Assembly: GCA_017539105.1 (NCBI GenBank)
Contig: JAFYHQ010000040.1
Location: 1-64,000 of the forward strand
From: Erysipelotrichaceae bacterium
GTDB lineage: Bacteria > Bacillota_I > Bacilli_A > Erysipelotrichales > Erysipelotrichaceae
Direction: 5' to 3'
Length of the DNA: 64,000 nucleotides
Part shown: positions 1 through 64,000 of the stretch, one piece after another
Numbering within the stretch: position 1 is the first letter of the stretch
Layout of the letters: every line of letters starts with the position of its first letter
Position numbers and translations under genes: made by a program
The notes under the pieces: generated by a model
Databases searched by the model: none
The model's input: only the letters and a program-made list of their open reading frames with translations
Told to the model about the DNA's origin: nothing

Positions 1-3000
1 GATTCTCGATTGTAGGTTCAGGGCATCCCATCGCTCTCCACAGGAAGGTAACTACCTGTCCCCTGGTACAGTTGTCGTTAGGAGAGAACTTCGTAGCGCT
101 TGTGCCTGTGGTGATTCCGCTGTCGAATGCCCAGTAGACAGGATTATAGAAATATTTACTGCTGTCTGCAACATCCTTGAATAACACTCTTACATCCTTG
201 GATTCACTGACCAGACCGTCGCAGGTGGCCGTTACGGTCACGATGCCCGCCTTCATTCCTGTCAATGTACCTGTATCATCGATGACTGCCAGAGATTCGT
301 CCGATACGGACCATGTGATTCTGTCAGACAGAGAGTCCATTGTGACATTAAACTGTGCCGTATTGTCGCAGACTACCGTATCCGGACCTTCGATCGAGAA
401 CGCATTCTTGCTGAGAGCCTGAACATCCGTATAGATTTCTCCTTCAAATGCCGCAGTTGCGGTATAGACGTATGCGACATCCGTTTCTTCCATAGAAATC
501 TGCGCACGTACGATTTCCGTATGACTTCCTTCTCTTGCACAGAGGAATCTCGCTGTTGCCTGAGAATAATCTTCATTCCAGTTCCATTCCGATACGGACC
601 AGTCATGTCCCAACGGATCCCCTTCAGTCTCGCCGCATTTGCTGCAGGTCTTCGCTTCCGTACAAGTGGCATCGGTCCACTCGTGATCGCAAGCTACCGT
701 GACGAAGCACTCTGCCGTATGTTCACCATCTTCCGTAATGACGTAAATGGTTGCCGTACCTTTTTCGATTGCCGTCACTTTGCCGTTCTCATCCACGGTG
801 GCGATTGTAGAATCAGAACTCTCCCATAAAACATTCTTGTTCTCGGCATCATCAGGCTTGACATCCGCTATCAGCGTTTCTTCTTCGCCTTCCACGAGAG
901 TCAGCTCGTTTTTATTCAGTTCTACCGATTCTACAGCAACCGGAGCAGTTACAGTCACGTGACAAGTAGCGTATTGACCGCTTAAGCAATACACGATCAC
1001 ATCCGCTTCTCCTCCCGCCAGCGCCGTGACACGGCCATACTGATCGACGCTGATCACTTCCGTATTATATGGATCCGTCATCCAGAACACATCTCTTTGC
1101 GTCGTATCCTCAGGATGCAGGAAGGCGATGAGATCATATTCTTCACCTAATCTGAGATCCAGCTGAGTTTCATTGAGTTCAACCGTTTCAACAGGAATCA
1201 CGACCCCATCATCTATCTTCAGTATCGCTTCGCCGTCATCGTTTGCCCGGATGATATAAGCATCATTATCGCTATAGAATTTGGAATAGGTGCCTTTCCG
1301 ATACAGGCCATCTGTCAGTATCCTGGTTTCCCCTTCCTGAGGTTCATCTTCGACGCTGACACAGATCGTCGCATAGCTTGTCAGTTCAGCATCGATCTTG
1401 ATCGTCTGTCCTTCCGCAAGATAGACATTCCGCGCATCAAGCGTTTCGTCTTCTCCTGAATCAGAACGATGACCGTTTCTCATAATAAACGGAGCACCCG
1501 AGACGGAAAAAGTTCCGTTTTCCGTAAATCTTACGGCGCTTAACGGAACGGATTCCGATGAAAAGCTATACAACTGGCCATCATTATCCATGATCGACCC
1601 GCCGGACATATGGAAAGATCCATCCGGAACATATACTACCGCATTCCCCAGATCATACTGATCATTCGCCAGGAAATCATTGTGATTATCGCGGATCCGT
1701 CCGCCGGACATATTAAAGGTGCTGTCACCGCTGACTGCGACAGTCGCGCTGAAACCTTTCGTATTCATGATAGTGCCGCCTTCGAAATTGAAAGTGGCGC
1801 CATTTGCCAGCCATACCGCGCCAGCCACTCCCATGCATTCCTGTATGGTTCCGTTTTTGATCGTCAGAGTCCCTCCATCCACCATGAACGCGCCGCCGCT
1901 ATCGATAAGCGCCACAGCCCCGGTATCCGCCGGGGTCGGGTATCCGCCTTCGATGATACCGGAAGCGGAACTAGAACTGTCGATGATCGTCAGTTTGCCT
2001 TCTACCCGGAAGACGCTTCCCTTGGTTTCATAATTTTTTTGTTCGGTATAGAGAGCTCTGTCTATGCTGTGGCCATTCAGATCGATCGTGATCTCTTTAT
2101 TGGAAGCGATGAAATATTCGACATCATCAGGGCCTGCCTTATAGTTTTTATTCAGAACGATGGTGTCTCCGTTCTCTGCTTCATCGATCTGTTCCTGAAG
2201 GGAATACCAGATATCATCCCATTGCGCCGTTACAGTAAAGGCTTCCTGCGGTATCCATAAGCTGTATCCCGGGTACAGGATCGAATTGTATCCAGGGACT
2301 CTCCAGCCGATGAATTGTTTTCCTTCAGGAGCCGTAAATCTGCATTCAGGAAGATTATAGCTCTTTCCTTTCAGGAAGGTCACATCCGGCATTTCACCAG
2401 AACCGCCGTTCGCATCAAAGCGGACTCTTATGCCCTGCACTCCGCATATGCACTTGTCGTTAGACTGATTAAAGGCATGTTCGTGGAGCTGCCCTTCGTA
2501 TCCGCAGATCTTGCATACTTCCTGATGCTTTTCTTCTGCGCTCACATTCACATACTTCCAGATATGGTTTTCCTCAATTTCCCACCCGCAGTAGTCGCAG
2601 TGGGCTGAATGGAGCGTCTCGTTGCTCTGGTACTCGATATTTGGATGATCGCAAGGCGCGATATAAATCTTACTGGTCAAGTCGGTCACTTTCTTGAAGG
2701 CATCTGCGGCCCTTTCGGCTTCCAAAGAAATATGGGTACTGCCGTATTTCCACCAGTATACCTTGCACTCAGGATAATCCAATGTACAGGTCGGCTTGCT
2801 TCCGCCCGCGCCTTTACCGATAGGGGCGGCATTTTTACATGCAGTAAAAGCCTGGATGGATCCGCCGGTAATCGTAACCGAACCGCCGCTGGAATGCTGA
2901 GAATTGCCGATACCGGCTCCGCCATCTCCGCTGCCGTCTTCGTGATAATTTTTTTGGCTTCCTGAAGCATAGATCGTTCCACCGCTGATCGTGATGTCAC

Positions 3001-4249
3001 AGCCTGGCGAGTTTCTGCCGCTGCCGATACCTGCGCCTCCGCCATAATTCAGATTCCCGTCCAGCGGATCAGGAGTATCTCCATGAACTTCCCCGCCGTT
3101 GATCGTGATCGTTCCGCCGATCAGATCCTTATTGCTCTTTTCATTCACATCGCAGCCGCTACCGATACCTGCACCGCCGCGCTGTCCGGTTGCCTGCACC
3201 TTGCCGCCATTGATCGTAATCGTTCCGGCACCGCCTTCCGTACCGCCGCCGATGCCTGCGCCAAGGCATATATCGTTGTAGTTATACTCATATTCAAAGG
3301 CGACAGCTGTCACTTCGCCTCCGTTGATGGTAATGGTGCCGCCATTGCCGTATTTTGTGCCATCTCCATCTCCGCCGCCGATAGCCGCAGCTTCCTGCCC
3401 ACCTTCCGCATAGACCTTGCCGCCGTTGATAACGATAGTACCGCCATCGCCTTCGTCGCCTCCACCGATACCTGCGCCAAGCTTTCCGCCGTAGGCATTC
3501 ACTTTACCGCCATTGATCGTGATATGGCTGTTGACATTGCCATCATTTGGATTGTCTCCGCTGCCGATACCTGCAGCATCGGAACCGCCGTAAGCGTTGA
3601 CGGTCGTTTTGTATTTGTTGTTGATTACTATGGTGCCGGCACTGGAAAGATCTCCGCCTCCGATACCTGCGCCATACTTTCCGCCATAGGCATACACGGT
3701 ACCTCCGTTGATCGTGATACTGCTATTCACGTTACCATCGCTTGGCTCATTGCCTCCGCCGATAGCAGCAGCATCGGAACCGCCGTAAACGGTAATGACT
3801 CCGCCATTGATGACGATCGTTCCGCAGGGACCATTGTTCTCTCCGCCCAGACCTGCATGCTTGCTGACTTTTTCCTCGTTGAGAATGAGTTTTCCGGTAC
3901 TGCCTGACTGCCCGTAGATATACAGCACACTTCCCGGACTGACCGTGAGCCCTTTCGTTATCGTCAGAGAACTGCCATCCGGAATGATGATATACGCATC
4001 GCCATCCACTACCTGACGTTCGTCACGAATCACAACATTGCCATCTACGACATTCCAGCCGTAGATTTTATCGTTCCACCAAGCCGCATCGAACGAATGA
4101 TAGCCTGTGCACGTCTGCGGGTCGCCGTTTTCATCGATAAAAGAAACCGGACCGTAAACAAAAGCACGAACAGGAGATACCGGCATCACGCACAGTACCA
4201 GCAATACAGGTATGATAGTTGATAATACTCTCGTTAAAAATGATTTCAT
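1..4249 (-). CDS. SLH-domain surface protein with glycine-rich repeats (C-terminus cut by window edge)
   Basis: An open frame runs from ATG at 4249, with AAAGGA upstream, to the window edge: 1,416 codons without a stop. Residues 1-29 form a signal peptide. From about residue 100 to 430 there are roughly nine units built on TINGG...GGAGIGGG, a pattern seen in beta-helix-like secreted proteins. A Listeria-Bacteroides type repeat (FDANGGSG...GWRV) lies near 605-660. Two bacterial Ig-like (Big_2) domains follow near 1020-1185, then a CxxC-paired segment (HEWTDATC...CSKCG) near 1190, a third Ig-like domain, and at least one SLH domain from about 1353. This is an exported wall-attached protein; ligand unknown. 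Its end resembles the SLH part of the gene at 28489. The window cuts the SLH region, so the number of SLH domains is unknown. Confidence 0.9.
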   Translation of the reverse strand, partial: MKSFLTRVLSTIIPVLLVLCVMPVSPVRAFVYGPVSFIDENGDPQTCTGYHSFDAAWWNDKIYGWNVVDGNVVIRDERQVVDGDAYIIIPDGSSLTITKGLTVSPGSVLYIYGQSGSTGKLILNEEKVSKHAGLGGENNGPCGTIVINGGVITVYGGSDAAAIGGGNEPSDGNVNSSITINGGTVYAYGGKYGAGIGGGDLSSAGTIVINNKYKTTVNAYGGSDAAGIGSGDNPNDGNVNSHITINGGKVNAYGGKLGAGIGGGDEGDGGTIVINGGKVYAEGGQEAAAIGGGDGDGTKYGNGGTITINGGEVTAVAFEYEYNYNDICLGAGIGGGTEGGAGTITINGGKVQATGQRGGAGIGSGCDVNEKSNKDLIGGTITINGGEVHGDTPDPLDGNLNYGGGAGIGSGRNSPGCDITISGGTIYASGSQKNYHEDGSGDGGAGIGNSQHSSGGSVTITGGSIQAFTACKNAAPIGKGAGGSKPTCTLDYPECKVYWWKYGSTHISLEAERAADAFKKVTDLTSKIYIAPCDHPNIEYQSNETLHSAHCDYCGWEIEENHIWKYVNVSAEEKHQEVCKICGYEGQLHEHAFNQSNDKCICGVQGIRVRFDANGGSGEMPDVTFLKGKSYNLPECRFTAPEGKQFIGWRVPGYNSILYPGYSLWIPQEAFTVTAQWDDIWYSLQEQIDEAENGDTIVLNKNYKAGPDDVEYFIASNKEITIDLNGHSIDRALYTEQKNYETKGSVFRVEGKLTIIDSSSSASGIIEGGYPTPADTGAVALIDSGGAFMVDGGTLTIKNGTIQECMGVAGAVWLANGATFNFEGGTIMNTKGFSATVAVSGDSTFNMSGGRIRDNHNDFLANDQYDLGNAVVYVPDGSFHMSGGSIMDNDGQLYSFSSESVPLSAVRFTENGTFSVSGAPFIMRNGHRSDSGEDETLDARNVYLAEGQTIKIDAELTSYATICVSVEDEPQEGETRILTDGLYRKGTYSKFYSDNDAYIIRANDDGEAILKIDDGVVIPVETVELNETQLDLRLGEEYDLIAFLHPEDTTQRDVFWMTDPYNTEVISVDQYGRVTALAGGEADVIVYCLSGQYATCHVTVTAPVAVESVELNKNELTLVEGEEETLIADVKPDDAENKNVLWESSDSTIATVDENGKVTAIEKGTATIYVITEDGEHTAECFVTVACDHEWTDATCTEAKTCSKCGETEGDPLGHDWSVSEWNWNEDYSQATARFLCAREGSHTEIVRAQISMEETDVAYVYTATAAFEGEIYTDVQALSKNAFSIEGPDTVVCDNTAQFNVTMDSLSDRITWSVSDESLAVIDDTGTLTGMKAGIVTVTATCDGLVSESKDVRVLFKDVADSSKYFYNPVYWAFDSGITTGTSATKFSPNDNCTRGQVVTFLWRAMGCPEPTIEN

Positions 4250-4363
4250 AATAATATCCTTTAATGAAGTGGCTTCCGTTTAGAAGGAACGATCGTTCCG
4301 TGATAAAAAGCACTTCGCTTCTTTATTTATGCTATCATTTTTTATTACATAAAATATATATTT

Positions 4364-4390
4364 TAAAGGCAGCTTCCTGCTGCCTTGCGT
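4364..4390 (-). terminator. Terminator after the S-component gene
   Basis: On the minus strand AAGGCAGC and GCTGCCTT form an 8-bp stem with a 5-base loop just after the stop at 4391, followed by a T/A-rich tail. The tail is not a clean T-run, so strength is uncertain. Confidence 0.6.
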
Positions 4391-4903
4391 TTATATCAGA
4401 TGCGCTTTCTTGAGCCGGACCACCAGGATCGGGATCAGAACCAGCTGAATGATGATGCCCGGAATCGCCGTTACAAACGCTGCCGAGATCCAGGCATTCA
4501 TGGAATAAGATCCGGCCTTGAAGACCAGATAATTCAGGATGCCATAAGTGATCCTTCCGCAAAGCATCGCCAGGATCAGCACGACAAGCGCTTTGACGTA
4601 GTCGTTCTTGATCTTGATGATCTTGTTGAAGATGCCGGTCATCAGGCCATAGACGGCCAGTTCGCAGATCATGCCAGGCAGTACAGGTGTCGGAGGCATG
4701 CCGAAGATGAAGTGGGACAGGACAGGTGTCAGGATTCCGCAAAGCATACCCAGGAACGGTCCGACCGCATATCCGGAAATCAGTACCGGAATATGCATAG
4801 GCAGAAAGATGCTTCCGGCATTCGGGATCATATGGAATGCCTGAGGAAGTACGACACCGATCGCGATAAACAGAGCTGTTAAGACGAGTTGTTTGGTTTT
4901 CAT
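4391..4903 (-). CDS. ECF transporter S component (substrate unassigned)
   Basis: 170-residue integral membrane protein with about five or six hydrophobic segments, typical in size and pattern of substrate-capture (S) subunits of energy-coupling factor importers, which need a shared EcfA/EcfA'/EcfT module not present here. The N-terminal part (MKTKQLVLTALFIAIGVVLP, then a HMIPNAG loop) fits the ECF_trnsprt family. I start it at 4903 because GGAGGG lies 4 bases upstream; the longer frame to 4981 runs through a leader hairpin. It follows DUF3842 by 117 bases and may be controlled by that hairpin. A folate, pantothenate or other vitamin substrate is possible; sequence alone does not decide. Confidence 0.82.
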   Translation of the reverse strand: MKTKQLVLTALFIAIGVVLPQAFHMIPNAGSIFLPMHIPVLISGYAVGPFLGMLCGILTPVLSHFIFGMPPTPVLPGMICELAVYGLMTGIFNKIIKIKNDYVKALVVLILAMLCGRITYGILNYLVFKAGSYSMNAWISAAFVTAIPGIIIQLVLIPILVVRLKKAHLI

Positions 4904-4909
4904 GTTTCC

Positions 4910-4958
4910 CTCCAAAAATAAAAGATATCCTTTTCTTCCTTCTGGAAAAGTGATATCT
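4910..4958 (-). promoter_or_regulatory. Attenuator-like hairpin in the leader of the S-component gene
   Basis: On the minus strand AGATATC plus CTTTTCC pairs with GGAA/AAAAG plus GATATCT around an AGAA loop, followed by TTTTATTTTT and then directly by the GGAGGG ribosome site. No promoter can fit between the T-run and the ribosome site, so if the hairpin terminates, expression of the gene depends on read-through. A further GATATC and a GGAAGT upstream could make a competing pairing. I could not match the leader to a riboswitch class. Confidence 0.55.
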
Positions 4959-5020
4959 TCCTGATATCGTTGTGTAAACAATGCTTAAGACTTCTGCCTG
5001 ATGTTCTACTTCCTGTAAAA

Positions 5021-5428
5021 CTATTTCATTATATCACGGATCATAGCGATCGCTTCATCGATCAGCTCGCCCGTCGATTTATCCTGTGCGCCTGCGACGA
5101 GGACTTCACATTTGTTTAGTGGGATGAGAATCTTGGTGGCATTGGAGGATCCGACTGCCTGCGCCATGGCCGATGTCACTTCTCCCAGCAAGGCATCGGG
5201 GATAATGATTCCGATCGGACCTACGATCAGGTCTGCGCTCTTGCATCCCACGATGACCGCGTTCTCTCCGGTGGCGGCTTCATCCGCTCCCGCCTTCAAC
5301 ATGTTCGTAGTAGCAGCTGAATTGGTTCCGATTGCCCGTACAGAAACCTCAGGGAACGACTCTTTGATGCTCTTTACCAGCAGTTTTCCGACATTGCCGC
5401 CCTGTCCGTCGATCACGATCATTTTCAT
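5021..5428 (-). CDS. DUF3842 family protein
   Basis: 135-residue soluble protein starting MKMIVIDGQGGNVGK, which gives a nucleotide-binding-like beta-strand and glycine loop; the rest (IVGPIGIIIPDALLGEVT) matches the pattern of the DUF3842 family of Firmicutes. Function is unknown. The ATG directly follows the TAG of the upstream lipoprotein gene, and a GGGGTGA ribosome site lies inside that gene, so the two are translationally linked. Genes of this family are often found beside ECF S-component genes, as here, which hints at a role with vitamin or cofactor uptake; that is inference. Confidence 0.8.
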   Translation of the reverse strand: MKMIVIDGQGGNVGKLLVKSIKESFPEVSVRAIGTNSAATTNMLKAGADEAATGENAVIVGCKSADLIVGPIGIIIPDALLGEVTSAMAQAVGSSNATKILIPLNKCEVLVAGAQDKSTGELIDEAIAMIRDIMK

Positions 5429-6157
5429 CTAGTTCACCCCGAAAAACGCTTTGAACTGCGTTTCTTCATCCTTCAGAATCTCTTCGCTCAGTTCGTTTCT
5501 GGCATCCTCCTGCAGATTGGAAATGCCGGTCGTGAATCTGATTGCTTCGCCGTTTTCGATATACAGGAAATTTGGCGCATAGATCCGTTTTTCTCCGACC
5601 TGTATCTCTTCTTCATCCACAGTTAACGTATAGTCTTCCAGAAGATCTCCCCACCGTTTCAGCAGTTCCTGATACTCTTTCGGACCTTCCAGGACCTGTA
5701 CCAGCTGCCCGTCTTCATACTTGTACTGATCCCTTAAGACTTCGTTGTGGTCATCATCCCAGATCTGTATGTAGTAGATCTTGCCGATATCCGCTTCTTT
5801 TGCGATCTCGATGGCTTTTTCGATGACGCTGCGGCACCATGGACACATCTCATCGCCGATGTATACATAGAAAGATTCCTTGTTGCGGATCTTTTCAAGG
5901 ATCTCGGATGCTGTCACTTCGATAAAAGGATTGTCTTCCGGAATCGTAATGGAACGATATTCCTTTCCGGAAGCGTTTGTCTTTCCATTCAAAGATTCGT
6001 AAGCCTCCTTAAAAGACAGATGTGCCGTATCATACTGCCCGTCATCGCAGTCATCGATCAGATCGCAGCCATGCACAGGCTTGTTTGGCTTCTGTTCTTT
6101 CGTGCAGCCGCATAAGATAAATATAATGCTTAATAGGATCAGGATTCTTTTCATCAT
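5429..6157 (-). CDS. Thioredoxin-fold lipoprotein with CPWC motif
   Basis: 242 residues. The N-terminus is a lipoprotein signal with lipobox LCGC (Cys18), so the mature protein is tethered outside the membrane. A CPWC redox motif sits at residues 105-108 after a beta-strand (FYVYIGDEM), and the downstream PNFLYIENGE segment fits the cis-Pro loop area of a thioredoxin-like fold. Expected role: thiol-disulfide exchange outside the cell. Its start overlaps the stop of the S-component gene upstream by 4 bases (ATGA type), and its TAG abuts the DUF3842 start, so it belongs to the cysK operon. Substrate unknown; placement in a cysteine operon suggests handling of a thiol or disulfide. Confidence 0.82.
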   Translation of the reverse strand: MMKRILILLSIIFILCGCTKEQKPNKPVHGCDLIDDCDDGQYDTAHLSFKEAYESLNGKTNASGKEYRSITIPEDNPFIEVTASEILEKIRNKESFYVYIGDEMCPWCRSVIEKAIEIAKEADIGKIYYIQIWDDDHNEVLRDQYKYEDGQLVQVLEGPKEYQELLKRWGDLLEDYTLTVDEEEIQVGEKRIYAPNFLYIENGEAIRFTTGISNLQEDARNELSEEILKDEETQFKAFFGVN

Positions 6158-6723
6158 TCAGGTACCTTGCTCAAAAATGTCTTATACAATGCCAGATATA
6201 AAATGACTGCCACGAAGACACAGACCACCGCATTGATGGCTGTCGCCCCTGCGACCCAGGTCGCAATGATCTTGGCGGCTTCCTGCGGAATGCCAAGAAT
6301 ATACTGGCGGTAAAGATAACCGACGATCGGATCGAAGATCACATTGAAACCAAGCCCTGCCACGGCAGAAATCGCTGCAGCCTTTATGATGTCTTTGCGT
6401 TCCGTTTTCTGTTGCAGGCCAAGCTTTCTGGCAACCGTTCCGGCAATGAAGCCGATCATGAATTTCAAAATAAATGTCTTCGGTGCGGAAGTGATATAGC
6501 GGGGATCGATCAGATCGGCAATCGACAGTCCGATCGCTCCGGCCAGACCTCCATATACAGGTCCGAGAAACCATGAAGAAAGCACCACGACCGCATTCGC
6601 GATATGGATCGCGGTAGAAGTTCCTGCCGTGATCGGAATCGTGATCTTTCCATAAGTGAAAGCGACATAGTTGATGACCGCAAACATTGCCGCATAGACC
6701 AGTTTTCTCGTTTTATTGTTCAT
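6154..6723 (-). CDS. ECF transporter S component in the cysteine operon
   Basis: 189-residue membrane protein with about five or six transmembrane segments. The motif SSWFLGPVYGGLAGAIGLSI and the following DLIDPRYITSAPKTFILKF are characteristic of a subgroup of ECF S components. It should bind a small molecule and dock on the shared ECF ATPase module. It overlaps the 3' end of the serine acetyltransferase gene by 11 bases and the next lipoprotein by 4 bases, so it is part of the cysteine-attenuated transcript. That context makes a sulfur-containing substrate or a PLP-type cofactor reasonable guesses, but neither is shown by the sequence. Confidence 0.82.
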   Translation of the reverse strand: MNNKTRKLVYAAMFAVINYVAFTYGKITIPITAGTSTAIHIANAVVVLSSWFLGPVYGGLAGAIGLSIADLIDPRYITSAPKTFILKFMIGFIAGTVARKLGLQQKTERKDIIKAAAISAVAGLGFNVIFDPIVGYLYRQYILGIPQEAAKIIATWVAGATAINAVVCVFVAVILYLALYKTFLSKVPE

Positions 6724-7492
6724 CTCTCTTATTATCTCCCTTTGTGCTGGAAGTAATCAAGGCATCCGCATGGATGGTCGAACCGTCTGCCACAAAGGTA
6801 TCGCCACCCAGAATGGTCGCGTTCGCATAAAGCGTGACGTGATTGCCGATGTTGGGATGACGTTTCCAGCCTTTCTGCAGATGTCCGTTCTCGTCTTCCT
6901 TGAAGCGTTTGACACCCAGTGTTACACCATGATACATACGTACATTGTCGCCGACAACTGTTGTTTCACCGATGACGATACCCTGTCCGTGGTCGATGCA
7001 GAAGGATTCTCCGATCTGCGCGCCCGGATGGATGTCGATGGCAGTCGTTTCCCTACCCAGTTCTCCGATGACTCTGGCAAGGATAGGTATGCCTAACGTA
7101 TACAGCTCATGGGCAATGCGGTAATGGAAGATCGCATAGAAGCCCGGATAGGAAAGGATGACTTCGGTATAAGCCTTGCAGGCAGGGTCGCCATAGTAGA
7201 TGGCTTCCACATCTTTATAGAGCTTTCTTTGAATCTCCGGCAGGGCTTCCAGGAAACGCGTGATGATGGTTTCGTCATCAGAAAGCTTGGCGATTTCTTT
7301 GCCCAGTTTATCTTCGATCGAATCCAGCAGCGCTTCCCGGTCGATTTCTTCTTCCGTGAAGTACCTTCCAAACAGCAGTAGACGGAGTTCATTCAACGCT
7401 TCCTTGATGTTTCCGACATTCAAGGTATAATCCGTTTCCACGAATCCTTCGTAACGTTCGCTGATCTGATTTGCGAGTTCTTTCTTATCCAT
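6713..7492 (-). CDS. cysE: Serine O-acetyltransferase, EpsC type
   Basis: 259 residues. Makes O-acetyl-L-serine from serine and acetyl-CoA, the step before cysteine synthase. The N-terminal half is helical; the C-terminal half has left-handed beta-helix hexapeptide repeats. The catalytic pair is visible as Asp153 in DIHPGA and His168 in IDHGQG, followed by GIVIGET and the YHGVTLG turn. The length and the start fit the EpsC subgroup, which has a longer N-terminal region than short SATs. It lies 3 bases after the cysK stop, so it is co-transcribed with cysK under the poly-Cys leader. Confidence 0.93.
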   Translation of the reverse strand: MDKKELANQISERYEGFVETDYTLNVGNIKEALNELRLLLFGRYFTEEEIDREALLDSIEDKLGKEIAKLSDDETIITRFLEALPEIQRKLYKDVEAIYYGDPACKAYTEVILSYPGFYAIFHYRIAHELYTLGIPILARVIGELGRETTAIDIHPGAQIGESFCIDHGQGIVIGETTVVGDNVRMYHGVTLGVKRFKEDENGHLQKGWKRHPNIGNHVTLYANATILGGDTFVADGSTIHADALITSSTKGDNKRDEQ

Positions 7493-7495
7493 AAT

Positions 7496-8431
7496 CTACT
7501 CCTCACTGAACATGGCAGTCGATAAATAACGGTCTCCGGAATCCGGCAGGATGACCACGATATTCTTGCCTGCGTTTTCTTCTTTCTTTGCCAGCTGTAT
7601 GCTTGCCCATAATGCCGCTCCGGCTGAGATGCCTACCAGCAGTCCTTCTTTCTTTCCGAACAAGGCGGCTGTTTCGATTGCATCTTCGTTGACGACACGG
7701 ATGACTTCATCATAGATATCTGTATCCAGTACGCTTGGAATGAAGTTGGCTCCGATGCCTTGAATCGCATGAGGACCGGCTTTGCCTCCTGAAAGAAGAG
7801 GCGAACTGTCCGGTTCGACCGCAACGACTTTCACATTCGGGTTCTTTTCCTTGAGATAACGTCCCGTTCCGGTGATCGTACCGCCTGTGCCTACGCCTGC
7901 AACCAGGATGTCGACAGTCCCATCGGTATCGTTCCAAATCTCCGGTCCGGTCGTTTCATAGTGCGCCTTCCAGTTGGCAGGATTGTCGAACTGGGCAGGG
8001 ATGAATGAATCAGGAATATCTCTTGCGAGTTCGTCGGCTTTCTCGATCGCTCCGGCCATGCCCTTGGCTCCTTCGCTTAAAACGATTTCCGCGCCATAGG
8101 CTTTGATCAGCTTCCGTCTCTCGATCGAGAAGGTCTCTGGCATGACGATGATGACCCGATAGCCTTTCGAAGTGCCTACCGCAGCCAGACCGATACCGGT
8201 ATTTCCCGAGGTCGGTTCGATGATGACGGAACCTTCCTTGAGGATTCCTTTCGCTTCCGCGTCCTCGATCATCGAACGGGCGATGCGGTCTTTGATCGAT
8301 CCGGTCGCATTGAAATACTCCAGTTTTCCGATGAGTCTGGCTTTGAGATCATATTCTTTTTCAAGGTGTTTGAGTTCCAGCAATGGCGTATTGCCGATGA
8401 GTTCTAATGTATTGGTTTTAATATTTGTCAT
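7496..8431 (-). CDS. cysK: Cysteine synthase A (O-acetylserine sulfhydrylase)
   Basis: 311 residues, the usual size for CysK. PLP enzyme that replaces the acetyl group of O-acetylserine with sulfide to give cysteine. The PLP lysine is Lys47 in ATGSIKDR; TSGNTG (74-79) is the substrate-binding loop and GVGTGGTITG the phosphate-binding loop. I start it at 8431, where GGAAGGA lies upstream; the longer frame to 8494 runs back through a terminator stem and is not credible. First structural gene of the operon, 30 bases downstream of an intrinsic terminator that can be replaced by an antiterminator pairing with the leader ORF. Confidence 0.95.
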   Translation of the reverse strand: MTNIKTNTLELIGNTPLLELKHLEKEYDLKARLIGKLEYFNATGSIKDRIARSMIEDAEAKGILKEGSVIIEPTSGNTGIGLAAVGTSKGYRVIIVMPETFSIERRKLIKAYGAEIVLSEGAKGMAGAIEKADELARDIPDSFIPAQFDNPANWKAHYETTGPEIWNDTDGTVDILVAGVGTGGTITGTGRYLKEKNPNVKVVAVEPDSSPLLSGGKAGPHAIQGIGANFIPSVLDTDIYDEVIRVVNEDAIETAALFGKKEGLLVGISAGAALWASIQLAKKEENAGKNIVVILPDSGDRYLSTAMFSEE

Positions 8432-8460
8432 ATATTTATCCTTCCTTAAAGTGCTGACGG

Positions 8461-8492
8461 TAAAATAAAATCCAGGATACGAACCCTGGATC
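8461..8492 (-). terminator. Attenuator terminator ahead of cysK
   Basis: On the minus strand ATCCAGGG...CCTGGAT folds to a 7-bp perfect stem, extendable by G-T and T-A pairs to 9 bp with a TCGT loop, followed by TTTTATTTTA. The 5' arm (GATCCAGG, 8485-8492) can instead pair perfectly over 8 bases with CCTGGATC at 8541-8548 inside the leader ORF, giving a mutually exclusive antiterminator. Confidence 0.85.
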
Positions 8493-8519
8493 ACTTATCG
8501 AAATTGAGGAATGCTTGTA

Positions 8520-8594
8520 TTAAAACGTTCCCTGACAGCGGATCCAGGTCCTATCAATACAGCAGCAGCAACATACATTCTTTCTGTTTGTCAT
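8520..8594 (-). CDS. Poly-cysteine leader peptide for cysK operon attenuation
   Basis: 24-codon ORF starting ATG at 8594 behind AAAGGAG, ending TAA at 8520. Codons 8-12 (8559-8573) are TGT TGC TGC TGC TGT, five cysteines in a row, with a sixth at codon 20. Codons 16-18 (ACC TGG ATC) hold the strand able to pair with the 5' arm of the downstream terminator. Classic attenuation logic follows: with enough Cys-tRNA the ribosome runs to the stop, covers this strand, and the terminator forms; with too little it stalls on the Cys codons and leaves the strand free to block the terminator, so cysK and cysE are made. This is inference from sequence, but ORF, codons, ribosome site and both structures all agree. 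Confidence 0.85.
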   Translation of the reverse strand: MTNRKNVCCCCCIDRTWIRCQGTF

Positions 8595-8622
8595 ATCCTG
8601 TCTCCTTTCGCCGTCAAGCTTA

Positions 8623-8656
8623 TTTATACTGTACTCCTATGAAAAGAATAATGCAA
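8623..8656 (-). promoter_or_regulatory. Candidate promoter of the cysK operon
   Basis: On the minus strand TTGCAT is followed after 17 bases by TACAGT; an overlapping TATAAA is an alternative -10 box. It lies just downstream of the S9 peptidase stop and about 30-60 bases before the leader ORF. The two options cannot be told apart by eye. Confidence 0.5.
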
Positions 8657-8665
8657 ACGATATTA

Positions 8666-10612
8666 TCAGCGCGTATGCGTATCGAACCAGCCGGTGATCT
8701 CCTGCAGACGGCGGATCCGATGCGAAGGCTTGCCGCTGCGTGAAAGCTCATGGTTCTCGCCATGGAACAGTACCAGCCTGGTTTCGATATTCCGTTCTGC
8801 CAGTGCCTGCATCATCTGCATCCCTTCCGGGAGCGGACAGCGGTAATCCTGGTCGGAATGGATGAATAGTGTCGGCGTCTTGACATGATCTGCATATTTC
8901 AAAGGAGAATGTGCCCAGAGCTTGTCCACATCCTTCAGCATGTCGTCTGTTCCGTTCTGATCGGTCGCAAAATAGAAGCCGATATCGCTCAAATAGGTAA
9001 AGCCCGGCCAGTTGGCGATGGAACGCTGGGAAGCGGCACAACAGAAACGATCCGTATGACCGATGATCCAGTTGGTCATGAAACCGCCATAGGATCCTCC
9101 TGTCTCGCAAAGTTTCGTTGTATCGATTGCCGGGTATTTCTTCAATACCGCATCGACAAAATCCATCAGGTTGCGAAAATCGATACCGCCATACTGTCCC
9201 CGGATATCCGCAAAGGCGTCTCCGCGTCCGTCGGAGCCCCTGATATTCGTAAACATGACAAAGTATCCCTTCGAAGCCCATACCTGCATCTCGTGGAAGA
9301 ACGCCTTGGAATAGATCGCTCTCGGCCCTCCATGCACATCCAGGACAGCGGGGTATTTCTTTTTCCTGTCATAGCCTTTCGGAAGCAGGACCCATCCGTT
9401 GAGTTCCAGGCCCTCCGATACATAGGTCAGTTCCTGCGGACGGGCTGCATATTTCTCTTTCAGGACATTCTTGTTGAATGCCGTCAGCTGTTTCGTTTTC
9501 TTTGTCGCAAACGAATACTCGTAGAGTTCCGGCAGACTCGTATCATCGCTTCCGCAGAAGATGATCCTGTCCTTGCTGACATCGAAGAAGGAAATCAGCG
9601 GCATTTTCAGCAGCGTCCTGCAGCGGATCCGGGAGTCGATGCTCCAGAGTTCGACATGATCCTTTTCGGTTGCCAGCGTATATAAGAGATCATCTTTCAC
9701 GACGCTGCCCTTGCCTCCGCCTAAGAGCGTATCCGTCGCTACCGCATCATAAAGGGAACGGTCTGGGCTTGACAAAGGGATCAGGTTTCCATCTTCCAGA
9801 AGATGGAACTTCCCTGTTTCGTTCAGACCGAAGGTCTTGCCATCGGTCGCATAAACATAAGGTCTGTCCTTCAGGAAAGACACATCGTATATCATTTTAT
9901 CCCGTCTGTCATAGAGACAGATGGTTTCGTTCTTATCGGGATCATAGACATACAGATCATCATAAAGAGGCTGCTTGCGGGTATAGCTGCTTCCCCAGTA
10001 GCAGATCTTCCTGTCGTGGATCTGTATGCCTGATACCGCAAAGTATTTCTCGGTGATACGTTTTGCCTTGAAAGGCTTCAGTGTCGCCACAAATAAGGCT
10101 TTCCGTTTCTTGTTGATGAAACCCGCGCCATTGAACCAGTAAGGGATCTCATCCAGTACTTCATAGTCCGCTTCTTTCTTCCTCTTCTCCTGATGTTTCA
10201 AGAGCTTCTCTTTGGAATACCGGTAAAGATCAGGCTCGTTCGCATCGATCCCCGCCAGAAAAACGATCGTGTTAGGATCCAGCACTTTCAATGAAGATAT
10301 CCCTAAAGGAAACGACAGGAACGGACTTCTTTTTCCGCTGTGGATATCCAGAAGAGACAGTTTCTGATAGACCGCTTTCTTGCTGGAATTCTCCTCTGAA
10401 ATAATCAGACGGTCATCGTCATACCAGGCAATGATACCGGTACTTTTGCTTGCTTTAAAAGCTTTCCTGTTGACATAGACGGTGCGGAAATAACTGTCTT
10501 TCTTTTTATCGATTTCCGCCAGCTGATAGGCATAATCCTTGCCGGAAGGAGAAAAAGAAAGATTCTCGATAAAACGGAATTTTAACAGATCTTCAATCAT
10601 GATACTCTTCAT
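8666..10612 (-). CDS. S9 family serine peptidase (acylaminoacyl-peptidase/dipeptidyl-peptidase type)
   Basis: 648 residues with no signal peptide, so cytoplasmic. The first ~390 residues have the beta-rich propeller pattern of S9 peptidases; the last ~250 are an alpha/beta-hydrolase domain. The triad is visible: Ser507 in GGSYGG, Asp589 in HSDQDYRCP and His621 in GENHE. It should remove acyl-amino acids or dipeptides from short peptides, supplying amino acids. AGAGG precedes the ATG at 10612; a second ATG four codons in is possible. It ends just before the cysK promoter and appears to be a single-gene unit. High confidence in family, low in exact substrate. Confidence 0.92.
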   Translation of the reverse strand: MKSIMIEDLLKFRFIENLSFSPSGKDYAYQLAEIDKKKDSYFRTVYVNRKAFKASKSTGIIAWYDDDRLIISEENSSKKAVYQKLSLLDIHSGKRSPFLSFPLGISSLKVLDPNTIVFLAGIDANEPDLYRYSKEKLLKHQEKRKKEADYEVLDEIPYWFNGAGFINKKRKALFVATLKPFKAKRITEKYFAVSGIQIHDRKICYWGSSYTRKQPLYDDLYVYDPDKNETICLYDRRDKMIYDVSFLKDRPYVYATDGKTFGLNETGKFHLLEDGNLIPLSSPDRSLYDAVATDTLLGGGKGSVVKDDLLYTLATEKDHVELWSIDSRIRCRTLLKMPLISFFDVSKDRIIFCGSDDTSLPELYEYSFATKKTKQLTAFNKNVLKEKYAARPQELTYVSEGLELNGWVLLPKGYDRKKKYPAVLDVHGGPRAIYSKAFFHEMQVWASKGYFVMFTNIRGSDGRGDAFADIRGQYGGIDFRNLMDFVDAVLKKYPAIDTTKLCETGGSYGGFMTNWIIGHTDRFCCAASQRSIANWPGFTYLSDIGFYFATDQNGTDDMLKDVDKLWAHSPLKYADHVKTPTLFIHSDQDYRCPLPEGMQMMQALAERNIETRLVLFHGENHELSRSGKPSHRIRRLQEITGWFDTHTR

Positions 10613-10646
10613 AGGACTTACCTCTTATTCATCGCGATTATAACAT

Positions 10647-10678
10647 GAAAAAAGCCCTGCATTTATCACAGAGCTCTT
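10647..10678 (-). terminator. Terminator after the MATE gene
   Basis: On the minus strand AGCTCTG and CAGGGCT pair (one G-T) around TGATAAATG, followed by six T residues. It overlaps the end of the MATE reading frame. Confidence 0.75.
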
Positions 10679-12057
10679 CAGTCATTCACGAACGTGGCGA
10701 TTCCGCTTGGTCCGTATCCATAGACATCCTGATACTGATAGACCGCATAAGCCGTGAACAGGAACGTCACGATCTCCGAAGCAAGGAAACTGTACCAGAC
10801 GCCATTGATTCCCATAAACATCGGCAGAACGATCACAAAGACGTTATTAAAAACAATATTCTCGATCACCGACAGGAACAGACTGACCTTGTTGTTGCCT
10901 ACGACATTCATGAATTCCTGGACGAAAACATTGTAGCCGAAAAGGAACAGTGCGGTCGGATAGGCTATCAGGCCGTAGGCCACAGCTTCTTTCAATGCAA
11001 GCGAACTCTTGTCTGTGAGATAGAGACGGATGACCAGATCCCTGCCCAGATAGATGATAGAAATGATGATCAGGATCAGCCCTGTCACCAGTACCAGCGT
11101 CTGCTTGCAGATACGCGACAGTTTCTTTGCGTTCTTCTCGCCATAGGCATAGGATGCGATCGGTGAAGTGGATCCTACCAGCCCGAAGAAGGAATTCATA
11201 AACATGAAAGTAACGTTGGTGACAATGGTCACGGCGGCTACGATCTCTTCTCCGCCGATATTGAGCTGTACACGGTTGCTGATATAGGAACTCAGGGAAA
11301 TGGCTAACGAGGTGATGAACTGCATTCTTCCGTAACGGATGACCTGTTTCATCAAGGCAGGGATCTGCCTGTGCGGTCTGGCAAAACAGATCTCATGGTT
11401 TCTGTTGGAGTAGAACAGCAGACCGAAGGTCACGACACAGACATTGCCGATCAGGTTGGCATACGCCGCTCCGACGATCCCCATATCCAGATGGACGATA
11501 AAGAAATAATCGAAAAAGAACTGGCAGCACGTATCGATCAGAGATGCGATCATCGAACACTTGGGTTTGCCTGCGACGACATAGAAACTGTTCAGGATAT
11601 ACTTGACCAGGATCAGAGGGATATAGAAACGCGAGACGCGGATAAAAGTCTTGGCATAAGGAAAAAGGATTTCGGTCTCGCCCAGAAGCAATAATACCTG
11701 GTCATCAAAAAACAAAAGGAAGGCCGTCAGAAACAGTCCCACAACGAAAGCGAGGACTGTCATCGTGGTGAAATCGCTCTTGGCTTCTTCGTTTTTCTTC
11801 TGTCCCATCTTGATGGAACATACGGTCGATACCGACAGCATCAGCATGCCCAGCGCGTCCACCAGCATGAACCAGGGGAACATTACCGAAAAGGCAGCCA
11901 GCGCATTCTGCCCGCAGTATCTTGATACAAACAAGGCGTCGTCCAGAGTCGTCAACAGCGATACCATCAGTCTTGTCACGATCGGTGCAGCGACAAAGCC
12001 GACGAGTTCCATCAGGGTAAACTCTTTGCCTATCGTGTTGGTTTTCGTTTCACTCAT
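10678..12057 (-). CDS. MATE family efflux transporter
   Basis: 459 residues with twelve hydrophobic segments in two similar halves, as in MatE proteins that export drugs or metabolites with Na+ or H+ exchange. Features such as TLDDALFVSRYCGQNALAAF near the N-terminus and PIASYAYGEKN in the second half are family-like. No ribosome binding site is visible; instead a consensus promoter (TTGACA, 17 bases, TAACAT) ends only 8 bases before ATG, so the mRNA would be leaderless or nearly so. It is divergent from the 2-hydroxyacid dehydrogenase gene. Confidence 0.9.
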   Translation of the reverse strand: MSETKTNTIGKEFTLMELVGFVAAPIVTRLMVSLLTTLDDALFVSRYCGQNALAAFSVMFPWFMLVDALGMLMLSVSTVCSIKMGQKKNEEAKSDFTTMTVLAFVVGLFLTAFLLFFDDQVLLLLGETEILFPYAKTFIRVSRFYIPLILVKYILNSFYVVAGKPKCSMIASLIDTCCQFFFDYFFIVHLDMGIVGAAYANLIGNVCVVTFGLLFYSNRNHEICFARPHRQIPALMKQVIRYGRMQFITSLAISLSSYISNRVQLNIGGEEIVAAVTIVTNVTFMFMNSFFGLVGSTSPIASYAYGEKNAKKLSRICKQTLVLVTGLILIIISIIYLGRDLVIRLYLTDKSSLALKEAVAYGLIAYPTALFLFGYNVFVQEFMNVVGNNKVSLFLSVIENIVFNNVFVIVLPMFMGINGVWYSFLASEIVTFLFTAYAVYQYQDVYGYGPSGIATFVND

Positions 12058-12065
12058 ACGACAGT

Positions 12066-12094
12066 ATGTTACAGAATAAAAAGGATGATGTCAA
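12066..12094 (-). promoter_or_regulatory. Promoter of the MATE gene, leaderless type
   Basis: Minus strand TTGACA (12089-12094), 17-base spacer, TAACAT (12066-12071), then 8 bases to ATG at 12057. With the usual start 7 bases after the -10 box, transcription would begin about 2 bases before ATG. Confidence 0.7.
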
Positions 12095-12103
12095 AGGATC
12101 TGT

Positions 12104-12141
12104 GTAACTTGTTACTTATCATCTGACAGATGATTTAGAAT
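12104..12141 (+). promoter_or_regulatory. Promoter/operator region with perfect palindrome ahead of the dehydrogenase gene
   Basis: ATCATCTG-A-CAGATGAT at 12118-12134 is a perfect palindrome with 8-base arms, placed directly before a TAGAAT -10 box (12136-12141); a second, shorter inverted repeat GTAAC-TT-GTTAC lies at 12104-12115. The -35 is weak (TTACTT). The palindrome is well placed for a repressor. I cannot name the regulator. Confidence 0.55.
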
Positions 12142-12166
12142 AAAGATAGAAACAGAGGTGGCAAAT

Positions 12167-13186
12167 ATGAGAATCGTTTTCTTTGACAGCAAGAACTATG
12201 ATATCGAAGCATTTGAAAAATATGATGTGAATCATGAATTCACTTATCACGACACAAGGCTGACGAAAGATACCGTAGATTTGTGCAAGGGTTATGATGC
12301 CGTCTGCGTCTTCGTAAACGATGAAGTCAATAAAGAAGTCATCGATAAGCTTTATGAATATGGCATAAGACTTATTCTTTTAAGATGTGCCGGCTACAAC
12401 AATGTCGATGTGAAATACTGTTTCGGCAAGATCCATGTCTTTCGGGTTCCGGCATATTCTCCATACGCGGTCGCCGAACATGCCGTTTCCTTGATGCTGA
12501 CATTGGTCCGCAAGACGCATAAAGCCTATATCCGTACACGCAATTTCAATTTTTCTCTGGATGGTCTGGTCGGTTTCGATCTGCACGGAAAGACGGTCGG
12601 TGTCATCGGCACAGGAAAGATCGGCAAGATCTTTATCCGAATCTGCGAAGGTTTCGGAATGAAGGTCATCGCCTATGATGCCTATCCATCGGAAGGGATC
12701 GATTACGTTTCTCTGGAAGAACTCTATGAGCGCAGCGACATCATCTCCCTTCATTGTCCATTGACGGAAGAGACTTATCATATGATCAATAAAGAAAGCA
12801 TCGAGAAAATGAAGAAACATCCGATCATCATCAATACGTCAAGAGGCGGACTGATCGATGCGAAAGATCTTCTGGAAGAACTGAAGATACGCAACCTATC
12901 GGGTGCCTGTCTGGATGTCTACGAAGAAGAATCCGATATCTTCTTCAAGGATTATTCCGGCGAGATCATGGATGACGATGTGCTGCAGGGACTGATCAAT
13001 CTGCCGAATGTCATCGTGACTTCCCATCAGGCTTATCTGACCAGAGATACCTTGAATAATATCGCAGAAACGACCATCGCCAACTACCGCACATATCAGG
13101 AAAAAGGCTTTGGAGATAACGAGCTTTGCTACGGCTGCGGACGTGTGGAAGACTGCATGAAGAAGCGTCAGAAGAAGTGCTTCTGA
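12167..13186 (+). CDS. D-2-hydroxyacid dehydrogenase (D-lactate dehydrogenase-like)
   Basis: 339 residues. NAD-dependent enzyme likely reducing pyruvate or a similar 2-oxoacid to the D-hydroxyacid, a fermentative NADH sink. The Rossmann motif GVIGTGKIGKIF is in the middle; the catalytic Arg is in NTSRGG, the Glu in DVYEEES and the His in SHQAYLT. I use ATG at 12167 with GAGGTG 6 bases upstream; a GTG three codons earlier overlaps that ribosome site. The C-terminus is unusual: the last ~20 residues hold four cysteines (CYGCGRVEDC...KKCF), which could bind metal or act as a redox switch. Divergent from the MATE gene, followed by a clear terminator. Confidence 0.9.
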   Translation: MRIVFFDSKNYDIEAFEKYDVNHEFTYHDTRLTKDTVDLCKGYDAVCVFVNDEVNKEVIDKLYEYGIRLILLRCAGYNNVDVKYCFGKIHVFRVPAYSPYAVAEHAVSLMLTLVRKTHKAYIRTRNFNFSLDGLVGFDLHGKTVGVIGTGKIGKIFIRICEGFGMKVIAYDAYPSEGIDYVSLEELYERSDIISLHCPLTEETYHMINKESIEKMKKHPIIINTSRGGLIDAKDLLEELKIRNLSGACLDVYEEESDIFFKDYSGEIMDDDVLQGLINLPNVIVTSHQAYLTRDTLNNIAETTIANYRTYQEKGFGDNELCYGCGRVEDCMKKRQKKCF

Positions 13187-13213
13187 AAATTGTTTCATAC
13201 TGTTTCCAAAATT

Positions 13214-13234
13214 AAGACCTCCGGGTCTTTTTTT
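13214..13234 (+). terminator. Terminator after the dehydrogenase gene
   Basis: AAGACC-TCC-GGGTCTT hairpin followed by a T-run to 13234. Confidence 0.85.
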
Positions 13235-13247
13235 ATCGGTTTTTCTA

Positions 13248-13276
13248 TTGAAACCTGAAAAAAACCGCGATATGAT
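13248..13276 (+). promoter_or_regulatory. Promoter of the pyrG-glnN-guaA operon
   Basis: TTGAAA (13248-13253), 17 bases, TATGAT (13271-13276). Start of transcription expected near 13283, giving a leader of about 130 bases before pyrG. The expected first bases are A/T rich, not the GGG used for reiterative-transcription control of pyrG in Bacillus subtilis. Confidence 0.75.
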
Positions 13277-13283
13277 TAATAAG

Positions 13284-13400
13284 TAATTTTGTGTACGGCC
13301 GTACCGATTGCAGCAATATTCCAACGTAGTGCTAGAAGTGGAAGATGCTTTTAAAACCCTAGCAGAATACATCCGCAAAGGATGTTGTTTTTTTTATTTC
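13284..13400 (+). promoter_or_regulatory. pyrG leader with terminator (attenuator candidate)
   Basis: The leader holds a GTACGGCCGTAC palindrome near 13292, a TTCCA/TGGAA pair and a TGCTAG/CTAGCA pair that cannot both form, and at 13369-13395 the hairpin ACATCC-GCAAA-GGATGT followed by TG and eight T residues. The T-run ends shortly before the GGGAGG ribosome site, so the terminator must be bypassed to express the operon. Exact antiterminator not identified. Confidence 0.6.
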
Positions 13401-13413
13401 GGGAGGCGTACAT

Positions 13414-15030
13414 ATGGCAAAATTCATCTTTGTTACAGGCGGTGTCGTAAGCGGTTTAGGCAAGGGCATCACGGCAGCCTCATTGGGACGTTTGTTGAAA
13501 GCCCGAGGCTTCAAGGTCGCTTCACAGAAGCTTGACCCTTACATCAATATCGATCCCGGCACCATGTCTCCGCTCCAGCATGGCGAGGTCTTTGTAACGG
13601 ATGATGGCGCAGAGACGGACCTTGATCTGGGGCACTATGAAAGGTTCATCGACGAAGACCTGAATCATTATTCCAATCTGACGACAGGCAAAGTCTATTG
13701 GAATGTCCTGCAGAAGGAAAGAGAGGGGCAGTTCCTGGGAAAAACGGTGCAGGTCATTCCTCATATCACCAACGAAATCAAAGAATTCATCTATGCGGCA
13801 GCAGCCAAAAACGATCCGGATATCCTGATTTGTGAGATCGGCGGAACGGTCGGCGATATCGAATCACAGCCATTTCTGGAAGCGATACGACAGATCGGTC
13901 TGGAAAACAAGAAAGAGGATGTGCTCTATGTCCACGTCACTCTGGTTCCTTTCCTGGATTCCAGCAAGGAATTCAAGTCCAAGCCGACCCAGCATTCCGT
14001 GAAGGAACTGCAGGGGATCGGAATCAAGCCGGATCTTATCGTACTACGCTGTACCAAACATCTGGAAAAAGATCTCTTCGACAAGATCGCGCTCTTCTGT
14101 AACATCAAACGTGATTGCGTCATCGAGAATCGTACCTTGAAGACTTTGTATGAAGTGCCACTGATGTTGGAGAAACAGCATATGGCAGAAGTCGTATGCA
14201 GGGAGCTGCATCTGGATCCGAAAGAGGAAGATCTTACACAATGGAAGGAAATGGTTCAGACGGCACGCAACCTGCAGGACACAGTCACGATCGGTCTGGT
14301 GGGCAAGTATGTGCGTCTGCATGACGCTTACCTGTCCGTAGCGGAAGCATTGACGCATGGAGGCTATGCGAACAAAGCCAAGGTAAAAATCAAATGGATC
14401 GACAGCGAAACGGTCAATGAAGAGAATGTGCAGGAAAAACTGGAACACTGCGATGGCATCATCGTTCCCGGCGGCTTCGGAGACCGGGGAATTCCGGGAA
14501 TGATCGTTGCGGTAGAATACTGCCGTAAGAACGATCTTCCTTATCTGGGCATCTGCCTGGGCATGCAGGTGGCAGTCATTGAATTTGCGCGACATGTCTG
14601 CGGATTAAAGGAAGCGGACTCAAGGGAATTCGATCCTGCTTCACCGGACAAAATCATCGACTATCTTCCAGATCAGAACGACCATACCAACAAAGGCGGT
14701 ACTTTGCGTCTGGGAGCCTATCCCTGCGATCTGAAAGAAGATACTTTGATCAGAAACCTTTATGGCAAGGACAAAATCTCGGAACGTCACCGTCACCGTT
14801 ACGAATTCAACAACGATTACCGTCAGATCATTACCGATCATGGAATGAAGATCTCCGGAACCTACAACGATGACTATATCGTCGAAACGGTCGAGATCCC
14901 TGACAACGATTACTTCATCGGGGTGCAGTTCCATCCGGAATTCAAATCCCGACCCAATAAACCGCATCCGTTATTTCAAGGCTTGATCAAAGCCGCCATC
15001 GGACACAAAGGAGGAACACAACATGACTAA
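13414..15030 (+). CDS. pyrG: CTP synthase
   Basis: 538 residues, normal length. Converts UTP to CTP with ATP and glutamine. The N-terminal synthetase domain starts with [16 protein letters not shown]; the C-terminal class I glutamine amidotransferase domain shows the nucleophile Cys in GICLGMQ and the triad His/Glu in FHPEF. GGGAGG lies 8 bases before ATG. First gene of a three-gene operon and overlaps glnN by 8 bases. Control is likely at the leader terminator. Confidence 0.97.
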
Positions 15031-17110
15031 GATCATCGATACCTTCGGCATCAAGGTATTCAACGATGCCCGTATGAAAGAAAGGCTGTCTCCATCGACC
15101 TATGAGCAGCTCCATCAGACCATCAAGAAAGGGACGGAACTGAATAAAGAGATCGCCAAAGAAGTGGCAAACGCCATGAAAGACTGGGCGATCGAGAATG
15201 GTGCGACCCATTTCACACACTGGTTCCATCCTTTAAGCGGAGCGACGGCAGAGAAGCATGAGAGTTTCGTTTCCACCGGAGGAGGCGGAGCCATCACTCT
15301 GGAATTCTCTCCGAACAATCTGGTCAGAGGCGAAGCAGACGCTTCTTCCTTCCCTTCCGGAGGATTAAGGGATACCTTCGAAGCCAGAGGCTATACCGCC
15401 TGGGATCCGACTTCCTACGCTTTCATCAAAGACGGCATCCTGTGTATTCCGACGATCTTCTGTTCCTACTCGGGTGAGGCGCTTGACCATAAAACGCCGC
15501 TTCTGCGTTCCATGGAAGCCTTGAACACCCAAGCCATGAGGATACTGCATCTGTTCGGCAATGAAGATGTCGATCATGTCAAGGCGACAGCCGGAGCGGA
15601 ACAGGAATACTTCCTGGTGGATAAGAAATACTTCGATCAGAGAGAAGACCTCAAACTGACCGGACGTACACTGTTTGGCGCAATGCCGCCAAAAGGCCAG
15701 GAAATGAATGACCACTACTACGGTTCCATCAAAACCGGGGTACAGGACTTCATGAAAGATCTCAATGAAGAGCTGTGGGCTCTGGGTATCCAGGCCAAGA
15801 CGGAACACAACGAGGTCGCGCCTTCGCAGCACGAACTCGCCAACAATTTCCTGACCGTCAACGTCTCTGCCGACCAGAACAACCTGACCATGGAGATCAT
15901 GAAGAAAGTCGCCAAGAAACACGGACTGGAATGTCTGCTGCACGAGAAACCGTTCGCCAACATTAACGGTTCCGGCAAGCACAACAACTGGTCCCTGAAG
16001 ACCGATACCGGCATCAACCTGCTGGATCCGGGCGATACACCGAAAGACAACGCCCAGTTCCTCATCTTCCTGACAGCCATCATCAAAGCCGTCGACGAAT
16101 ATCAGGATCTGATCCGAATTTCGGTCTCTTCTGCGGGCAACGATTACCGTCTAGGCGGACACGAAGCGCCTCCGGCGATCATCTCGGTCTTCCTGGGCGA
16201 CGAACTGACCACCATCTTCGACAGCATCATCAACGATACTGCCTACGCTTCAAACAAATCTTCCATTCAGATCGGCGTCCATACGATCCCTCCGTTCCCA
16301 AAAGACAATACGGACCGCAACCGGACTTCCCCGTTCGCTTTCACCGGCAACAAATTCGAATTCCGTATGCCTGGTTCCTCCGCTTCGATCGCGACACCGA
16401 ATACGATACTGAATGCGGTGATCGCCCAGGAACTCAGAGAATTTGCGGATGAGCTGGAAAAGGCTGACGACCTCAATAAAGCCATCCATGATCTGATCAT
16501 CCGTACCCTGAACGCCCATAAGCGTATCATATTCAATGGAAACGGCTATGACGCATCCTGGATCAAAGAAGCCGAAAGAAGAGGCTTAAGCAACTATTCT
16601 TCCACCCCGGAAGCTCTTGCCCATTATCTGGATGAGAAGAACGTATCGGTCCTGATCGACAACAACGTTCTTTCTGAAACGGAGATGTATTCCCGTTACG
16701 AGATCTATCTGGAGAAATACTATAAGACCATCAATATCGAAGCTTTGACCATGATCGATATACTGCGAAAAGACATCCTGCCGGCACTGATTCGTTATGA
16801 GAACGAACTGCTTTCTGTCATCTGCGAGAAGAAGGAAGCCAGTCTCTACAGCGAAGAATCCTATGAAACGGCAATCTGTAAAACCATCGAATATCATAAG
16901 AAAAAGATCTGCGCAGATATCGCGGATATCGAGGAGCGTTTATGCAGCAGCAAGTCTTCTTCCGCCCAGGAAAAAGCGTTCTTCTATCATGACGAGATCC
17001 TTCCGCTGATGGAAGAACTGCGCGATCATACCGATGAACTCGAAAAGATCTGCGGACGTTCCTGCTGGCCGATGCCTACTTATTATGAACTGCTTTTCGG
17101 TGTGGAATAG
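15023..17110 (+). CDS. glnN: Glutamine synthetase type III
   Basis: 695 residues, the typical size of type III enzymes (type I is ~450). Makes glutamine from glutamate, ammonia and ATP. The family region [12 protein letters not shown], the ATP/glutamate site [17 protein letters not shown] and the [11 protein letters not shown] segment are all present. Overlaps pyrG by 8 bases and ends 2 bases before guaA. Being between two glutamine-consuming amidotransferases, it would supply their shared nitrogen donor from the same mRNA. AGGAGG lies upstream within pyrG. Confidence 0.96.
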
Positions 17111-17112
17111 AA

Positions 17113-18639
<1,527 letters not shown>

Positions 18640-18645
18640 CATCGA

Positions 18646-18674
18646 TTTCAAAGAAACGGAAATAATGTTAGAAT
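18646..18674 (+). promoter_or_regulatory. Candidate promoter of the Lrp-aminotransferase pair
   Basis: TTTCAA (18646-18651), 17 bases, TAGAAT (18669-18674), in the 64-base gap after guaA. Both boxes differ from consensus; read-through from guaA is also possible since no terminator is visible in the gap. Confidence 0.45.
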
Positions 18675-18703
18675 ATTGACATTCAGTATCTGGGAGAATC
18701 AAC

Positions 18704-19186
18704 ATGGATGAATTATTGAAACTATTAAAGGACAATGCCCGTTATGAGGTAAAAGATCTGGCTTTGCTGCTGAACAAAGAAGAAAGCGAAGTCGAAGATC
18801 AGATCAGGAAACTGGAAGAAGAAAAGATCATTGCGGGTTATCATACCATCATCAACTGGGAAAAGGCCGATGTGGAGATCTGCAAAGCAATCATTTTTGT
18901 GAACTGCGTGCCGGAACGGGAACGCGGGTACGACCGGATCGCCGAGAGGATCGCCCGTTTTCCGGAAGTCGAAGCGTTGTCGCTGATCTCGGGAAAAGCG
19001 GAATTCATCCTGATCGTTCACGGAAAGAACATGCATGAGATCAGCAATTTCGTGGCACACAAACTCGCTCCGACGGAAGGTGTCAACGGAACCGAAACCA
19101 TGTTCATTCTGAAACAGTACAAATCCAACAATATCGATTTTGAAAATCTCAACGACAATACGGAAAGGCAACTGATCACGCCATGA
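18704..19186 (+). CDS. Lrp/AsnC family transcriptional regulator
   Basis: 160 residues: N-terminal winged HTH (about 1-50, DLALLLNKEESEVEDQIRKL) and a C-terminal RAM ligand-binding fold (about 65-145). Members sense amino acids and control amino-acid metabolism. A GGGAG ribosome site precedes ATG. Its stop overlaps the start of an aminotransferase by 4 bases (ATGA), so the pair is co-translated and the regulator probably controls its own operon in response to an amino acid. Effector not identifiable. Confidence 0.92.
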   Translation: MDELLKLLKDNARYEVKDLALLLNKEESEVEDQIRKLEEEKIIAGYHTIINWEKADVEICKAIIFVNCVPERERGYDRIAERIARFPEVEALSLISGKAEFILIVHGKNMHEISNFVAHKLAPTEGVNGTETMFILKQYKSNNIDFENLNDNTERQLITP

Positions 19187-20349
19187 TTTTTGATGAAGAA
19201 ATCAATCAGACCATCCGTTATCTGAAACCCAGCGGGATCCGCAAATTCTTTGATATCGCCGCAACCAGAAAGGGTGTCATCTCTTTAGGTGTGGGCGAAC
19301 CGGATTTCATCACGCCTTGGCATATCCGGGAAGAAGCGATCAACGCGATCGAAAAGGGCAAGACTTTCTATACCGGAAACAGAGGTCTTCTGAAACTGCG
19401 TGAAGGGATATGCAACTACTATCAGCGCCGTTTCGGAATCGCTTATGATCCTGAAGAAAACGTCATCGTAACGGTTGGCGGATCTGAAGCGATCGATCTC
19501 GTTTTAAGAACCATCATACAGCCGGGGGACGAGGTGATCCTGCCCACGCCTGCCTATGTGGCATATGCCGCGATCATCGAGATGGCAGGAGCCAAGGTCG
19601 CGGAAGTCGAACTGAAAGAAGAGGATGACTTCAAACTGACACCGGAAGCATTGCGATCCGTTCTGCATCCCCATACCAAAGCTGTCATTCTGAACTTCCC
19701 GGGCAATCCTACGGGTGGTGTCATGACCAGGGAAGACTATGAAAAGATCGTTCCTATCCTGAAGGAATCAGGGATTTTTGCGGTAACGGATGAGATCTAT
19801 GCGGAACTGACTTATGAACAGAAGCATTGCAGCATCGCGGAATTCGAAGAGATAAAAGATAGGGTCATCGTCATCAACGGTTTCTCGAAAGCCTACTCCA
19901 TGACCGGCTACCGCATGGGTTATATCCTGGCACACAAAGAGCTGATCGACATGATCCTGAAGATCCATCAGTATACCATCATGTGCGCGACCACGCCTTG
20001 CCAGTACGCGGCGATCGAAGCCGTGAACAACGGGGATAAAGACATTGGAGAGATGTTTATCGGTTTCAAGCAGAGACGCAATTATGTGGTCAAGGAACTG
20101 AACCGCATCGGTCTGCAGACGCATATGCCTCAGGGAGCCTTCTATGTCTTTCCTTCCATTCAATGTACAGGAATGACTTCCGAAGAATTCTGTGAAACGC
20201 TTTTAGAGGAACAGAACCTGGCGCTTGTTCCGGGGAACGCGTTCGGAGAGGCAGGAGAAGGCTTTGTGAGACTGTCTTATGCCTATTCCTTGGATGAACT
20301 CAAGGAAGCGTTAAGAAGGCTGGAACTGTTTCTGAAAGATCATCGGTAA
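19183..20349 (+). CDS. Class I/II aminotransferase, PLP dependent
   Basis: 388 residues, fold type I. Lys236 in GFSKAYSMTGYR binds PLP; the NFPGNPTGG loop and VTDEIYAEL are the usual substrate and cofactor contacts, and GVGEPDF marks the N-terminal arm. Likely acts on aromatic amino acids, alanine or a related substrate, as for PatA-like enzymes; specificity is not decided by sequence. Co-translated with the Lrp regulator and followed by a strong terminator. Confidence 0.92.
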   Translation: MIFDEEINQTIRYLKPSGIRKFFDIAATRKGVISLGVGEPDFITPWHIREEAINAIEKGKTFYTGNRGLLKLREGICNYYQRRFGIAYDPEENVIVTVGGSEAIDLVLRTIIQPGDEVILPTPAYVAYAAIIEMAGAKVAEVELKEEDDFKLTPEALRSVLHPHTKAVILNFPGNPTGGVMTREDYEKIVPILKESGIFAVTDEIYAELTYEQKHCSIAEFEEIKDRVIVINGFSKAYSMTGYRMGYILAHKELIDMILKIHQYTIMCATTPCQYAAIEAVNNGDKDIGEMFIGFKQRRNYVVKELNRIGLQTHMPQGAFYVFPSIQCTGMTSEEFCETLLEEQNLALVPGNAFGEAGEGFVRLSYAYSLDELKEALRRLELFLKDHR

Positions 20350-20356
20350 TACGACA

Positions 20357-20384
20357 AACAGGGCTGTTAAGCCCTGTTATTTTG
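20357..20384 (+). terminator. Terminator after the aminotransferase gene
   Basis: AACAGGGCT-GTTA-AGCCCTGTT, a 9-bp perfect stem, followed by ATTTT. It separates the aminotransferase from the convergent PIN gene. Confidence 0.85.
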
Positions 20385-20394
20385 GATGATGGAT

Positions 20395-20784
20395 CTATAC
20401 GTGTAATTTGAGACTGTTCAGTTTCTTTTCCAGTTTCTTATCAAACGTCAGAATGTCGATATCTCTGTTCGTCCGGTATCCACACATGATACAATCCGCA
20501 AAATCGATCTTCGGTGTTTCCAGATAATATCGCAATGCCGAAACAAATACATCTTCATCTTCGATTTCCGTGAGATCTTTTAATGGCAGCAGTGCGTTTG
20601 CGATCGCTTTTCTGGGAACATGGTAATAGTTTTCCAAAACATACACGACTTCCTGTATCGTTGACAGGATACAGACACAGTTCTTGCTTTCAATCGCTTC
20701 TTTTACTGTCTGATGCTGATCATGAACATCATCCAGCAGATATCTGAGGACTGCGTTCGCATCCAGCAGGATACTCTTATCCAT
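20395..20784 (-). CDS. PIN-domain toxin, VapC-like ribonuclease
   Basis: 129 residues, normal for a single PIN domain. The acidic residues that bind Mg/Mn are visible: Asp8 (LLDANAV), Glu45 (TIQEVV), Asp94/Asp97 (KIDFADC) and Asp115 (TFDKKL). These toxins cut RNA, often tRNA or rRNA, unless bound by their antitoxin. Its start overlaps the antitoxin gene by 8 bases, the usual antitoxin-first order. Chromosomal, with no mobile-element signs around it. Confidence 0.85.
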   Translation of the reverse strand: MDKSILLDANAVLRYLLDDVHDQHQTVKEAIESKNCVCILSTIQEVVYVLENYYHVPRKAIANALLPLKDLTEIEDEDVFVSALRYYLETPKIDFADCIMCGYRTNRDIDILTFDKKLEKKLNSLKLHV

Positions 20785-21085
20785 TTCGCCTGCTTAAATC
20801 CTTTTTATAGAAATCCCGTTCTCCGTCGATCTTTTCAGGATCTGCAAACTGATGGAGACTACCGGCAATTTTAGAACTGATTTCTTTTTTATTGATTCTT
20901 GCTGAAGATCTGATCATATTCAGATAAATGTTATAGTCATCGATCGAAAGGATCACGGCAGTCGGTTCATTATTACGCATGATAAAGACGACGGAATCAT
21001 CCTGATACATTTTATCGATCATCTGTCCGGCGTATCCTCTGCTCAATCTGGAAATAGGAACATAATCTATGTTTTTATTGATCAT
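20777..21085 (-). CDS. Phd/YefM-like antitoxin
   Basis: 102 residues from ATG at 21085 (GGGAGA upstream; the longer frame to 21133 would cover the promoter). The N-terminal ~55 residues (IDYVPISRLSRG...VFIMRNNEPTAVILSIDDY) have the beta-strand pattern of Phd/YefM DNA-binding antitoxins; the charged C-terminal tail should wrap the toxin. It sits directly before the PIN gene and overlaps it. Such proteins repress their own promoter. Confidence 0.82.
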   Translation of the reverse strand: MINKNIDYVPISRLSRGYAGQMIDKMYQDDSVVFIMRNNEPTAVILSIDDYNIYLNMIRSSARINKKEISSKIAGSLHQFADPEKIDGERDFYKKDLSRRNG

Positions 21086-21104
21086 AAGTTTTCTCCCTAT
21101 GGTC

Positions 21105-21133
21105 ATTGTACTCAAATCATTGGAATGCGTCAA
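21105..21133 (-). promoter_or_regulatory. Promoter of the toxin-antitoxin pair
   Basis: Minus strand TTGACG (21128-21133), 17 bases, TACAAT (21105-21110). Transcription would start about 15 bases before the antitoxin ATG. Confidence 0.75.
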
Positions 21134-21194
21134 ATTTTACGTTATATTTTACAAACATAATGATTGAAACGATATGCGTTCCAACATCTTAGCA

Positions 21195-21222
21195 AGATAA
21201 AAGGCCTCTTGAAAGAGGCCTT
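21195..21222 (-). terminator. Terminator after the lipoprotein gene at 21266
   Basis: AAGGCCTCTT and AAGAGGCCTT form a stem of up to 10 bp (21201-21222), followed on the minus strand by TTATCT. Confidence 0.8.
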
Positions 21223-21265
21223 GATTTATGTTGTCTATACCGATACTTTTCCTTGTCTTTCCGTA

Positions 21266-22225
21266 TCAGTATCCTCTGAGCAATCCACTGACTGCTAGCG
21301 CTCTAAGGAAAGCATTCGCAAACGTATTGAGATCGCCCTTCGGACAGTTCTCCGGATGTTCCATATCCAGCGTATCTTTCAAGCCGCTGTACTTGATGAT
21401 GATATCGCCGACCATGTCTTTGATCGCCAGACCGATGATCTTGCCTTCTTCATTGTATTCATAAACGATCGTATGAACCATCAGATCCTCAGGCGTTTCT
21501 TTGTCTACCAGTTCAAACGGAATATCCGTCCTGTACTGTTCCGTATCTTCTCCATAATATCCGTTATAGATCAGGACATTATTGTCGAAATCGAAATCAT
21601 AATTGTTCATATTGAAGCCTTCCGGATATTCGCCTGTAATCAGATACGTTCCGTCCCATAAGCTGAAATCTTCATATACTTCTCTCTCGACGACGATCTC
21701 TTTGCCATCCAGAGTGAATTTCACCAGATAAGCGGTATATCTTTCACTTTCATCGTAATATGGGTTATCCGCTTTGCCCTGGACATAAGTGATGCCGTCC
21801 TTATAGTCTACGACTTCCAGATCTCTGGCATCCAGATAATATTCGCTGGCTGATCTCGGAATATCCGGAACCATTTTCAGCAAGTCGACGAGTTCATAGT
21901 AATCCACTTCATCTTTCGAGAATTTCATCCATGAAGACGTTTCATTGATATAAGCATAGATGTCACTGCCGTCATAGAATGCTTTCAAGCCATACTTATC
22001 GCCGAAATCCAGATCGGCCAAGACCTTGCCATCGACAGATTCTTCATAAGTATAAGCCATATTGGTGCCGATGAAAGTGATGCAATCGACGCCGTCGGCT
22101 TCATGAGCCTGAATCTGTTCCTCGGTAAGTTTCGTCATTTCTTTCGGGTCTTTTGGCGTGCCTGAGCATGCGCATAAACCCATCAGCAATAAGATCGTTG
22201 TGATTAATGTGATTGTTTTTTTCAT
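21266..22225 (-). CDS. Lipoprotein of unknown function
   Basis: 319 residues. Lipoprotein signal with lipobox LCAC near residue 19. The rest is acidic and beta-rich, with no motif I recognise; it reads like a secreted LolA/outer-sheet type fold (repeated strands such as TYVQGKADNPY and TYLITGEYPEG), which is a guess. AGAGG precedes ATG. It lies 26 bases downstream of a lipoprotein with an SH3 domain and is followed by a terminator, so it ends a run of cell-surface genes. Confidence 0.75.
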   Translation of the reverse strand: MKKTITLITTILLLMGLCACSGTPKDPKEMTKLTEEQIQAHEADGVDCITFIGTNMAYTYEESVDGKVLADLDFGDKYGLKAFYDGSDIYAYINETSSWMKFSKDEVDYYELVDLLKMVPDIPRSASEYYLDARDLEVVDYKDGITYVQGKADNPYYDESERYTAYLVKFTLDGKEIVVEREVYEDFSLWDGTYLITGEYPEGFNMNNYDFDFDNNVLIYNGYYGEDTEQYRTDIPFELVDKETPEDLMVHTIVYEYNEEGKIIGLAIKDMVGDIIIKYSGLKDTLDMEHPENCPKGDLNTFANAFLRALAVSGLLRGY

Positions 22226-22251
22226 TTTGTTTTTCCTCTTTTCTTTTCTGT

Positions 22252-23385
22252 TTATTGTTTATCTGTTAGTGTCGTCCACGTAGTATTTTTGTCTGCGATC
22301 CACTTGTCTTCTCCGATGCGGTACCACAGATATCCTTCATTAGCGAGCGCTTCGTATACCTTGTAGGTCTCGCCTTTGTTTACGGTTCCGACGATATTGT
22401 CTGCCTGAGTAGTCGGGGATGTCCGGATGTTGATGTCGTTGTATTTGATCTTTGCGGTAAACAGGGGTTCATCTGAAGAACTGTTTTCTTCCGGATGATC
22501 GAAATCGATGAATCTGTAATCATATGTTGTTTCATAATCGACCGTTCCATCAGCGTTTTTCCGAACTTCTCTGATTGTATTACCGTGTTCATCTTTGTAG
22601 TATTCTACTGAACTTCCTTCTGTTTCTACGGAATTGCTATCTATTGAAGAGTGTTTTTCAATCATGAGAGTAGGTTCAGGATATTCATATTCTGTAATCC
22701 ATGCACCTCCGCCCCATTTACTGTCATCTGTCTTTTTCAGTAACGTTTCACCATCTTCCGCATATTCATAAGATATGGAATAATTGTTTTCAGGTTTTTT
22801 CTTATTGATGTATTGAACCAGTATATCGTTTCCTTTTTCATTCAAGGTATGTATTTCGCTGTCACCAATCGCATAACCGTCATCATAGTACTCATAAGAT
22901 ACAGACCAGTTTCCTCCCGTAAGGTTGTTTGGATCATAATGACCCTTTTTCTTGATCCTGTCAGTTCCATCCTCCAGATACTCATACGTATAGTAGCCCC
23001 ACGCATCGATATCTCTAGGAGAATACATGACGAATTCCATTGGCTGTTCTTTGATCAATCTGTTTTTTTCATCGTAATCATACAGGGTCAATCCCCACAT
23101 ATGGCCATCGTCATAATCCGCAAACAATATTTCTGCCTTGAGATTTCCGTTGCTGTCATAAATATATGCCGCTTCTGATGTTTTTATCAGTGATCCTTTT
23201 TCGTTATATCTGTATGTAGATGTTTCGCCTTCATCGTTATGTACCGCGGTACAAACCCATACCCCGTTTGCCTGGACTTCCTCCGGTTCTGCCTCATCCG
23301 GCCTGATCACGTTGATGACGTCTTCCTTTACGGAACAGCCGCATATCATCAGTAAGGTCATGAATACAACTAATATCTTTTTCAT
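22252..23385 (-). CDS. Lipoprotein with YD-like repeats and C-terminal SH3b domain
   Basis: 377 residues. Lipobox ICGC near residue 16. The middle consists of repeated strands of the form YEYxxDGxxxI (for example YRYNEKGSLIK, YIYDSNGNLKA, YEYLEDGTDRI), like the YD/RHS type. Residues ~305-370 are a bacterial SH3 domain (INIRTSPT...VGTVNKGETYKVY...WYRIGEDKWIA), which usually binds cell-wall peptides. Paralogue of the next gene upstream, 18 bases away, with the same layout. Probably wall-facing; exact role unknown. Confidence 0.8.
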   Translation of the reverse strand: MKKILVVFMTLLMICGCSVKEDVINVIRPDEAEPEEVQANGVWVCTAVHNDEGETSTYRYNEKGSLIKTSEAAYIYDSNGNLKAEILFADYDDGHMWGLTLYDYDEKNRLIKEQPMEFVMYSPRDIDAWGYYTYEYLEDGTDRIKKKGHYDPNNLTGGNWSVSYEYYDDGYAIGDSEIHTLNEKGNDILVQYINKKKPENNYSISYEYAEDGETLLKKTDDSKWGGGAWITEYEYPEPTLMIEKHSSIDSNSVETEGSSVEYYKDEHGNTIREVRKNADGTVDYETTYDYRFIDFDHPEENSSSDEPLFTAKIKYNDINIRTSPTTQADNIVGTVNKGETYKVYEALANEGYLWYRIGEDKWIADKNTTWTTLTDKQ

Positions 23386-23403
23386 AACAGTCTCCTTCTT
23401 TTG

Positions 23404-24540
23404 TTATTCAACTCTTTCTGTCCATGTGCCATCGTCAGCGACCCACTGATCATCGCCGATCCTGTACCAGTGATATTCTTCTGCCGTAGTCGTCTCATAT
23501 ACTTCATAGACATCGCCTTTTGCCACTTTGCCTGCTATCTCTGAATTTGTTGTTGGTTTCGATCTGATATTGATTTCTTTGACTTTTATCTTCATTTTAA
23601 ACATTGGTCCCGGGTTATCCGGCTGTTCGAAGTCGATGAAATCATATTTGTATTCAGTCGTTTCCACCTTATCGTTTCCGATACCAACATCAATCGTTTT
23701 TACAACATTTCCATTCTCATCAATAAATGTTTCTTTTTTTGATTCGGCAGTTGAATCTGGATATGTATATTTATAAACATTAATGAGATGATTTGGGTCG
23801 GAATAATCATATTCATATTCCGTTATCCATTTTGGGCCCCAATTCTTATAGCTCGTTTCTTTGATCAGCGTTTCATTATCTTCTGCGTATTCATAATAAA
23901 CTGCGCTGTCGGGATAAAAATTACTTCTTCCATATTCTGAAAATATTACTTCTGTATCTTTCCCTTTTTCATTAAAAGTGTGCTTTGCGGAGTGTGCCAG
24001 ATCATTTCCGAAATAACATGATTCTGTAAACCCGTTATCTGTATATTCGTAACAGTAATAGATATTTATCCCGTTTTCCAGATAGGAATTCTTCTTGCTT
24101 ATCCTATCCGTTCCATCTTCCAGGTACTCATAAGTATAACGGTCTGTGTCCTGAAAATATCCTCCGAAACACTTTTCTATTTCTTTGATCAGTCTGCCTC
24201 TTTCATCATACTCATAATATGTAGTTGACCAGTAATCATCTTCAGGATCAATATACAATTCTCTTGTTTTGTTCTGATTTTTATCGTATTCATATTTACT
24301 TACGCTGCCATTATAATAAAGCTTCTGTATAACTTGTCCGTTTTGGTCATATTCATATTTTGTGGAATAACTGGCGTCTTTGGTTTTGTCGGCGTATGTG
24401 GCGTTTATGCTTTCTTCTACAATAACCCAGACCCCGTTCGGTTCAACAGGTTCCGGTTCTATTTCGTTGTTAACATCGTTCCCTTTTGAACAGCCGCATA
24501 TCATCAACAATGTCATGATTATAACCAACAATCTTTTCAT
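23404..24540 (-). CDS. Lipoprotein with YD-like repeats and SH3b domain (paralogue)
   Basis: 378 residues. Lipobox ICGC. Same architecture as the downstream gene: YD-like strands (YEYDQNGQVIQ, YEYDERGRLIK, YEYLEDGTDRI) and a C-terminal SH3b domain (INIRSKPTTN...VYETTTAEEYHWYRIGDDQWVA). The pair is a tandem duplication that has diverged in the middle. AAGGGGG precedes ATG. Confidence 0.8.
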   Translation of the reverse strand: MKRLLVIIMTLLMICGCSKGNDVNNEIEPEPVEPNGVWVIVEESINATYADKTKDASYSTKYEYDQNGQVIQKLYYNGSVSKYEYDKNQNKTRELYIDPEDDYWSTTYYEYDERGRLIKEIEKCFGGYFQDTDRYTYEYLEDGTDRISKKNSYLENGINIYYCYEYTDNGFTESCYFGNDLAHSAKHTFNEKGKDTEVIFSEYGRSNFYPDSAVYYEYAEDNETLIKETSYKNWGPKWITEYEYDYSDPNHLINVYKYTYPDSTAESKKETFIDENGNVVKTIDVGIGNDKVETTEYKYDFIDFEQPDNPGPMFKMKIKVKEINIRSKPTTNSEIAGKVAKGDVYEVYETTTAEEYHWYRIGDDQWVADDGTWTERVE

Positions 24541-24645
24541 CTTAATCCCCCTTTGTCAATCGACCCCTTGATCGAACTCTTTCCTAATAACCCATCTGAT
24601 ACAACATAATTGTAGCAGATGGAACTGATCCGTTTGTCCTATATC

Positions 24646-25005
24646 TTAATACCAGGACAAGATGGATACTGAGAAGATCAGACCCAGGACAAACAGGATC
24701 GTCGTGCAGATTCCGATCACTTTGCCGATCGAACCAAGCACTTCGCCGTTTTCGTTTCTCTGCTTGCATTCCTCAATACCTTTGTTTGAGAAGATGATTC
24801 CCATGATACCGATGACTCCAAACAAGTTGAAGAAGATTGATAAGCAAGACAGTATCAGACCAGCTACACAGTTCATATTGGTTGCCGTCGTAACGACTAC
24901 AGTGTTTGTCTGCGCTACCATTCCTTCCTGCTGAACCGCACCGCAATTCGGGCAGTAAACTGAATCTTCCGAAATTTCTTTTCCACAATTGACACAATAC
25001 TTCAT
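24646..25005 (-). CDS. Zinc-ribbon membrane protein, DUF4190-like
   Basis: 119 residues. N-terminal zinc ribbon (YCVNCG...VYCPNCG), linker, then two hydrophobic segments (CVAGLILSCLSIFFNLFGVI and GKVIGICTTILFVLGLIFSV) around an NKGIEECKQRNE loop, the usual DUF4190 arrangement. AAGGAG precedes ATG. It lies downstream of the zinc-ribbon gene at 25066, separated by a run of twenty A residues (minus strand), and likely shares its sigma-type promoter. Confidence 0.8.
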   Translation of the reverse strand: MKYCVNCGKEISEDSVYCPNCGAVQQEGMVAQTNTVVVTTATNMNCVAGLILSCLSIFFNLFGVIGIMGIIFSNKGIEECKQRNENGEVLGSIGKVIGICTTILFVLGLIFSVSILSWY

Positions 25006-25043
25006 GATATTTTTCTCCTTTTCTCTTTCTTTATTATTAATTG

Positions 25044-25063
25044 TTTTTTTTTTTTTTTTTTTT
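25044..25063. repeat. 20-base homopolymer T/A tract
   Basis: Twenty T residues on the plus strand between two zinc-ribbon genes; on the coding strand it is an A20 tract directly after the stop of the upstream gene and 39 bases before the next ATG. Such tracts slip at replication. Confidence 0.9.
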
Positions 25064-25065
25064 AG

Positions 25066-25548
25066 TTATTTCTTGTAGTAGTATTCTCCGCCTTTTTCGA
25101 TGGTCTTATACTCTTTCCAGTAATAGAACTCATCTGTATATCCATCCGTCAGCTGAACCGAATATAGAATGCAGTCATCCCATTCCTGTACTAGCGTCAG
25201 CGTTCCTTGTTCCTTGAATCCCCAGAAGCGATTGTCGTTGGTATAACTGTTGCCTCTGATCGTGATACAAGCCGCTTCCCCTCCGGTAAATGGATTGATC
25301 AGGATGTACTTTCCTCTTGGTTTGGAAGAGCCTCCAGACAGCAGTCCTATGAAGATCATCACCACCAGAGCCACTGGAATGATATACAGCCACGGCGATC
25401 TTGCTTTGTTTCCGGTCTTCATCAGCTTTGGCAAAACATCGTTTCCAGCTGCAGATTCCATATTGTTTTCTTCATTCATCGGATTTCCGCAATTCGGACA
25501 GAATCTAGCTTCGTTATTTACTGTTGCATTACATTTTGGACAAACCAT
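25066..25548 (-). CDS. Zinc-ribbon protein with single membrane anchor
   Basis: 160 residues. Zinc ribbon at the N-terminus (VCPKCN...RFCPNCG), a polar linker, one transmembrane helix (WLYIIPVALVVMIFIGLLSG, residues ~52-72) and a small C-terminal domain of ~85 residues, presumably outside the cell. First gene behind a promoter of the shared AAAAC-18-ATCTA type. GGAGGG precedes ATG. Likely a member of the sigma regulon; molecular role unknown. Confidence 0.8.
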   Translation of the reverse strand: MVCPKCNATVNNEARFCPNCGNPMNEENNMESAAGNDVLPKLMKTGNKARSPWLYIIPVALVVMIFIGLLSGGSSKPRGKYILINPFTGGEAACITIRGNSYTNDNRFWGFKEQGTLTLVQEWDDCILYSVQLTDGYTDEFYYWKEYKTIEKGGEYYYKK

Positions 25549-25602
25549 TTTTTCCCTCCTTTTTGTTTATCAGTCTTTCAACTGTTCCCTCTTTCTACTA
25601 AC

Positions 25603-25630
25603 TAGATAAAGGAAACATAAAAAAAGTTTT
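25603..25630 (-). promoter_or_regulatory. ECF-sigma-type promoter A
   Basis: Minus strand AAAAC (25626-25630) plus a T-run, 18 bases from the C to ATCTA (25603-25607). Spacing and both boxes match promoters B and C. It lies 55 bases upstream of the zinc-ribbon gene ending at 25548. Confidence 0.72.
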
Positions 25631-25671
25631 ACTTTTTTGTCATTTTTTTAAAAAAATTGCGCATTTTTCAT

Positions 25672-25700
25672 AAAAAAGACCTGATCATTCAGGTCATTTA
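25672..25700 (-). terminator. Terminator after the four-ribbon gene
   Basis: Minus strand GACCTG-AATGAT-CAGGTC followed by TTTTTTA, directly after the stop at 25703. Confidence 0.85.
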
Positions 25701-25702
25701 AG

Positions 25703-26062
25703 TTACAATTCACTGCCGCAGCTGTAACAGTATCTGCTGTCCAAAGGATTTCTTGTTCCACATTTCTGACATTGCTTATATATCAGCTTCCAGTTCAGGG
25801 CCGTTCCGCAGGACGGACAGAATTTCTCCTGGTTCCTGAATTCTTTCGAACAGTTCGGACATGCGACGATATATGGATTAGGTTCACCGCAAGAGGAACA
25901 GAACCTGCCGGCATTGCTGTTCTTTCCTTTGCAGGAGGGACAGGTCCATCCTCCCAGGGGACCTATCCCGTAGGTGATCGATTTGTCAGCGACGGTTTTC
26001 CCGCAATGGTTGCAGAATTTCGCTCCTGCTTTTATTTCTTTTCCGCAATGGTTGCAATACAC
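25703..26062 (-). CDS. Soluble protein with four zinc ribbons
   Basis: 119 residues made almost entirely of four CxxC-x(~11)-CxxC ribbons: YCNHCG/FCNHCG, TCPSCK/FCSSCG, ACPNCS/FCPSCG and QCQKCG/YCYSCG. No signal peptide or membrane segment. It resembles the C-terminal tails of the two membrane proteins upstream, as if a detached copy. Last gene of a three-gene run (27225, 26088, 25703) and followed by a terminator. Likely a protein or nucleic-acid binding adaptor; unproven. Confidence 0.82.
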   Translation of the reverse strand: MYCNHCGKEIKAGAKFCNHCGKTVADKSITYGIGPLGGWTCPSCKGKNSNAGRFCSSCGEPNPYIVACPNCSKEFRNQEKFCPSCGTALNWKLIYKQCQKCGTRNPLDSRYCYSCGSEL

Positions 26063-26087
26063 GTTCTATTCCTCCTGATATGATTCA

Positions 26088-27209
26088 TTATGACAGTTTC
26101 TGACCGCAGTTCTCACAAAACGCGGAACCCAATGCATTCTTTTTGCCACAGTTCGGACAGGTGATATCCGTTGCCGGCCATTCGATCGAAGTGCCGCAAT
26201 CCGGACAGTAAGCTTCGTGTTCCTTCAGTTCTTTGCCGCAGCTTGGACAGACAACGATATTCGGATTCACTTTGCCGCAGTTGGAACAGAACCTGCTGGA
26301 AGCTCCGTTTCTGCTTCCGCAATCCGGGCAGACCCAGCCGCCGCTTACGCTCTTGAAAGTATTCTTCAGATCTCCTGTCGGAATCTTGGATACTTCTTCT
26401 TTCACCTTGTTTCCCGCATTTTCCAGAACCGGTTTCAGTTCCCTGACTTTGTTTCCTACGTTCGCTAATGCCGGTTTCAGATCGATGCTGCCCGCAAGTT
26501 TGTCTATGATCCCCAGATAGAGTCCATCCGGTAATGCCAGAAGCAACGCCAAGATCGGCCATACGGTGATCTTAAGTACTGCCAGATAAGCAGGATATGG
26601 CTGCGTATCGATATATCTGTTGAAGAAGAACACGCCTGTTGCAGTCGCTGCGACCATCACCAGCCTGACCAGGAAATTCAGAAATTTGGCGATCTTGAAT
26701 CGATCCGTCAGGATAGCCAGGACAGCCAACGCAAACGCAACAAATGACGCGATATACAGTCCGTGATAGACATTCAGTCCCAGGGCCGCCTGTTTCATGG
26801 CAGATACCATTTTCAGGTCTTCTTCATCCGCAAACATCACGACTTCTTTATCAAGGTACTGAGTGATCTTCTTCAGAAGCGGTGCCGTCTTGGAAGCGAT
26901 ATAATCCGCTTCGTTCGGATTGACTTTATAATCGATCACATAGTCGTAGATCTTCAGCAGATCATTGACATTGACCTTGATGTTGTCTTCCCGCACTTCA
27001 TCCGCAAAATCCTGCAATTCTTCTTTGACAAGCTTTCTGAGCCCGTTCTTCAGTTCGGTATAAGAATCGATATTGTAGTAGTATCCGAGTTCATCGATAA
27101 ACATCGCATTCATGTCTTCCTTGTTTCTTAATGAAACCCAAGGCATGAACAACATCAGCAGCGACAGTGTCGCAAGTAATATGGAAATGATCTTTTTTAA
27201 TGTTTTCAT
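26088..27209 (-). CDS. Multi-pass membrane protein with C-terminal zinc ribbons
   Basis: 373 residues. One N-terminal membrane segment (ISILLATLSLLMLFMPWVSL), an outside helical stretch of ~120 residues, three more membrane segments (~150-250), then a cytoplasmic tail with three zinc ribbons (VCPDCG/FCSNCG, VCPSCG/YCPDCG, TCPNCG/FCENCG). Paralogue of the next gene. Arranged so that an outside domain could report through the membrane to the ribbons, but this is inference. AGGAGA precedes ATG. Confidence 0.82.
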   Translation of the reverse strand: MKTLKKIISILLATLSLLMLFMPWVSLRNKEDMNAMFIDELGYYYNIDSYTELKNGLRKLVKEELQDFADEVREDNIKVNVNDLLKIYDYVIDYKVNPNEADYIASKTAPLLKKITQYLDKEVVMFADEEDLKMVSAMKQAALGLNVYHGLYIASFVAFALAVLAILTDRFKIAKFLNFLVRLVMVAATATGVFFFNRYIDTQPYPAYLAVLKITVWPILALLLALPDGLYLGIIDKLAGSIDLKPALANVGNKVRELKPVLENAGNKVKEEVSKIPTGDLKNTFKSVSGGWVCPDCGSRNGASSRFCSNCGKVNPNIVVCPSCGKELKEHEAYCPDCGTSIEWPATDITCPNCGKKNALGSAFCENCGQKLS

Positions 27210-27224
27210 TTTATTTCTCCTTCA

Positions 27225-28325
27225 TTATTGGTTTACTGCATTTCTTTTTAATGGCGCCCCGTAATTCTCGCAGAAGCTGCTATCCAACGGATTCTCTGTG
27301 CCGCAGTTCGGGCATTTCTTGCTGACGGGTTCCCAATGGATAGGAGCTCCGCAATCCGGGCAGAATGCTTCGTGATCTTTCAGTTCTTTGCCGCACTTGG
27401 GGCATGTCGCAACATTCGGATTGCTTTTGCCGCAAGAGGAACAGAACCTGCTTCCGGAACTGTTTCTGTTTCCGCAGTGCGGACAGGTCCATCCCGTCAG
27501 TCCGTTTCCTGGTTCCCCCGGAGCGAAAGTATCGATGATCGATTTCTTCAAGTCGCTGACATGTGCCGCTTCCATTCCTTTCTGAACAGCCTCGCCTGCT
27601 CCTGCAAGAGCAGTTTCAACCTTGCCACTTGCCATGAGTTTATCCACAAACGGCAGATAGATAGATTCAGGAATCAGCAGCAGCAAGGTTAAGAACGGTC
27701 TTAACGTAAGCTTTGTTTCCAGATAATAATCCGTTGCATTCAGATTCAGATTGATGAATACGATCGTTACGATAAACAGGGCCACATTCACGACCATCAC
27801 GATCGGGAACAATGGTCGAATGAAACCGATCTTGTGCGTGAAACGATCGAATGCATACAGCAGGAATATGACCCAGCTGGCGATGTATACGATGTGATAA
27901 GCGCTTAACAGGATCCTTAAGACGCTCAAGAAACGGACATCATTTTCGATGCTGTCATCGGTTGAAATGCCGATGATTTCGTTCTTATAGAATTTGACCG
28001 TTTTCTTGATGATCGGATTGACGATCCCTGCCGTATAATCCAGTTCTTCTGCCGTCAGTTTTCCATCATGGAAATACTGAACCAGCTGTAGAATCTTGTC
28101 CGTCTTGAAGTCGATCCCCCATTTCTGGCCAATCTGCCTCTGGTACTCGATATCCGATCTGAGATCATTCTGTATCTCGTAGGTCGTGATCTTGTTTGAG
28201 TAGAATGGAGAGTTCCTGTCTGTAAACATTTCGTCTCCGGTAAATCTTGCCCAGCCTCCCAGAAGCTGCAGTACAGCCAATGTAGCCAAGACCAATGGCA
28301 GATAATTTTTAATCTTTTCTTTCAT
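27225..28325 (-). CDS. Multi-pass membrane protein with zinc ribbons, last ribbon damaged
   Basis: 366 residues with the same layout as the 26088 gene: N-terminal membrane helix, ~120-residue outside region, three further helices, tail with zinc ribbons (TCPHCG/FCSSCG, TCPKCG/FCPDCG, KCPNCG/FCENYG). In the last ribbon the fourth ligand is Tyr (TAC) where the paralogue has Cys (TGC); one base change explains it, so that ribbon may not hold zinc well. First gene behind promoter B. AGGAGG precedes ATG. Confidence 0.82.
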   Translation of the reverse strand: MKEKIKNYLPLVLATLAVLQLLGGWARFTGDEMFTDRNSPFYSNKITTYEIQNDLRSDIEYQRQIGQKWGIDFKTDKILQLVQYFHDGKLTAEELDYTAGIVNPIIKKTVKFYKNEIIGISTDDSIENDVRFLSVLRILLSAYHIVYIASWVIFLLYAFDRFTHKIGFIRPLFPIVMVVNVALFIVTIVFINLNLNATDYYLETKLTLRPFLTLLLLIPESIYLPFVDKLMASGKVETALAGAGEAVQKGMEAAHVSDLKKSIIDTFAPGEPGNGLTGWTCPHCGNRNSSGSRFCSSCGKSNPNVATCPKCGKELKDHEAFCPDCGAPIHWEPVSKKCPNCGTENPLDSSFCENYGAPLKRNAVNQ

Positions 28326-28377
28326 CTTTTATCCTCCTTGATTTCCTGTGATTGTCAGGTTTTATCTTTCTACTAAA

Positions 28378-28405
28378 TAGATGCTCGAAAGAGGAAAAAA
28401 GTTTT
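28378..28405 (-). promoter_or_regulatory. ECF-sigma-type promoter B
   Basis: Minus strand AAAAC (28401-28405), then TTTTTTCC and onwards, 18 bases to ATCTA (28378-28382). The spacer begins TTTTTTCCTCTTT exactly as in promoter C. Start of the zinc-ribbon membrane gene is 53 bases downstream. Confidence 0.75.
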
Positions 28406-28425
28406 ATTTTTCGTTAAAATTGTAT

Positions 28426-28460
28426 GAAAAAAGGCTGCTGCAATCATCTGCAACAGCCTT
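28426..28460 (-). terminator. Terminator after the BspA-like gene
   Basis: Minus strand AAGGCTG-TTGCA...TGCAG-CAGCCTT stem (28431-28460) followed by TTTTTT. Confidence 0.85.
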
Positions 28461-28488
28461 ATGTTTATAAATATGGAATCATTTGATA

Positions 28489-31400
28489 TCAGAACGCCTC
28501 ATGATATCTCTGCAGGAATGTCACGACCATGGCCCTGGTGCAGGTGCTTCCCACGCCGAAGGTGGTCGAGTTCACTCCGGTGGTGATGTCGTTGGATATG
28601 GCCCAGCCGATCGCGTCGTAGTAGTACTTTCCTTTTCCGACATCTTTGAAGTCTAACGATTTCGCTTCGTATTCCGGTTCTCCTGCGACACGGTAGAGGA
28701 AGGTCACGACCTGTTCCCTGGTGCAGGTCCTGTCAGGAGAGAAGGTGGTGGCTGAAGTGCCCGTGGTGATGTCGTTCTCGTAGGCCCAGAGCACTGCCTT
28801 GTAGAAGTAGCTGCTTTCTGAGATGTCGGTGAACGGGTTCTCGATTGTAGGTTCCGGGCAGTCCATGAGTCTCCATAGGAAGGTCACGACCTGGGCCCTG
28901 GTGCACGCTCCATTTGGATTGAACTTTGTGGAAGTGGCTCCCGTGGTGATACCGTAGTCGAAGGCCCAGTAGACAGGATCGTAGAAGTACTTGGAAGGAT
29001 CTGCGACATCCTTGAAGAGGATGCGGATCGTGGCGGAATCGGAATAGCCTGTGATGTCTTCCGAAACCAGGATGGTGGCTACGCCCGCCTTGAGGCCCTT
29101 GACTAAGCCTGTGCTGCTTACGGAAGCGATGGCCGGATCCAGGGAGGACCATTCGATGTTCCCGGAACTGTTGCTTACGGAAAGATGATGCTTTTCTCCG
29201 ACGACAAGATACCCGACAGGATCGGTGCTGATGATCTCGTACTTCACCCAGGTGCCGCACCATTCGTATCTGTTTGATACATATTCCCTTTGTAATTCCT
29301 TTTCGGTTTTTGACAAGCCTTTTTCCTGATTGACCCATGTTCCTGCGGGCAGACTTGTAAAATATGTCCATTGATTCAATTCCGTCCCTAAAACGACTTG
29401 TCCCAAATTGACGCAATCCTGGAATATTTGTCTATTCTGATTCGTGTGCAGCTTTTTGAAACTGCTGATATCAAGGAATTCCAAAGAAGTACAGTGATCG
29501 AACATTCCTTGAGTCGTATTCACGCTTGACATATCAAAATTGCTTAGATCCAAAGAGATCAGAGACGAACACTTGGCAAATATCGCCGATAAATTGTTGG
29601 CAATGCTTGTATTGAAATTGCTCAGATCAAGAGAAGTCAAAGATTCACATTTCTGAAACATTCCCGCCATGTTTTTGACATTCGATGTATCAAAACCACT
29701 GACATCGAGAGAGGTCAACGAGGAACACTCATAGAACATATGACTCATATCTATGACATTCGACGTATCGAAATTGGTAATATTCAAAGATGGTAATCCA
29801 ACACACCGGGCAAACATGCCCGACATATTTGTAACATTAAAGGTATCGAAGTGGGTAACGTCAAGGGCGGTCGGTTTTCTGCAGTTCCGAAACATGTTTG
29901 CCATATTTGTGACGTTTGAAGTGTCGAAGCTAGTCACATCAAGAGATGTCAGATAAGAGCAGTCCTGAAACATTCCGTCCATTCTGGTGACTTGTGCAGT
30001 ATTAAAACCGGATACATTGAGAGATGTCAGGGAAGAACACCCATAGAACATGTTACTCATATCCGTGACATTGGATGTATCAAAACCAGTGACGTTCAAT
30101 GAAGCCAGTCCTGAACAGCCCGCAAACATGCCAGTCATGTTTGTTATATTTGAAGTATCGAAATTGCTGACATCAATCGTTGTCAGTTTTTTACAGTTGC
30201 GGAACATGTTGTCCATGCGTTGAATGTCCGATGTGTCAAAATGGCTTACATCAAGAGATCTCAGGGAAGAGCAGTCCTGGAACATCGCACACATTCCATA
30301 CTCTTTGTTGACGTTTGATGTGTCAAGATGACTTACATCAAGAGACGTCAGGGAAGAACAGCCATTAAACATGTAGCACATGTTTGAAACATTTGATGTA
30401 TCGAAACCACCGATATCTAAAGACATCAAGGAAGAACACATGTAGAACATTCTATCCATGTTCGTAACCTGCTCCGTATCGAAATTACCTAGATCAAGAG
30501 ACGTAAGGGATGAGCAGCGGGAAAACAATGAAGACATATTGATCACATTCGTTGTATCAAAATTGCTCACATCGAGAGAGGTCAGAGAGGTACAGCCGGA
30601 GAACATGTCACTCATATTTGTTACGCCAGATGTATCAAAGTGGCTTACATCGATATTGTTTAACGATGAGCAACCGGAGAACATGCCTCCCATATAGCTG
30701 ACATTTGATGTATCAAAGTTGTTTATATCGAGAGAGGTCAAAGAAGAACAACCAAAGAACATGTTGCTCATGCCCGTTGCATTGGACGTATCAAAACGAC
30801 TTACATTAATAGTACTTAATGATGAGCAGCCGGAGAACATGTCACTCATGTTTCTGGCTTTTGAAGTATCAAAACCGCTGACATCAAGAGAAGTCAGAGA
30901 ATAACAATTACTGAATAAACCCCCCATATCTGTTACATTCGATGTATCGAAACCGTTTAAATTCACGTTGGTCAAGGATTGGCAACTGCTGAACATGCCG
31001 GGCATCGACTCAACGTTTGATATATCAAAATTGCTCAAATCCAAAGATGTCAGATATAAACAGCCACTAAACATATGGTCCATATAAACAACGTTTAATG
31101 TATTAAAGTGACTTACATCCAGGGAATTCATGTAACAGCCGCTAAACATGTTGCCCATGTTTGTGACATTCGATGTATCAAAGCTGCTTATATCCAATGA
31201 AGTGAGCCAGCTATCAAAGAATAAGCCACTCATATCTGTTACATTCGATGTATCAAAACTGCTTAGATCAAGAGATTTTACTTTTCTGCACCAATAAAAA
31301 GTATTCCTCATGCTTGTAACAGCAGATGTATCAAAACCGGTAGCATCAAATGATTCCATGTTGATAAAACCTTCAAACCAAGCCGCCATTGATATGGGTT

Positions 31401-31941
31401 TTATTGTATGGCCTTCCGCTACACTAACGCTTAATATTTCGGTCCGGTGCTCGTACCACGGAATCTCAAAATCGTAGTTGATAGGAACATCGAGAGCTTC
31501 TATCCCTGTAAATACGATTCCTGTCAGTTCATTATCATTGATCGTGACTGCATATGTTTCCCCATTCCTATATTGAGAAGAGTCACGGAAAAAGACGAGA
31601 TCTCCCGCTTCTGTCAGGATCGCAAAAGCTTCTCCTTCATCTGATAGGTCATCAGATCTGTCCTCGTTTCTTGATCCCGAATTTTGTTCATAAATGTCAG
31701 GAACTGTAGTTTCATCTGTTAGAGAATCTGTTTTTTCAAAGATATTTTCTTCGAAAATATCGTCTTGATCATCATTGGAAATACCGTCGTCATATATGTC
31801 GACATCCTCTTCAAAAGACTCAACGACTTCATTCTCTTCCGTTCTTTCTTCCGCTGTCAGGATATGTGGCACAGACACAAAACCCAAAAGCAAGATAGCA
31901 ACCAACAATACTATCGGATATCTCTTTCTATTTGATTTCAT
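28489..31941 (-). CDS. BspA-like (DUF285) surface protein with SLH domains
   Basis: 1,150 residues. Signal peptide in the first 30 residues, an acidic stretch to ~120, then from about 175 to 850 a long array of ~24-residue units with the form LTSLDVSxFDTSNVTDMSxMFxGCSS, the DUF285 subfamily of BspA-type leucine-rich repeats. More than two dozen units can be counted. An Ig-like (Big_2) domain lies near 905-980 and three SLH domains end the protein (GITTG/DITTG with CTRAQVVTF motifs), anchoring it to the wall. BspA repeats bind host matrix or other cells in known cases. GCGAGGA precedes ATG. It begins 53 bases after the sigma gene, so may share its transcript. Confidence 0.93.
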   Translation of the reverse strand: MKSNRKRYPIVLLVAILLLGFVSVPHILTAEERTEENEVVESFEEDVDIYDDGISNDDQDDIFEENIFEKTDSLTDETTVPDIYEQNSGSRNEDRSDDLSDEGEAFAILTEAGDLVFFRDSSQYRNGETYAVTINDNELTGIVFTGIEALDVPINYDFEIPWYEHRTEILSVSVAEGHTIKPISMAAWFEGFINMESFDATGFDTSAVTSMRNTFYWCRKVKSLDLSSFDTSNVTDMSGLFFDSWLTSLDISSFDTSNVTNMGNMFSGCYMNSLDVSHFNTLNVVYMDHMFSGCLYLTSLDLSNFDISNVESMPGMFSSCQSLTNVNLNGFDTSNVTDMGGLFSNCYSLTSLDVSGFDTSKARNMSDMFSGCSSLSTINVSRFDTSNATGMSNMFFGCSSLTSLDINNFDTSNVSYMGGMFSGCSSLNNIDVSHFDTSGVTNMSDMFSGCTSLTSLDVSNFDTTNVINMSSLFSRCSSLTSLDLGNFDTEQVTNMDRMFYMCSSLMSLDIGGFDTSNVSNMCYMFNGCSSLTSLDVSHLDTSNVNKEYGMCAMFQDCSSLRSLDVSHFDTSDIQRMDNMFRNCKKLTTIDVSNFDTSNITNMTGMFAGCSGLASLNVTGFDTSNVTDMSNMFYGCSSLTSLNVSGFNTAQVTRMDGMFQDCSYLTSLDVTSFDTSNVTNMANMFRNCRKPTALDVTHFDTFNVTNMSGMFARCVGLPSLNITNFDTSNVIDMSHMFYECSSLTSLDVSGFDTSNVKNMAGMFQKCESLTSLDLSNFNTSIANNLSAIFAKCSSLISLDLSNFDMSSVNTTQGMFDHCTSLEFLDISSFKKLHTNQNRQIFQDCVNLGQVVLGTELNQWTYFTSLPAGTWVNQEKGLSKTEKELQREYVSNRYEWCGTWVKYEIISTDPVGYLVVGEKHHLSVSNSSGNIEWSSLDPAIASVSSTGLVKGLKAGVATILVSEDITGYSDSATIRILFKDVADPSKYFYDPVYWAFDYGITTGATSTKFNPNGACTRAQVVTFLWRLMDCPEPTIENPFTDISESSYFYKAVLWAYENDITTGTSATTFSPDRTCTREQVVTFLYRVAGEPEYEAKSLDFKDVGKGKYYYDAIGWAISNDITTGVNSTTFGVGSTCTRAMVVTFLQRYHEAF

Positions 31942-31994
31942 CTTAAATCCTCGCTATATCAAAAACCGATTATGATGATATGTTTATCTCGGAA

Positions 31995-33380
31995 TCAGTC
32001 ATTCACCCATACCGTCTGCGTCTCATAGACCGCATCATGATGGACGGTCTTATATTCCGGCTCATGCCAGACTTCCTTATAAGTCGCGTCATGATGGATC
32101 GTCGTCGTGGCATATCCGGTGCAGATTTCTCCATCCGGCACCGTCACCGGGATCCAGACCGTTTCTTCCGAACCGTGGTAATGGCTGTAATCCTCATAGT
32201 CGAAAATCTGCCCGCAATTCGCACATTGTACGCAGTCCTTATATTTTGTTTCCCATACGGCACAGGTGTTTGTGTCTGTAATTACCTCATCCCAAGCTTC
32301 GGTAACTACGACCATTTCCGTCCATCCTTCTTTCACCAGTACCTGTTCATCCCATGCTTCGGATACCAGTACGGTTATCGTTTCATAGTGGCCTTTCTGT
32401 CCGGTCTCCTGTTTTGTTTCCTCGGGTTGCTGCTCTTCTACGGTTTCTTCTGTTGTTTCTTCCGTTGTTTGAACAGGGATGCTTTCCGTGGTCTCTTCTT
32501 GCACATCGGTCACGGGTTCTTTCTCCGTAATGTTTTTCATTACCGCATATCCCCCTCCTGCCACCAGGGATAATACGATGGTTGAACTGATGATCTTGGA
32601 CGCCGTCGAAGCCATCAGGTTTGCGGCAACCGTCTTGAGTCCGATTTCTCCCGCAGTCGAAGCAGCCGTAGCGGCGATCGTAGCAGTCGTCGTCGCTGTC
32701 GTACCAAGCACCAGCGTACTGATGCCTGCGCCTTCCCCATAGCCCTGAAGCAGCCACAGGAAGAAGCCCAACGGACTTGCACTGTAAAGCTTGATGCCAT
32801 CCCGTTTCTGGATGAATTCAACCTTGCTCTTGATACTCTTTTTGGCAGCAGTCAGCCTGGTCTTGATCGTATTCTCATTCACATTCAGGGTATCTGCGAT
32901 CTCTCTGATCTTCAATCCTTCAAAGAAATACAGCATGATCGGCGTTCTCTGATCATCCGGCAAAGACGATATGATCTCATTGATCATCCGTTCTTTCTCG
33001 GATTGCGAGAATTTCAGTTCCGGCTGGTTTTCTATTTTCTCATCGGCAATCGAGTATTCGAAAGACAGATCGTCTTCTTCGTTATCCAGTGCGGTGAAAT
33101 TGATCTCCTTGTTGTATTTGGTCAGAAGCTGAAGGGTTTCGTTTCTGACGATCCTCTTGAACCATCCCTCGAATGCATCCGGATCTCTTAAAGAAGACAG
33201 AGACTGATACATCCTGATTGCCGACATCTGTACCGCTTCATCGGCGATATATGCATCCTTGGCAATGCTCCGGGCATAGAAAGAAGCCATCGGCCTTACC
33301 GCGGTAAAAAGCGAATTAAAAGCATCCTCGTCTCCTGAGATACTCTGTTCGATCAGTGACCTGTAATCGTTGTTCCCCAT
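31995..33380 (-). CDS. ECF sigma factor fused to membrane anchor and outside domain
   Basis: 461 residues. Residues ~10-90 are sigma region 2 and ~125-190 region 4 (ISSLPDDQRTPIMLYFFEGL, then the KIREIADTLNVNENTIKTRL helix-turn-helix), as in ECF sigma factors, which are normally ~180 residues. A low-complexity Ala/Thr stretch leads to a transmembrane helix at ~263-281, then a Glu/Thr linker and an outside domain of ~130 residues with EAWDE repeats, CxxC pairs (CVQCANCG) and HHDATY/HHDAVY repeats. So sensor and transcription factor are one chain; release probably needs proteolysis or a conformational signal. Promoter C ahead of its operon matches promoters A and B. Confidence 0.9.
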   Translation of the reverse strand: MGNNDYRSLIEQSISGDEDAFNSLFTAVRPMASFYARSIAKDAYIADEAVQMSAIRMYQSLSSLRDPDAFEGWFKRIVRNETLQLLTKYNKEINFTALDNEEDDLSFEYSIADEKIENQPELKFSQSEKERMINEIISSLPDDQRTPIMLYFFEGLKIREIADTLNVNENTIKTRLTAAKKSIKSKVEFIQKRDGIKLYSASPLGFFLWLLQGYGEGAGISTLVLGTTATTTATIAATAASTAGEIGLKTVAANLMASTASKIISSTIVLSLVAGGGYAVMKNITEKEPVTDVQEETTESIPVQTTEETTEETVEEQQPEETKQETGQKGHYETITVLVSEAWDEQVLVKEGWTEMVVVTEAWDEVITDTNTCAVWETKYKDCVQCANCGQIFDYEDYSHYHGSEETVWIPVTVPDGEICTGYATTTIHHDATYKEVWHEPEYKTVHHDAVYETQTVWVND

Positions 33381-33422
33381 AATGTTTTTCCGTTGCTAAA
33401 TGATCGTATATGTTCTACCTTC

Positions 33423-33656
33423 TTATTTTACTATATCTAATCCTTGTTTTTTCAGTTCAAACCAACATTCATCCCATAATTCCTGCAGTTCATTCTCGGA
33501 TGCGTCTGATTTGTTGCAGGTGATGATCAATACATCGTCGTCGATCACACACTCCAGTCCTTCGCACATTGAAATAACGGAACGGATCCGTTCCAAATCT
33601 TCCAGGGAATACAGCCTGGTCTGTAAGTAATTGATTTTAGCGCTTAAATCATTCAC
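33423..33656 (-). CDS. Small protein upstream of the sigma factor
   Basis: 77 residues from GTG at 33656, with GGGAG 8 bases upstream; the longer frame to 33674 would start at the predicted transcription start. Amphipathic N-terminal helix (KINYLQTRLYSLEDLERIRSV) followed by a short beta pattern and an acidic helix. No recognised domain. First gene behind promoter C and 42 bases before the sigma gene; it could be a partner or modulator of the sigma factor, which is a guess. Confidence 0.7.
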   Translation of the reverse strand: MNDLSAKINYLQTRLYSLEDLERIRSVISMCEGLECVIDDDVLIITCNKSDASENELQELWDECWFELKKQGLDIVK

Positions 33657-33678
33657 ATTTTTCTCTCCCTTCACTAAT

Positions 33679-33706
33679 TAGATGATGAAAAGAGGAAAAA
33701 AGTTTT
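33679..33706 (-). promoter_or_regulatory. ECF-sigma-type promoter C (sigma operon)
   Basis: Minus strand AAAAC (33702-33706), 18 bases, ATCTA (33679-33683) followed by ATTAG. Matches A and B in both boxes and spacing, implying the sigma factor drives its own operon. Start would be near 33672, ahead of the GTG at 33656. Confidence 0.75.
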
Positions 33707-33762
33707 AAATCATTCAAAAAAGTTTCTCTCTTATCGGTTGAGTCGATTGGAAAAACGCGTTA

Positions 33763-33791
33763 TTGTTTCTTTGCGGATTCGTTTCTACAAT
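33763..33791 (+). promoter_or_regulatory. Promoter of the XRE-TPR regulator gene
   Basis: TTGTTT (33763-33768), 17 bases, TACAAT (33786-33791), 43 bases before ATG at 33834. Confidence 0.6.
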
Positions 33792-33833
33792 AAAGTCGTA
33801 TACAGATCGATGGCCCATCAAAGGAGGACAGAC

Positions 33834-34871
33834 ATGGAATTAGGAAAAAAGATAAGACAGTTACGTTTCAAAGCAAACCTTACGCAGGAACAGCTTGCGG
33901 ATAAAATAGGCGTAGCCGCACAGTCGGTATCGAAATGGGAAAACGATGTGGCAATGCCGGATATCACGACGCTGCCGCTGATCGCCGAGACATTTGGTGT
34001 CAGCATCGATGATTTATTCGATCTGACCACGGAACAGCGATTCAACCGGATCGAGAACCGTCTGGATGTGGAAGAGGATCTTCCGCAGGATGTGTTCTGG
34101 GATTATGAGGAGTTCCTGAAGGGACAGCTTTCTTCCGAGGAAAACAGGAAGCGTGCGCTTGATCTGATCACATATCTCTACTGGCATAAGATGAATGCCT
34201 GTGGCCACAAGGTCAGCAGATATGCGAAGGAAGCGATCAGACTCTCTCCGGGAGAAAAAGGATGCCAGTGGATGCTTGGCCAGGCAGAGAGACATGCGGT
34301 ATGGGATTGGAACGTATCCAATCATACGAATGCGATCGATTTCTACCGCGAACTGACGGAAGAGAATCCGGATCTGGTATCACCATACTACTATCTTCTG
34401 GATAATCTGCTTGCGGATCACAGAGCAGAGGAAGCAGAGAAATACCTGGATCGGATGAGTCAACTGAAGGATGCGAATCCAGTACTTGTCGAGGTGTATC
34501 GTGCGCATATCGCGCTGGCACGTTTCGATGAGAAAGAAGCGGATCGCATCATTGAATCTCTGTTGGAAAAGAATCCGGAAGACTTCGCCTGCTTATTCGA
34601 AGCGGCGCAGTATTACGCCAAGAAATGCGATTACGACAAAGCGATCGATTACTATGAAAAAGCATATGAGAAACAGCCGCGCAAGCCACGTTTCCAGGAT
34701 GAACTCATGGGGATCGCCGATATCTATCAGATCAGAGGAGACTATCGGAATGCGGTAAAGACCTATGACAGGATCATCGATCTTCTGAAAAACGAATGGG
34801 GTCTGACGGAAGAAATCGAACTGAAAGACGCCATCAGCAAAAAGAATGATCTCACAGCAAAAATCAGATAA
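33834..34871 (+). CDS. XRE-family regulator with TPR repeats
   Basis: 345 residues. HTH at ~5-60 (KIRQLRFKANLTQEQLADKI...VSKWENDVAMPD), then helical repeats that include TPR-like units near the end (DYDKAIDYYEKAYEKQPRKP, DYRNAVKTYDRII). AAAGGAGG precedes ATG at 33834; the upstream in-frame codons cover the promoter. Divergent from the sigma operon with a 177-base shared region holding both promoters, so cross-control is possible. Proteins of this layout often sense peptides or starvation. Confidence 0.88.
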   Translation: MELGKKIRQLRFKANLTQEQLADKIGVAAQSVSKWENDVAMPDITTLPLIAETFGVSIDDLFDLTTEQRFNRIENRLDVEEDLPQDVFWDYEEFLKGQLSSEENRKRALDLITYLYWHKMNACGHKVSRYAKEAIRLSPGEKGCQWMLGQAERHAVWDWNVSNHTNAIDFYRELTEENPDLVSPYYYLLDNLLADHRAEEAEKYLDRMSQLKDANPVLVEVYRAHIALARFDEKEADRIIESLLEKNPEDFACLFEAAQYYAKKCDYDKAIDYYEKAYEKQPRKPRFQDELMGIADIYQIRGDYRNAVKTYDRIIDLLKNEWGLTEEIELKDAISKKNDLTAKIR

Positions 34872-34899
34872 GTCATTCATACAGAAAGCATAAACAAAA

Positions 34900-34925
34900 G
34901 AAAACTCATCGCAGGATGAGTTTTC
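34900..34925. terminator. Bidirectional terminator between convergent genes
   Basis: GAAAACTCAT-CGCAGG-ATGAGTTTTC, a 10-bp perfect stem with T-rich tails on both strands. Confidence 0.8.
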
Positions 34926-34939
34926 CTATTGTTCTGTTT

Positions 34940-35575
34940 CTAGATGATCCCCGCCGGTATCAGAGTGATCAGCAAGATCGCTACCAGCGACCAGAGTCCG
35001 ATCAGGAATCTTTTTCTGACTGCCGGTTTCAGATCCGGAACGAAATTGCTGGCGAGAAAGAATGGGATATAGGTCGTAACAAAGACCGGAAGGACACCCC
35101 ACAACTTATAGACCCAGATGAACGAATGATTCGATGTACCTGCCAGGAAAGATTCCACCAGCGCAAACAATAAAGCCATGCTGAGGGCTCCCAGAAGCTT
35201 GTTCTTGAAGGTACGCTTTTCCGGCAGCATCTTGAAGGAGATCATCCCTGCCAACGAAAACATCATCGACAGTTCCCAGCATACTCCGATCAGCAGAATG
35301 AACGTCGTCGAAGCATTGCTGACGGTCCACAGCGGATAACCGAAGAAATGTGCGATCACCGCATTGCCGATCTCATAAAGCCAATGCACGCCATACAGCG
35401 CCAAAGCCGCCACGATGACATCATAATTCTTCTTCTGTATTTCGCTCCAATACACATAGAAAACGACGCAAAGAATGAATATGAATGTCCAGTTGAAATT
35501 TTCTGTACTTCTGACGATCACTGCATCCACCAGGTTTTTGGCTTCTTCAGATCCGTCTCCCCAAAACACAAACAT
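34940..35575 (-). CDS. Integral membrane protein of unknown function
   Basis: 211 residues with six or so hydrophobic segments. No family recognised. Notable short motifs are LYGVHWLYEIGNAVIAHFFG and the polar AGTSNHSFIW loop, which place His, Glu and Asn inside the membrane region and might form a metal or substrate site. AGGAGG precedes ATG. Flanked by terminator and a divergent-like gap; appears to be a single-gene unit. Confidence 0.7.
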   Translation of the reverse strand: MFVFWGDGSEEAKNLVDAVIVRSTENFNWTFIFILCVVFYVYWSEIQKKNYDVIVAALALYGVHWLYEIGNAVIAHFFGYPLWTVSNASTTFILLIGVCWELSMMFSLAGMISFKMLPEKRTFKNKLLGALSMALLFALVESFLAGTSNHSFIWVYKLWGVLPVFVTTYIPFFLASNFVPDLKPAVRKRFLIGLWSLVAILLITLIPAGII

Positions 35576-35648
35576 GATTGCCTCCTTATTACATATATCT
35601 GTCTGTTTCTATCATAACCTGAAACGATATGAAAGAATAATGACTGTT

Positions 35649-37454
35649 TTATTCCTTGCCTAGAACGATCAGGCTGTCACTGTCTGAGAGTTCGACTCTG
35701 TCTTCCAGTTTCAGATTCAGATTCATTTCGTTCTCATGACAGTAGCCCAGCAACGTATATCCGTAAGACAGAACGATCTGTTTCAGGCCTCCGTAGGAAT
35801 AATCATGCGCATCCGACAGATTGAACTGCCGGATCGGTTTCGAATACAGTTCGTTGCCTTTCTTCGACAACAGTTCCTCGAATACCGACTCCAGTTTGGT
35901 GTTTTCCGACATCTGCGCCAGTACCAGCGAAGCAATATCAGATGCGACGATATAATCGATCTTGTCGTTCTTCACGGAAACATTATAGGAACTGGCCATA
36001 TTCAATTCGACAGCAATGTTGTATAGATAGCCGTTCCGTTCCTTGATGTCCATCAGTTTCAGAAGAAGCAGGATATTATCGATATCGGAATCTTCTTTGT
36101 CGATCTCCCTGTCAGCCAGGATGATGATATGGCTGGCAGAAGAAGCGATCTGCGGAAGTCTGTTGGCATAGTCTCGTTTATCTGCTTTGATCTTGAACGG
36201 ATATCTACCTCCTGCCAGTTCTTCCGGATCCGCATCCTTGCTGAATATCGTAATATCCTCCACATCCGGCGGCAATTCATCGATGATCGTCTTCAGCAGG
36301 ATGTTCGATCCGAAAATATAAAGATGTCCCTTCGTCGATTTCTCAATGACTCCGACCTCCCGGTCGCTGACATTCTTCATTCCTACTTCGTTGACACTGT
36401 AAGAACCTTTGCTGGTTTCAAACAGCAGAAGTTCATCTTCTTCTTTCACGATCACGTCTCTTTTCGGATTCAGGATCGTCTTGCCATTGCGTTCGATGCC
36501 CACCAGAGTGGCATCATCAATGAAGCCTGCCAGTTCCAGTACGCTCTTGCCCGGGAATCGGTCATCCCTTTCAAAATACAGCTCGTTTCCTTCAAAATTC
36601 AGCAGCTCCTTGAATGCGATAGACAATCCCGGTTCCGTCGAGGTACGGGCAATCATTTTCGCCATGATATCGTCAGTTTTCAGCATGATGATGTTTTTCT
36701 TGTCTATCTTGCCCTGTGGCAGCAGATAATGTTCGTTTGTGACACAGGCGATCAGCAACGCGTCGCACTCGGGATGCATTTTCTTCAGTTTCGATACCGC
36801 CAGGATGGCTTTGATCCTGCGGTTGTCATTGAGCGCATTCACGATGACGATCCTGGCTTTTTCGATTGAGCAGCATTTCAGGTCGTTCACGTTCGTGATA
36901 TCGCCATGACGGCAGATGACTTCGATATTCTTGGGAATGTCGATATTATCCTGCAGATCCTGTTCCAGTTCCGATTTCGTGATATCGGTGAAGATGACGA
37001 TGCATCTCTTTCTGTTTTCGTTTGCCAGAATCAGCTGCTTCAGTAAGCCATGTTCACCAAGGTTGTAACCGAGGATGACGGTATGATCCTTTTCCAGCAC
37101 GATCGAATTGCCGTTTCTCAGGTTTTCCAGTTTCTCTTCGATGCCGCTGCTGATGACGCCGATCAGAATGCTGGTAAAAAACAAGCCTATGATCGCCGTG
37201 AGGGTATTGAGAAGGATAAAACCGACCTGACCGTCTTCGCTGGAAGGCATCCAGGCATTGACGATGGTTGCCAGAGAATCCCAGAATGCAGAAAAGAATC
37301 CGTCTCTCAGTTTAAATAAAACGATCAGAACAGAAACAAATACGACTACTGATAATACCGCAAGCGACATCAGTCGGATGATGCTGACGGTACCTTTCGA
37401 CATCTGTTTATCCAGCCAGTATTTGATCTTGTCGATTAATCTGTAATCTTTCAT
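35649..37454 (-). CDS. CASTOR/POLLUX-like ion channel with RCK/TrkA-N domains
   Basis: 601 residues from ATG at 37454 (AAAGGAT upstream). Two membrane helices (~23-45 and ~80-105) flank a pore-like region (DSLATIVNAWMPSSEDGQVG), as in the CASTOR/POLLUX group, followed by two RCK-type nucleotide-binding halves: HTVILGYNLGEHGLLKQL and GHLYIFGSNILLKTI are the Rossmann starts. Expected to be a gated cation or Ca2+-regulated channel in the cell membrane. Promoter TTCAAA-17-TATAAT lies upstream. The pore lacks the classical TVGYG filter, as in this group. Confidence 0.85.
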   Translation of the reverse strand: MKDYRLIDKIKYWLDKQMSKGTVSIIRLMSLAVLSVVVFVSVLIVLFKLRDGFFSAFWDSLATIVNAWMPSSEDGQVGFILLNTLTAIIGLFFTSILIGVISSGIEEKLENLRNGNSIVLEKDHTVILGYNLGEHGLLKQLILANENRKRCIVIFTDITKSELEQDLQDNIDIPKNIEVICRHGDITNVNDLKCCSIEKARIVIVNALNDNRRIKAILAVSKLKKMHPECDALLIACVTNEHYLLPQGKIDKKNIIMLKTDDIMAKMIARTSTEPGLSIAFKELLNFEGNELYFERDDRFPGKSVLELAGFIDDATLVGIERNGKTILNPKRDVIVKEEDELLLFETSKGSYSVNEVGMKNVSDREVGVIEKSTKGHLYIFGSNILLKTIIDELPPDVEDITIFSKDADPEELAGGRYPFKIKADKRDYANRLPQIASSASHIIILADREIDKEDSDIDNILLLLKLMDIKERNGYLYNIAVELNMASSYNVSVKNDKIDYIVASDIASLVLAQMSENTKLESVFEELLSKKGNELYSKPIRQFNLSDAHDYSYGGLKQIVLSYGYTLLGYCHENEMNLNLKLEDRVELSDSDSLIVLGKE

Positions 37455-37506
37455 AACTTGATCCTTTATCGATGTATGATAGTCTGGTACATCTTGTCTT
37501 AACAAC

Positions 37507-37535
37507 ATTATACTGTTTTTGAATCATTCTTTGAA
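37507..37535 (-). promoter_or_regulatory. Promoter of the channel gene
   Basis: Minus strand TTCAAA (37530-37535), 17 bases, TATAAT (37507-37512), about 50 bases before ATG. Confidence 0.7.
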
Positions 37536-37589
37536 AATCACACAGAATACACGATAGGTTGTTATACTTGTGTTGTAAGAGGTAATGAT

Positions 37590-38390
37590 ATGGGTTATAC
37601 AAACAGAAAAATCAATAACGATTCCTGGCTGATCCAATGCGATTCGCATGTCAGCATGTATCTGATCGAAGGAACGGAAAAAGCGATGCTGATCGATGCG
37701 GGGATGGAGAGGGATAATCTGGCGGAATACTGTCATGGGTTGACAGAGAAACCGGTCTTCTGTGTCCTGACGCATGGCCATTTCGATCATATCGGCAGGT
37801 GCGGAGAATTTGCGGAAGTTTATCTGGATCTGAAAGACAAGGAACTCTATCGGCAGCACAGTATCGGGCCTTTCCTGAAAGAAATCAATCCCTGTTGCAA
37901 AGAAGCAGAGGAACTGCTGGAAATGCAAAAAGAATTCGATCTGGGCGGCATCCAAGTCGTCAGCGTTTCTGTACCCGGGCATACTTTGGGGTCTGTCGTT
38001 TTCTGTGACAGGAAGAATCATACGGTCTATTGCGGCGATGCGATCGGTTCGGGCTGCGGCGTGCTGATGACGGCCGGGTTGGGTTCTTTGCCTTTGAAGG
38101 AATATGCGGAAGGCCTGAAACAGGCGATCATGGAACTGGAGGGTCTTGGTGTCGATGATGAATGGAAATTCTATGGAGGTCACTATGGCCAGCATCACGC
38201 TTCCCGTATCAGCGATCACAACCTTCCTTGTCTGCAGATGATGAAAGACATGCGCGTTCTTTGCGAAAAGATGGAAGAAGGAAACGCCGACATACAGGAG
38301 AGCATCAAGGAATCCCCGTTTGGGAAGGCAAAAGAGATCATCGGCATCTATGGCTGTGCCGAACTGCAATTGCTGACGGATTTGAAATAA
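37590..38390 (+). CDS. MBL-fold metallo-hydrolase
   Basis: 266 residues. Metallo-beta-lactamase fold with the metal motif THGHFDHIG, later ligands in VPGHTLGS and YCGDAIG, and GGHYGQHHA at the C-terminal side. Such proteins hydrolyse thioesters, lactones or phosphodiesters; the substrate is unknown. AGAGG precedes ATG. It is 12 bases upstream of a lipoprotein gene in the same direction, so the two are likely one operon. Confidence 0.9.
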   Translation: MGYTNRKINNDSWLIQCDSHVSMYLIEGTEKAMLIDAGMERDNLAEYCHGLTEKPVFCVLTHGHFDHIGRCGEFAEVYLDLKDKELYRQHSIGPFLKEINPCCKEAEELLEMQKEFDLGGIQVVSVSVPGHTLGSVVFCDRKNHTVYCGDAIGSGCGVLMTAGLGSLPLKEYAEGLKQAIMELEGLGVDDEWKFYGGHYGQHHASRISDHNLPCLQMMKDMRVLCEKMEEGNADIQESIKESPFGKAKEIIGIYGCAELQLLTDLK

Positions 38391-38402
38391 AGGAGGAAAC
38401 GG

Positions 38403-39269
38403 ATGAAAAAAATCATTGTTCTGTTCTGCCTGCTGCTGTGTCTGGCTGCTTGTACGAAAAAGGAACCGGGAGAAGAAATCAGACCGGAACCGACCGACCT
38501 TGAACCGGATCCTGTCGTAATCGTTCCGGATAGCGCAGGAAAGCCTCTGACGGAAGCCTATGTCTCTTCCATGGAGGAATATGAGATCATGGAGATCGTT
38601 CTGCTGGGCAAACTGACAAGCGACACATTTGATCAGGCAGTCGCGTGGGGTTATGATTTCGTGAATGAAATCAAAGACGATCGTGTCATTCTTGGCAACG
38701 TCTTGTCGGTCAGCCAGCCTTTGGCTTATCTTATCATTCCAAAAGAGGGAACGACACTTACGATCGGTTCCTATGATTCCCTAAGCAACAGCATTTCTGA
38801 TATCTGTTTCGAAGAAAAGAACGCTTTGCCTGTCATCTATTGCGAAAGCGTGACATCAATGACGCCTCCGGGCATGATCACGCTCAAAAACGGCGATCTG
38901 ACCATGAGAATGATGACCGGACTCAATGCCCAGGGACAGCTACGAACGGAATATCTGATGGGCATCGTGGATAATACGCCATATGATAAACTGCAAGGGA
39001 TCGTTCCTTATGGAGAGAAACTGAAAGAGATCCTGGAAAACGAAGCGCCGGTCGCTTCCGATGATATCCGAAACAACGATTACATGGCCATGGTCATGGA
39101 TGAGATGATCTACAAAGGAGAGATGTACCTGGTATATTCCGTGGAAAACTACAGCGGTCTTCCTCCTTACCTCTATGGCATCCATTATGACCAGACAACA
39201 AACGAATTGAAATATATCATCTCTTACGATCACGAAGTCTGGATGGATCCAAACAAAATCGAAGGATGA
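38403..39269 (+). CDS. Lipoprotein of unknown function
   Basis: 288 residues. Lipobox LAAC near residue 17, then a Pro/Glu-rich linker (EEIRPEPTDLEPDPVVIVPD) and a globular part that I do not recognise. The segment PYDKLQGIVPYGEKLKEILE and a final YGIHYDQTTNELKYI strand are visible. AAAGGAGG precedes ATG. Downstream of the MBL hydrolase and followed by a bidirectional terminator. Confidence 0.75.
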   Translation: MKKIIVLFCLLLCLAACTKKEPGEEIRPEPTDLEPDPVVIVPDSAGKPLTEAYVSSMEEYEIMEIVLLGKLTSDTFDQAVAWGYDFVNEIKDDRVILGNVLSVSQPLAYLIIPKEGTTLTIGSYDSLSNSISDICFEEKNALPVIYCESVTSMTPPGMITLKNGDLTMRMMTGLNAQGQLRTEYLMGIVDNTPYDKLQGIVPYGEKLKEILENEAPVASDDIRNNDYMAMVMDEMIYKGEMYLVYSVENYSGLPPYLYGIHYDQTTNELKYIISYDHEVWMDPNKIEG

Positions 39270-39291
39270 CGAAACGTTTCCTGTTATGATC

Positions 39292-39321
39292 AAAAAGGCA
39301 CGCCATTGACGTGCCTTTTTT
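39292..39321. terminator. Bidirectional terminator
   Basis: AAAAAGGCACG-CCATTGA-CGTGCCTTTTTT between convergent lipoprotein and GGCT genes. Confidence 0.85.
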
Positions 39322-39339
39322 ATGTTTCTTCTGAATATG

Positions 39340-40026
39340 CTACCACCTCGTATCGTCGATGATGTTTCCATCGCCATCATAGATCACATGATTCCAGCAG
39401 GTTCCGTAGCCTTCTTCCTGCTGCAGTTCCCATTCGGTTTTTCTTATCAGCTTGCCATCCTGATCGTATTCAAAGCGCAGTGTCGGCTGCGTGTTGCCTC
39501 CCCATGGCTCTGTCCATTGTTCGCTGAGAAGGATGCCATCGCTATTGAAACGGATCTCATGGCAATCACCGTTGTCACTGATTTCTTTGATGATCCATCC
39601 GGTAAATCGGTGTTCCTCATCATAAAGGGTCTCGCTTTCATAATGGATTCCCGATTCTTCCGTGTTTATAAACCCTTCCCATTTGCCCGATGATCTGTAC
39701 GGTTCCATCCCGGAAGTATCTCTCAGATACACATAGAACAGGACATCTTCATCATGATCCTTGAAACGGACCGTTACCGTGATACAGTCATATAATGAAC
39801 CGACGCCTTCCAGAATATCCATGGCAGTCTTGGTTTTTTCATCGACTTCATAGACCTCGCCATAGACTCGGGAATCCCGCATTTCTACGGCAGCCGGATA
39901 GCCATATCCCGTATCAAACAATCCATAGCCATCCAGAACCGCATCTCCCAGGTATCTGCTATCCCCGACATAGAAGTGGTTCCGCTGGCCCTGCATCAGC
40001 GTGCCATAAGTGAATATTTTATACAT
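39340..40026 (-). CDS. Gamma-glutamylcyclotransferase-like protein with C-terminal YD-like repeats
   Basis: 228 residues. Residues 1-~115 match the GGCT/AIG2 fold: the YGTLMQGQ start (YGTL is the substrate loop) and the acidic catalytic position expected near DILEGVGSLYD. Residues ~125-228 contain three YD/MORN-like strands (IRFNSDGILLS, FEYDQDGKLIR, VIYDGDGNIID) similar to those in the lipoproteins at 22252 and 23404. The fusion is unusual; the tail may be a target-binding module. GGAGGG precedes ATG. Confidence 0.78.
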   Translation of the reverse strand: MYKIFTYGTLMQGQRNHFYVGDSRYLGDAVLDGYGLFDTGYGYPAAVEMRDSRVYGEVYEVDEKTKTAMDILEGVGSLYDCITVTVRFKDHDEDVLFYVYLRDTSGMEPYRSSGKWEGFINTEESGIHYESETLYDEEHRFTGWIIKEISDNGDCHEIRFNSDGILLSEQWTEPWGGNTQPTLRFEYDQDGKLIRKTEWELQQEEGYGTCWNHVIYDGDGNIIDDTRW

Positions 40027-40035
40027 CCTACCCTC

Positions 40036-40404
40036 CTAAAACAAAGACGTGACAAAACCGGCAATCCCCAGCGCAATCAGCAGATCGATCGCCGAACAGG
40101 CATCGTCCGTGGGATCGATCCATTCGTGCATCTCTATACGATAAAGAATCACATGAACGAGGTACCCGATCCCTGTCGTAACACACGCCATCATCAGGAC
40201 ATGCCCAAGCATGTTTGTGCCGCGATCATTGAACAGGGACATGACGGATCCCGCAGATACCAAAGCAAGCACCAGGTGTTCGCCGGAACAGACTTCGTTG
40301 AGCAAAGGAACGGTCGCATGCATATCGCGCCAGTAGAGCCATAAGTGAACGAGGTATCCGATACTCATCGTACCGGAAACCATAAGCAGCATGTGTTTCA
40401 GCAT
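40036..40404 (-). CDS. Small membrane protein with internal duplication
   Basis: 122 residues, four hydrophobic segments in two similar halves. Half one (HMLLMVSGTMSIGYLVHLWL...RDMH, then LLNEVCSGEHLVLALVSAGSVMSLF) matches half two (HVLMMACVTTGIGYLVHVIL...IEMH, then DDACSAIDLLIALGIAGFVTSLF). Each half keeps GYLVH and a xMH pair. Function unknown. AAAGGAGGAGG precedes ATG. It lies 9 bases before the GGCT gene and 13 after the HTH-HD gene, so is probably in one operon with both. Confidence 0.75.
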   Translation of the reverse strand: MLKHMLLMVSGTMSIGYLVHLWLYWRDMHATVPLLNEVCSGEHLVLALVSAGSVMSLFNDRGTNMLGHVLMMACVTTGIGYLVHVILYRIEMHEWIDPTDDACSAIDLLIALGIAGFVTSLF

Positions 40405-40417
40405 AGTTCCTCCTCCT

Positions 40418-41257
40418 TTACATCAGTCGTTTATAGATATCCAGCATCGATTCGATCTGGTATTGCAGCAGCCAGGCGGCATTATTGAATTCAGGTTCGT
40501 TTTTGATAACCTTAAGCAATGCGGGGATATATTTTTCCGTTTCCCTGATGTACCAGTAGATGCGTCCCCGGTTTAAACCCCAGGACATGGTTGTAAGATT
40601 GTTGCAGCGGTCGAGGCATTTGATGAATGCCGCCTTCGGATTGGAAGCAAGGCCTTTGTAGTAATCGCGCAAGATTTTATCCCGTTTGTCATCGTCCTTT
40701 TCATGGGTCATCAGCCGTACCAGTTCCTTGGTTTCGTCATCGACCGGTAGATCAGCATAGGTACATCCGCAGTCCTCAACCGTATCGTGAAGCAGACAGG
40801 CAGCCACAATCGCGTCATCCCTGATATCCAATGCGAAACAGTGGCAAGCCAGATTCAGAGGATGATAGATATAAGGGATATTGGATTTTTTACGGTATTG
40901 TCCTTCGTGCGCCTTGATGGCGAAAGGAAGCGCCTTGGTCGTGTTGCGCATGCCGTAAGCCTTGGCGGTATGTTTCACAAACGTTACCATATGTTCCCAA
41001 TCGAAGATTTTATCATGTGTTTCGAAGACATAAGGGCCCCTGTCCTCCACAAGCGCAGAAACGGAAACCTCAAGCAAATCAGCCAGATTAATCAGATTTT
41101 CAGTATCGGGAAGCGATTCGCCCCTTTCCCATAACGATACCGCCTGGAAAGTGACATCAAGGTTTTCCGCCACCTCAGCCTGGGTTTTCAGACAATCCTT
41201 CCTGGCACCGGCAATCCTTGAGCCGATATCGATTTTGCGTTGTTTAGTGATCTTCAT
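40418..41257 (-). CDS. XRE HTH fused to HD phosphohydrolase domain (RelA/SpoT-like)
   Basis: 279 residues from ATG at 41257 (AAGGAGGGG upstream). HTH at ~8-65 (AGARKDCLKTQAEVAENL...VSLWERGESLPD), then an HD domain at ~95-230: FAIKAHEGQYRKKSNIPYIYHP, LLHDTVED (the HD pair) and FIKCLDRCNNL, closely like the hydrolase half of RelA/SpoT. There is no synthetase domain. It may break down (p)ppGpp or a related nucleotide while binding DNA. Promoter is strong and repeated CTTGAA elements lie in its leader. Confidence 0.88.
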   Translation of the reverse strand: MKITKQRKIDIGSRIAGARKDCLKTQAEVAENLDVTFQAVSLWERGESLPDTENLINLADLLEVSVSALVEDRGPYVFETHDKIFDWEHMVTFVKHTAKAYGMRNTTKALPFAIKAHEGQYRKKSNIPYIYHPLNLACHCFALDIRDDAIVAACLLHDTVEDCGCTYADLPVDDETKELVRLMTHEKDDDKRDKILRDYYKGLASNPKAAFIKCLDRCNNLTTMSWGLNRGRIYWYIRETEKYIPALLKVIKNEPEFNNAAWLLQYQIESMLDIYKRLM

Positions 41258-41293
41258 GACATCCCCTCCTTGCACTTTTATGATAAAGCCTGA

Positions 41294-41355
41294 CTTGAAT
41301 TCTGAACAGCGAGAGCTCCTTGAACATTTCATTCAAAATTCAAGTTACACTTGAG
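41294..41355. promoter_or_regulatory. CTTGAA inverted and direct repeats in the leader of the HTH-HD gene
   Basis: CTTGAATT at 41294-41301 and its complement AATTCAAG at 41337-41344 frame a second pair, CTTGAA at 41319-41324 with TTCAA at 41332-41336; another CTTGAG lies at 41350. All lie between the -10 box and the ribosome site on the minus strand, fitting an operator for autoregulation. Confidence 0.55.
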
Positions 41356-41364
41356 TCCATATAT

Positions 41365-41393
41365 ACTATAGCTTATTGAAAGGATTTCTGCAA
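41365..41393 (-). promoter_or_regulatory. Promoter of the HTH-HD operon
   Basis: Minus strand TTGCAG (41388-41393), 17 bases, TATAGT (41365-41370). Confidence 0.7.
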
Positions 41394-41444
41394 ATCAATG
41401 TGTGTCTATCCGTAAATTTCTGATTCATAAAGAAGGATAAACAT

Positions 41445-41484
41445 AAAAAGATCTCATCCGTTCTGTTGCGTTCATGAGATCTTT
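41445..41484 (-). terminator. Terminator after the gene at 41491
   Basis: AAAGATCTCAT and ATGAGATCTTT form an 11-bp stem with a 16-base loop, followed on the minus strand by TTTTTATG. Confidence 0.8.
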
Positions 41485-41490
41485 GCTGTA

Positions 41491-41910
41491 TTATTCTTTG
41501 GGAGACCAGGATTCCTGAAGTTCCTGAATGATCAGCTCGCCATCGGTTTTTGTCGCGATCTGATACCGGTCTTCATAGACGATCTCTCCCGGCGTATTCG
41601 TATAGACGACGTAATAGGGATGCTTATACTTTTCCAGAAGCCACATCGCAGGACGTATCATCCGCATCATCTCGTCTGTGTTTTCTGTCTTGAACCAGCA
41701 GACGACCGCTTCTCTGTTTTTACACGGCTCCGGCCATGGCAGATGTTCCGCAAACCAGGCATCGATCTCTCTGAACAGATCCGCATCCTCTTCTTCCATG
41801 ACATCATCCTGTATCATCTGCCAGCACATGGAGAAAACACCCTTGGCATACATCGTATTCCTGGCCAGTTCTTTTCCCTGTATCCTTACATATCTGAAAT
41901 CCTGCGGCAT
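41491..41910 (-). CDS. Hypothetical protein
   Basis: 139 residues, soluble, no family recognised. It has several Trp/Cys pairs (MCWQMI, AWFAEHLPWPEP, VCWFKTEN) and a C-terminal strand PYYVVYTNTPGEIVYEDRYQ. GGAGGAG precedes ATG. One base separates it from the DUF1810 gene upstream; it is the last gene of the run 43612 to 41491 and is followed by a terminator. Confidence 0.75.
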   Translation of the reverse strand: MPQDFRYVRIQGKELARNTMYAKGVFSMCWQMIQDDVMEEEDADLFREIDAWFAEHLPWPEPCKNREAVVCWFKTENTDEMMRMIRPAMWLLEKYKHPYYVVYTNTPGEIVYEDRYQIATKTDGELIIQELQESWSPKE

Positions 41911-41911
41911 A

Positions 41912-42349
41912 CTACTCCTCCTGCTGTATCAGACCCAGCATCCTTAATGTTTTCTTGTCTTTCTTTCCATCATAATAACGGTCAGGCACTTTCTGAAAGA
42001 TCTCTTCTTCGCCGACCGCATCAAACAGCGTCATGCAGGAACGGAGCTTGACCGTATCGATACGGCTGAAAATGTCACTGGGGTTTTTCGTTTCCAGTTG
42101 AAGCAATGCTTCACATAGAGTGATCAGCCGCTGTTTCAATACGGGATCTTCCAGATATGCGACCGCTTCTTCTTTTCCATTGATTCCGTAATATAAGCTG
42201 TACTCTGTCTGTCCGAGACCTTTCAGCTGCGGAAAGATGAACCACATCCAATGGGTCTCCTTCCGTCCGTTCTGAAGCTCTTTCAGAGCTCTATCATAAG
42301 TATCTTTCTGCGCTTCATGAAAACGCTGCAAACCGTATTCTTTCATCAT
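41912..42349 (-). CDS. DUF1810 family protein
   Basis: 145 residues. The pattern YDRALKELQNGRKETHWMWF...FPQLKGLG with later DxxKLRSCMTLFD matches DUF1810, small globular proteins of unknown role, some linked to NAD or ADP-ribose biology. I start it at ATG 42349, one base after the HAD stop; no clear ribosome site, so it may depend on translational coupling. An earlier ATG inside the HAD gene would add 19 residues. Confidence 0.8.
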   Translation of the reverse strand: MMKEYGLQRFHEAQKDTYDRALKELQNGRKETHWMWFIFPQLKGLGQTEYSLYYGINGKEEAVAYLEDPVLKQRLITLCEALLQLETKNPSDIFSRIDTVKLRSCMTLFDAVGEEEIFQKVPDRYYDGKKDKKTLRMLGLIQQEE

Positions 42350-42350
42350 T

Positions 42351-43184
42351 CTAAAATAAACCGAAATGTTTAAATGCCTTGTAGAAGCCATCCTGATCGA
42401 CAGCATCTGTCACATAATCCGCCATGGCTTTCAGTTCCTCGCTGCCTGAACCGACAGCGATCCCGACACCGCAATACTCCAGCATCGGGATATCTACCGA
42501 AGCATCCCCAATCGCAAAGGTATCCTCCCGCCTTGCGCCAATGTGATCCAGCAGTACCTGTATGGCTTTTGCTTTATCGACATCTTTTACGCCGATATCC
42601 CCAAACAAGGCATAATCATCCCTGCCTCCCCAGGTTCCTACCTTCAGATCCGGAAACGCTTCTACCGCATTAAGATAATCCTTATAGGAATGCAAGATAA
42701 AAGATACTTTATTCAAATCGCCACGATACAGTTCTGCATCTTCAATCAAACCATGGATCATGTTGCCGACTTCCAGTTTCTGTATCTCTTCTTCGCTTTT
42801 GCCTTTGCCTAAAGCATATCGTTTTAAAGGTTCTCTGGCGTTTTCTACAAAGTGCTTCGAAGCAAAGAGTCCATGATTGGACTCTTCATAAAAATCCAGA
42901 TTTTTTTCATTCAGCCAGTCGATGATATGACGGCATTGTTCCAGAGAAATCGTCTGATGCATGACTGTTTCGTCATCTGCTTTCACATAAGATCCATTGC
43001 CTCCGATCATTCCATCGAAACCGATATCCCAGATTTCCTGTTTATTTTCAGCTTTGGAACGTCCTGTCACCATGTACACCTTATGTCCGTTGGCCCTCAT
43101 GCACCGGATAGCTTCTACGGCGCTTGCCGGTAAATGACCTGAATAGTCATACAGGGTGCCATCAACATCGGTAAAGATGATCAT
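42351..43184 (-). CDS. HAD hydrolase, Cof type
   Basis: 277 residues. Nucleophile motif FTDVDGTLYD at the N-terminus (DxDGT), motif II TGRS, and motif III/IV IGDASVDIPMLEY. The cap is of the large C2 type as in Cof/YbhA sugar-phosphate phosphatases. Overlaps the upstream membrane-protein gene by 4 bases (ATGA). Substrate unknown; the nearby beta-glucoside PTS suggests a sugar phosphate. Confidence 0.9.
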   Translation of the reverse strand: MIIFTDVDGTLYDYSGHLPASAVEAIRCMRANGHKVYMVTGRSKAENKQEIWDIGFDGMIGGNGSYVKADDETVMHQTISLEQCRHIIDWLNEKNLDFYEESNHGLFASKHFVENAREPLKRYALGKGKSEEEIQKLEVGNMIHGLIEDAELYRGDLNKVSFILHSYKDYLNAVEAFPDLKVGTWGGRDDYALFGDIGVKDVDKAKAIQVLLDHIGARREDTFAIGDASVDIPMLEYCGVGIAVGSGSEELKAMADYVTDAVDQDGFYKAFKHFGLF

Positions 43185-43612
43185 TCTTTTTCTTCCTCAT
43201 CACCTTCCAGATACTTTTTTAACGAAGGTGTTTCAGGGAAGTTTTTCTTTAAGAGTTTATTGATATTGCTGAGCTCACGGGAAATCGGATTCAATATTCC
43301 CGAAAAATAAACGATGGATACCACGATCAGGTAGGACGCTGCAAAAGGCAGCAGGTCTTTTCTCTGGTTCGCAGTAAAGACCAGAAAAGGAATGACGCCG
43401 CTTATCACCAGCATCTCTGCCAGCTGATTGCCTCTTTGTTTCTCTTCTTTCGGAAGATTGCGATAATCCTCTCTTAACAGCAGAAGATACATGTGCTGCT
43501 TAGTAATCTTGTTTTCCTTCATGAACTTTTCAATCAGCGTTTTCTTTTTCTGATCCGCTTCCTTATAGGTTCCGGTTCTCTTATAGTCGCCATCATACTG
43601 TTTCTCAGCCAT
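43181..43612 (-). CDS. Small two-helix membrane protein
   Basis: 143 residues. Charged N-terminal ~60 residues, two hydrophobic helices (LAEMLVISGVIPFLVFTA and LLPFAASYLIVVSIVYFSGI), and a charged C-terminus ending in EGDEEEKE. No family recognised. AGAGGAA precedes ATG. Co-translated with the HAD gene through a 4-base overlap. Confidence 0.75.
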   Translation of the reverse strand: MAEKQYDGDYKRTGTYKEADQKKKTLIEKFMKENKITKQHMYLLLLREDYRNLPKEEKQRGNQLAEMLVISGVIPFLVFTANQRKDLLPFAASYLIVVSIVYFSGILNPISRELSNINKLLKKNFPETPSLKKYLEGDEEEKE

Positions 43613-43664
43613 ACTCTTTTCCTCTTTCTTATCAGGAATATTCCCTGTCTATATTATACCTTGC

Positions 43665-45134
<1,470 letters not shown>

Positions 45135-45497
45135 TCAGTCATACGGATAGACATGATCGGCTTTTGATTCGAATTCACTTAAACGGACGATTTTTCCTTC
45201 TTCATTGAAATCGGCAATCGTCACGCCATCAAAACCGGATACTCTATTCTGATAATCGCACTTGAAATACCACTCAGCGACGATCGTGTTTTCTTTTTCG
45301 ATCGTTCTTTTGATCGTCCATTCCAGGACCGAACCTTCCAGATTCCAGTCATGGAACCATTGCAAGATCTGATCAAGGCCGTGATACTGCGGACCGTAAC
45401 ACTCCGTGTAGACGATATTTTCCGCAAAGACCTCTTTCACGATTTCAATATCCTTGCTGATCCATGAATCAAAATACTTCTGTATGATATCTTCCAT
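45135..45497 (-). CDS. NTF2/SnoaL-like small protein
   Basis: 120 residues from ATG at 45497 (GAGAGG upstream). The pattern KYFDSWISKDIEIVKEVFAENIVYTECYG...GLDQILQWFHDW, then VAEWYFKCDY and the final ADFNEEGKIVRLSEFES, matches SnoaL-like/DUF-type NTF2 folds that bind small ligands or isomerise them. Lies between the two GH1 genes, so may handle an aglycone released from the same sugar. Function inferred only from place. Confidence 0.8.
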   Translation of the reverse strand: MEDIIQKYFDSWISKDIEIVKEVFAENIVYTECYGPQYHGLDQILQWFHDWNLEGSVLEWTIKRTIEKENTIVAEWYFKCDYQNRVSGFDGVTIADFNEEGKIVRLSEFESKADHVYPYD

Positions 45498-45580
45498 GTA
45501 CGTGCCTCTCTTTTGAAAAACAGCTGTCCGGATGAGGGGGAAACCAGGCAACTGTTTCGATCATGTGTATTTATATTCAG

Positions 45581-47038
<1,458 letters not shown>

Positions 47039-47386
47039 TTATCCCTTCAGTTTCGCATCTACTGCCTGCGCATACTTCAGGAAGTTTTTTGTCATATTGA
47101 TTTCGACCTGAATGGTCATCAGGGTATCCTGCGCATGAGCGAACAGCACAGAATAGTCCATCTTTTCATCGCCGCCACGGATATCTCCCTGGATCATTTC
47201 GGTCTGGGTGACGTGTGCAGCTGTCTGTACCTTTTCTGCTTCTGCAAGCAGTTCTTTTGCCGCTTCATAATCGCCTTCGACGATCTTATCGAAAGCCTGT
47301 GCAGCAAAATTTCTGGCATCGCCGGAATTCATGATGATATCCATCGCCTTCATCATGATATGTTCAGTTTTTTCTTCAGGTGTCAT
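47039..47386 (-). CDS. PTS lactose/cellobiose IIA component
   Basis: 115 residues from ATG at 47386 (AAGGAGA upstream). All-helical IIA of the Lac/Chb family: His84 in LFAHAQDTLM is the phosphorylated residue, and the fold ends with YAQAVDAKLKG. Passes phosphate from HPr to IIB. The upstream spacing contains a strong hairpin. Confidence 0.93.
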   Translation of the reverse strand: MTPEEKTEHIMMKAMDIIMNSGDARNFAAQAFDKIVEGDYEAAKELLAEAEKVQTAAHVTQTEMIQGDIRGGDEKMDYSVLFAHAQDTLMTIQVEINMTKNFLKYAQAVDAKLKG

Positions 47387-47410
47387 TTTTGTTTCTCCTT
47401 TTTGGTAAAG

Positions 47411-47448
47411 AAACGCTGTCGCTGACATATAGCCAAACGACAGCGTTT
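47411..47448 (-). terminator. Intercistronic hairpin between IIC and IIA genes
   Basis: AAACGCTGTCG and CGACAGCGTTT form an 11-bp perfect stem with a 16-base loop; on the minus strand TTTCTTT follows. It lies 21 bases after the IIC stop and before the IIA ribosome site. It may partially terminate or protect the mRNA and so set the ratio of gene products. Confidence 0.55.
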
Positions 47449-47469
47449 TCAACAACTATAAGCTAATGA

Positions 47470-48705
47470 TTATTTTGCAGCTTCTTCTGCTTCTTCCGCA
47501 AGCTTGACCTTCTCGTATGCCTTGAAGAACGGATACCAGATCAGAGCCTGTAAAGCGAACTGGCAAAGAACGAATACGATACTCATCAGGTGACCTTCCG
47601 TAGAAATCCAGGTAGAGATTGGATACGGGCAGTACCACAGTTCGAACATGATGCGCGGAATCTTTGCGATCGGGATCCACTTCGTGAATGCCCAAGTTGT
47701 TAATGCAGCAACCGGACCCTGGATCCACATCGGGATCATCAGATATGGGTTCCAAGCAATCGCGCCGAAGACGACCGGTTCGTTGATGTTCAGGATACCA
47801 GGAGCCAGGCAGGCTTTGCCTAATGCGTTCAACTCTTTTGACTTAGAGAAGCACATCAGCAGAACCAGAGACAGCGTAGCACCGATACCACCGATCCACA
47901 TGTAGCAGGTGTACATCGTGGTTTCAGTGAATAAGGACAAGTTCTGAGCAGTAGCAGTACCGGCAGCAACCAGCGCAAGGTTCGCTTCCTGAGCCTGTCT
48001 CTTGACAGGGTCTGTAACAGGAGTCAGTACCCAGCCGGAAATACCCATGGAGTAGATGAAGCACTGGAAGAAAGTGACGAGCATCATACCAGGCAGCGTG
48101 TTGGCGATCAGAGCCAACGGAGAGAAGATCTTCTGAATCGTACCGGCGATATCCAGACCGACGATGTCGACCAGGACCCAACCCAATGCGACAACGATCA
48201 TGATCGGCAGCAAAGCGTCGAACCACTGACGTACGAAGTCAGGAATGACAGAATCTTCTTTGAAGAACGAGAACTTCGCGAACGCGCCGAAGATCAGTCC
48301 GGAAACGATACCGGCGATCATTGCGACGAACAGACCGGCTGCGCCATAGAGGCTCTGGCCCTGAGTCGCAGCACCTGAAGCGACGACTTCCGGTTCAACG
48401 AAGATCATGAACAGCAGTAAACCGGAAATACCGGCTAAGATACGCTGTTTTCTGTATCTCTTCTTTTCGCAATAGTTGAATGGGACTAAGAACGCAATCA
48501 TCAAGGAAATCTTGGACATCGTCCAGCCGAATGGTGTCCAGAAATCGCCTTTAAGAATTGCGAGACAGCAGAACAGCGAACCAGCCAGGATGAATGGCAG
48601 AATCTGTAAGATGGAGTCCTTGATGACAACGATCCAAGTCAGATTGGTAACTTTCTGCAGTTTTGGAGCAAACGAGTTCTCCAACCAGTTCATAAATGCT
48701 TTCAT
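47470..48705 (-). CDS. PTS lactose/cellobiose IIC component (sugar permease)
   Basis: 411 residues with about ten membrane segments. Matches IIC of the Lac/Chb type: NITWIVVIKDS-like N-terminus (here LTWIVVIKDSILQILPFILA), GATLSLVLLMC, and the NEPVVFGAI signature loop that contacts the sugar. AAAGGGG precedes ATG. Transports the beta-glucoside while IIB phosphorylates it. Confidence 0.94.
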   Translation of the reverse strand: MKAFMNWLENSFAPKLQKVTNLTWIVVIKDSILQILPFILAGSLFCCLAILKGDFWTPFGWTMSKISLMIAFLVPFNYCEKKRYRKQRILAGISGLLLFMIFVEPEVVASGAATQGQSLYGAAGLFVAMIAGIVSGLIFGAFAKFSFFKEDSVIPDFVRQWFDALLPIMIVVALGWVLVDIVGLDIAGTIQKIFSPLALIANTLPGMMLVTFFQCFIYSMGISGWVLTPVTDPVKRQAQEANLALVAAGTATAQNLSLFTETTMYTCYMWIGGIGATLSLVLLMCFSKSKELNALGKACLAPGILNINEPVVFGAIAWNPYLMIPMWIQGPVAALTTWAFTKWIPIAKIPRIMFELWYCPYPISTWISTEGHLMSIVFVLCQFALQALIWYPFFKAYEKVKLAEEAEEAAK

Positions 48706-48747
48706 GTAATTCCCCTTTCTCTTTGGAATACTCTTTATTTCAGAAGA

Positions 48748-49062
48748 TTACTCTTCAAATAAAGCTAACAGCTGATCAAGTGCTTTTTCGCCATTCAGAC
48801 GGGCGTAAGCATCTTTGTCAATGACAGCAACCTTTACCGGGTAGCCTTCACATCTCTCTTCCATTTCTTCCTGGAGATGAGCGAGATGCGGTCCGATCAG
48901 CAGGCAGTCGATTTCATCGACATAGTCTTCGACTGTCGCTTCGCTTCTTGCGTTGACCGTGATTTCCATGCCTCTGGCAGCAGCAGCCTTACGGATGTTG
49001 GCAGCCATGAAACCGGAAGAAGCTCCGGTACCGCAAACCAATAATACGTTATGTTTTGTCAT
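48748..49062 (-). CDS. PTS lactose/cellobiose IIB component
   Basis: 104 residues. Phosphorylated Cys10 in LLVCGTGASSGF with the P-loop that follows; typical length. ATAGGAGGT precedes ATG. Takes phosphate from IIA and passes it to the sugar bound to IIC. Second IIB of the operon. Confidence 0.93.
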   Translation of the reverse strand: MTKHNVLLVCGTGASSGFMAANIRKAAAARGMEITVNARSEATVEDYVDEIDCLLIGPHLAHLQEEMEERCEGYPVKVAVIDKDAYARLNGEKALDQLLALFEE

Positions 49063-49124
49063 TAGAATATACCTCCTATATTTGGATACATCTGTATTAT
49101 TTCATTTTCTGAATATTGTTTCCT

Positions 49125-49460
49125 CTACTGTTTTGCACTCTCATCGTGCAATTCCAGTTCCTTCAGCAGATGATCGATCGCCTTGTCTCCATCCAGCTTG
49201 CTGTAGTATTCCTTTTTCATCAGGATGACGGCACAGTTTTCGCTGTAACGGTTCTTCATGTCCTCATACCAGACGGATAGATGCGGACCGATCATGATCG
49301 CATCGACATCGTCGATGAAGTTGACGACTTCACTTTCGGATCTGGCTTTCACATCGAGTTCGATGTCTCTGCTTCTTGCAGCGACACGCATTTTTGCAGC
49401 CATGAAACTGGAAGAAGCTCCCGCTCCGCACACCAATAAAACACTTAGTTTTCTTTTCAT
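49125..49460 (-). CDS. PTS lactose/cellobiose IIB component (second copy)
   Basis: 111 residues. Cys11 in LLVCGAGASSSF is the phosphorylation site. Paralogue of the gene at 48748 and first gene of the operon. GAAGGC precedes ATG. Only one IIC and one IIA are present, so this IIB may serve another permease or act as a signal protein for the divergent regulator. Confidence 0.9.
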   Translation of the reverse strand: MKRKLSVLLVCGAGASSSFMAAKMRVAARSRDIELDVKARSESEVVNFIDDVDAIMIGPHLSVWYEDMKNRYSENCAVILMKKEYYSKLDGDKAIDHLLKELELHDESAKQ

Positions 49461-49540
49461 GCCTTCATTGTATTTTATCTGAATCGTTCTCTCATCTTGT
49501 CTTTTGCCCCTTGGGAGTGAAAAAACGGCGATCCTTCCCT

Positions 49541-49546
49541 TATAAT
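49541..49546 (+). promoter_or_regulatory. -10 box directly before the PRD regulator ATG (leaderless type)
   Basis: TATAAT at 49541-49546, then AAAAGT and ATG at 49553. The -35 is weak (TGAAAA). No ribosome site; the mRNA would start at about the ATG. Confidence 0.6.
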
Positions 49547-49552
49547 AAAAGT

Positions 49553-51457
49553 ATGAAGAAACAGCTCCTCCAGCTCATCCGGACCCTGAAACAGGCAGAT
49601 TCGCCGATGACCTCTTCGTCGTTGGCAAACCATTTGAATGTTTCGCCTCGTTCCGTAAAATCCTATATCCAGGAAATCAACCAGACGCTGCCTGATACGA
49701 TCCTTTCCTCACAGAAAGGCTATACGATCGATGTCACGAAAGCCGATGAGCTTCTTTCGGAATCCAAATCTGCCATTCCGCAGACTTCCGAAGAACGTGT
49801 CGCTTATATCATCAATAATCTCATCAAACGGGGAATGATCAATGCCTATGACCTATGCGATGAGATGTTTATCGCATATTCGACTATGAAAGCGGATCTG
49901 GTGGAAGTACGCAAGATTTTGAAGAAAGGCGATCTGCAACTGATCAACCAGAATGATACCCTGATGGTCACGGGTCTGGAAAAAAACAAACGGAAGCTAT
50001 TGAGTTCGCTTCTGTATTCGGAATCAAGAAACAATTTCGTCAACTATGAAAAGATGTCTTCCAGTTTTGAAGGCATCGATGTCATGTTCATAAAGAATAC
50101 GATACAGGAAGTATTCGAGAAGCATCATTATTTCATCAATGATTATTCTTTGGAGAATCTGATCCTGCATTCCGCAATCACGATCGACCGGATAAGAAAC
50201 GGCTATGCGACGACCGATACCGGAAAGGTTCCATCGATGCTTCGTTCGCATGAATATGAACTGGCACACGACATCATCGAACGTCTGGAAGAAAAATTCC
50301 AGCTGCGCTTCAATGAAATCGAGGTCGCAGAATTTACGATGCTGATCTTATCCAGGGCTTCCAATCTGGATTATGAAACGGTCACGGTCGATAACGTGCG
50401 TCAGTATGTAGGGGAAGAGATCTATCAGCTGGCAGATAAGATCGTTAAAGATTTCGGTGCCTACTTCTATATCGACCTGTCACAGCCAGAATTCTTTGTG
50501 CGTTTCTGCCTGCATATCAAGAACCTGCTTGTCCGTTCCAGCAGCGGTTATTTTTCTAAGAATCCACTGACTTCTACCATCAAACAGAACTGTCCGCTCA
50601 TCTATGATGCCGCCGTCAATTCTGCCCGTATCATTCAGGAAAAGACCGGAATCAATCTCAATGATGATGAGATCGCTTATATCGCGTTCCATATCGGTGG
50701 CGCTTTGGATCTGCAGAGTTCCTTAAGCAACAAGCTGACGGTAACCATCTTCTGTCCGGGTTACTATAACCTGAATAACCGGCTATCGGATGCGATCGGA
50801 AAACGTTTCTCTGATGACCTGATCATTGCGGACATTCTGACCCAGGAAGAGGATCTGGATAGGGTACAGAGCGATCTGATCATATCCACATTACCGACGG
50901 ATCGAAGGATCAGCGTTCCTTTTGTGGAAGTTTCTCCGATCATTAAAGAAGCCGATCTGGAACTGATCAAAAACAAGATTTCCGAGATTCGTAAAAACAA
51001 GAAGAAAGAAATCTTCCGTGAACACCTTTCCGCTTTGATCAAAGAAGAACTGTTTGAAGTATGCGATGTATCTTTCAGCAAAGAAGAGACCATCCATCAG
51101 ATGGCAGAAAAACTGAAGGAACTGGATTACGTAGGGGATGCCTTTGAAATGGATGTCCTGGAACGGGATTCCATTTCTTCCACAGCCTTCGATGCCTTCG
51201 CGATCCCTCATGCGATGAAGATGCACGAAAAGAAGACGGGCATCAATATCCGTATCTGTAAATCACAGATCGAATGGGACGAGAATGAAGTGAAACTGGT
51301 AATGATGCTGTGCTTCAACCGGAACGACCGCTATCTGTTTAATGAACTGTTTGAACCGATTAGCATGATCCTGATCGATCCGGATAATTTCAATGAAGTC
51401 CTCAAGGCAAAAACCGCACAGGAATTTATAAATATCCTGTCAGATAAAATATCATAA
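49553..51457 (+). CDS. PRD-containing transcriptional activator (LicR/MtlR type) of the PTS operon
   Basis: 634 residues. N-terminal HTH (TLKQADSPMTSSSLANHLNV...KSYIQEI), a second helical DNA-binding region, two PTS regulatory domains with paired His (for example ILHSAITIDRIRNGY and YIAFHIGGALDL), an IIB-like segment (TVTIFCPGYYNL) and a C-terminal IIA domain with His in AIPHAMKMHEKKTG. Phosphorylation by HPr and the PTS would set activity by sugar supply. Start: ATG at 49553; TTG at 49511 lies inside the promoter. No ribosome site is visible. Divergent from the first IIB gene. Confidence 0.92.
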   Translation: MKKQLLQLIRTLKQADSPMTSSSLANHLNVSPRSVKSYIQEINQTLPDTILSSQKGYTIDVTKADELLSESKSAIPQTSEERVAYIINNLIKRGMINAYDLCDEMFIAYSTMKADLVEVRKILKKGDLQLINQNDTLMVTGLEKNKRKLLSSLLYSESRNNFVNYEKMSSSFEGIDVMFIKNTIQEVFEKHHYFINDYSLENLILHSAITIDRIRNGYATTDTGKVPSMLRSHEYELAHDIIERLEEKFQLRFNEIEVAEFTMLILSRASNLDYETVTVDNVRQYVGEEIYQLADKIVKDFGAYFYIDLSQPEFFVRFCLHIKNLLVRSSSGYFSKNPLTSTIKQNCPLIYDAAVNSARIIQEKTGINLNDDEIAYIAFHIGGALDLQSSLSNKLTVTIFCPGYYNLNNRLSDAIGKRFSDDLIIADILTQEEDLDRVQSDLIISTLPTDRRISVPFVEVSPIIKEADLELIKNKISEIRKNKKKEIFREHLSALIKEELFEVCDVSFSKEETIHQMAEKLKELDYVGDAFEMDVLERDSISSTAFDAFAIPHAMKMHEKKTGINIRICKSQIEWDENEVKLVMMLCFNRNDRYLFNELFEPISMILIDPDNFNEVLKAKTAQEFINILSDKIS

Positions 51458-51483
51458 ACAAAAAACATCGACATCAAAGCACA

Positions 51484-51510
51484 ACAAAACCACCTTGACG
51501 GTGGTTTTGT
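51484..51510. terminator. Bidirectional terminator
   Basis: ACAAAACCACC-TTGAC-GGTGGTTTTGT, an 11-bp stem between the convergent regulator and PASTA lipoprotein genes. Confidence 0.85.
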
Positions 51511-51531
51511 GATTGTTGCTGTGATGCGATA

Positions 51532-53088
51532 TTACTCGATATTCGATGTGATACGGCAAACGATCTCGGCATCGATCGGTACGCTGACCGGATAGTCTTC
51601 CAGCAGTTCGCCGTTGATCGTGATCGATACCAGGATGCCGGGTTCAAGATCGCCATAGACGACCGGAACGATCTCATAGTTCATGAAACCTCTGCCAAAC
51701 AGATATCTGTGCATCTGGAAGCTTGCTTTCTCGTAATCGCCTTCTGCCGATACTTCATCGCGTACGGTCGCAAACGCTTCGATGATCGCATTCTCCATGA
51801 CAGCCGGTCCAAGAGAAACCTTGTATGCCGCTTTCGTACCTGCCTTCATCTCGCCATGATCGTTGGAAATGATCTTGCCCTTAGGAAGCAAAGACTGTTC
51901 CTCGGTTCTGGACTTGACCAGGATGCCGTTTGCCGCAAAGAAATTCAACAGTTCTTCTTCATCTTTTCCGGAAAAATCCGGTACCGTGATCGTCTTCTTT
52001 TCCGGACCCAGCGATACATAGTAAGTCACGCAGTCTCCGGTGGAATATTTGCCATAGTGGTAGGAAATGATCTTTCCTGCAGGAACCGTTTCCGAATAGC
52101 TCGTCTTGCGGTCTTCTTTCAGGGTCAGCACTTTCAGGTAATCCAGGAATGCGGATTCTTTCGCTCCCTCGTAGCCCTGGCTTACGACAGCCGGACCATA
52201 AGACAGTCCGTATTTGAATTCTTCGTTTTCGACATAGACGCCATTGCCATGAGATACGATATCTCCCTTATCGATGCTGGCAGAATAAGTATCTCTGCCG
52301 CTGATATGCTTCGGCGTCAGATGCAGGTTCTTGGCGATCTTGATGAATTCTTCTTCCGTCTTTCCTACATATTCGCTCGGATTGACTACGATCGCGTTGA
52401 TGCACACACCATAGTTGAATACTTCATCCTTTTCATAGACGCCGCTGCCATGCCATGCGATATTGCCAAACTTGACATCCGCATTGTATCTGTCTCTGTT
52501 TTCCTGATGATTCGGTTTCAGGCCAAGCTCTTTGGCTTTCTGTTCAAACTCTTCTACCGTCAGTCCGATGAAGTCTCCGAACTTAATCTCGATCGTCGTC
52601 TGTTCCGGAGCGGCAGGACCGGAGGAAAGATAGACCTTTACCGACGTGTCTTTCGTGACATGCGCTTCCGGTTCCATACGGATGACATGGTTCTTTTCGA
52701 TTTCATCGTTTTCTTCATAGATGAATTCCAGCGACTTCAGTCCTGTCGCTTCTTTCCATTCTTCGATATCGGCTTTGGTGACACCTTTGGTGATATAAGG
52801 AAGAGCGATCTCCGTAGAGTTTCCGTTGGATACTTTGAAATAGATGTCTTCCTTCAGTTTCTTGCCTGCCTTGACGGACTGTTCAAAGACGATGTCTTTT
52901 TCATATTCTCCGTTATCTTCATAGGTGATCTCGCAGGAATATTCATCAGGAATCGTCCCGCACCATTCATAGATATCCTGTACGCTGTGTCCGACAAATT
53001 CTTCAACAACCGTCGATGATGTTTCTTTCTCTTGCGAACAAGCGCTGATCATGAGCACAATCATGGATAATATCAGTACTTTTTTCAT
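51532..53088 (-). CDS. Lipoprotein with PASTA-like repeats
   Basis: 518 residues from ATG at 53088 (GGGGGG upstream); the longer frame to 53259 would run into the HAD gene's 3' end. Lipobox SACS near residue 17. At least five PASTA-like units can be seen, each with V/I-G-xT-xEE-x-x-x-A-x-x-L-x-L and a YGxxGP-like end (for example DFIGLTVEEFEQKAKELGLK and EYVGKTEEEFIKIAKNLHLT; PDFSGKDEEELLNFFAANGI). PASTA domains bind peptidoglycan fragments or sense the wall. No kinase domain is present, so this is a stand-alone wall-binding protein. Terminator follows. Confidence 0.82.
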   Translation of the reverse strand: MKKVLILSMIVLMISACSQEKETSSTVVEEFVGHSVQDIYEWCGTIPDEYSCEITYEDNGEYEKDIVFEQSVKAGKKLKEDIYFKVSNGNSTEIALPYITKGVTKADIEEWKEATGLKSLEFIYEENDEIEKNHVIRMEPEAHVTKDTSVKVYLSSGPAAPEQTTIEIKFGDFIGLTVEEFEQKAKELGLKPNHQENRDRYNADVKFGNIAWHGSGVYEKDEVFNYGVCINAIVVNPSEYVGKTEEEFIKIAKNLHLTPKHISGRDTYSASIDKGDIVSHGNGVYVENEEFKYGLSYGPAVVSQGYEGAKESAFLDYLKVLTLKEDRKTSYSETVPAGKIISYHYGKYSTGDCVTYYVSLGPEKKTITVPDFSGKDEEELLNFFAANGILVKSRTEEQSLLPKGKIISNDHGEMKAGTKAAYKVSLGPAVMENAIIEAFATVRDEVSAEGDYEKASFQMHRYLFGRGFMNYEIVPVVYGDLEPGILVSITINGELLEDYPVSVPIDAEIVCRITSNIE

Positions 53089-53155
53089 AACATAAACCCC
53101 CCACAACAATATTAAGGCAAAGAAATAAGGACTGCAATATATGAAAAACATCTGT

Positions 53156-53980
53156 TTATTCATGAAACAGATGTTGAAAGAAGAATTCACCCAGACCGTC
53201 ATGTTCGACATCCAGTTCCGTAATGTAGTCGGCAGCTTCTTTCGAAGCTTTGCAGCCATTCAACATGCATACGCCGATTCCTGCAGTCCGAATCATTTCC
53301 GTGTCATTATCCATATCGCCGCATGTCATGACTTTGTCTAAAGGAATATCCAATCTCTCGCAGATGATCCGTAATGCTTTGCCTTTATCGATCCCTGGTT
53401 TCATAAACTCCAAGGTGCTGGTAAATGTCTTGACATGCGTATAGTCGTCGCATGCGTGTTCATTGACGATCTTCATCAGTTCCTCTTCATGAGCTTCATC
53501 GTAGCGGATCTCCAGTTTGCAGGTTTCCGTATTCCGTATCGTTTCCCGATCAACCAGTACCACATTGGATTTATTGCGTTCCTGGGAAGCTTTCAGGAGC
53601 CAGTCCATCCGTTTTGCCAAAACACGGTCATATCCATTTTCATAAGTAATGACATTCACATCAAGATCCCAGAGATAGCTTAATAGATCATCGATTTCTT
53701 TTTTCTTTAACAGTTCGATTTCTTCCGTCTTGCGGTTGAAACGATCCCAGAACTGATTTCCATTGAAACCGATCACGATATCGCATTCCATATCCAAACC
53801 CCAGTCACGGAACTTGTTGATGAGACGGCTGTCGACCGGACGTCCGGAAGCGAGACCCAGCAAGATCCCTTCATCATGGATGCGTCGCAGCGCTTCATGC
53901 GTTTTCGGTTTCGGTTTCTCTCCTTTTTCTGTGATCGTGCCATCAATGTCGCAAACGACCAGTCTGATATCTTGATTCAT
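53156..53980 (-). CDS. HAD family hydrolase, Cof/YidA-like
   Basis: 274 residues. DxDGT as CDIDGTITEKG, TGR-equivalent LASGRPVDSR, and motif IV CGDMDNDTEMI; large C2 cap. Sugar-phosphate phosphatase by family. No ribosome site: TAAGAT (53988-53993) lies 7 bases before ATG with TGACTT 17 bases further, so this is another leaderless candidate. Ends 67 bases before the PASTA lipoprotein gene. Confidence 0.88.
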   Translation of the reverse strand: MNQDIRLVVCDIDGTITEKGEKPKPKTHEALRRIHDEGILLGLASGRPVDSRLINKFRDWGLDMECDIVIGFNGNQFWDRFNRKTEEIELLKKKEIDDLLSYLWDLDVNVITYENGYDRVLAKRMDWLLKASQERNKSNVVLVDRETIRNTETCKLEIRYDEAHEEELMKIVNEHACDDYTHVKTFTSTLEFMKPGIDKGKALRIICERLDIPLDKVMTCGDMDNDTEMIRTAGIGVCMLNGCKASKEAADYITELDVEHDGLGEFFFQHLFHE

Positions 53981-54113
53981 CTCTTCTATCTTACATGAAA
54001 GAGTAAAAAGAAGTCATGTTTTTGATCTGAAAAGAAGGATGTATGAACATAGATATCTGCATGATAGAATTGAGACATGAAGAAAAGCGGAATCATAACG
54101 AAAGGATACGGCG

Positions 54114-55418
54114 ATGTATTATAAACACATACTGTTTGGCTTGATCTGTCTGAGCCAGCTGTTCAGCATCATCAAGATCATCATTACCGATCGTCAGCAG
54201 CATCTTCCTTTACCGGAAGAAGGCAAAGAGATCTACAGTCCCGAGAAGTACCAGGAGTTCCTGAATTACGAACACGACTATCATCCCGTTACCGCGCTTA
54301 AGAAGATCGTCAGCCTGATCAGCGATGCGCTGATCCTTTATCTGCCTTTCTTTCTCTGGATGGAGAAACTGGGAGGAGGCAACGTATACAAGGAAACGAT
54401 CCTCACTACGGTCATTCTGGAAACATTCAATGCGATCGTGATGCTGCCGTTTTCCTATTATTCCACTTTCGTAATCGAAGAGAAGTACGGCAAAAACAAG
54501 ACGGATCAGAAACAGTTCTTCAAAGACCGGCTGCTGGAAATGATGTCGGAAATGGTCATATCACTGCCATTGCTGCTGTTGCTGATTTATATCATCGAAC
54601 ATTTATCCGCATGGACCCATGGTTTCGCGATATCCTATCGGCATTCGTTTCTCTTTGCGTTCCTGCTGGTTGCGGCAGTCGCTGCTGTTGTGTTTGCTTT
54701 ATCGATCATCGCTTATCTCATCCAACGGAAACAGTATCATTACCATGATCTGGAGGAAGGCGAACTGTTGGAGCAGATCAAAGGATTGCTGAAAGGATGC
54801 AAGAAAAAAGTGAGACGGATCGAAGTCTATGACGAATCCAGAAAATCGGTCGATAAGAATGCGTATATGCTGAAGATCCTGTGGTATCGGGCCATCGGCA
54901 TCGCAGATAACTTCCTGGCGGAGAATTCACGGAACGAGCTTCTGGGCGTGCTTGCGCATGAGGTAGGCCATCTGAAACACAAGAAAGATCTGCTGGACTA
55001 TCTTCTGTATCTTCCGCTGCTTCTGCTGGTACTGGGAATCGCGTTGCTGCTTCCGAATATGAATGCCATCCTTGCGATACTGTCGGAAATCATATCGGGA
55101 ATCAATACGCAGTTCAATCTTCATAGCCTGAATTATCATCTTCTTCTCATCTGTCTGGGGCATCTTTTAGAACCTCTCGCGCTTCTTATGAAACTCTTTG
55201 GCAACTATGTGTCGCGTCACAACGAGTATGAAGCGGACTTGAATGCCGTCAAAGAAGGCTATGGCGAGGAACTGATCGCGACCTTCACCAGAATGAGTAC
55301 CGATGAACTGGTCGATATCAATCCTGCCAGGATCATCGAGATACTGGATTATGATCATCCCGGAATGATCAACCGGATCAAGGCAATCAGAAAAGCGAAT
55401 CAAAAGAAAACCCCTTAA
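54114..55418 (+). CDS. M48 family zinc metallopeptidase (Ste24-like)
   Basis: 434 residues with about six membrane helices. Zn motif HEVGH at 282-286 and the third ligand Glu in NEYEAD (near 371), in the layout of CAAX prenyl protease 1/HtpX-like proteases. Acts in or at the membrane in quality control or processing of membrane proteins. AAAGGA precedes ATG. Ends in a terminator that overlaps the stop. Confidence 0.92.
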   Translation: MYYKHILFGLICLSQLFSIIKIIITDRQQHLPLPEEGKEIYSPEKYQEFLNYEHDYHPVTALKKIVSLISDALILYLPFFLWMEKLGGGNVYKETILTTVILETFNAIVMLPFSYYSTFVIEEKYGKNKTDQKQFFKDRLLEMMSEMVISLPLLLLLIYIIEHLSAWTHGFAISYRHSFLFAFLLVAAVAAVVFALSIIAYLIQRKQYHYHDLEEGELLEQIKGLLKGCKKKVRRIEVYDESRKSVDKNAYMLKILWYRAIGIADNFLAENSRNELLGVLAHEVGHLKHKKDLLDYLLYLPLLLLVLGIALLLPNMNAILAILSEIISGINTQFNLHSLNYHLLLICLGHLLEPLALLMKLFGNYVSRHNEYEADLNAVKEGYGEELIATFTRMSTDELVDINPARIIEILDYDHPGMINRIKAIRKANQKKTP

Positions 55419-55440
55419 TCTTCGATTAGGGGGTTCTTTT
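55407..55440. terminator. Terminator overlapping the protease stop codon
   Basis: AACCCC-TTAATC-TTC-GATTA-GGGGGTT hairpin with a T-rich tail on both strands, between convergent genes. Confidence 0.8.
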
Positions 55441-55460
55441 ATAGATATATGATTGTTAGA

Positions 55461-56468
55461 TCAGTTTCCGTAGTACTCTTTGTACCACTTCGCAAAGCGT
55501 TTCAAGCCTTCTTCCAGAGGCGTATCCGGCTTGAAGCCGTAATCCCTGATCAGTGCCGATACATCCGCATAAGTCGTGACTACATCACCTTTCTGCATTT
55601 CTGTCAGTTGAAGATGATCTTCCAATGCGTAATCTTCAGGAAGCAGTCCTTCCGATACCAGAGCGTCTTTCAGGATCTCTACGAAACGCATCAGATTTTC
55701 CGGATGGTTGTTTCCGATATTATAGATGCTGTAAGGGGCAAGCGGACCTTTTTCCAGTACCGCGATGATTCCTTCGACGACATCATCCACATAAGTGAAA
55801 TCACGTTCGCAATTGCCGTAATTGAATATTCTGATCTTCTCGCCATTCAGCAGTTTCCTTGTGAAAGAGAAATAAGCCATATCCGGGCGTCCGTAAGGGC
55901 CGTAGACCGTAAAGAAGCGAAGACCCGTCACGTTGATCCCATAGAGATGGCTGTAAGTGTACGCAAACAGTTCATCCGCCTTCTTGGTAGCCGCGTATAA
56001 CGAGACCGGCTGATCGACTTTATCTTCGGTAGAGAACGGGATCTTATCGCTGTTTCCATAAACGGAGCTGCTGGAAGCAAACACCAGGTGTTCGATCGGA
56101 TGGTTTCTGACAGCCTCAAGAAGATTGTAGAAGCCGAGAACGTTTGACTGAATGTACACATCCGGATTTTCCAGAGAATATCTGACGCCTGCCTGTGCCG
56201 CAAGATTCACGACCAGATCGAATCTGTTTTGCGCAAAGAGTTCTTCCATTTTTTCTTTGTCTGAGATATCCATGCGGATAAACGTGAAATCTTTGCCCAG
56301 ATCTTCCAGTTCTTTCAAACGGGCTTCTTTCAAAGAAACCTCGTAGTAATCATTCATATTATCGACACCGACGATCGTCGCATCGTGTTCCTTCAGAAGT
56401 TTCTTGCACAGATGATAAGCGATGAAACCGCAAGATCCGGTGACTAATATCTTTTTCTTATTCAACAT
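55461..56468 (-). CDS. UDP-glucuronate 4-epimerase (SDR family)
   Basis: 335 residues. NAD-binding TGSCGFIA (TGxxGxxA), a Ser/Tyr/Lys triad with SSSSVYG and YAATKK, and the long substrate end typical of GAE/LpsL-type epimerases. It would convert UDP-glucuronate to UDP-galacturonate, the product of the divergent dehydrogenase. I start at ATG 56468: TTGTAA-17-TATGAT ends 6 bases upstream, so the longer frame to 56492 lies inside the promoter. No ribosome site, so leaderless. UDP-glucose 4-epimerase is a possible alternative. Confidence 0.85.
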   Translation of the reverse strand: MLNKKKILVTGSCGFIAYHLCKKLLKEHDATIVGVDNMNDYYEVSLKEARLKELEDLGKDFTFIRMDISDKEKMEELFAQNRFDLVVNLAAQAGVRYSLENPDVYIQSNVLGFYNLLEAVRNHPIEHLVFASSSSVYGNSDKIPFSTEDKVDQPVSLYAATKKADELFAYTYSHLYGINVTGLRFFTVYGPYGRPDMAYFSFTRKLLNGEKIRIFNYGNCERDFTYVDDVVEGIIAVLEKGPLAPYSIYNIGNNHPENLMRFVEILKDALVSEGLLPEDYALEDHLQLTEMQKGDVVTTYADVSALIRDYGFKPDTPLEEGLKRFAKWYKEYYGN

Positions 56469-56474
56469 AACTCT

Positions 56475-56503
56475 ATCATACAACAAATTCATTTATGTTA
56501 CAA
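56475..56503 (-). promoter_or_regulatory. Leaderless promoter of the epimerase gene
   Basis: Minus strand TTGTAA (56498-56503), 17 bases, TATGAT (56475-56480), then 6 bases to ATG. The -35 hexamer is the complement of the plus-strand TTACAA and so is shared with the divergent promoter. Confidence 0.7.
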
Positions 56504-56527
56504 ATTAAAACAGAATTATATTATAAT
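56498..56527 (+). promoter_or_regulatory. Promoter of the HTH-dehydrogenase gene
   Basis: TTACAA (56498-56503), 18 bases, TATAAT (56522-56527). Transcription would start near 56534; the imperfect inverted repeat GTTGTTAC...AAGCAAC lies just after it, a candidate operator for the protein's own HTH domain. Confidence 0.65.
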
Positions 56528-56566
56528 AATAAGTGGTTGTTACTTTAAGCAACATGAGGTGTATCT

Positions 56567-58042
56567 ATGCAAAGAATCGATCAACACAAACTGGCCAGAG
56601 TCATCAAGACAAAAAGAAAAGAACTGAATCTTTCTCAGGCAGAACTTGCGGATCAGGCTGGAATCAACCGGGCATTGCTTTCCAAACTGGAAAACGATGC
56701 TTATATGCCTTCCATTGAACAGCTGGAAGATCTGCAGGAGATCCTGGGTTTCACGCATGATGAAATCAGTGATACGGTTAAAAAAGAAAAACGGACGCGT
56801 TGCGAACGTAGAAAGATCACGGTTGCCGGAACCGGTTATGTCGGTCTGTCGATCGCGACGCTGCTTGCCCAGCACAACGATGTCACAGCCATCGATATTG
56901 TTCCGGAAAAGGTGGATATGATCAACAATCGCATTTCGCCGATACAGGACGATTATATCGAGGATTATCTCACACATAAGGAACTGAATCTGAAAGCAAC
57001 GCTGGATCCCGAAGAAGCTTATACAGGTGCCGACTTCATCGTGGTCGCCGCTCCAACCAATTATGATCCAAACAAAAACTTCTTCGATACCAGTGCCGTC
57101 GAGACTGTCATCGATCTGGCCATGCGCTATGCTCCGGAAGCCTATATCGTCATCAAATCGACGATCCCGGTCGGTTTTACCGCCCGTATCCGCAAAGAGA
57201 AAAACAGCAGCAGGATCCTGTTCTCGCCGGAATTCTTACGGGAATCCAAGGCGTTATATGATAACCTGTATCCTTCTCGCATCATTGTCGGAGCGGATCT
57301 CGATGATCCCGGGAACGTAACAAAAGCGCAGGAATTCATCGATCTTCTGTGTGACGGAGCGATCAAGGAAGATATCGATACCCTGATCATGGGTCTGACC
57401 GAAAGCGAAGCCGTCAAGCTTTTTGCGAACACCTATCTTGCCTTGCGTGTGTCGTTCTTTAATGAACTGGATACCTATGCCGAGAGCAAGAACCTGGATA
57501 CCCGTTCCATCATCAACGGCGTCTGCCTGGATCCCCGCATCGGTTCCCACTACAACAATCCTTCGTTCGGTTACGGAGGCTACTGTCTGCCGAAAGATAC
57601 AAAACAGCTGCTGGCCAACTTCGAAGATGTGCCGGAAAAACTGATCGAAGCGATCGTCGAATCCAACCGCACCAGGAAAGACTTTGTCGCAGACCGCGTC
57701 CTGGATCTTGCGGGAGCTTACGGAAATTCCGCGCAGTATGACAGAAATAAAGAGGAAAAGAAGACCGTAGGCGTCTATCGCCTGACCATGAAAGCGAATT
57801 CCGACAACTTCCGTCAGTCTTCGATCCAAGGTGTCATGAAACGGATCAAAGCCAAGGGCGTAGAAGTCATCATCTATGAACCGACCTTGAATGACGGAGA
57901 TACCTTCTTCGGTTCCAAAGTCGTAAACAACCTGAACCGTTTCAAAAAACTCTCCGACACTATCATCGCCAACCGCTATGACAGCAAGCTTGACGACGTC
58001 AAAGAAAAAGTCTATACAAGAGATTTATATTTCCGCGATTAA
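56567..58042 (+). CDS. ugd: UDP-glucose 6-dehydrogenase with N-terminal XRE HTH domain
   Basis: 491 residues. Residues 8-65 are an XRE-type HTH ([29 protein letters not shown]); from ~82 a UDP-sugar dehydrogenase follows with GTGYVG (88-93), the APTN loop and the catalytic Cys340 in GGYCLPKD. So a transcription-factor-type domain is fused to the enzyme that makes UDP-glucuronate from UDP-glucose. GAGGTG precedes ATG. It is divergent from the 4-epimerase. UDP-N-acetyl-mannosamine dehydrogenase is the main alternative; the single-Cys motif does not decide. Confidence 0.88.
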
Positions 58043-58047
58043 AAGAG

Positions 58048-58053
58048 TATAAT
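58048..58053 (+). promoter_or_regulatory. -10 box directly before the ruvX ATG (leaderless type)
   Basis: TATAAT, then 7 bases to ATG at 58061; -35 weak (TTATAT). No ribosome site is visible. It lies 5 bases after the dehydrogenase stop. Confidence 0.5.
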
Positions 58054-58060
58054 AACAGCG

Positions 58061-58486
58061 ATGAAATATCTCAGTCTAGATTTAGGCAGCGTTACCTGCG
58101 GAATCGCCAAATCCGATACCGGCCGTCTGGCTCAGCCGGTGAAAACGATCCGTTTCCATCCCGATAATTATGATGAAGCGATTGATAAGATCCTGGAACT
58201 GTTCGAAGAAGAAAAACCCGATCTGGTGGTGATGGGCTATCCGTTGCTGGAGAATGACGACGAAGGCCCGCGTGCGCAGCTGTCCAGAGAAATCGCCGAG
58301 ATCCTGGAACAGGAATCGGGAATCAGCGTCGTCTTGCAGGATGAAAGGAATACCACCAAGGATTCCGAAGAATTCCTGATTCAGGCCAACGTCTCACGTA
58401 AAAAACGCAAAAAGGTCATTGACCAGCAGGCGGCAGTCCGTATCCTGCAGTATTATCTTGATAAAAACAGAAGCGATCAGAAATGA
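58061..58486 (+). CDS. ruvX: RuvX/YqgF-type Holliday junction resolvase-like protein
   Basis: 141 residues. RNase H-like fold with Asp in LDLGSVTCGIA, ERNTT-like (DERNTT) and the final IDQQAAVRILQYYL, all typical of RuvX/YqgF, which acts on rRNA 5' ends and on DNA junctions. Usually essential. Placed 18 bases after the dehydrogenase with its own -10 box. Terminator follows and overlaps the stop. Confidence 0.92.
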   Translation: MKYLSLDLGSVTCGIAKSDTGRLAQPVKTIRFHPDNYDEAIDKILELFEEEKPDLVVMGYPLLENDDEGPRAQLSREIAEILEQESGISVVLQDERNTTKDSEEFLIQANVSRKKRKKVIDQQAAVRILQYYLDKNRSDQK

Positions 58487-58500
58487 TCGCTTCTTTGTTT
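58469..58500 (+). terminator. Terminator overlapping the ruvX stop
   Basis: AGAAGCGATCA-GAAA-TGATCGCTTCT, an 11-bp stem, followed by TTGTTTG. Confidence 0.85.
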
Positions 58501-58523
58501 GTGTTATGTTTTGAACGATGCTT

Positions 58524-59747
58524 TTATTTTACCACATGGACATAGAATGTCTCAGATTCCACATAAAGCATGCTTCCATCACTGTATGAGAAATACACCG
58601 GAACATCCGTGGTTTCATAGATCGATCCTTTCGCATAGACATTGCCATGGCCATCGATATCCAGTGCCGACGTATATGCGGTATGGAATTCGACATCGTC
58701 CGTGATATCCGTAGTCGTGACCGATCCGTCATAGCACATGATCCAATATGCCTTGTATGGGATCTTCTCGCCGCTTCCCGCATTGACGCTTACATTGTTC
58801 TCCATCTCAAAGACGACCGTTTCCCCTTCGACACAGACATCACAGACGGTGCTCACACCATTTTCCGCTTTGACCGTAATCTTCGTCAGACCAGGGAACA
58901 CACCCGTTACATTGCCGTCTTTATCCACCGTAGCAATATCCGAATCCGCCGATGTGAAAGTCAGTTTCGTATCCATTCCTTCCGGATCGGTCTTGACTTT
59001 GATTGCTGTCTTGCTTCCCATCATGACCGCAACCGAAGAAGCATCCAGAGTCAGCGACTTCGGCCCATCCGCTCTGGTCTCGAAACCGACCGTGATCTTC
59101 TGATCTCCGCACACGACATCAATCGTCGTCTTGCCGATCGCTCCGGTCGTGACATTTCCGTTCTCATCGATCGTAACGATCGACTCGTCATTGGATTTGA
59201 AAGTCATCTTATCTGTCGTATTCTCCGGAACAGGCTTGATATCCAGATGCCAGGACTTGGTCCCTTCTTCCGCCCAATAGTTGTTGTAGAGGGTCTCGAT
59301 TTTGGTACATGGGATCTCGTTCTTATCCGTATCATCTTTCTTTCCCGAGTCATCGTTGGTCGGTCCTTTGACTTCATGTATTGAGAACGTGTCGCCGGAA
59401 ACGGAACCCGCAAGATTCGTCTTCAGGATCAGCGTTTCATCGTCCTTGACCTCAAATAGGATCGTAGAGAATGTTCCGACTCCGGTTGTTTCGACATCCA
59501 AGGTGCAGACATCTTCCTTCAGTGACCAGGAACCCGTGATATCGTAGTACCCATCATAGAAATTATCTGTCAGGACAAAAGATCCGTCTTTTCCGAACCA
59601 CAGCTTGGAATGATTCTCATTCCCATAGTTATCCACGGTATTGTAGTAGGTCTTGCCTCCAAGGTCAAAACCCGGTTCCGGTTCCTGCTTCTTGCAGGAA
59701 CACAGCAGCATCAGCAGCAGGATCATGATTCCTATCTTTCTTTTCAT
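58524..59747 (-). CDS. Lipoprotein with Ig-like (Big_2) domains
   Basis: 407 residues. Lipobox LCSC near residue 15-18. N-terminal ~120 residues hold a lipocalin-like beta pattern (GKTYYNTVDNYGNENHSKLW...GSWSLKEDVCTLDVETTG), followed by two Big_2 domains (VTTGAIGKTTIDV and VTGVFPGLTKITV repeats) and a final beta domain. AAAGGAGG precedes ATG. Probably a wall-facing surface lipoprotein. Confidence 0.83.
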   Translation of the reverse strand: MKRKIGIMILLLMLLCSCKKQEPEPGFDLGGKTYYNTVDNYGNENHSKLWFGKDGSFVLTDNFYDGYYDITGSWSLKEDVCTLDVETTGVGTFSTILFEVKDDETLILKTNLAGSVSGDTFSIHEVKGPTNDDSGKKDDTDKNEIPCTKIETLYNNYWAEEGTKSWHLDIKPVPENTTDKMTFKSNDESIVTIDENGNVTTGAIGKTTIDVVCGDQKITVGFETRADGPKSLTLDASSVAVMMGSKTAIKVKTDPEGMDTKLTFTSADSDIATVDKDGNVTGVFPGLTKITVKAENGVSTVCDVCVEGETVVFEMENNVSVNAGSGEKIPYKAYWIMCYDGSVTTTDITDDVEFHTAYTSALDIDGHGNVYAKGSIYETTDVPVYFSYSDGSMLYVESETFYVHVVK

Positions 59748-59876
59748 CTGATTCGCCTCCTTTTGAATATATAAAAAGCATGGTTGTTCCTATGATGATA
59801 TCGTCCCTTATTTGTCTTCATCATAACACAACTTCTGTGTGTTATGACTCTGATCTGCATAAGAAAGCAGGAACAG

Positions 59877-60632
59877 CTATGCTTCAACAAATGCTATGAC
59901 ACGCTGATGGACTTCTTCCAACTGACCGGGACCCTGAAAACGATGATCGGCTCCTTTTACAGGAACAAACATGATCCCGTTGTTTCGGGCGAATTCCTGG
60001 TCTGCTTCAAACGGGGCTACTTCATCCGCGGTCCCATGTATGATCAGCAGCCGTTGGGCATACTTGTGATAGTCTCTCTGGCAGATATCGTTGCTCTGCA
60101 GATCCTGCAGAAGCTTCTTTGTGACAATGACCTTGCGATCGAAACCGACTTGTACATCTTCGCTTTTCATGATCCGTTCATATTCCTCATCCTTGATAAT
60201 GTTCCGGGTAAGCACCTCATACATGTTTACGGCAGGACAGCGCAAAGCGATTTTCATAAACGGATCATCGCATTCAGAGATATATTTCAAGACAAGATAT
60301 CCTCCGAAGCTGGTAGCATATGCGTAGAGCTCCTGAATATGGAAGACCATCTGCAGCTCTTTGATAACCGTCTCCAGATATGTGCTGCAGTCTTCCAGCG
60401 ACAGTGTTTTCTTGGCATCCTCTCCATGGGCGGGCCAGTTGAAAACGATGACCATGAAGTCTTTGTGTTTATCCAGCAGCTCTTTCGCAAAGATGCCTGC
60501 GGTATTGTTGTCTTTGTGGCCGGCAAAGCCCGTAGCGAAAACGATCGCTTTTCTTACCAGCGTCAGATCTTCATAGTAAAGTTTGCAATGGATCTCATTT
60601 CCTGCTCTGTTTATCCTGATATACCGATACAT
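59877..60632 (-). CDS. Alpha/beta-hydrolase (serine hydrolase)
   Basis: 251 residues from ATG at 60632, 8 bases after the Nif3-like stop; the frame further upstream is inside that gene. GFAGHKDNN is the oxyanion region, TSFGGY is the nucleophile elbow (Ser in G/T-x-S-x-G), HGTADEV carries Asp and GADHRF the His. Fold of the Hydrolase_4/lysophospholipase type. Substrate unknown. No clear ribosome site; likely translationally coupled. Confidence 0.87.
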   Translation of the reverse strand: MYRYIRINRAGNEIHCKLYYEDLTLVRKAIVFATGFAGHKDNNTAGIFAKELLDKHKDFMVIVFNWPAHGEDAKKTLSLEDCSTYLETVIKELQMVFHIQELYAYATSFGGYLVLKYISECDDPFMKIALRCPAVNMYEVLTRNIIKDEEYERIMKSEDVQVGFDRKVIVTKKLLQDLQSNDICQRDYHKYAQRLLIIHGTADEVAPFEADQEFARNNGIMFVPVKGADHRFQGPGQLEEVHQRVIAFVEA

Positions 60633-60640
60633 GATTGATT

Positions 60641-61477
60641 TTATTTTCTCAGAAGCATCGTGTAGGAATCGCCTGCCTGTACGAAGGTGATCGGCAGGTC
60701 CGGAATCAGCAATGGCAGATGCTGTTCGGCAAACCATTTCATGCCGGGCTCTTCGATATTGAAATGACCTGCAGCCAGTATCGATTTATTCAGCCCTGCC
60801 TGTGCCCCATCGCGCATATAGATCGCAAGCGTGAAGTCCGTGATCTCCATCGCCAGCACGGTATCAACATGATTCTCTTCGACAAAGGACAGTTCCTTAT
60901 TATCGAATGGTCCGATGATATGCGTTGGAAGGTAGACCCGCTTGCTGAAACCATCGATGTTCCCCATCGTCTTCATGCCTTTGAGATTCATCTTCTCCAT
61001 CAGATACTGCGCCAGTTCCCGGGTAGGCGTTTCCGGGATATCATACAGCATCGGCGTTCCTTTGCTACCGACAACGTAATCCAGCCACCCCAGTTCATAG
61101 GCCAGTCCATAGAAGATCCCATCGACCCACTCGTTCTCATGCAGGATCGTGGAATGGATATAGTCATGATCGCGCCAGACGGTGATTCCTGTTTCATCCA
61201 GCAATTGTTTCTTTAATTGAAACGTCTCGTTCTCCTGCAGCCAGTCGGTATGATCGCCATGGTTCCAGAACAAAGCTTCATGCGCAATGATGAAATTCGC
61301 GCCAAGCGCATGCGCCTTTTGAATCACATCGTAACTCGCATAGATCGTAGTCACGATCCCTGTACATTCCTTATCGGTATCGCCATAAAGCACCTGGTCT
61401 CTGGTCGTGGCATCGTCGATGACGCCATATCCTTTGCAGTTCTTTTTGACGATTTCAATGATTTCACTGATTTTCAT
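60641..61477 (-). CDS. Nif3-like dinuclear metal centre protein
   Basis: 278 residues. Nif3/DUF34 family: metal ligands in IAHEALFWNH and later HFNIEEPG, with the GTPMLYDIPE loop. The family may act as GTP cyclohydrolase-like or NAD-related hydrolase; the true reaction is not settled. AGAGGA precedes ATG. It is in an operon with the hydrolase after it. Confidence 0.85.
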   Translation of the reverse strand: MKISEIIEIVKKNCKGYGVIDDATTRDQVLYGDTDKECTGIVTTIYASYDVIQKAHALGANFIIAHEALFWNHGDHTDWLQENETFQLKKQLLDETGITVWRDHDYIHSTILHENEWVDGIFYGLAYELGWLDYVVGSKGTPMLYDIPETPTRELAQYLMEKMNLKGMKTMGNIDGFSKRVYLPTHIIGPFDNKELSFVEENHVDTVLAMEITDFTLAIYMRDGAQAGLNKSILAAGHFNIEEPGMKWFAEQHLPLLIPDLPITFVQAGDSYTMLLRK

Positions 61478-61498
61478 TCTGTTCCTCTTTTCTATCGA

Positions 61499-62254
61499 TC
61501 AGAAGCTGTGGCCGCCACCGCCACCGGAAGAGCCGCCTCCTCCGCCTCCGCCACCACCGCCACCGGAGTAACCTCCTCCGCCGCTGCTATCGGATTCCAC
61601 ATGAAGATGACGTTTCGATTTAGTTTTCTTCTTTGAAAGAATGCTGACGGCTGTCGCTGTCGTCATGGCTGCCGCGATCTCTTTGATCGGTACGCGCTCT
61701 TCTCTTCGCTGTATCAGCAGGAACGCAAAATTCAGAAGCAATGCCAGAACCAGAGCGATCAAGGCGTTGGAAATGTGCTTCATCGGCTGAGCGATATGTC
61801 CGCCTTCCAGCAGGATCAGTGCCTGTTCATAGACGCTCCTCGCACACTCGAAATATTCTCCCTGTGTCGCATAGCGATAGACGTTGTCCGTGATCGTATT
61901 CGCGTAAGCTTTGTTGATGGTCTTATAGATCGTGCCATCCGAATAGATCCAGATGTTTCTTCTGCCCATATCGATCAGGAACAGGAAACCGCTTGATTTT
62001 CCGAAAAGTTCGCGATACTGGTTCTTCGCAAATACGCTGGTATCTCCATACTGGCTTACCGTAACAAACGCGACACCGCCATATTCGCTGATCGGTTCCA
62101 TATATCTTCGCAGCGCCTCTTCCTCGGCGTTGCTTAAAAGATCTTCTTCATCATCGATGATGATCTGGCCATCCGCTTTGAGAGCGCTTATTTCATTCGC
62201 GCTGAACAGAGCAATACAAAGAAGCAATAATATAGCTTTACAGATCTTGCGCAT
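61499..62254 (-). CDS. TPM-domain membrane protein with glycine-rich tail
   Basis: 251 residues. Signal peptide (1-25), a TPM domain (~30-150: IIDDEEDLLSNAEEEALRRY, GFLFLIDMGRRNIWI), a transmembrane helix near 165-185 (ALIALVLALLLNFAFLLI), and a tail of Gly and Ser ending in GGGGHSF with repeated GGGG. TPM proteins are membrane-linked and paired with zinc-ribbon proteins. It overlaps the next gene by 17 bases. Confidence 0.87.
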   Translation of the reverse strand: MRKICKAILLLLCIALFSANEISALKADGQIIIDDEEDLLSNAEEEALRRYMEPISEYGGVAFVTVSQYGDTSVFAKNQYRELFGKSSGFLFLIDMGRRNIWIYSDGTIYKTINKAYANTITDNVYRYATQGEYFECARSVYEQALILLEGGHIAQPMKHISNALIALVLALLLNFAFLLIQRREERVPIKEIAAAMTTATAVSILSKKKTKSKRHLHVESDSSGGGGYSGGGGGGGGGGGSSGGGGGHSF

Positions 62255-63863
62255 TGTCGTTGCCTCCTTTCCGGCTATAGAAGGATGGCAGAGGTCTGGT
62301 CGAAGTCTCGTTGAACCTCAGGATCAGATCGATGCACATCAGCGATGCGGCCCCTAATGCGGCTAACGCACCAAGATAATACCACCAGTCCTGTACGGGC
62401 TGCAGATTGGCAACGAAGAAAGCGTAGCCGATTGCCAGCAGCGTCAGGATCGCAAACAGCAGGGACCGTTTATTACGTAAGAAAATGACGACAGAGAAAG
62501 TCCGGACAAAATTGATGATCTCCAGAATAGCGATCATCGTCGTCATCACCATCGCTCCGGTCTGGGAAACCAGGACATCATAGGCCGCTCCCAAAGCGAC
62601 CAGGAAACCGGTACCGAATATGATCGCCAGCGTCAGGACTACGACCTTCAGAACCATGTTGTCTGATTTCAGAAACCGCTTCATTCTGAGACGGTCTCTG
62701 GCTTTCGTCGACATCGGAAGTTCGTCTCCGTCCTGCAAAAGATATCCCTTATCGAACACATGGTTTTCCCTGTCTCTGATCTGTTTCAGTTCCTTGCGGT
62801 ACCTGCGTCCTACCAGGTATGCCAGCAACGCCGCAAACCAGATGACGAAACGCGATGTCACTGTGATCAGCAGGCTCAGCACGACATAAATCAGAGCCGC
62901 GCCCGCGAACGTATACAATGTAAACTGGCTGATATCCGCAGGCAGGTCGATATGGATCTTGCCGCTCTGTCCGTTCACGACCGCATAAGCGACACGATCG
63001 CCCTTTCTCCAAGTCAGGAACCACACCGGCAGATAGACTGCCTCCCCGCCCTCAAAACGGGCATCCAGCAGTTCCTGCTGCTTCTTCACATTGTTCGGAA
63101 TCTTCAGCGTCAGACCTCCTGCCGCTTTCCCCAGGTCTTCGACCGCCTTCTTGGTCGCTGTCTGAAGGACCTCTTCCTCATAGACATCCGCATCCACATT
63201 CGGCACATCCGCATACATTCCAGCCAGATAAGCTTCCTTATAATCCATCAGTTCTTTCCGGTTGAACGGCGCGATCTGCTCCGCGATGCTGTCATCGAAA
63301 TTACGTGACGCATCGAAAGGAACTCCATACAGTCCCTCATCCTGAATGCTGACCTTGACGTTATAAGTATCGACGTAATCGTAATTCCCCGAAGTATAAG
63401 ACTTCGTGCCTTCCACTTCAATCGGTTCCTCACGGAACTTCACATAGTACATCCAGTATGGGATATAGAAAGGGCGGAACTTTTCGATGAATTCCGGATC
63501 TTTGAATTCTTTCGGAACATAGAACTTGTTTTTGAGTTCTTTCTGATAGATCTGTTTGCACTTGCTTTTGCTGATCCTGAAAGGAATGATCTTCTTTGGT
63601 TCGTTGACTCCCTGCATGGAGGATTCCAGCAGCTGCTGAGAACCGCAGTAGTTGCAGTAGACCACCGCTTCGCTGTCATCGCAGATCAGTTCCGCTCCGC
63701 AGTTTTTACACGTATAGAACCTGGCATCCTCGAACAGGATCTCATCCGCCGCGTTGTTCTCATAGTATTCATTCACATCGAATACCGCCGAACAGTGATG
63801 GCATTTCAGTTTCTGTTCTTTGATATTGAAATACAAGGTTCCGTTACAGTTTGGACATTTCAT
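62238..63863 (-). CDS. Zinc-ribbon multi-pass membrane protein
   Basis: 541 residues from ATG at 63863 (GGGAGG upstream; the longer frame to 63983 covers the promoter area). Two N-terminal zinc ribbons, CPNCNG...CHHC and CKNCGA...CNYC, of the TFIIB type, a soluble domain of ~250 residues and then several membrane helices from ~330 to 530. Overlaps the TPM gene by 17 bases, so the two are translationally linked. Role unknown; the pair TPM plus zinc-ribbon is common in Firmicutes. Confidence 0.85.
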   Translation of the reverse strand: MKCPNCNGTLYFNIKEQKLKCHHCSAVFDVNEYYENNAADEILFEDARFYTCKNCGAELICDDSEAVVYCNYCGSQQLLESSMQGVNEPKKIIPFRISKSKCKQIYQKELKNKFYVPKEFKDPEFIEKFRPFYIPYWMYYVKFREEPIEVEGTKSYTSGNYDYVDTYNVKVSIQDEGLYGVPFDASRNFDDSIAEQIAPFNRKELMDYKEAYLAGMYADVPNVDADVYEEEVLQTATKKAVEDLGKAAGGLTLKIPNNVKKQQELLDARFEGGEAVYLPVWFLTWRKGDRVAYAVVNGQSGKIHIDLPADISQFTLYTFAGAALIYVVLSLLITVTSRFVIWFAALLAYLVGRRYRKELKQIRDRENHVFDKGYLLQDGDELPMSTKARDRLRMKRFLKSDNMVLKVVVLTLAIIFGTGFLVALGAAYDVLVSQTGAMVMTTMIAILEIINFVRTFSVVIFLRNKRSLLFAILTLLAIGYAFFVANLQPVQDWWYYLGALAALGAASLMCIDLILRFNETSTRPLPSFYSRKGGNDNAQDL

Positions 63864-63991
63864 ATCAAACCTCCCGTCATACATATACAGTATAACATCA
63901 TCTTTGTTTCCCTTTATGAAGAAGGATCGTTCCGGTTTATGTATTTTTGATAACGATATTGTAGAATAGAGATAAAGAAACAAGGTGTCTT

Positions 63992-64000
63992 ATGAAAAAA
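63992..64000 (+). CDS. Start of a gene cut by the window edge
   Basis: ATG AAA AAA at 63992 with AAGGTG about 8 bases upstream and a TAGAAT box at 63962. Only three codons are visible; the Met-Lys-Lys start is typical of a signal peptide or lipoprotein, but the product cannot be named. Confidence 0.45.

Follow-up and report, generated by a model that had tools for sequence, protein, structure and literature searches.

The window, by which is meant the whole 64,000-nucleotide stretch analysed here (contig JAFYHQ010000040.1 of assembly GCA_017539105.1, from an Erysipelotrichaceae bacterium), carries on its minus strand a cysK gene, a cysE-like gene downstream of it and, upstream of both, a leader that holds a short cysteine-rich ORF, a terminator and several segments able to pair with one another (Table 1). 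The cysE-like gene was assigned from its best NCBIfam match, cysE, which at 155 bits lies below the cut-off of 211, and from a Pfam SATase_N match of 35.8 bits (cut-off 21).

Table 1. Features of the cysK leader and of the genes that follow it, in window coordinates
Feature	Coordinates	Strand	Basis or remark
cysK, cysteine synthase A	7496..8431, ATG 8431	minus	TIGR01139 437 bits, cut-off 351
cysE-like serine O-acetyltransferase	6713..7492, 3 nt after cysK	minus	NCBIfam cysE 155 bits and Pfam SATase_N
Leader ORF, MTNRKNVCCCCCIDRTWIRCQGTF, then stop	8594-8520	minus	24 codons; sequence; kept in relatives
Five successive Cys codons (8-12), presumed sensor	8573-8559	minus	Sequence
Leader ribosome-binding site, GAAAGGAGA	8601..8609	minus	Sequence; upstream of leader ATG
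Region 1, CAGGAT	8595..8600	minus	Between ribosome site and ATG; can pair with region 2 or 4
Region 2, CCTGGATC, antiterminator 5' arm inside the ORF	8548-8541	minus	Covaries
Region 3, GATCCAGG, antiterminator 3' arm and terminator 5' arm	8492-8485	minus	Terminator scan, covariation
Region 4, CCTGGATT (8476-8469), with T-rich tail, terminator 3' arm	8461..8476	minus	Terminator scan, swap test 3:4
P0 (clamp) 5' arm, GCTTGACGG	8619-8611	minus	Just upstream of leader ribosome site; swap tests, pair counts
P0 (clamp) 3' arm, CCGTCAGC	8460-8453	minus	Just past T-run; swap tests
Promoter-like pair TTTGCA (8657-8652), 18 nt spacer, TACAGT (8633-8628)	8628..8657	minus	8/12 consensus bases

An earlier reading of the sequence only had described the 24-codon ORF with its ribosome site and its Cys codons 8-12, a terminator with a T-run behind it, and perfect complementarity between the terminator 5' arm (region 3) and a segment inside the ORF (region 2); all three were confirmed, and codon 20 of the ORF is a sixth Cys. 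Scanning 8300-8800 for terminators returned a single site, 8492-8469, with 10 pairs including G-U and a T-rich tail (shuffle control: mean 0.5 sites, sd 0.8). The anatomy given by the sequence-only reading was thus right as to ORF, terminator and antiterminator, but region 1 and the post-terminator clamp, P0, had been missed. A ribosome site like GAAAGGAGA is present in most of the relatives' leaders, not in all. A script searched the 64-kb window for short ORFs that have a ribosome-site motif, a terminator-like hairpin downstream and a run of at least 3 of any of ten residues; among the three ORFs that it returned, the poly-Cys leader had the most stable hairpin.

A plain promoter scan gave no promoter on the minus strand at the leader. 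A permissive script, run without a shuffled control, placed a promoter-like pair 24 to 36 nt ahead of the leader ATG in 18 of 19 genus leaders. In the window the letters of this pair imply a transcript start near 8621, so that the P0 5' arm would be the predicted start of the transcript; GCTTGACGG probably lies at its 5' end. The covarying P0 arm upstream of the ribosome site likewise argues for a start upstream of about 8619, and against one downstream of 8594, which the sequence-only reading had named as a result that would tell against it. Ahead of the TTGCA element, at 8667-8658 (minus strand), stands GATAATATCG, which includes a short palindrome and recurs in many genus leaders, in the same place in several of L001-L019; it is possibly an upstream promoter element or an operator.

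A CysK protein search of 61 genomes gave matches in 49. Every one of the 19 fetched genus loci with a CysK at least 75% identical (L001-L019, from 19 genomes) has a short ORF with a Cys run before cysK in the same arrangement, and the leader is absent at two fetched genus cysK loci, L022 (genome G008) and L025 (G017), where CysK is 67-68% identical; genome G018 (CysK 62%) and distant CysK paralogues (46-52%) were left out of this reading. A covariance model, R1, was built from the 19 leaders and run on 36 genus, 294 order and 272 family genomes. The family genomes gave 60 places at E <=1e-4, of which 58 were read, E-values alone not separating leaders from non-leaders; 47 proved to be leaders on reading, 41 of them at cysK, and 11 of the 60 were rejected (L067, L101-L106, L108-L110, L251). 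Two matches of the order search outside the family, L100 and L107, were false on reading (genomes G098 and G102 left out). The total is therefore 41 Cys-codon leaders before cysK, all within the family Erysipelotrichaceae and spread over four genera: the window's own with 20 (two of them in G031), g23 with 16, g53 with 3 and g56 with 2. The 22 beyond L001-L019 precede a CysK 67-83% identical to that of the window (for L081, at a contig end, over 68 residues only).

Across the 41 cysK leaders the longest Cys run spans 2-6 codons. With starts chosen by script, the Cys codons begin at position 7-11 in 39 of them and at codon 17 in L014 and L015, whose ribosome sites are weak and whose starts are uncertain. 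Of the 40 leaders tested for a T-run after the hairpin, the script placed it in 37, and in the other 3 it was found by hand. Downstream of the Cys run the peptide is variable, and the core of region 2 stands in frame 0, 1 or 2 relative to the leader ATG in 6, 26 and 9 leaders, respectively. Its occurrence in all three frames indicates that past the Cys run conservation lies in the RNA and not in the peptide.

A strict pattern scan of public genomes (exact CCCGGAT plus ATCCGGG) returned 90 stretches; among the 80 listed, 7 had a T-run and a short Cys ORF by script, and the 7 leaders appear to be those of G003, G022, G024, G027, G031, G033 and G034, with no new cases. One further stretch flagged for its T-run, L186, reads as chance. 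In 30 cysS loci there was no convincing R1 match (best E 0.099). Two loci deserve separate mention. At L022 (G008) a 12-codon ORF, MKNYKAFFRCCK and then a stop, with a GGAGG site, lies about 100 nt before the attenuator-less cysK, next to a divergent Rrf2 gene; no terminator was seen by eye at this ORF. Genome G031 (loci L062-L064) combines an Rrf2 gene with leaders at two cysK-cysE loci, one MFS leader and one His leader; given its 3.4 Mb size and 6% contamination, the assembly may be mixed.

Pairing was assessed by a species-swap test, in which hybridisation energies of arms from the same species were compared with those of arms swapped between species, independently of alignment. The sample was one representative from each of 26 groups of the 40 cysK leaders (L250 left out); groups were made by eye, and the permutations treat them as exchangeable. 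None of 5000 permutations was as good as the native arms for the antiterminator 2:3 (z -6.7), the terminator 3:4 (z -8.0), 1:2 (z -6.3), 1:4 (z -8.5) or P0 (z -8.3); four control pairings drawn from these segments gave no signal (z -0.1 to -0.8). The results for 2:3, 3:4, 1:2 and 1:4 are not mutually independent, since region 1 resembles region 3 and region 2 resembles region 4; P0 uses segments other than those of regions 1-4. A few arms were misplaced by the script, which can only weaken the swap signal.

RNAalifold, unprompted, found the 2:3 helix and paired region 1 with region 4, with double changes in 8 of 15 pairs and a small covariation term (-1.15). Alignment A1 showed double changes in 5 of 11 antiterminator pairs; 79.6% of its cells were paired (column shuffles 70.1%, no more than 48.4% after sliding), and 57 cells were double-changed, against 26.9 in shuffles. 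Two of the five pair measures failed to beat column shuffles, namely pairs with a double change (12 vs 10.3, matched in 74 of 500 shuffles) and pair types (34 vs 34.7, matched in 351 of 500). Alignment A3 was fitted to the model and pair counts lean to the model, so weight is placed on the swap tests. Compensatory change in a mutually exclusive antiterminator was found by RNAalifold, pair counts and swap test alike. The relatives thus keep both the Cys-codon ORF, in 41 cysK leaders, and the compensatory pairing whose loss, according to the sequence-only reading, would have counted against it.

Other modes of cysteine regulation were sought at the locus. No T-box (RF00230) match was found in the window or in the 10 genus cysK loci searched of the 19, and no Rfam 15 family matched at the leader (window 8400-8750, E up to 1). 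The window's genome has 15 T-box matches at E <=1e-3, and T-boxes are present in all 36 genus genomes, so their absence at the leader, which had been claimed beforehand, is not a failure of the search. CymR, of the Rrf2 family, is a protein repressor that controls cysteine genes in Bacillota; it has cysK as a target in common with the leader and differs from it in being a protein. The operon had also been read as apparently doing without CymR. No Rrf2/CymR protein scored above the Pfam cut-off of 30 in the draft genome G000, which is 89% complete (best 21.6 bits). Rrf2 exceeds the cut-off in 4 of 36 genus genomes, 1 of the 19 with a cysK leader (G031) and 3 of the 17 without; as 14 of the 17 leaderless genomes also lack Rrf2, its absence alone says little and the leader cannot be called its replacement within the genus. 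Many genomes are incomplete, so single absences mean little. G008, whose cysK has no leader, carries three Rrf2 genes, one of them divergent from cysK, and in the sister family cysK lacks the leader and is preceded by an Rrf2 gene at 4 of 8 fetched loci (L020, L021, L024, L028).

The leader has the parts of a leader-peptide attenuator, an ORF with ribosome site and sensor run and a terminator between the ORF and cysK. Its best explanation, very probably, is ribosome-mediated transcription attenuation in response to how much charged tRNA-Cys is available. When cysteine is plentiful, the ribosome would read the five Cys codons without a pause and pass over region 2, upon which regions 3 and 4 would form the terminator and cysK-cysE would be off. 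When cysteine is short, the ribosome would stall at codons 8-12 and leave region 2 free to pair with region 3, so that the terminator would be blocked and cysK-cysE transcribed. In an untranslated leader region 1 could hold region 2, which would again lead to termination. What the data show is the sequence, its conservation and its covariation; the switch is predicted by folding, and we infer that the ribosome stalls and that cysteine sets the outcome.

Placing the first Cys codon in the A site of a modelled ribosome left region 2 free in 37 of 40 leaders, as the script assigned it (wrongly in at least L004, L081 and L088); in the window it was 12 nt clear of the ribosome edge. With the ribosome at the stop codon, region 2 was fully covered in some leaders; in the window 0 of its 8 nt were covered, so that there the terminator would need region 1 or the right timing to form. 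Only RNA downstream of the ribosome entered the equilibrium folding of the window leader. The comparison of occupied and unoccupied Cys codons that had been suggested gave, for the stalled ribosome, a predicted antiterminator of 0.52 vs a terminator of 0.38, and with no ribosome a terminator of 0.95 and an antiterminator of 0.01; with the ribosome at the stop the terminator was also 0.95, region 2 being excluded by construction. Under a stalled ribosome the antiterminator was favoured in only 19 of 40 leaders, and the model therefore needs a co-transcriptional order in which 2:3 forms before region 4 is made.

P0 is a predicted helix between the bases before the leader ribosome site and those past the T-run. 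Its 3' arm is made only when RNA polymerase passes the terminator, and P0 is thus possible in read-through RNA only. The swap test for P0 was repeated separately in 13 genus groups and 13 outside groups, with 0 of 5000 permutations as good in each. The leader's own tail ranked in the top quarter for 24 of 40 leaders; P0 did not stand out (rank >0.5) in 10 of 40 (L006, L014, L015, L063, L082, L083, L086, L089, L090, L095). Together with the 1:4 pairing, P0 would close the leader ribosome site in read-through RNA: its predicted openness in the window is 0.52 for the terminated transcript and 0.15 for the read-through one, and it drops in 31 of 40 leaders. Compared with 12 swapped tails each, the real tail closed the site more strongly in 19 of 26 groups (Wilcoxon p 0.001); compared with 12 shuffled tails each, it did so in 20 of 26 (Wilcoxon p 0.0002). 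The structure is supported by these tests; as to purpose, P0 could be a commitment lock, a 5'-end cap, or both.

A reading on which P0 serves mRNA stability, its paired 5' end acting against 5'-end-dependent decay, and not ribosome-site shut-off, is a serious contender that we place somewhat below even. Paired 5' ends matter for mRNA decay in Bacillota, and the promoter-like pair puts the P0 5' arm at or near the first transcribed bases; the ribosome-site closure that is also predicted, with real tails beating swapped and shuffled ones, speaks for shut-off. The two roles are not exclusive. That the P0 arms are a DNA operator (an inverted repeat for a regulator) or a chance match, and no RNA helix, we regard as unlikely. 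A motif, GACGRCG, is indeed common to many leaders in the window's genus, and in the 10 leaders in which P0 does not stand out the leader's own tail is equalled in pairing by over half of those from other species. However, the arm sequences differ widely between species (e.g. L091, L092, L098, L099) and even these very different arms still match their own partner, the signal holds in the 13 non-genus groups, and a fixed regulator site would not vary freely on both sides.

The same scaffold was found with other sensor codons. A His-run leader matched by R1 (L064) stands before a family-3 solute-binding ABC transporter, and a second (L069) before a binding protein 69% identical to that of L064. 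An MMM leader (L096) precedes an ATPase whose N-terminal fragment is best matched by MetN. CCC leaders were found before an ATC hydrolase with a periplasmic binding protein (L065, with L068 98% identical); the hydrolase we take to be a cysteine-related enzyme. CC and CCC leaders precede an MFS transporter (sugar or GPH type) with an SDR oxidoreductase (L062 2444-2617, L066 134-288), and a CCCCIC leader (L061 544-730, minus strand) precedes an ORF without a Pfam match. For the target genes of L061, L062 and L066 we see no link to cysteine. At L062 the MFS gene is followed by a small protein without a family match and a mycofactocin-type SDR oxidoreductase. The L061 leader is of the poly-Cys type found at cysK, and its genome, G010, also has a leader at cysK; it is perhaps a moved or copied attenuator.

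The clamp swap test gave no support in the non-cysK leaders L061, L065, L068, L064 and L096 (rank 0.77 or worse), and ranks of 0.19, 0.04 and 0.27 in L062, L066 and L069. In the two His leaders the ribosome-site region matches a stretch further downstream over 8 bp; they share identical letters there, and the match is therefore no evidence of covariation. That these attenuators form a modular family in which the sensor codons (Cys, His, Met) can be exchanged, and which on cysK would carry a read-through-only clamp that closes the ribosome site and caps the 5' end, so that the sensor is read once per transcript and the committed mRNA protected, is a proposal that we hold with as much doubt as credence. 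We know of no described attenuator with such a commitment lock, and nothing like the P0 clamp appeared among the literature matches listed, in which subscription journals are thinly covered.

The Cys leaders before genes without an evident cysteine role (L061, L062, L066) bear on a further reading, that the leader does attenuate but reads a general slowdown of translation or stress at Cys codons (oxidation, metals, antibiotics) instead of cysteine supply. The ermC leader, according to the part of PMC2965389 available, senses a general slowdown. The sensor codons match the gene, however, in the His, Met and most Cys cases, and 41 leaders stand before cysK, which makes this reading very unlikely. 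Scarcely credible is a functional Cys-rich peptide (e.g. for metal binding) followed by an ordinary constitutive attenuator: CxC patterns do occur past the Cys run in several species, but the peptide is variable there, the region-2 core is found in all three frames, and the RNA of the ORF covaries with the terminator arm. A chance ORF before an ordinary terminator is ruled out by covariation and by conservation among relatives, which makes chance untenable.

Ribosome-mediated sensing of charged tRNA-Cys, the preferred reading, would extend the set of amino acids sensed by leader peptides in Bacillota to cysteine and probably to methionine, in a lineage in which cysK stands beside an Rrf2 gene instead in some sister-family genomes, and would offer a directly testable case of a single RNA scaffold on which the sensor codons can be exchanged. 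If the clamp is real, it would be a new layer in textbook attenuation: existing only after the decision to read through, it could make that decision irreversible.

Polycysteine leaderless ORFs of mycobacterial cys operons were reportedly described by Canestrari in 2020. Cys-run leader peptides in Actinobacteria have been predicted, with no conserved terminator hairpin in the part of the source available (PMC1262725). As far as the accessible accounts go, the mycobacterial ORFs resemble the cysK leader in placing Cys-codon runs before cysteine genes, but they are leaderless and lack a terminator, whereas the leader described here has a ribosome site and an intrinsic terminator. Nearer in layout is the uORFC-8-2 motif before cysS in Rhodobacterales (PMC8632094, in the portion available), a short ORF with tandem Cys codons and an intrinsic terminator for which ribosome-mediated attenuation has been proposed; it differs in belonging to Alphaproteobacteria, in its cysS target and in having two Cys codons, which usually lie at 14-15 within the first stem. 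No sequence relation between uORFC-8-2 and the cysK leader was shown.

Within Bacillota, the ilv-leu attenuator Rli60 of Listeria monocytogenes has been shown by experiment to be ribosome-mediated (PMC5864092). In the accessible part of that paper it shares with the cysK leader a leader peptide with regulatory codons and a terminator and antiterminator (segments 2, 3 and 4), and differs in its branched-chain codons, in its order of bacteria and in that no post-terminator clamp is described there. Leader peptides of hisS/hisZ are described in Bacillota (PMC2965389, as far as available), and His leader-peptide attenuators have been predicted in the B. cereus group, Peptostreptococcaceae and Erysipelotrichales (PMC9413887), the available text naming six Erysipelotrichales species and the genera Eggerthia, Erysipelatoclostridium, Catenibacterium, Coprobacillus and [Clostridium]. 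These His attenuators come from the same phylum and partly the same order, have 3-5 sensor codons with terminator and antiterminator, and are likewise prediction only; they differ in serving histidine genes, the comparison being by description, not by alignment. The earlier remark that no such leader had been seen described in the phylum therefore has to be narrowed: His and branched-chain leaders are described, on the accessible parts of PMC2965389, PMC9413887 and PMC5864092, and it is the cysteine version that was not found among the literature matches listed, subscription journals being thinly covered. What appears new here is the covarying post-terminator P0 helix, together with that cysteine version in Bacillota, a phylum where leader-peptide attenuation was already described for histidine and the branched-chain amino acids.
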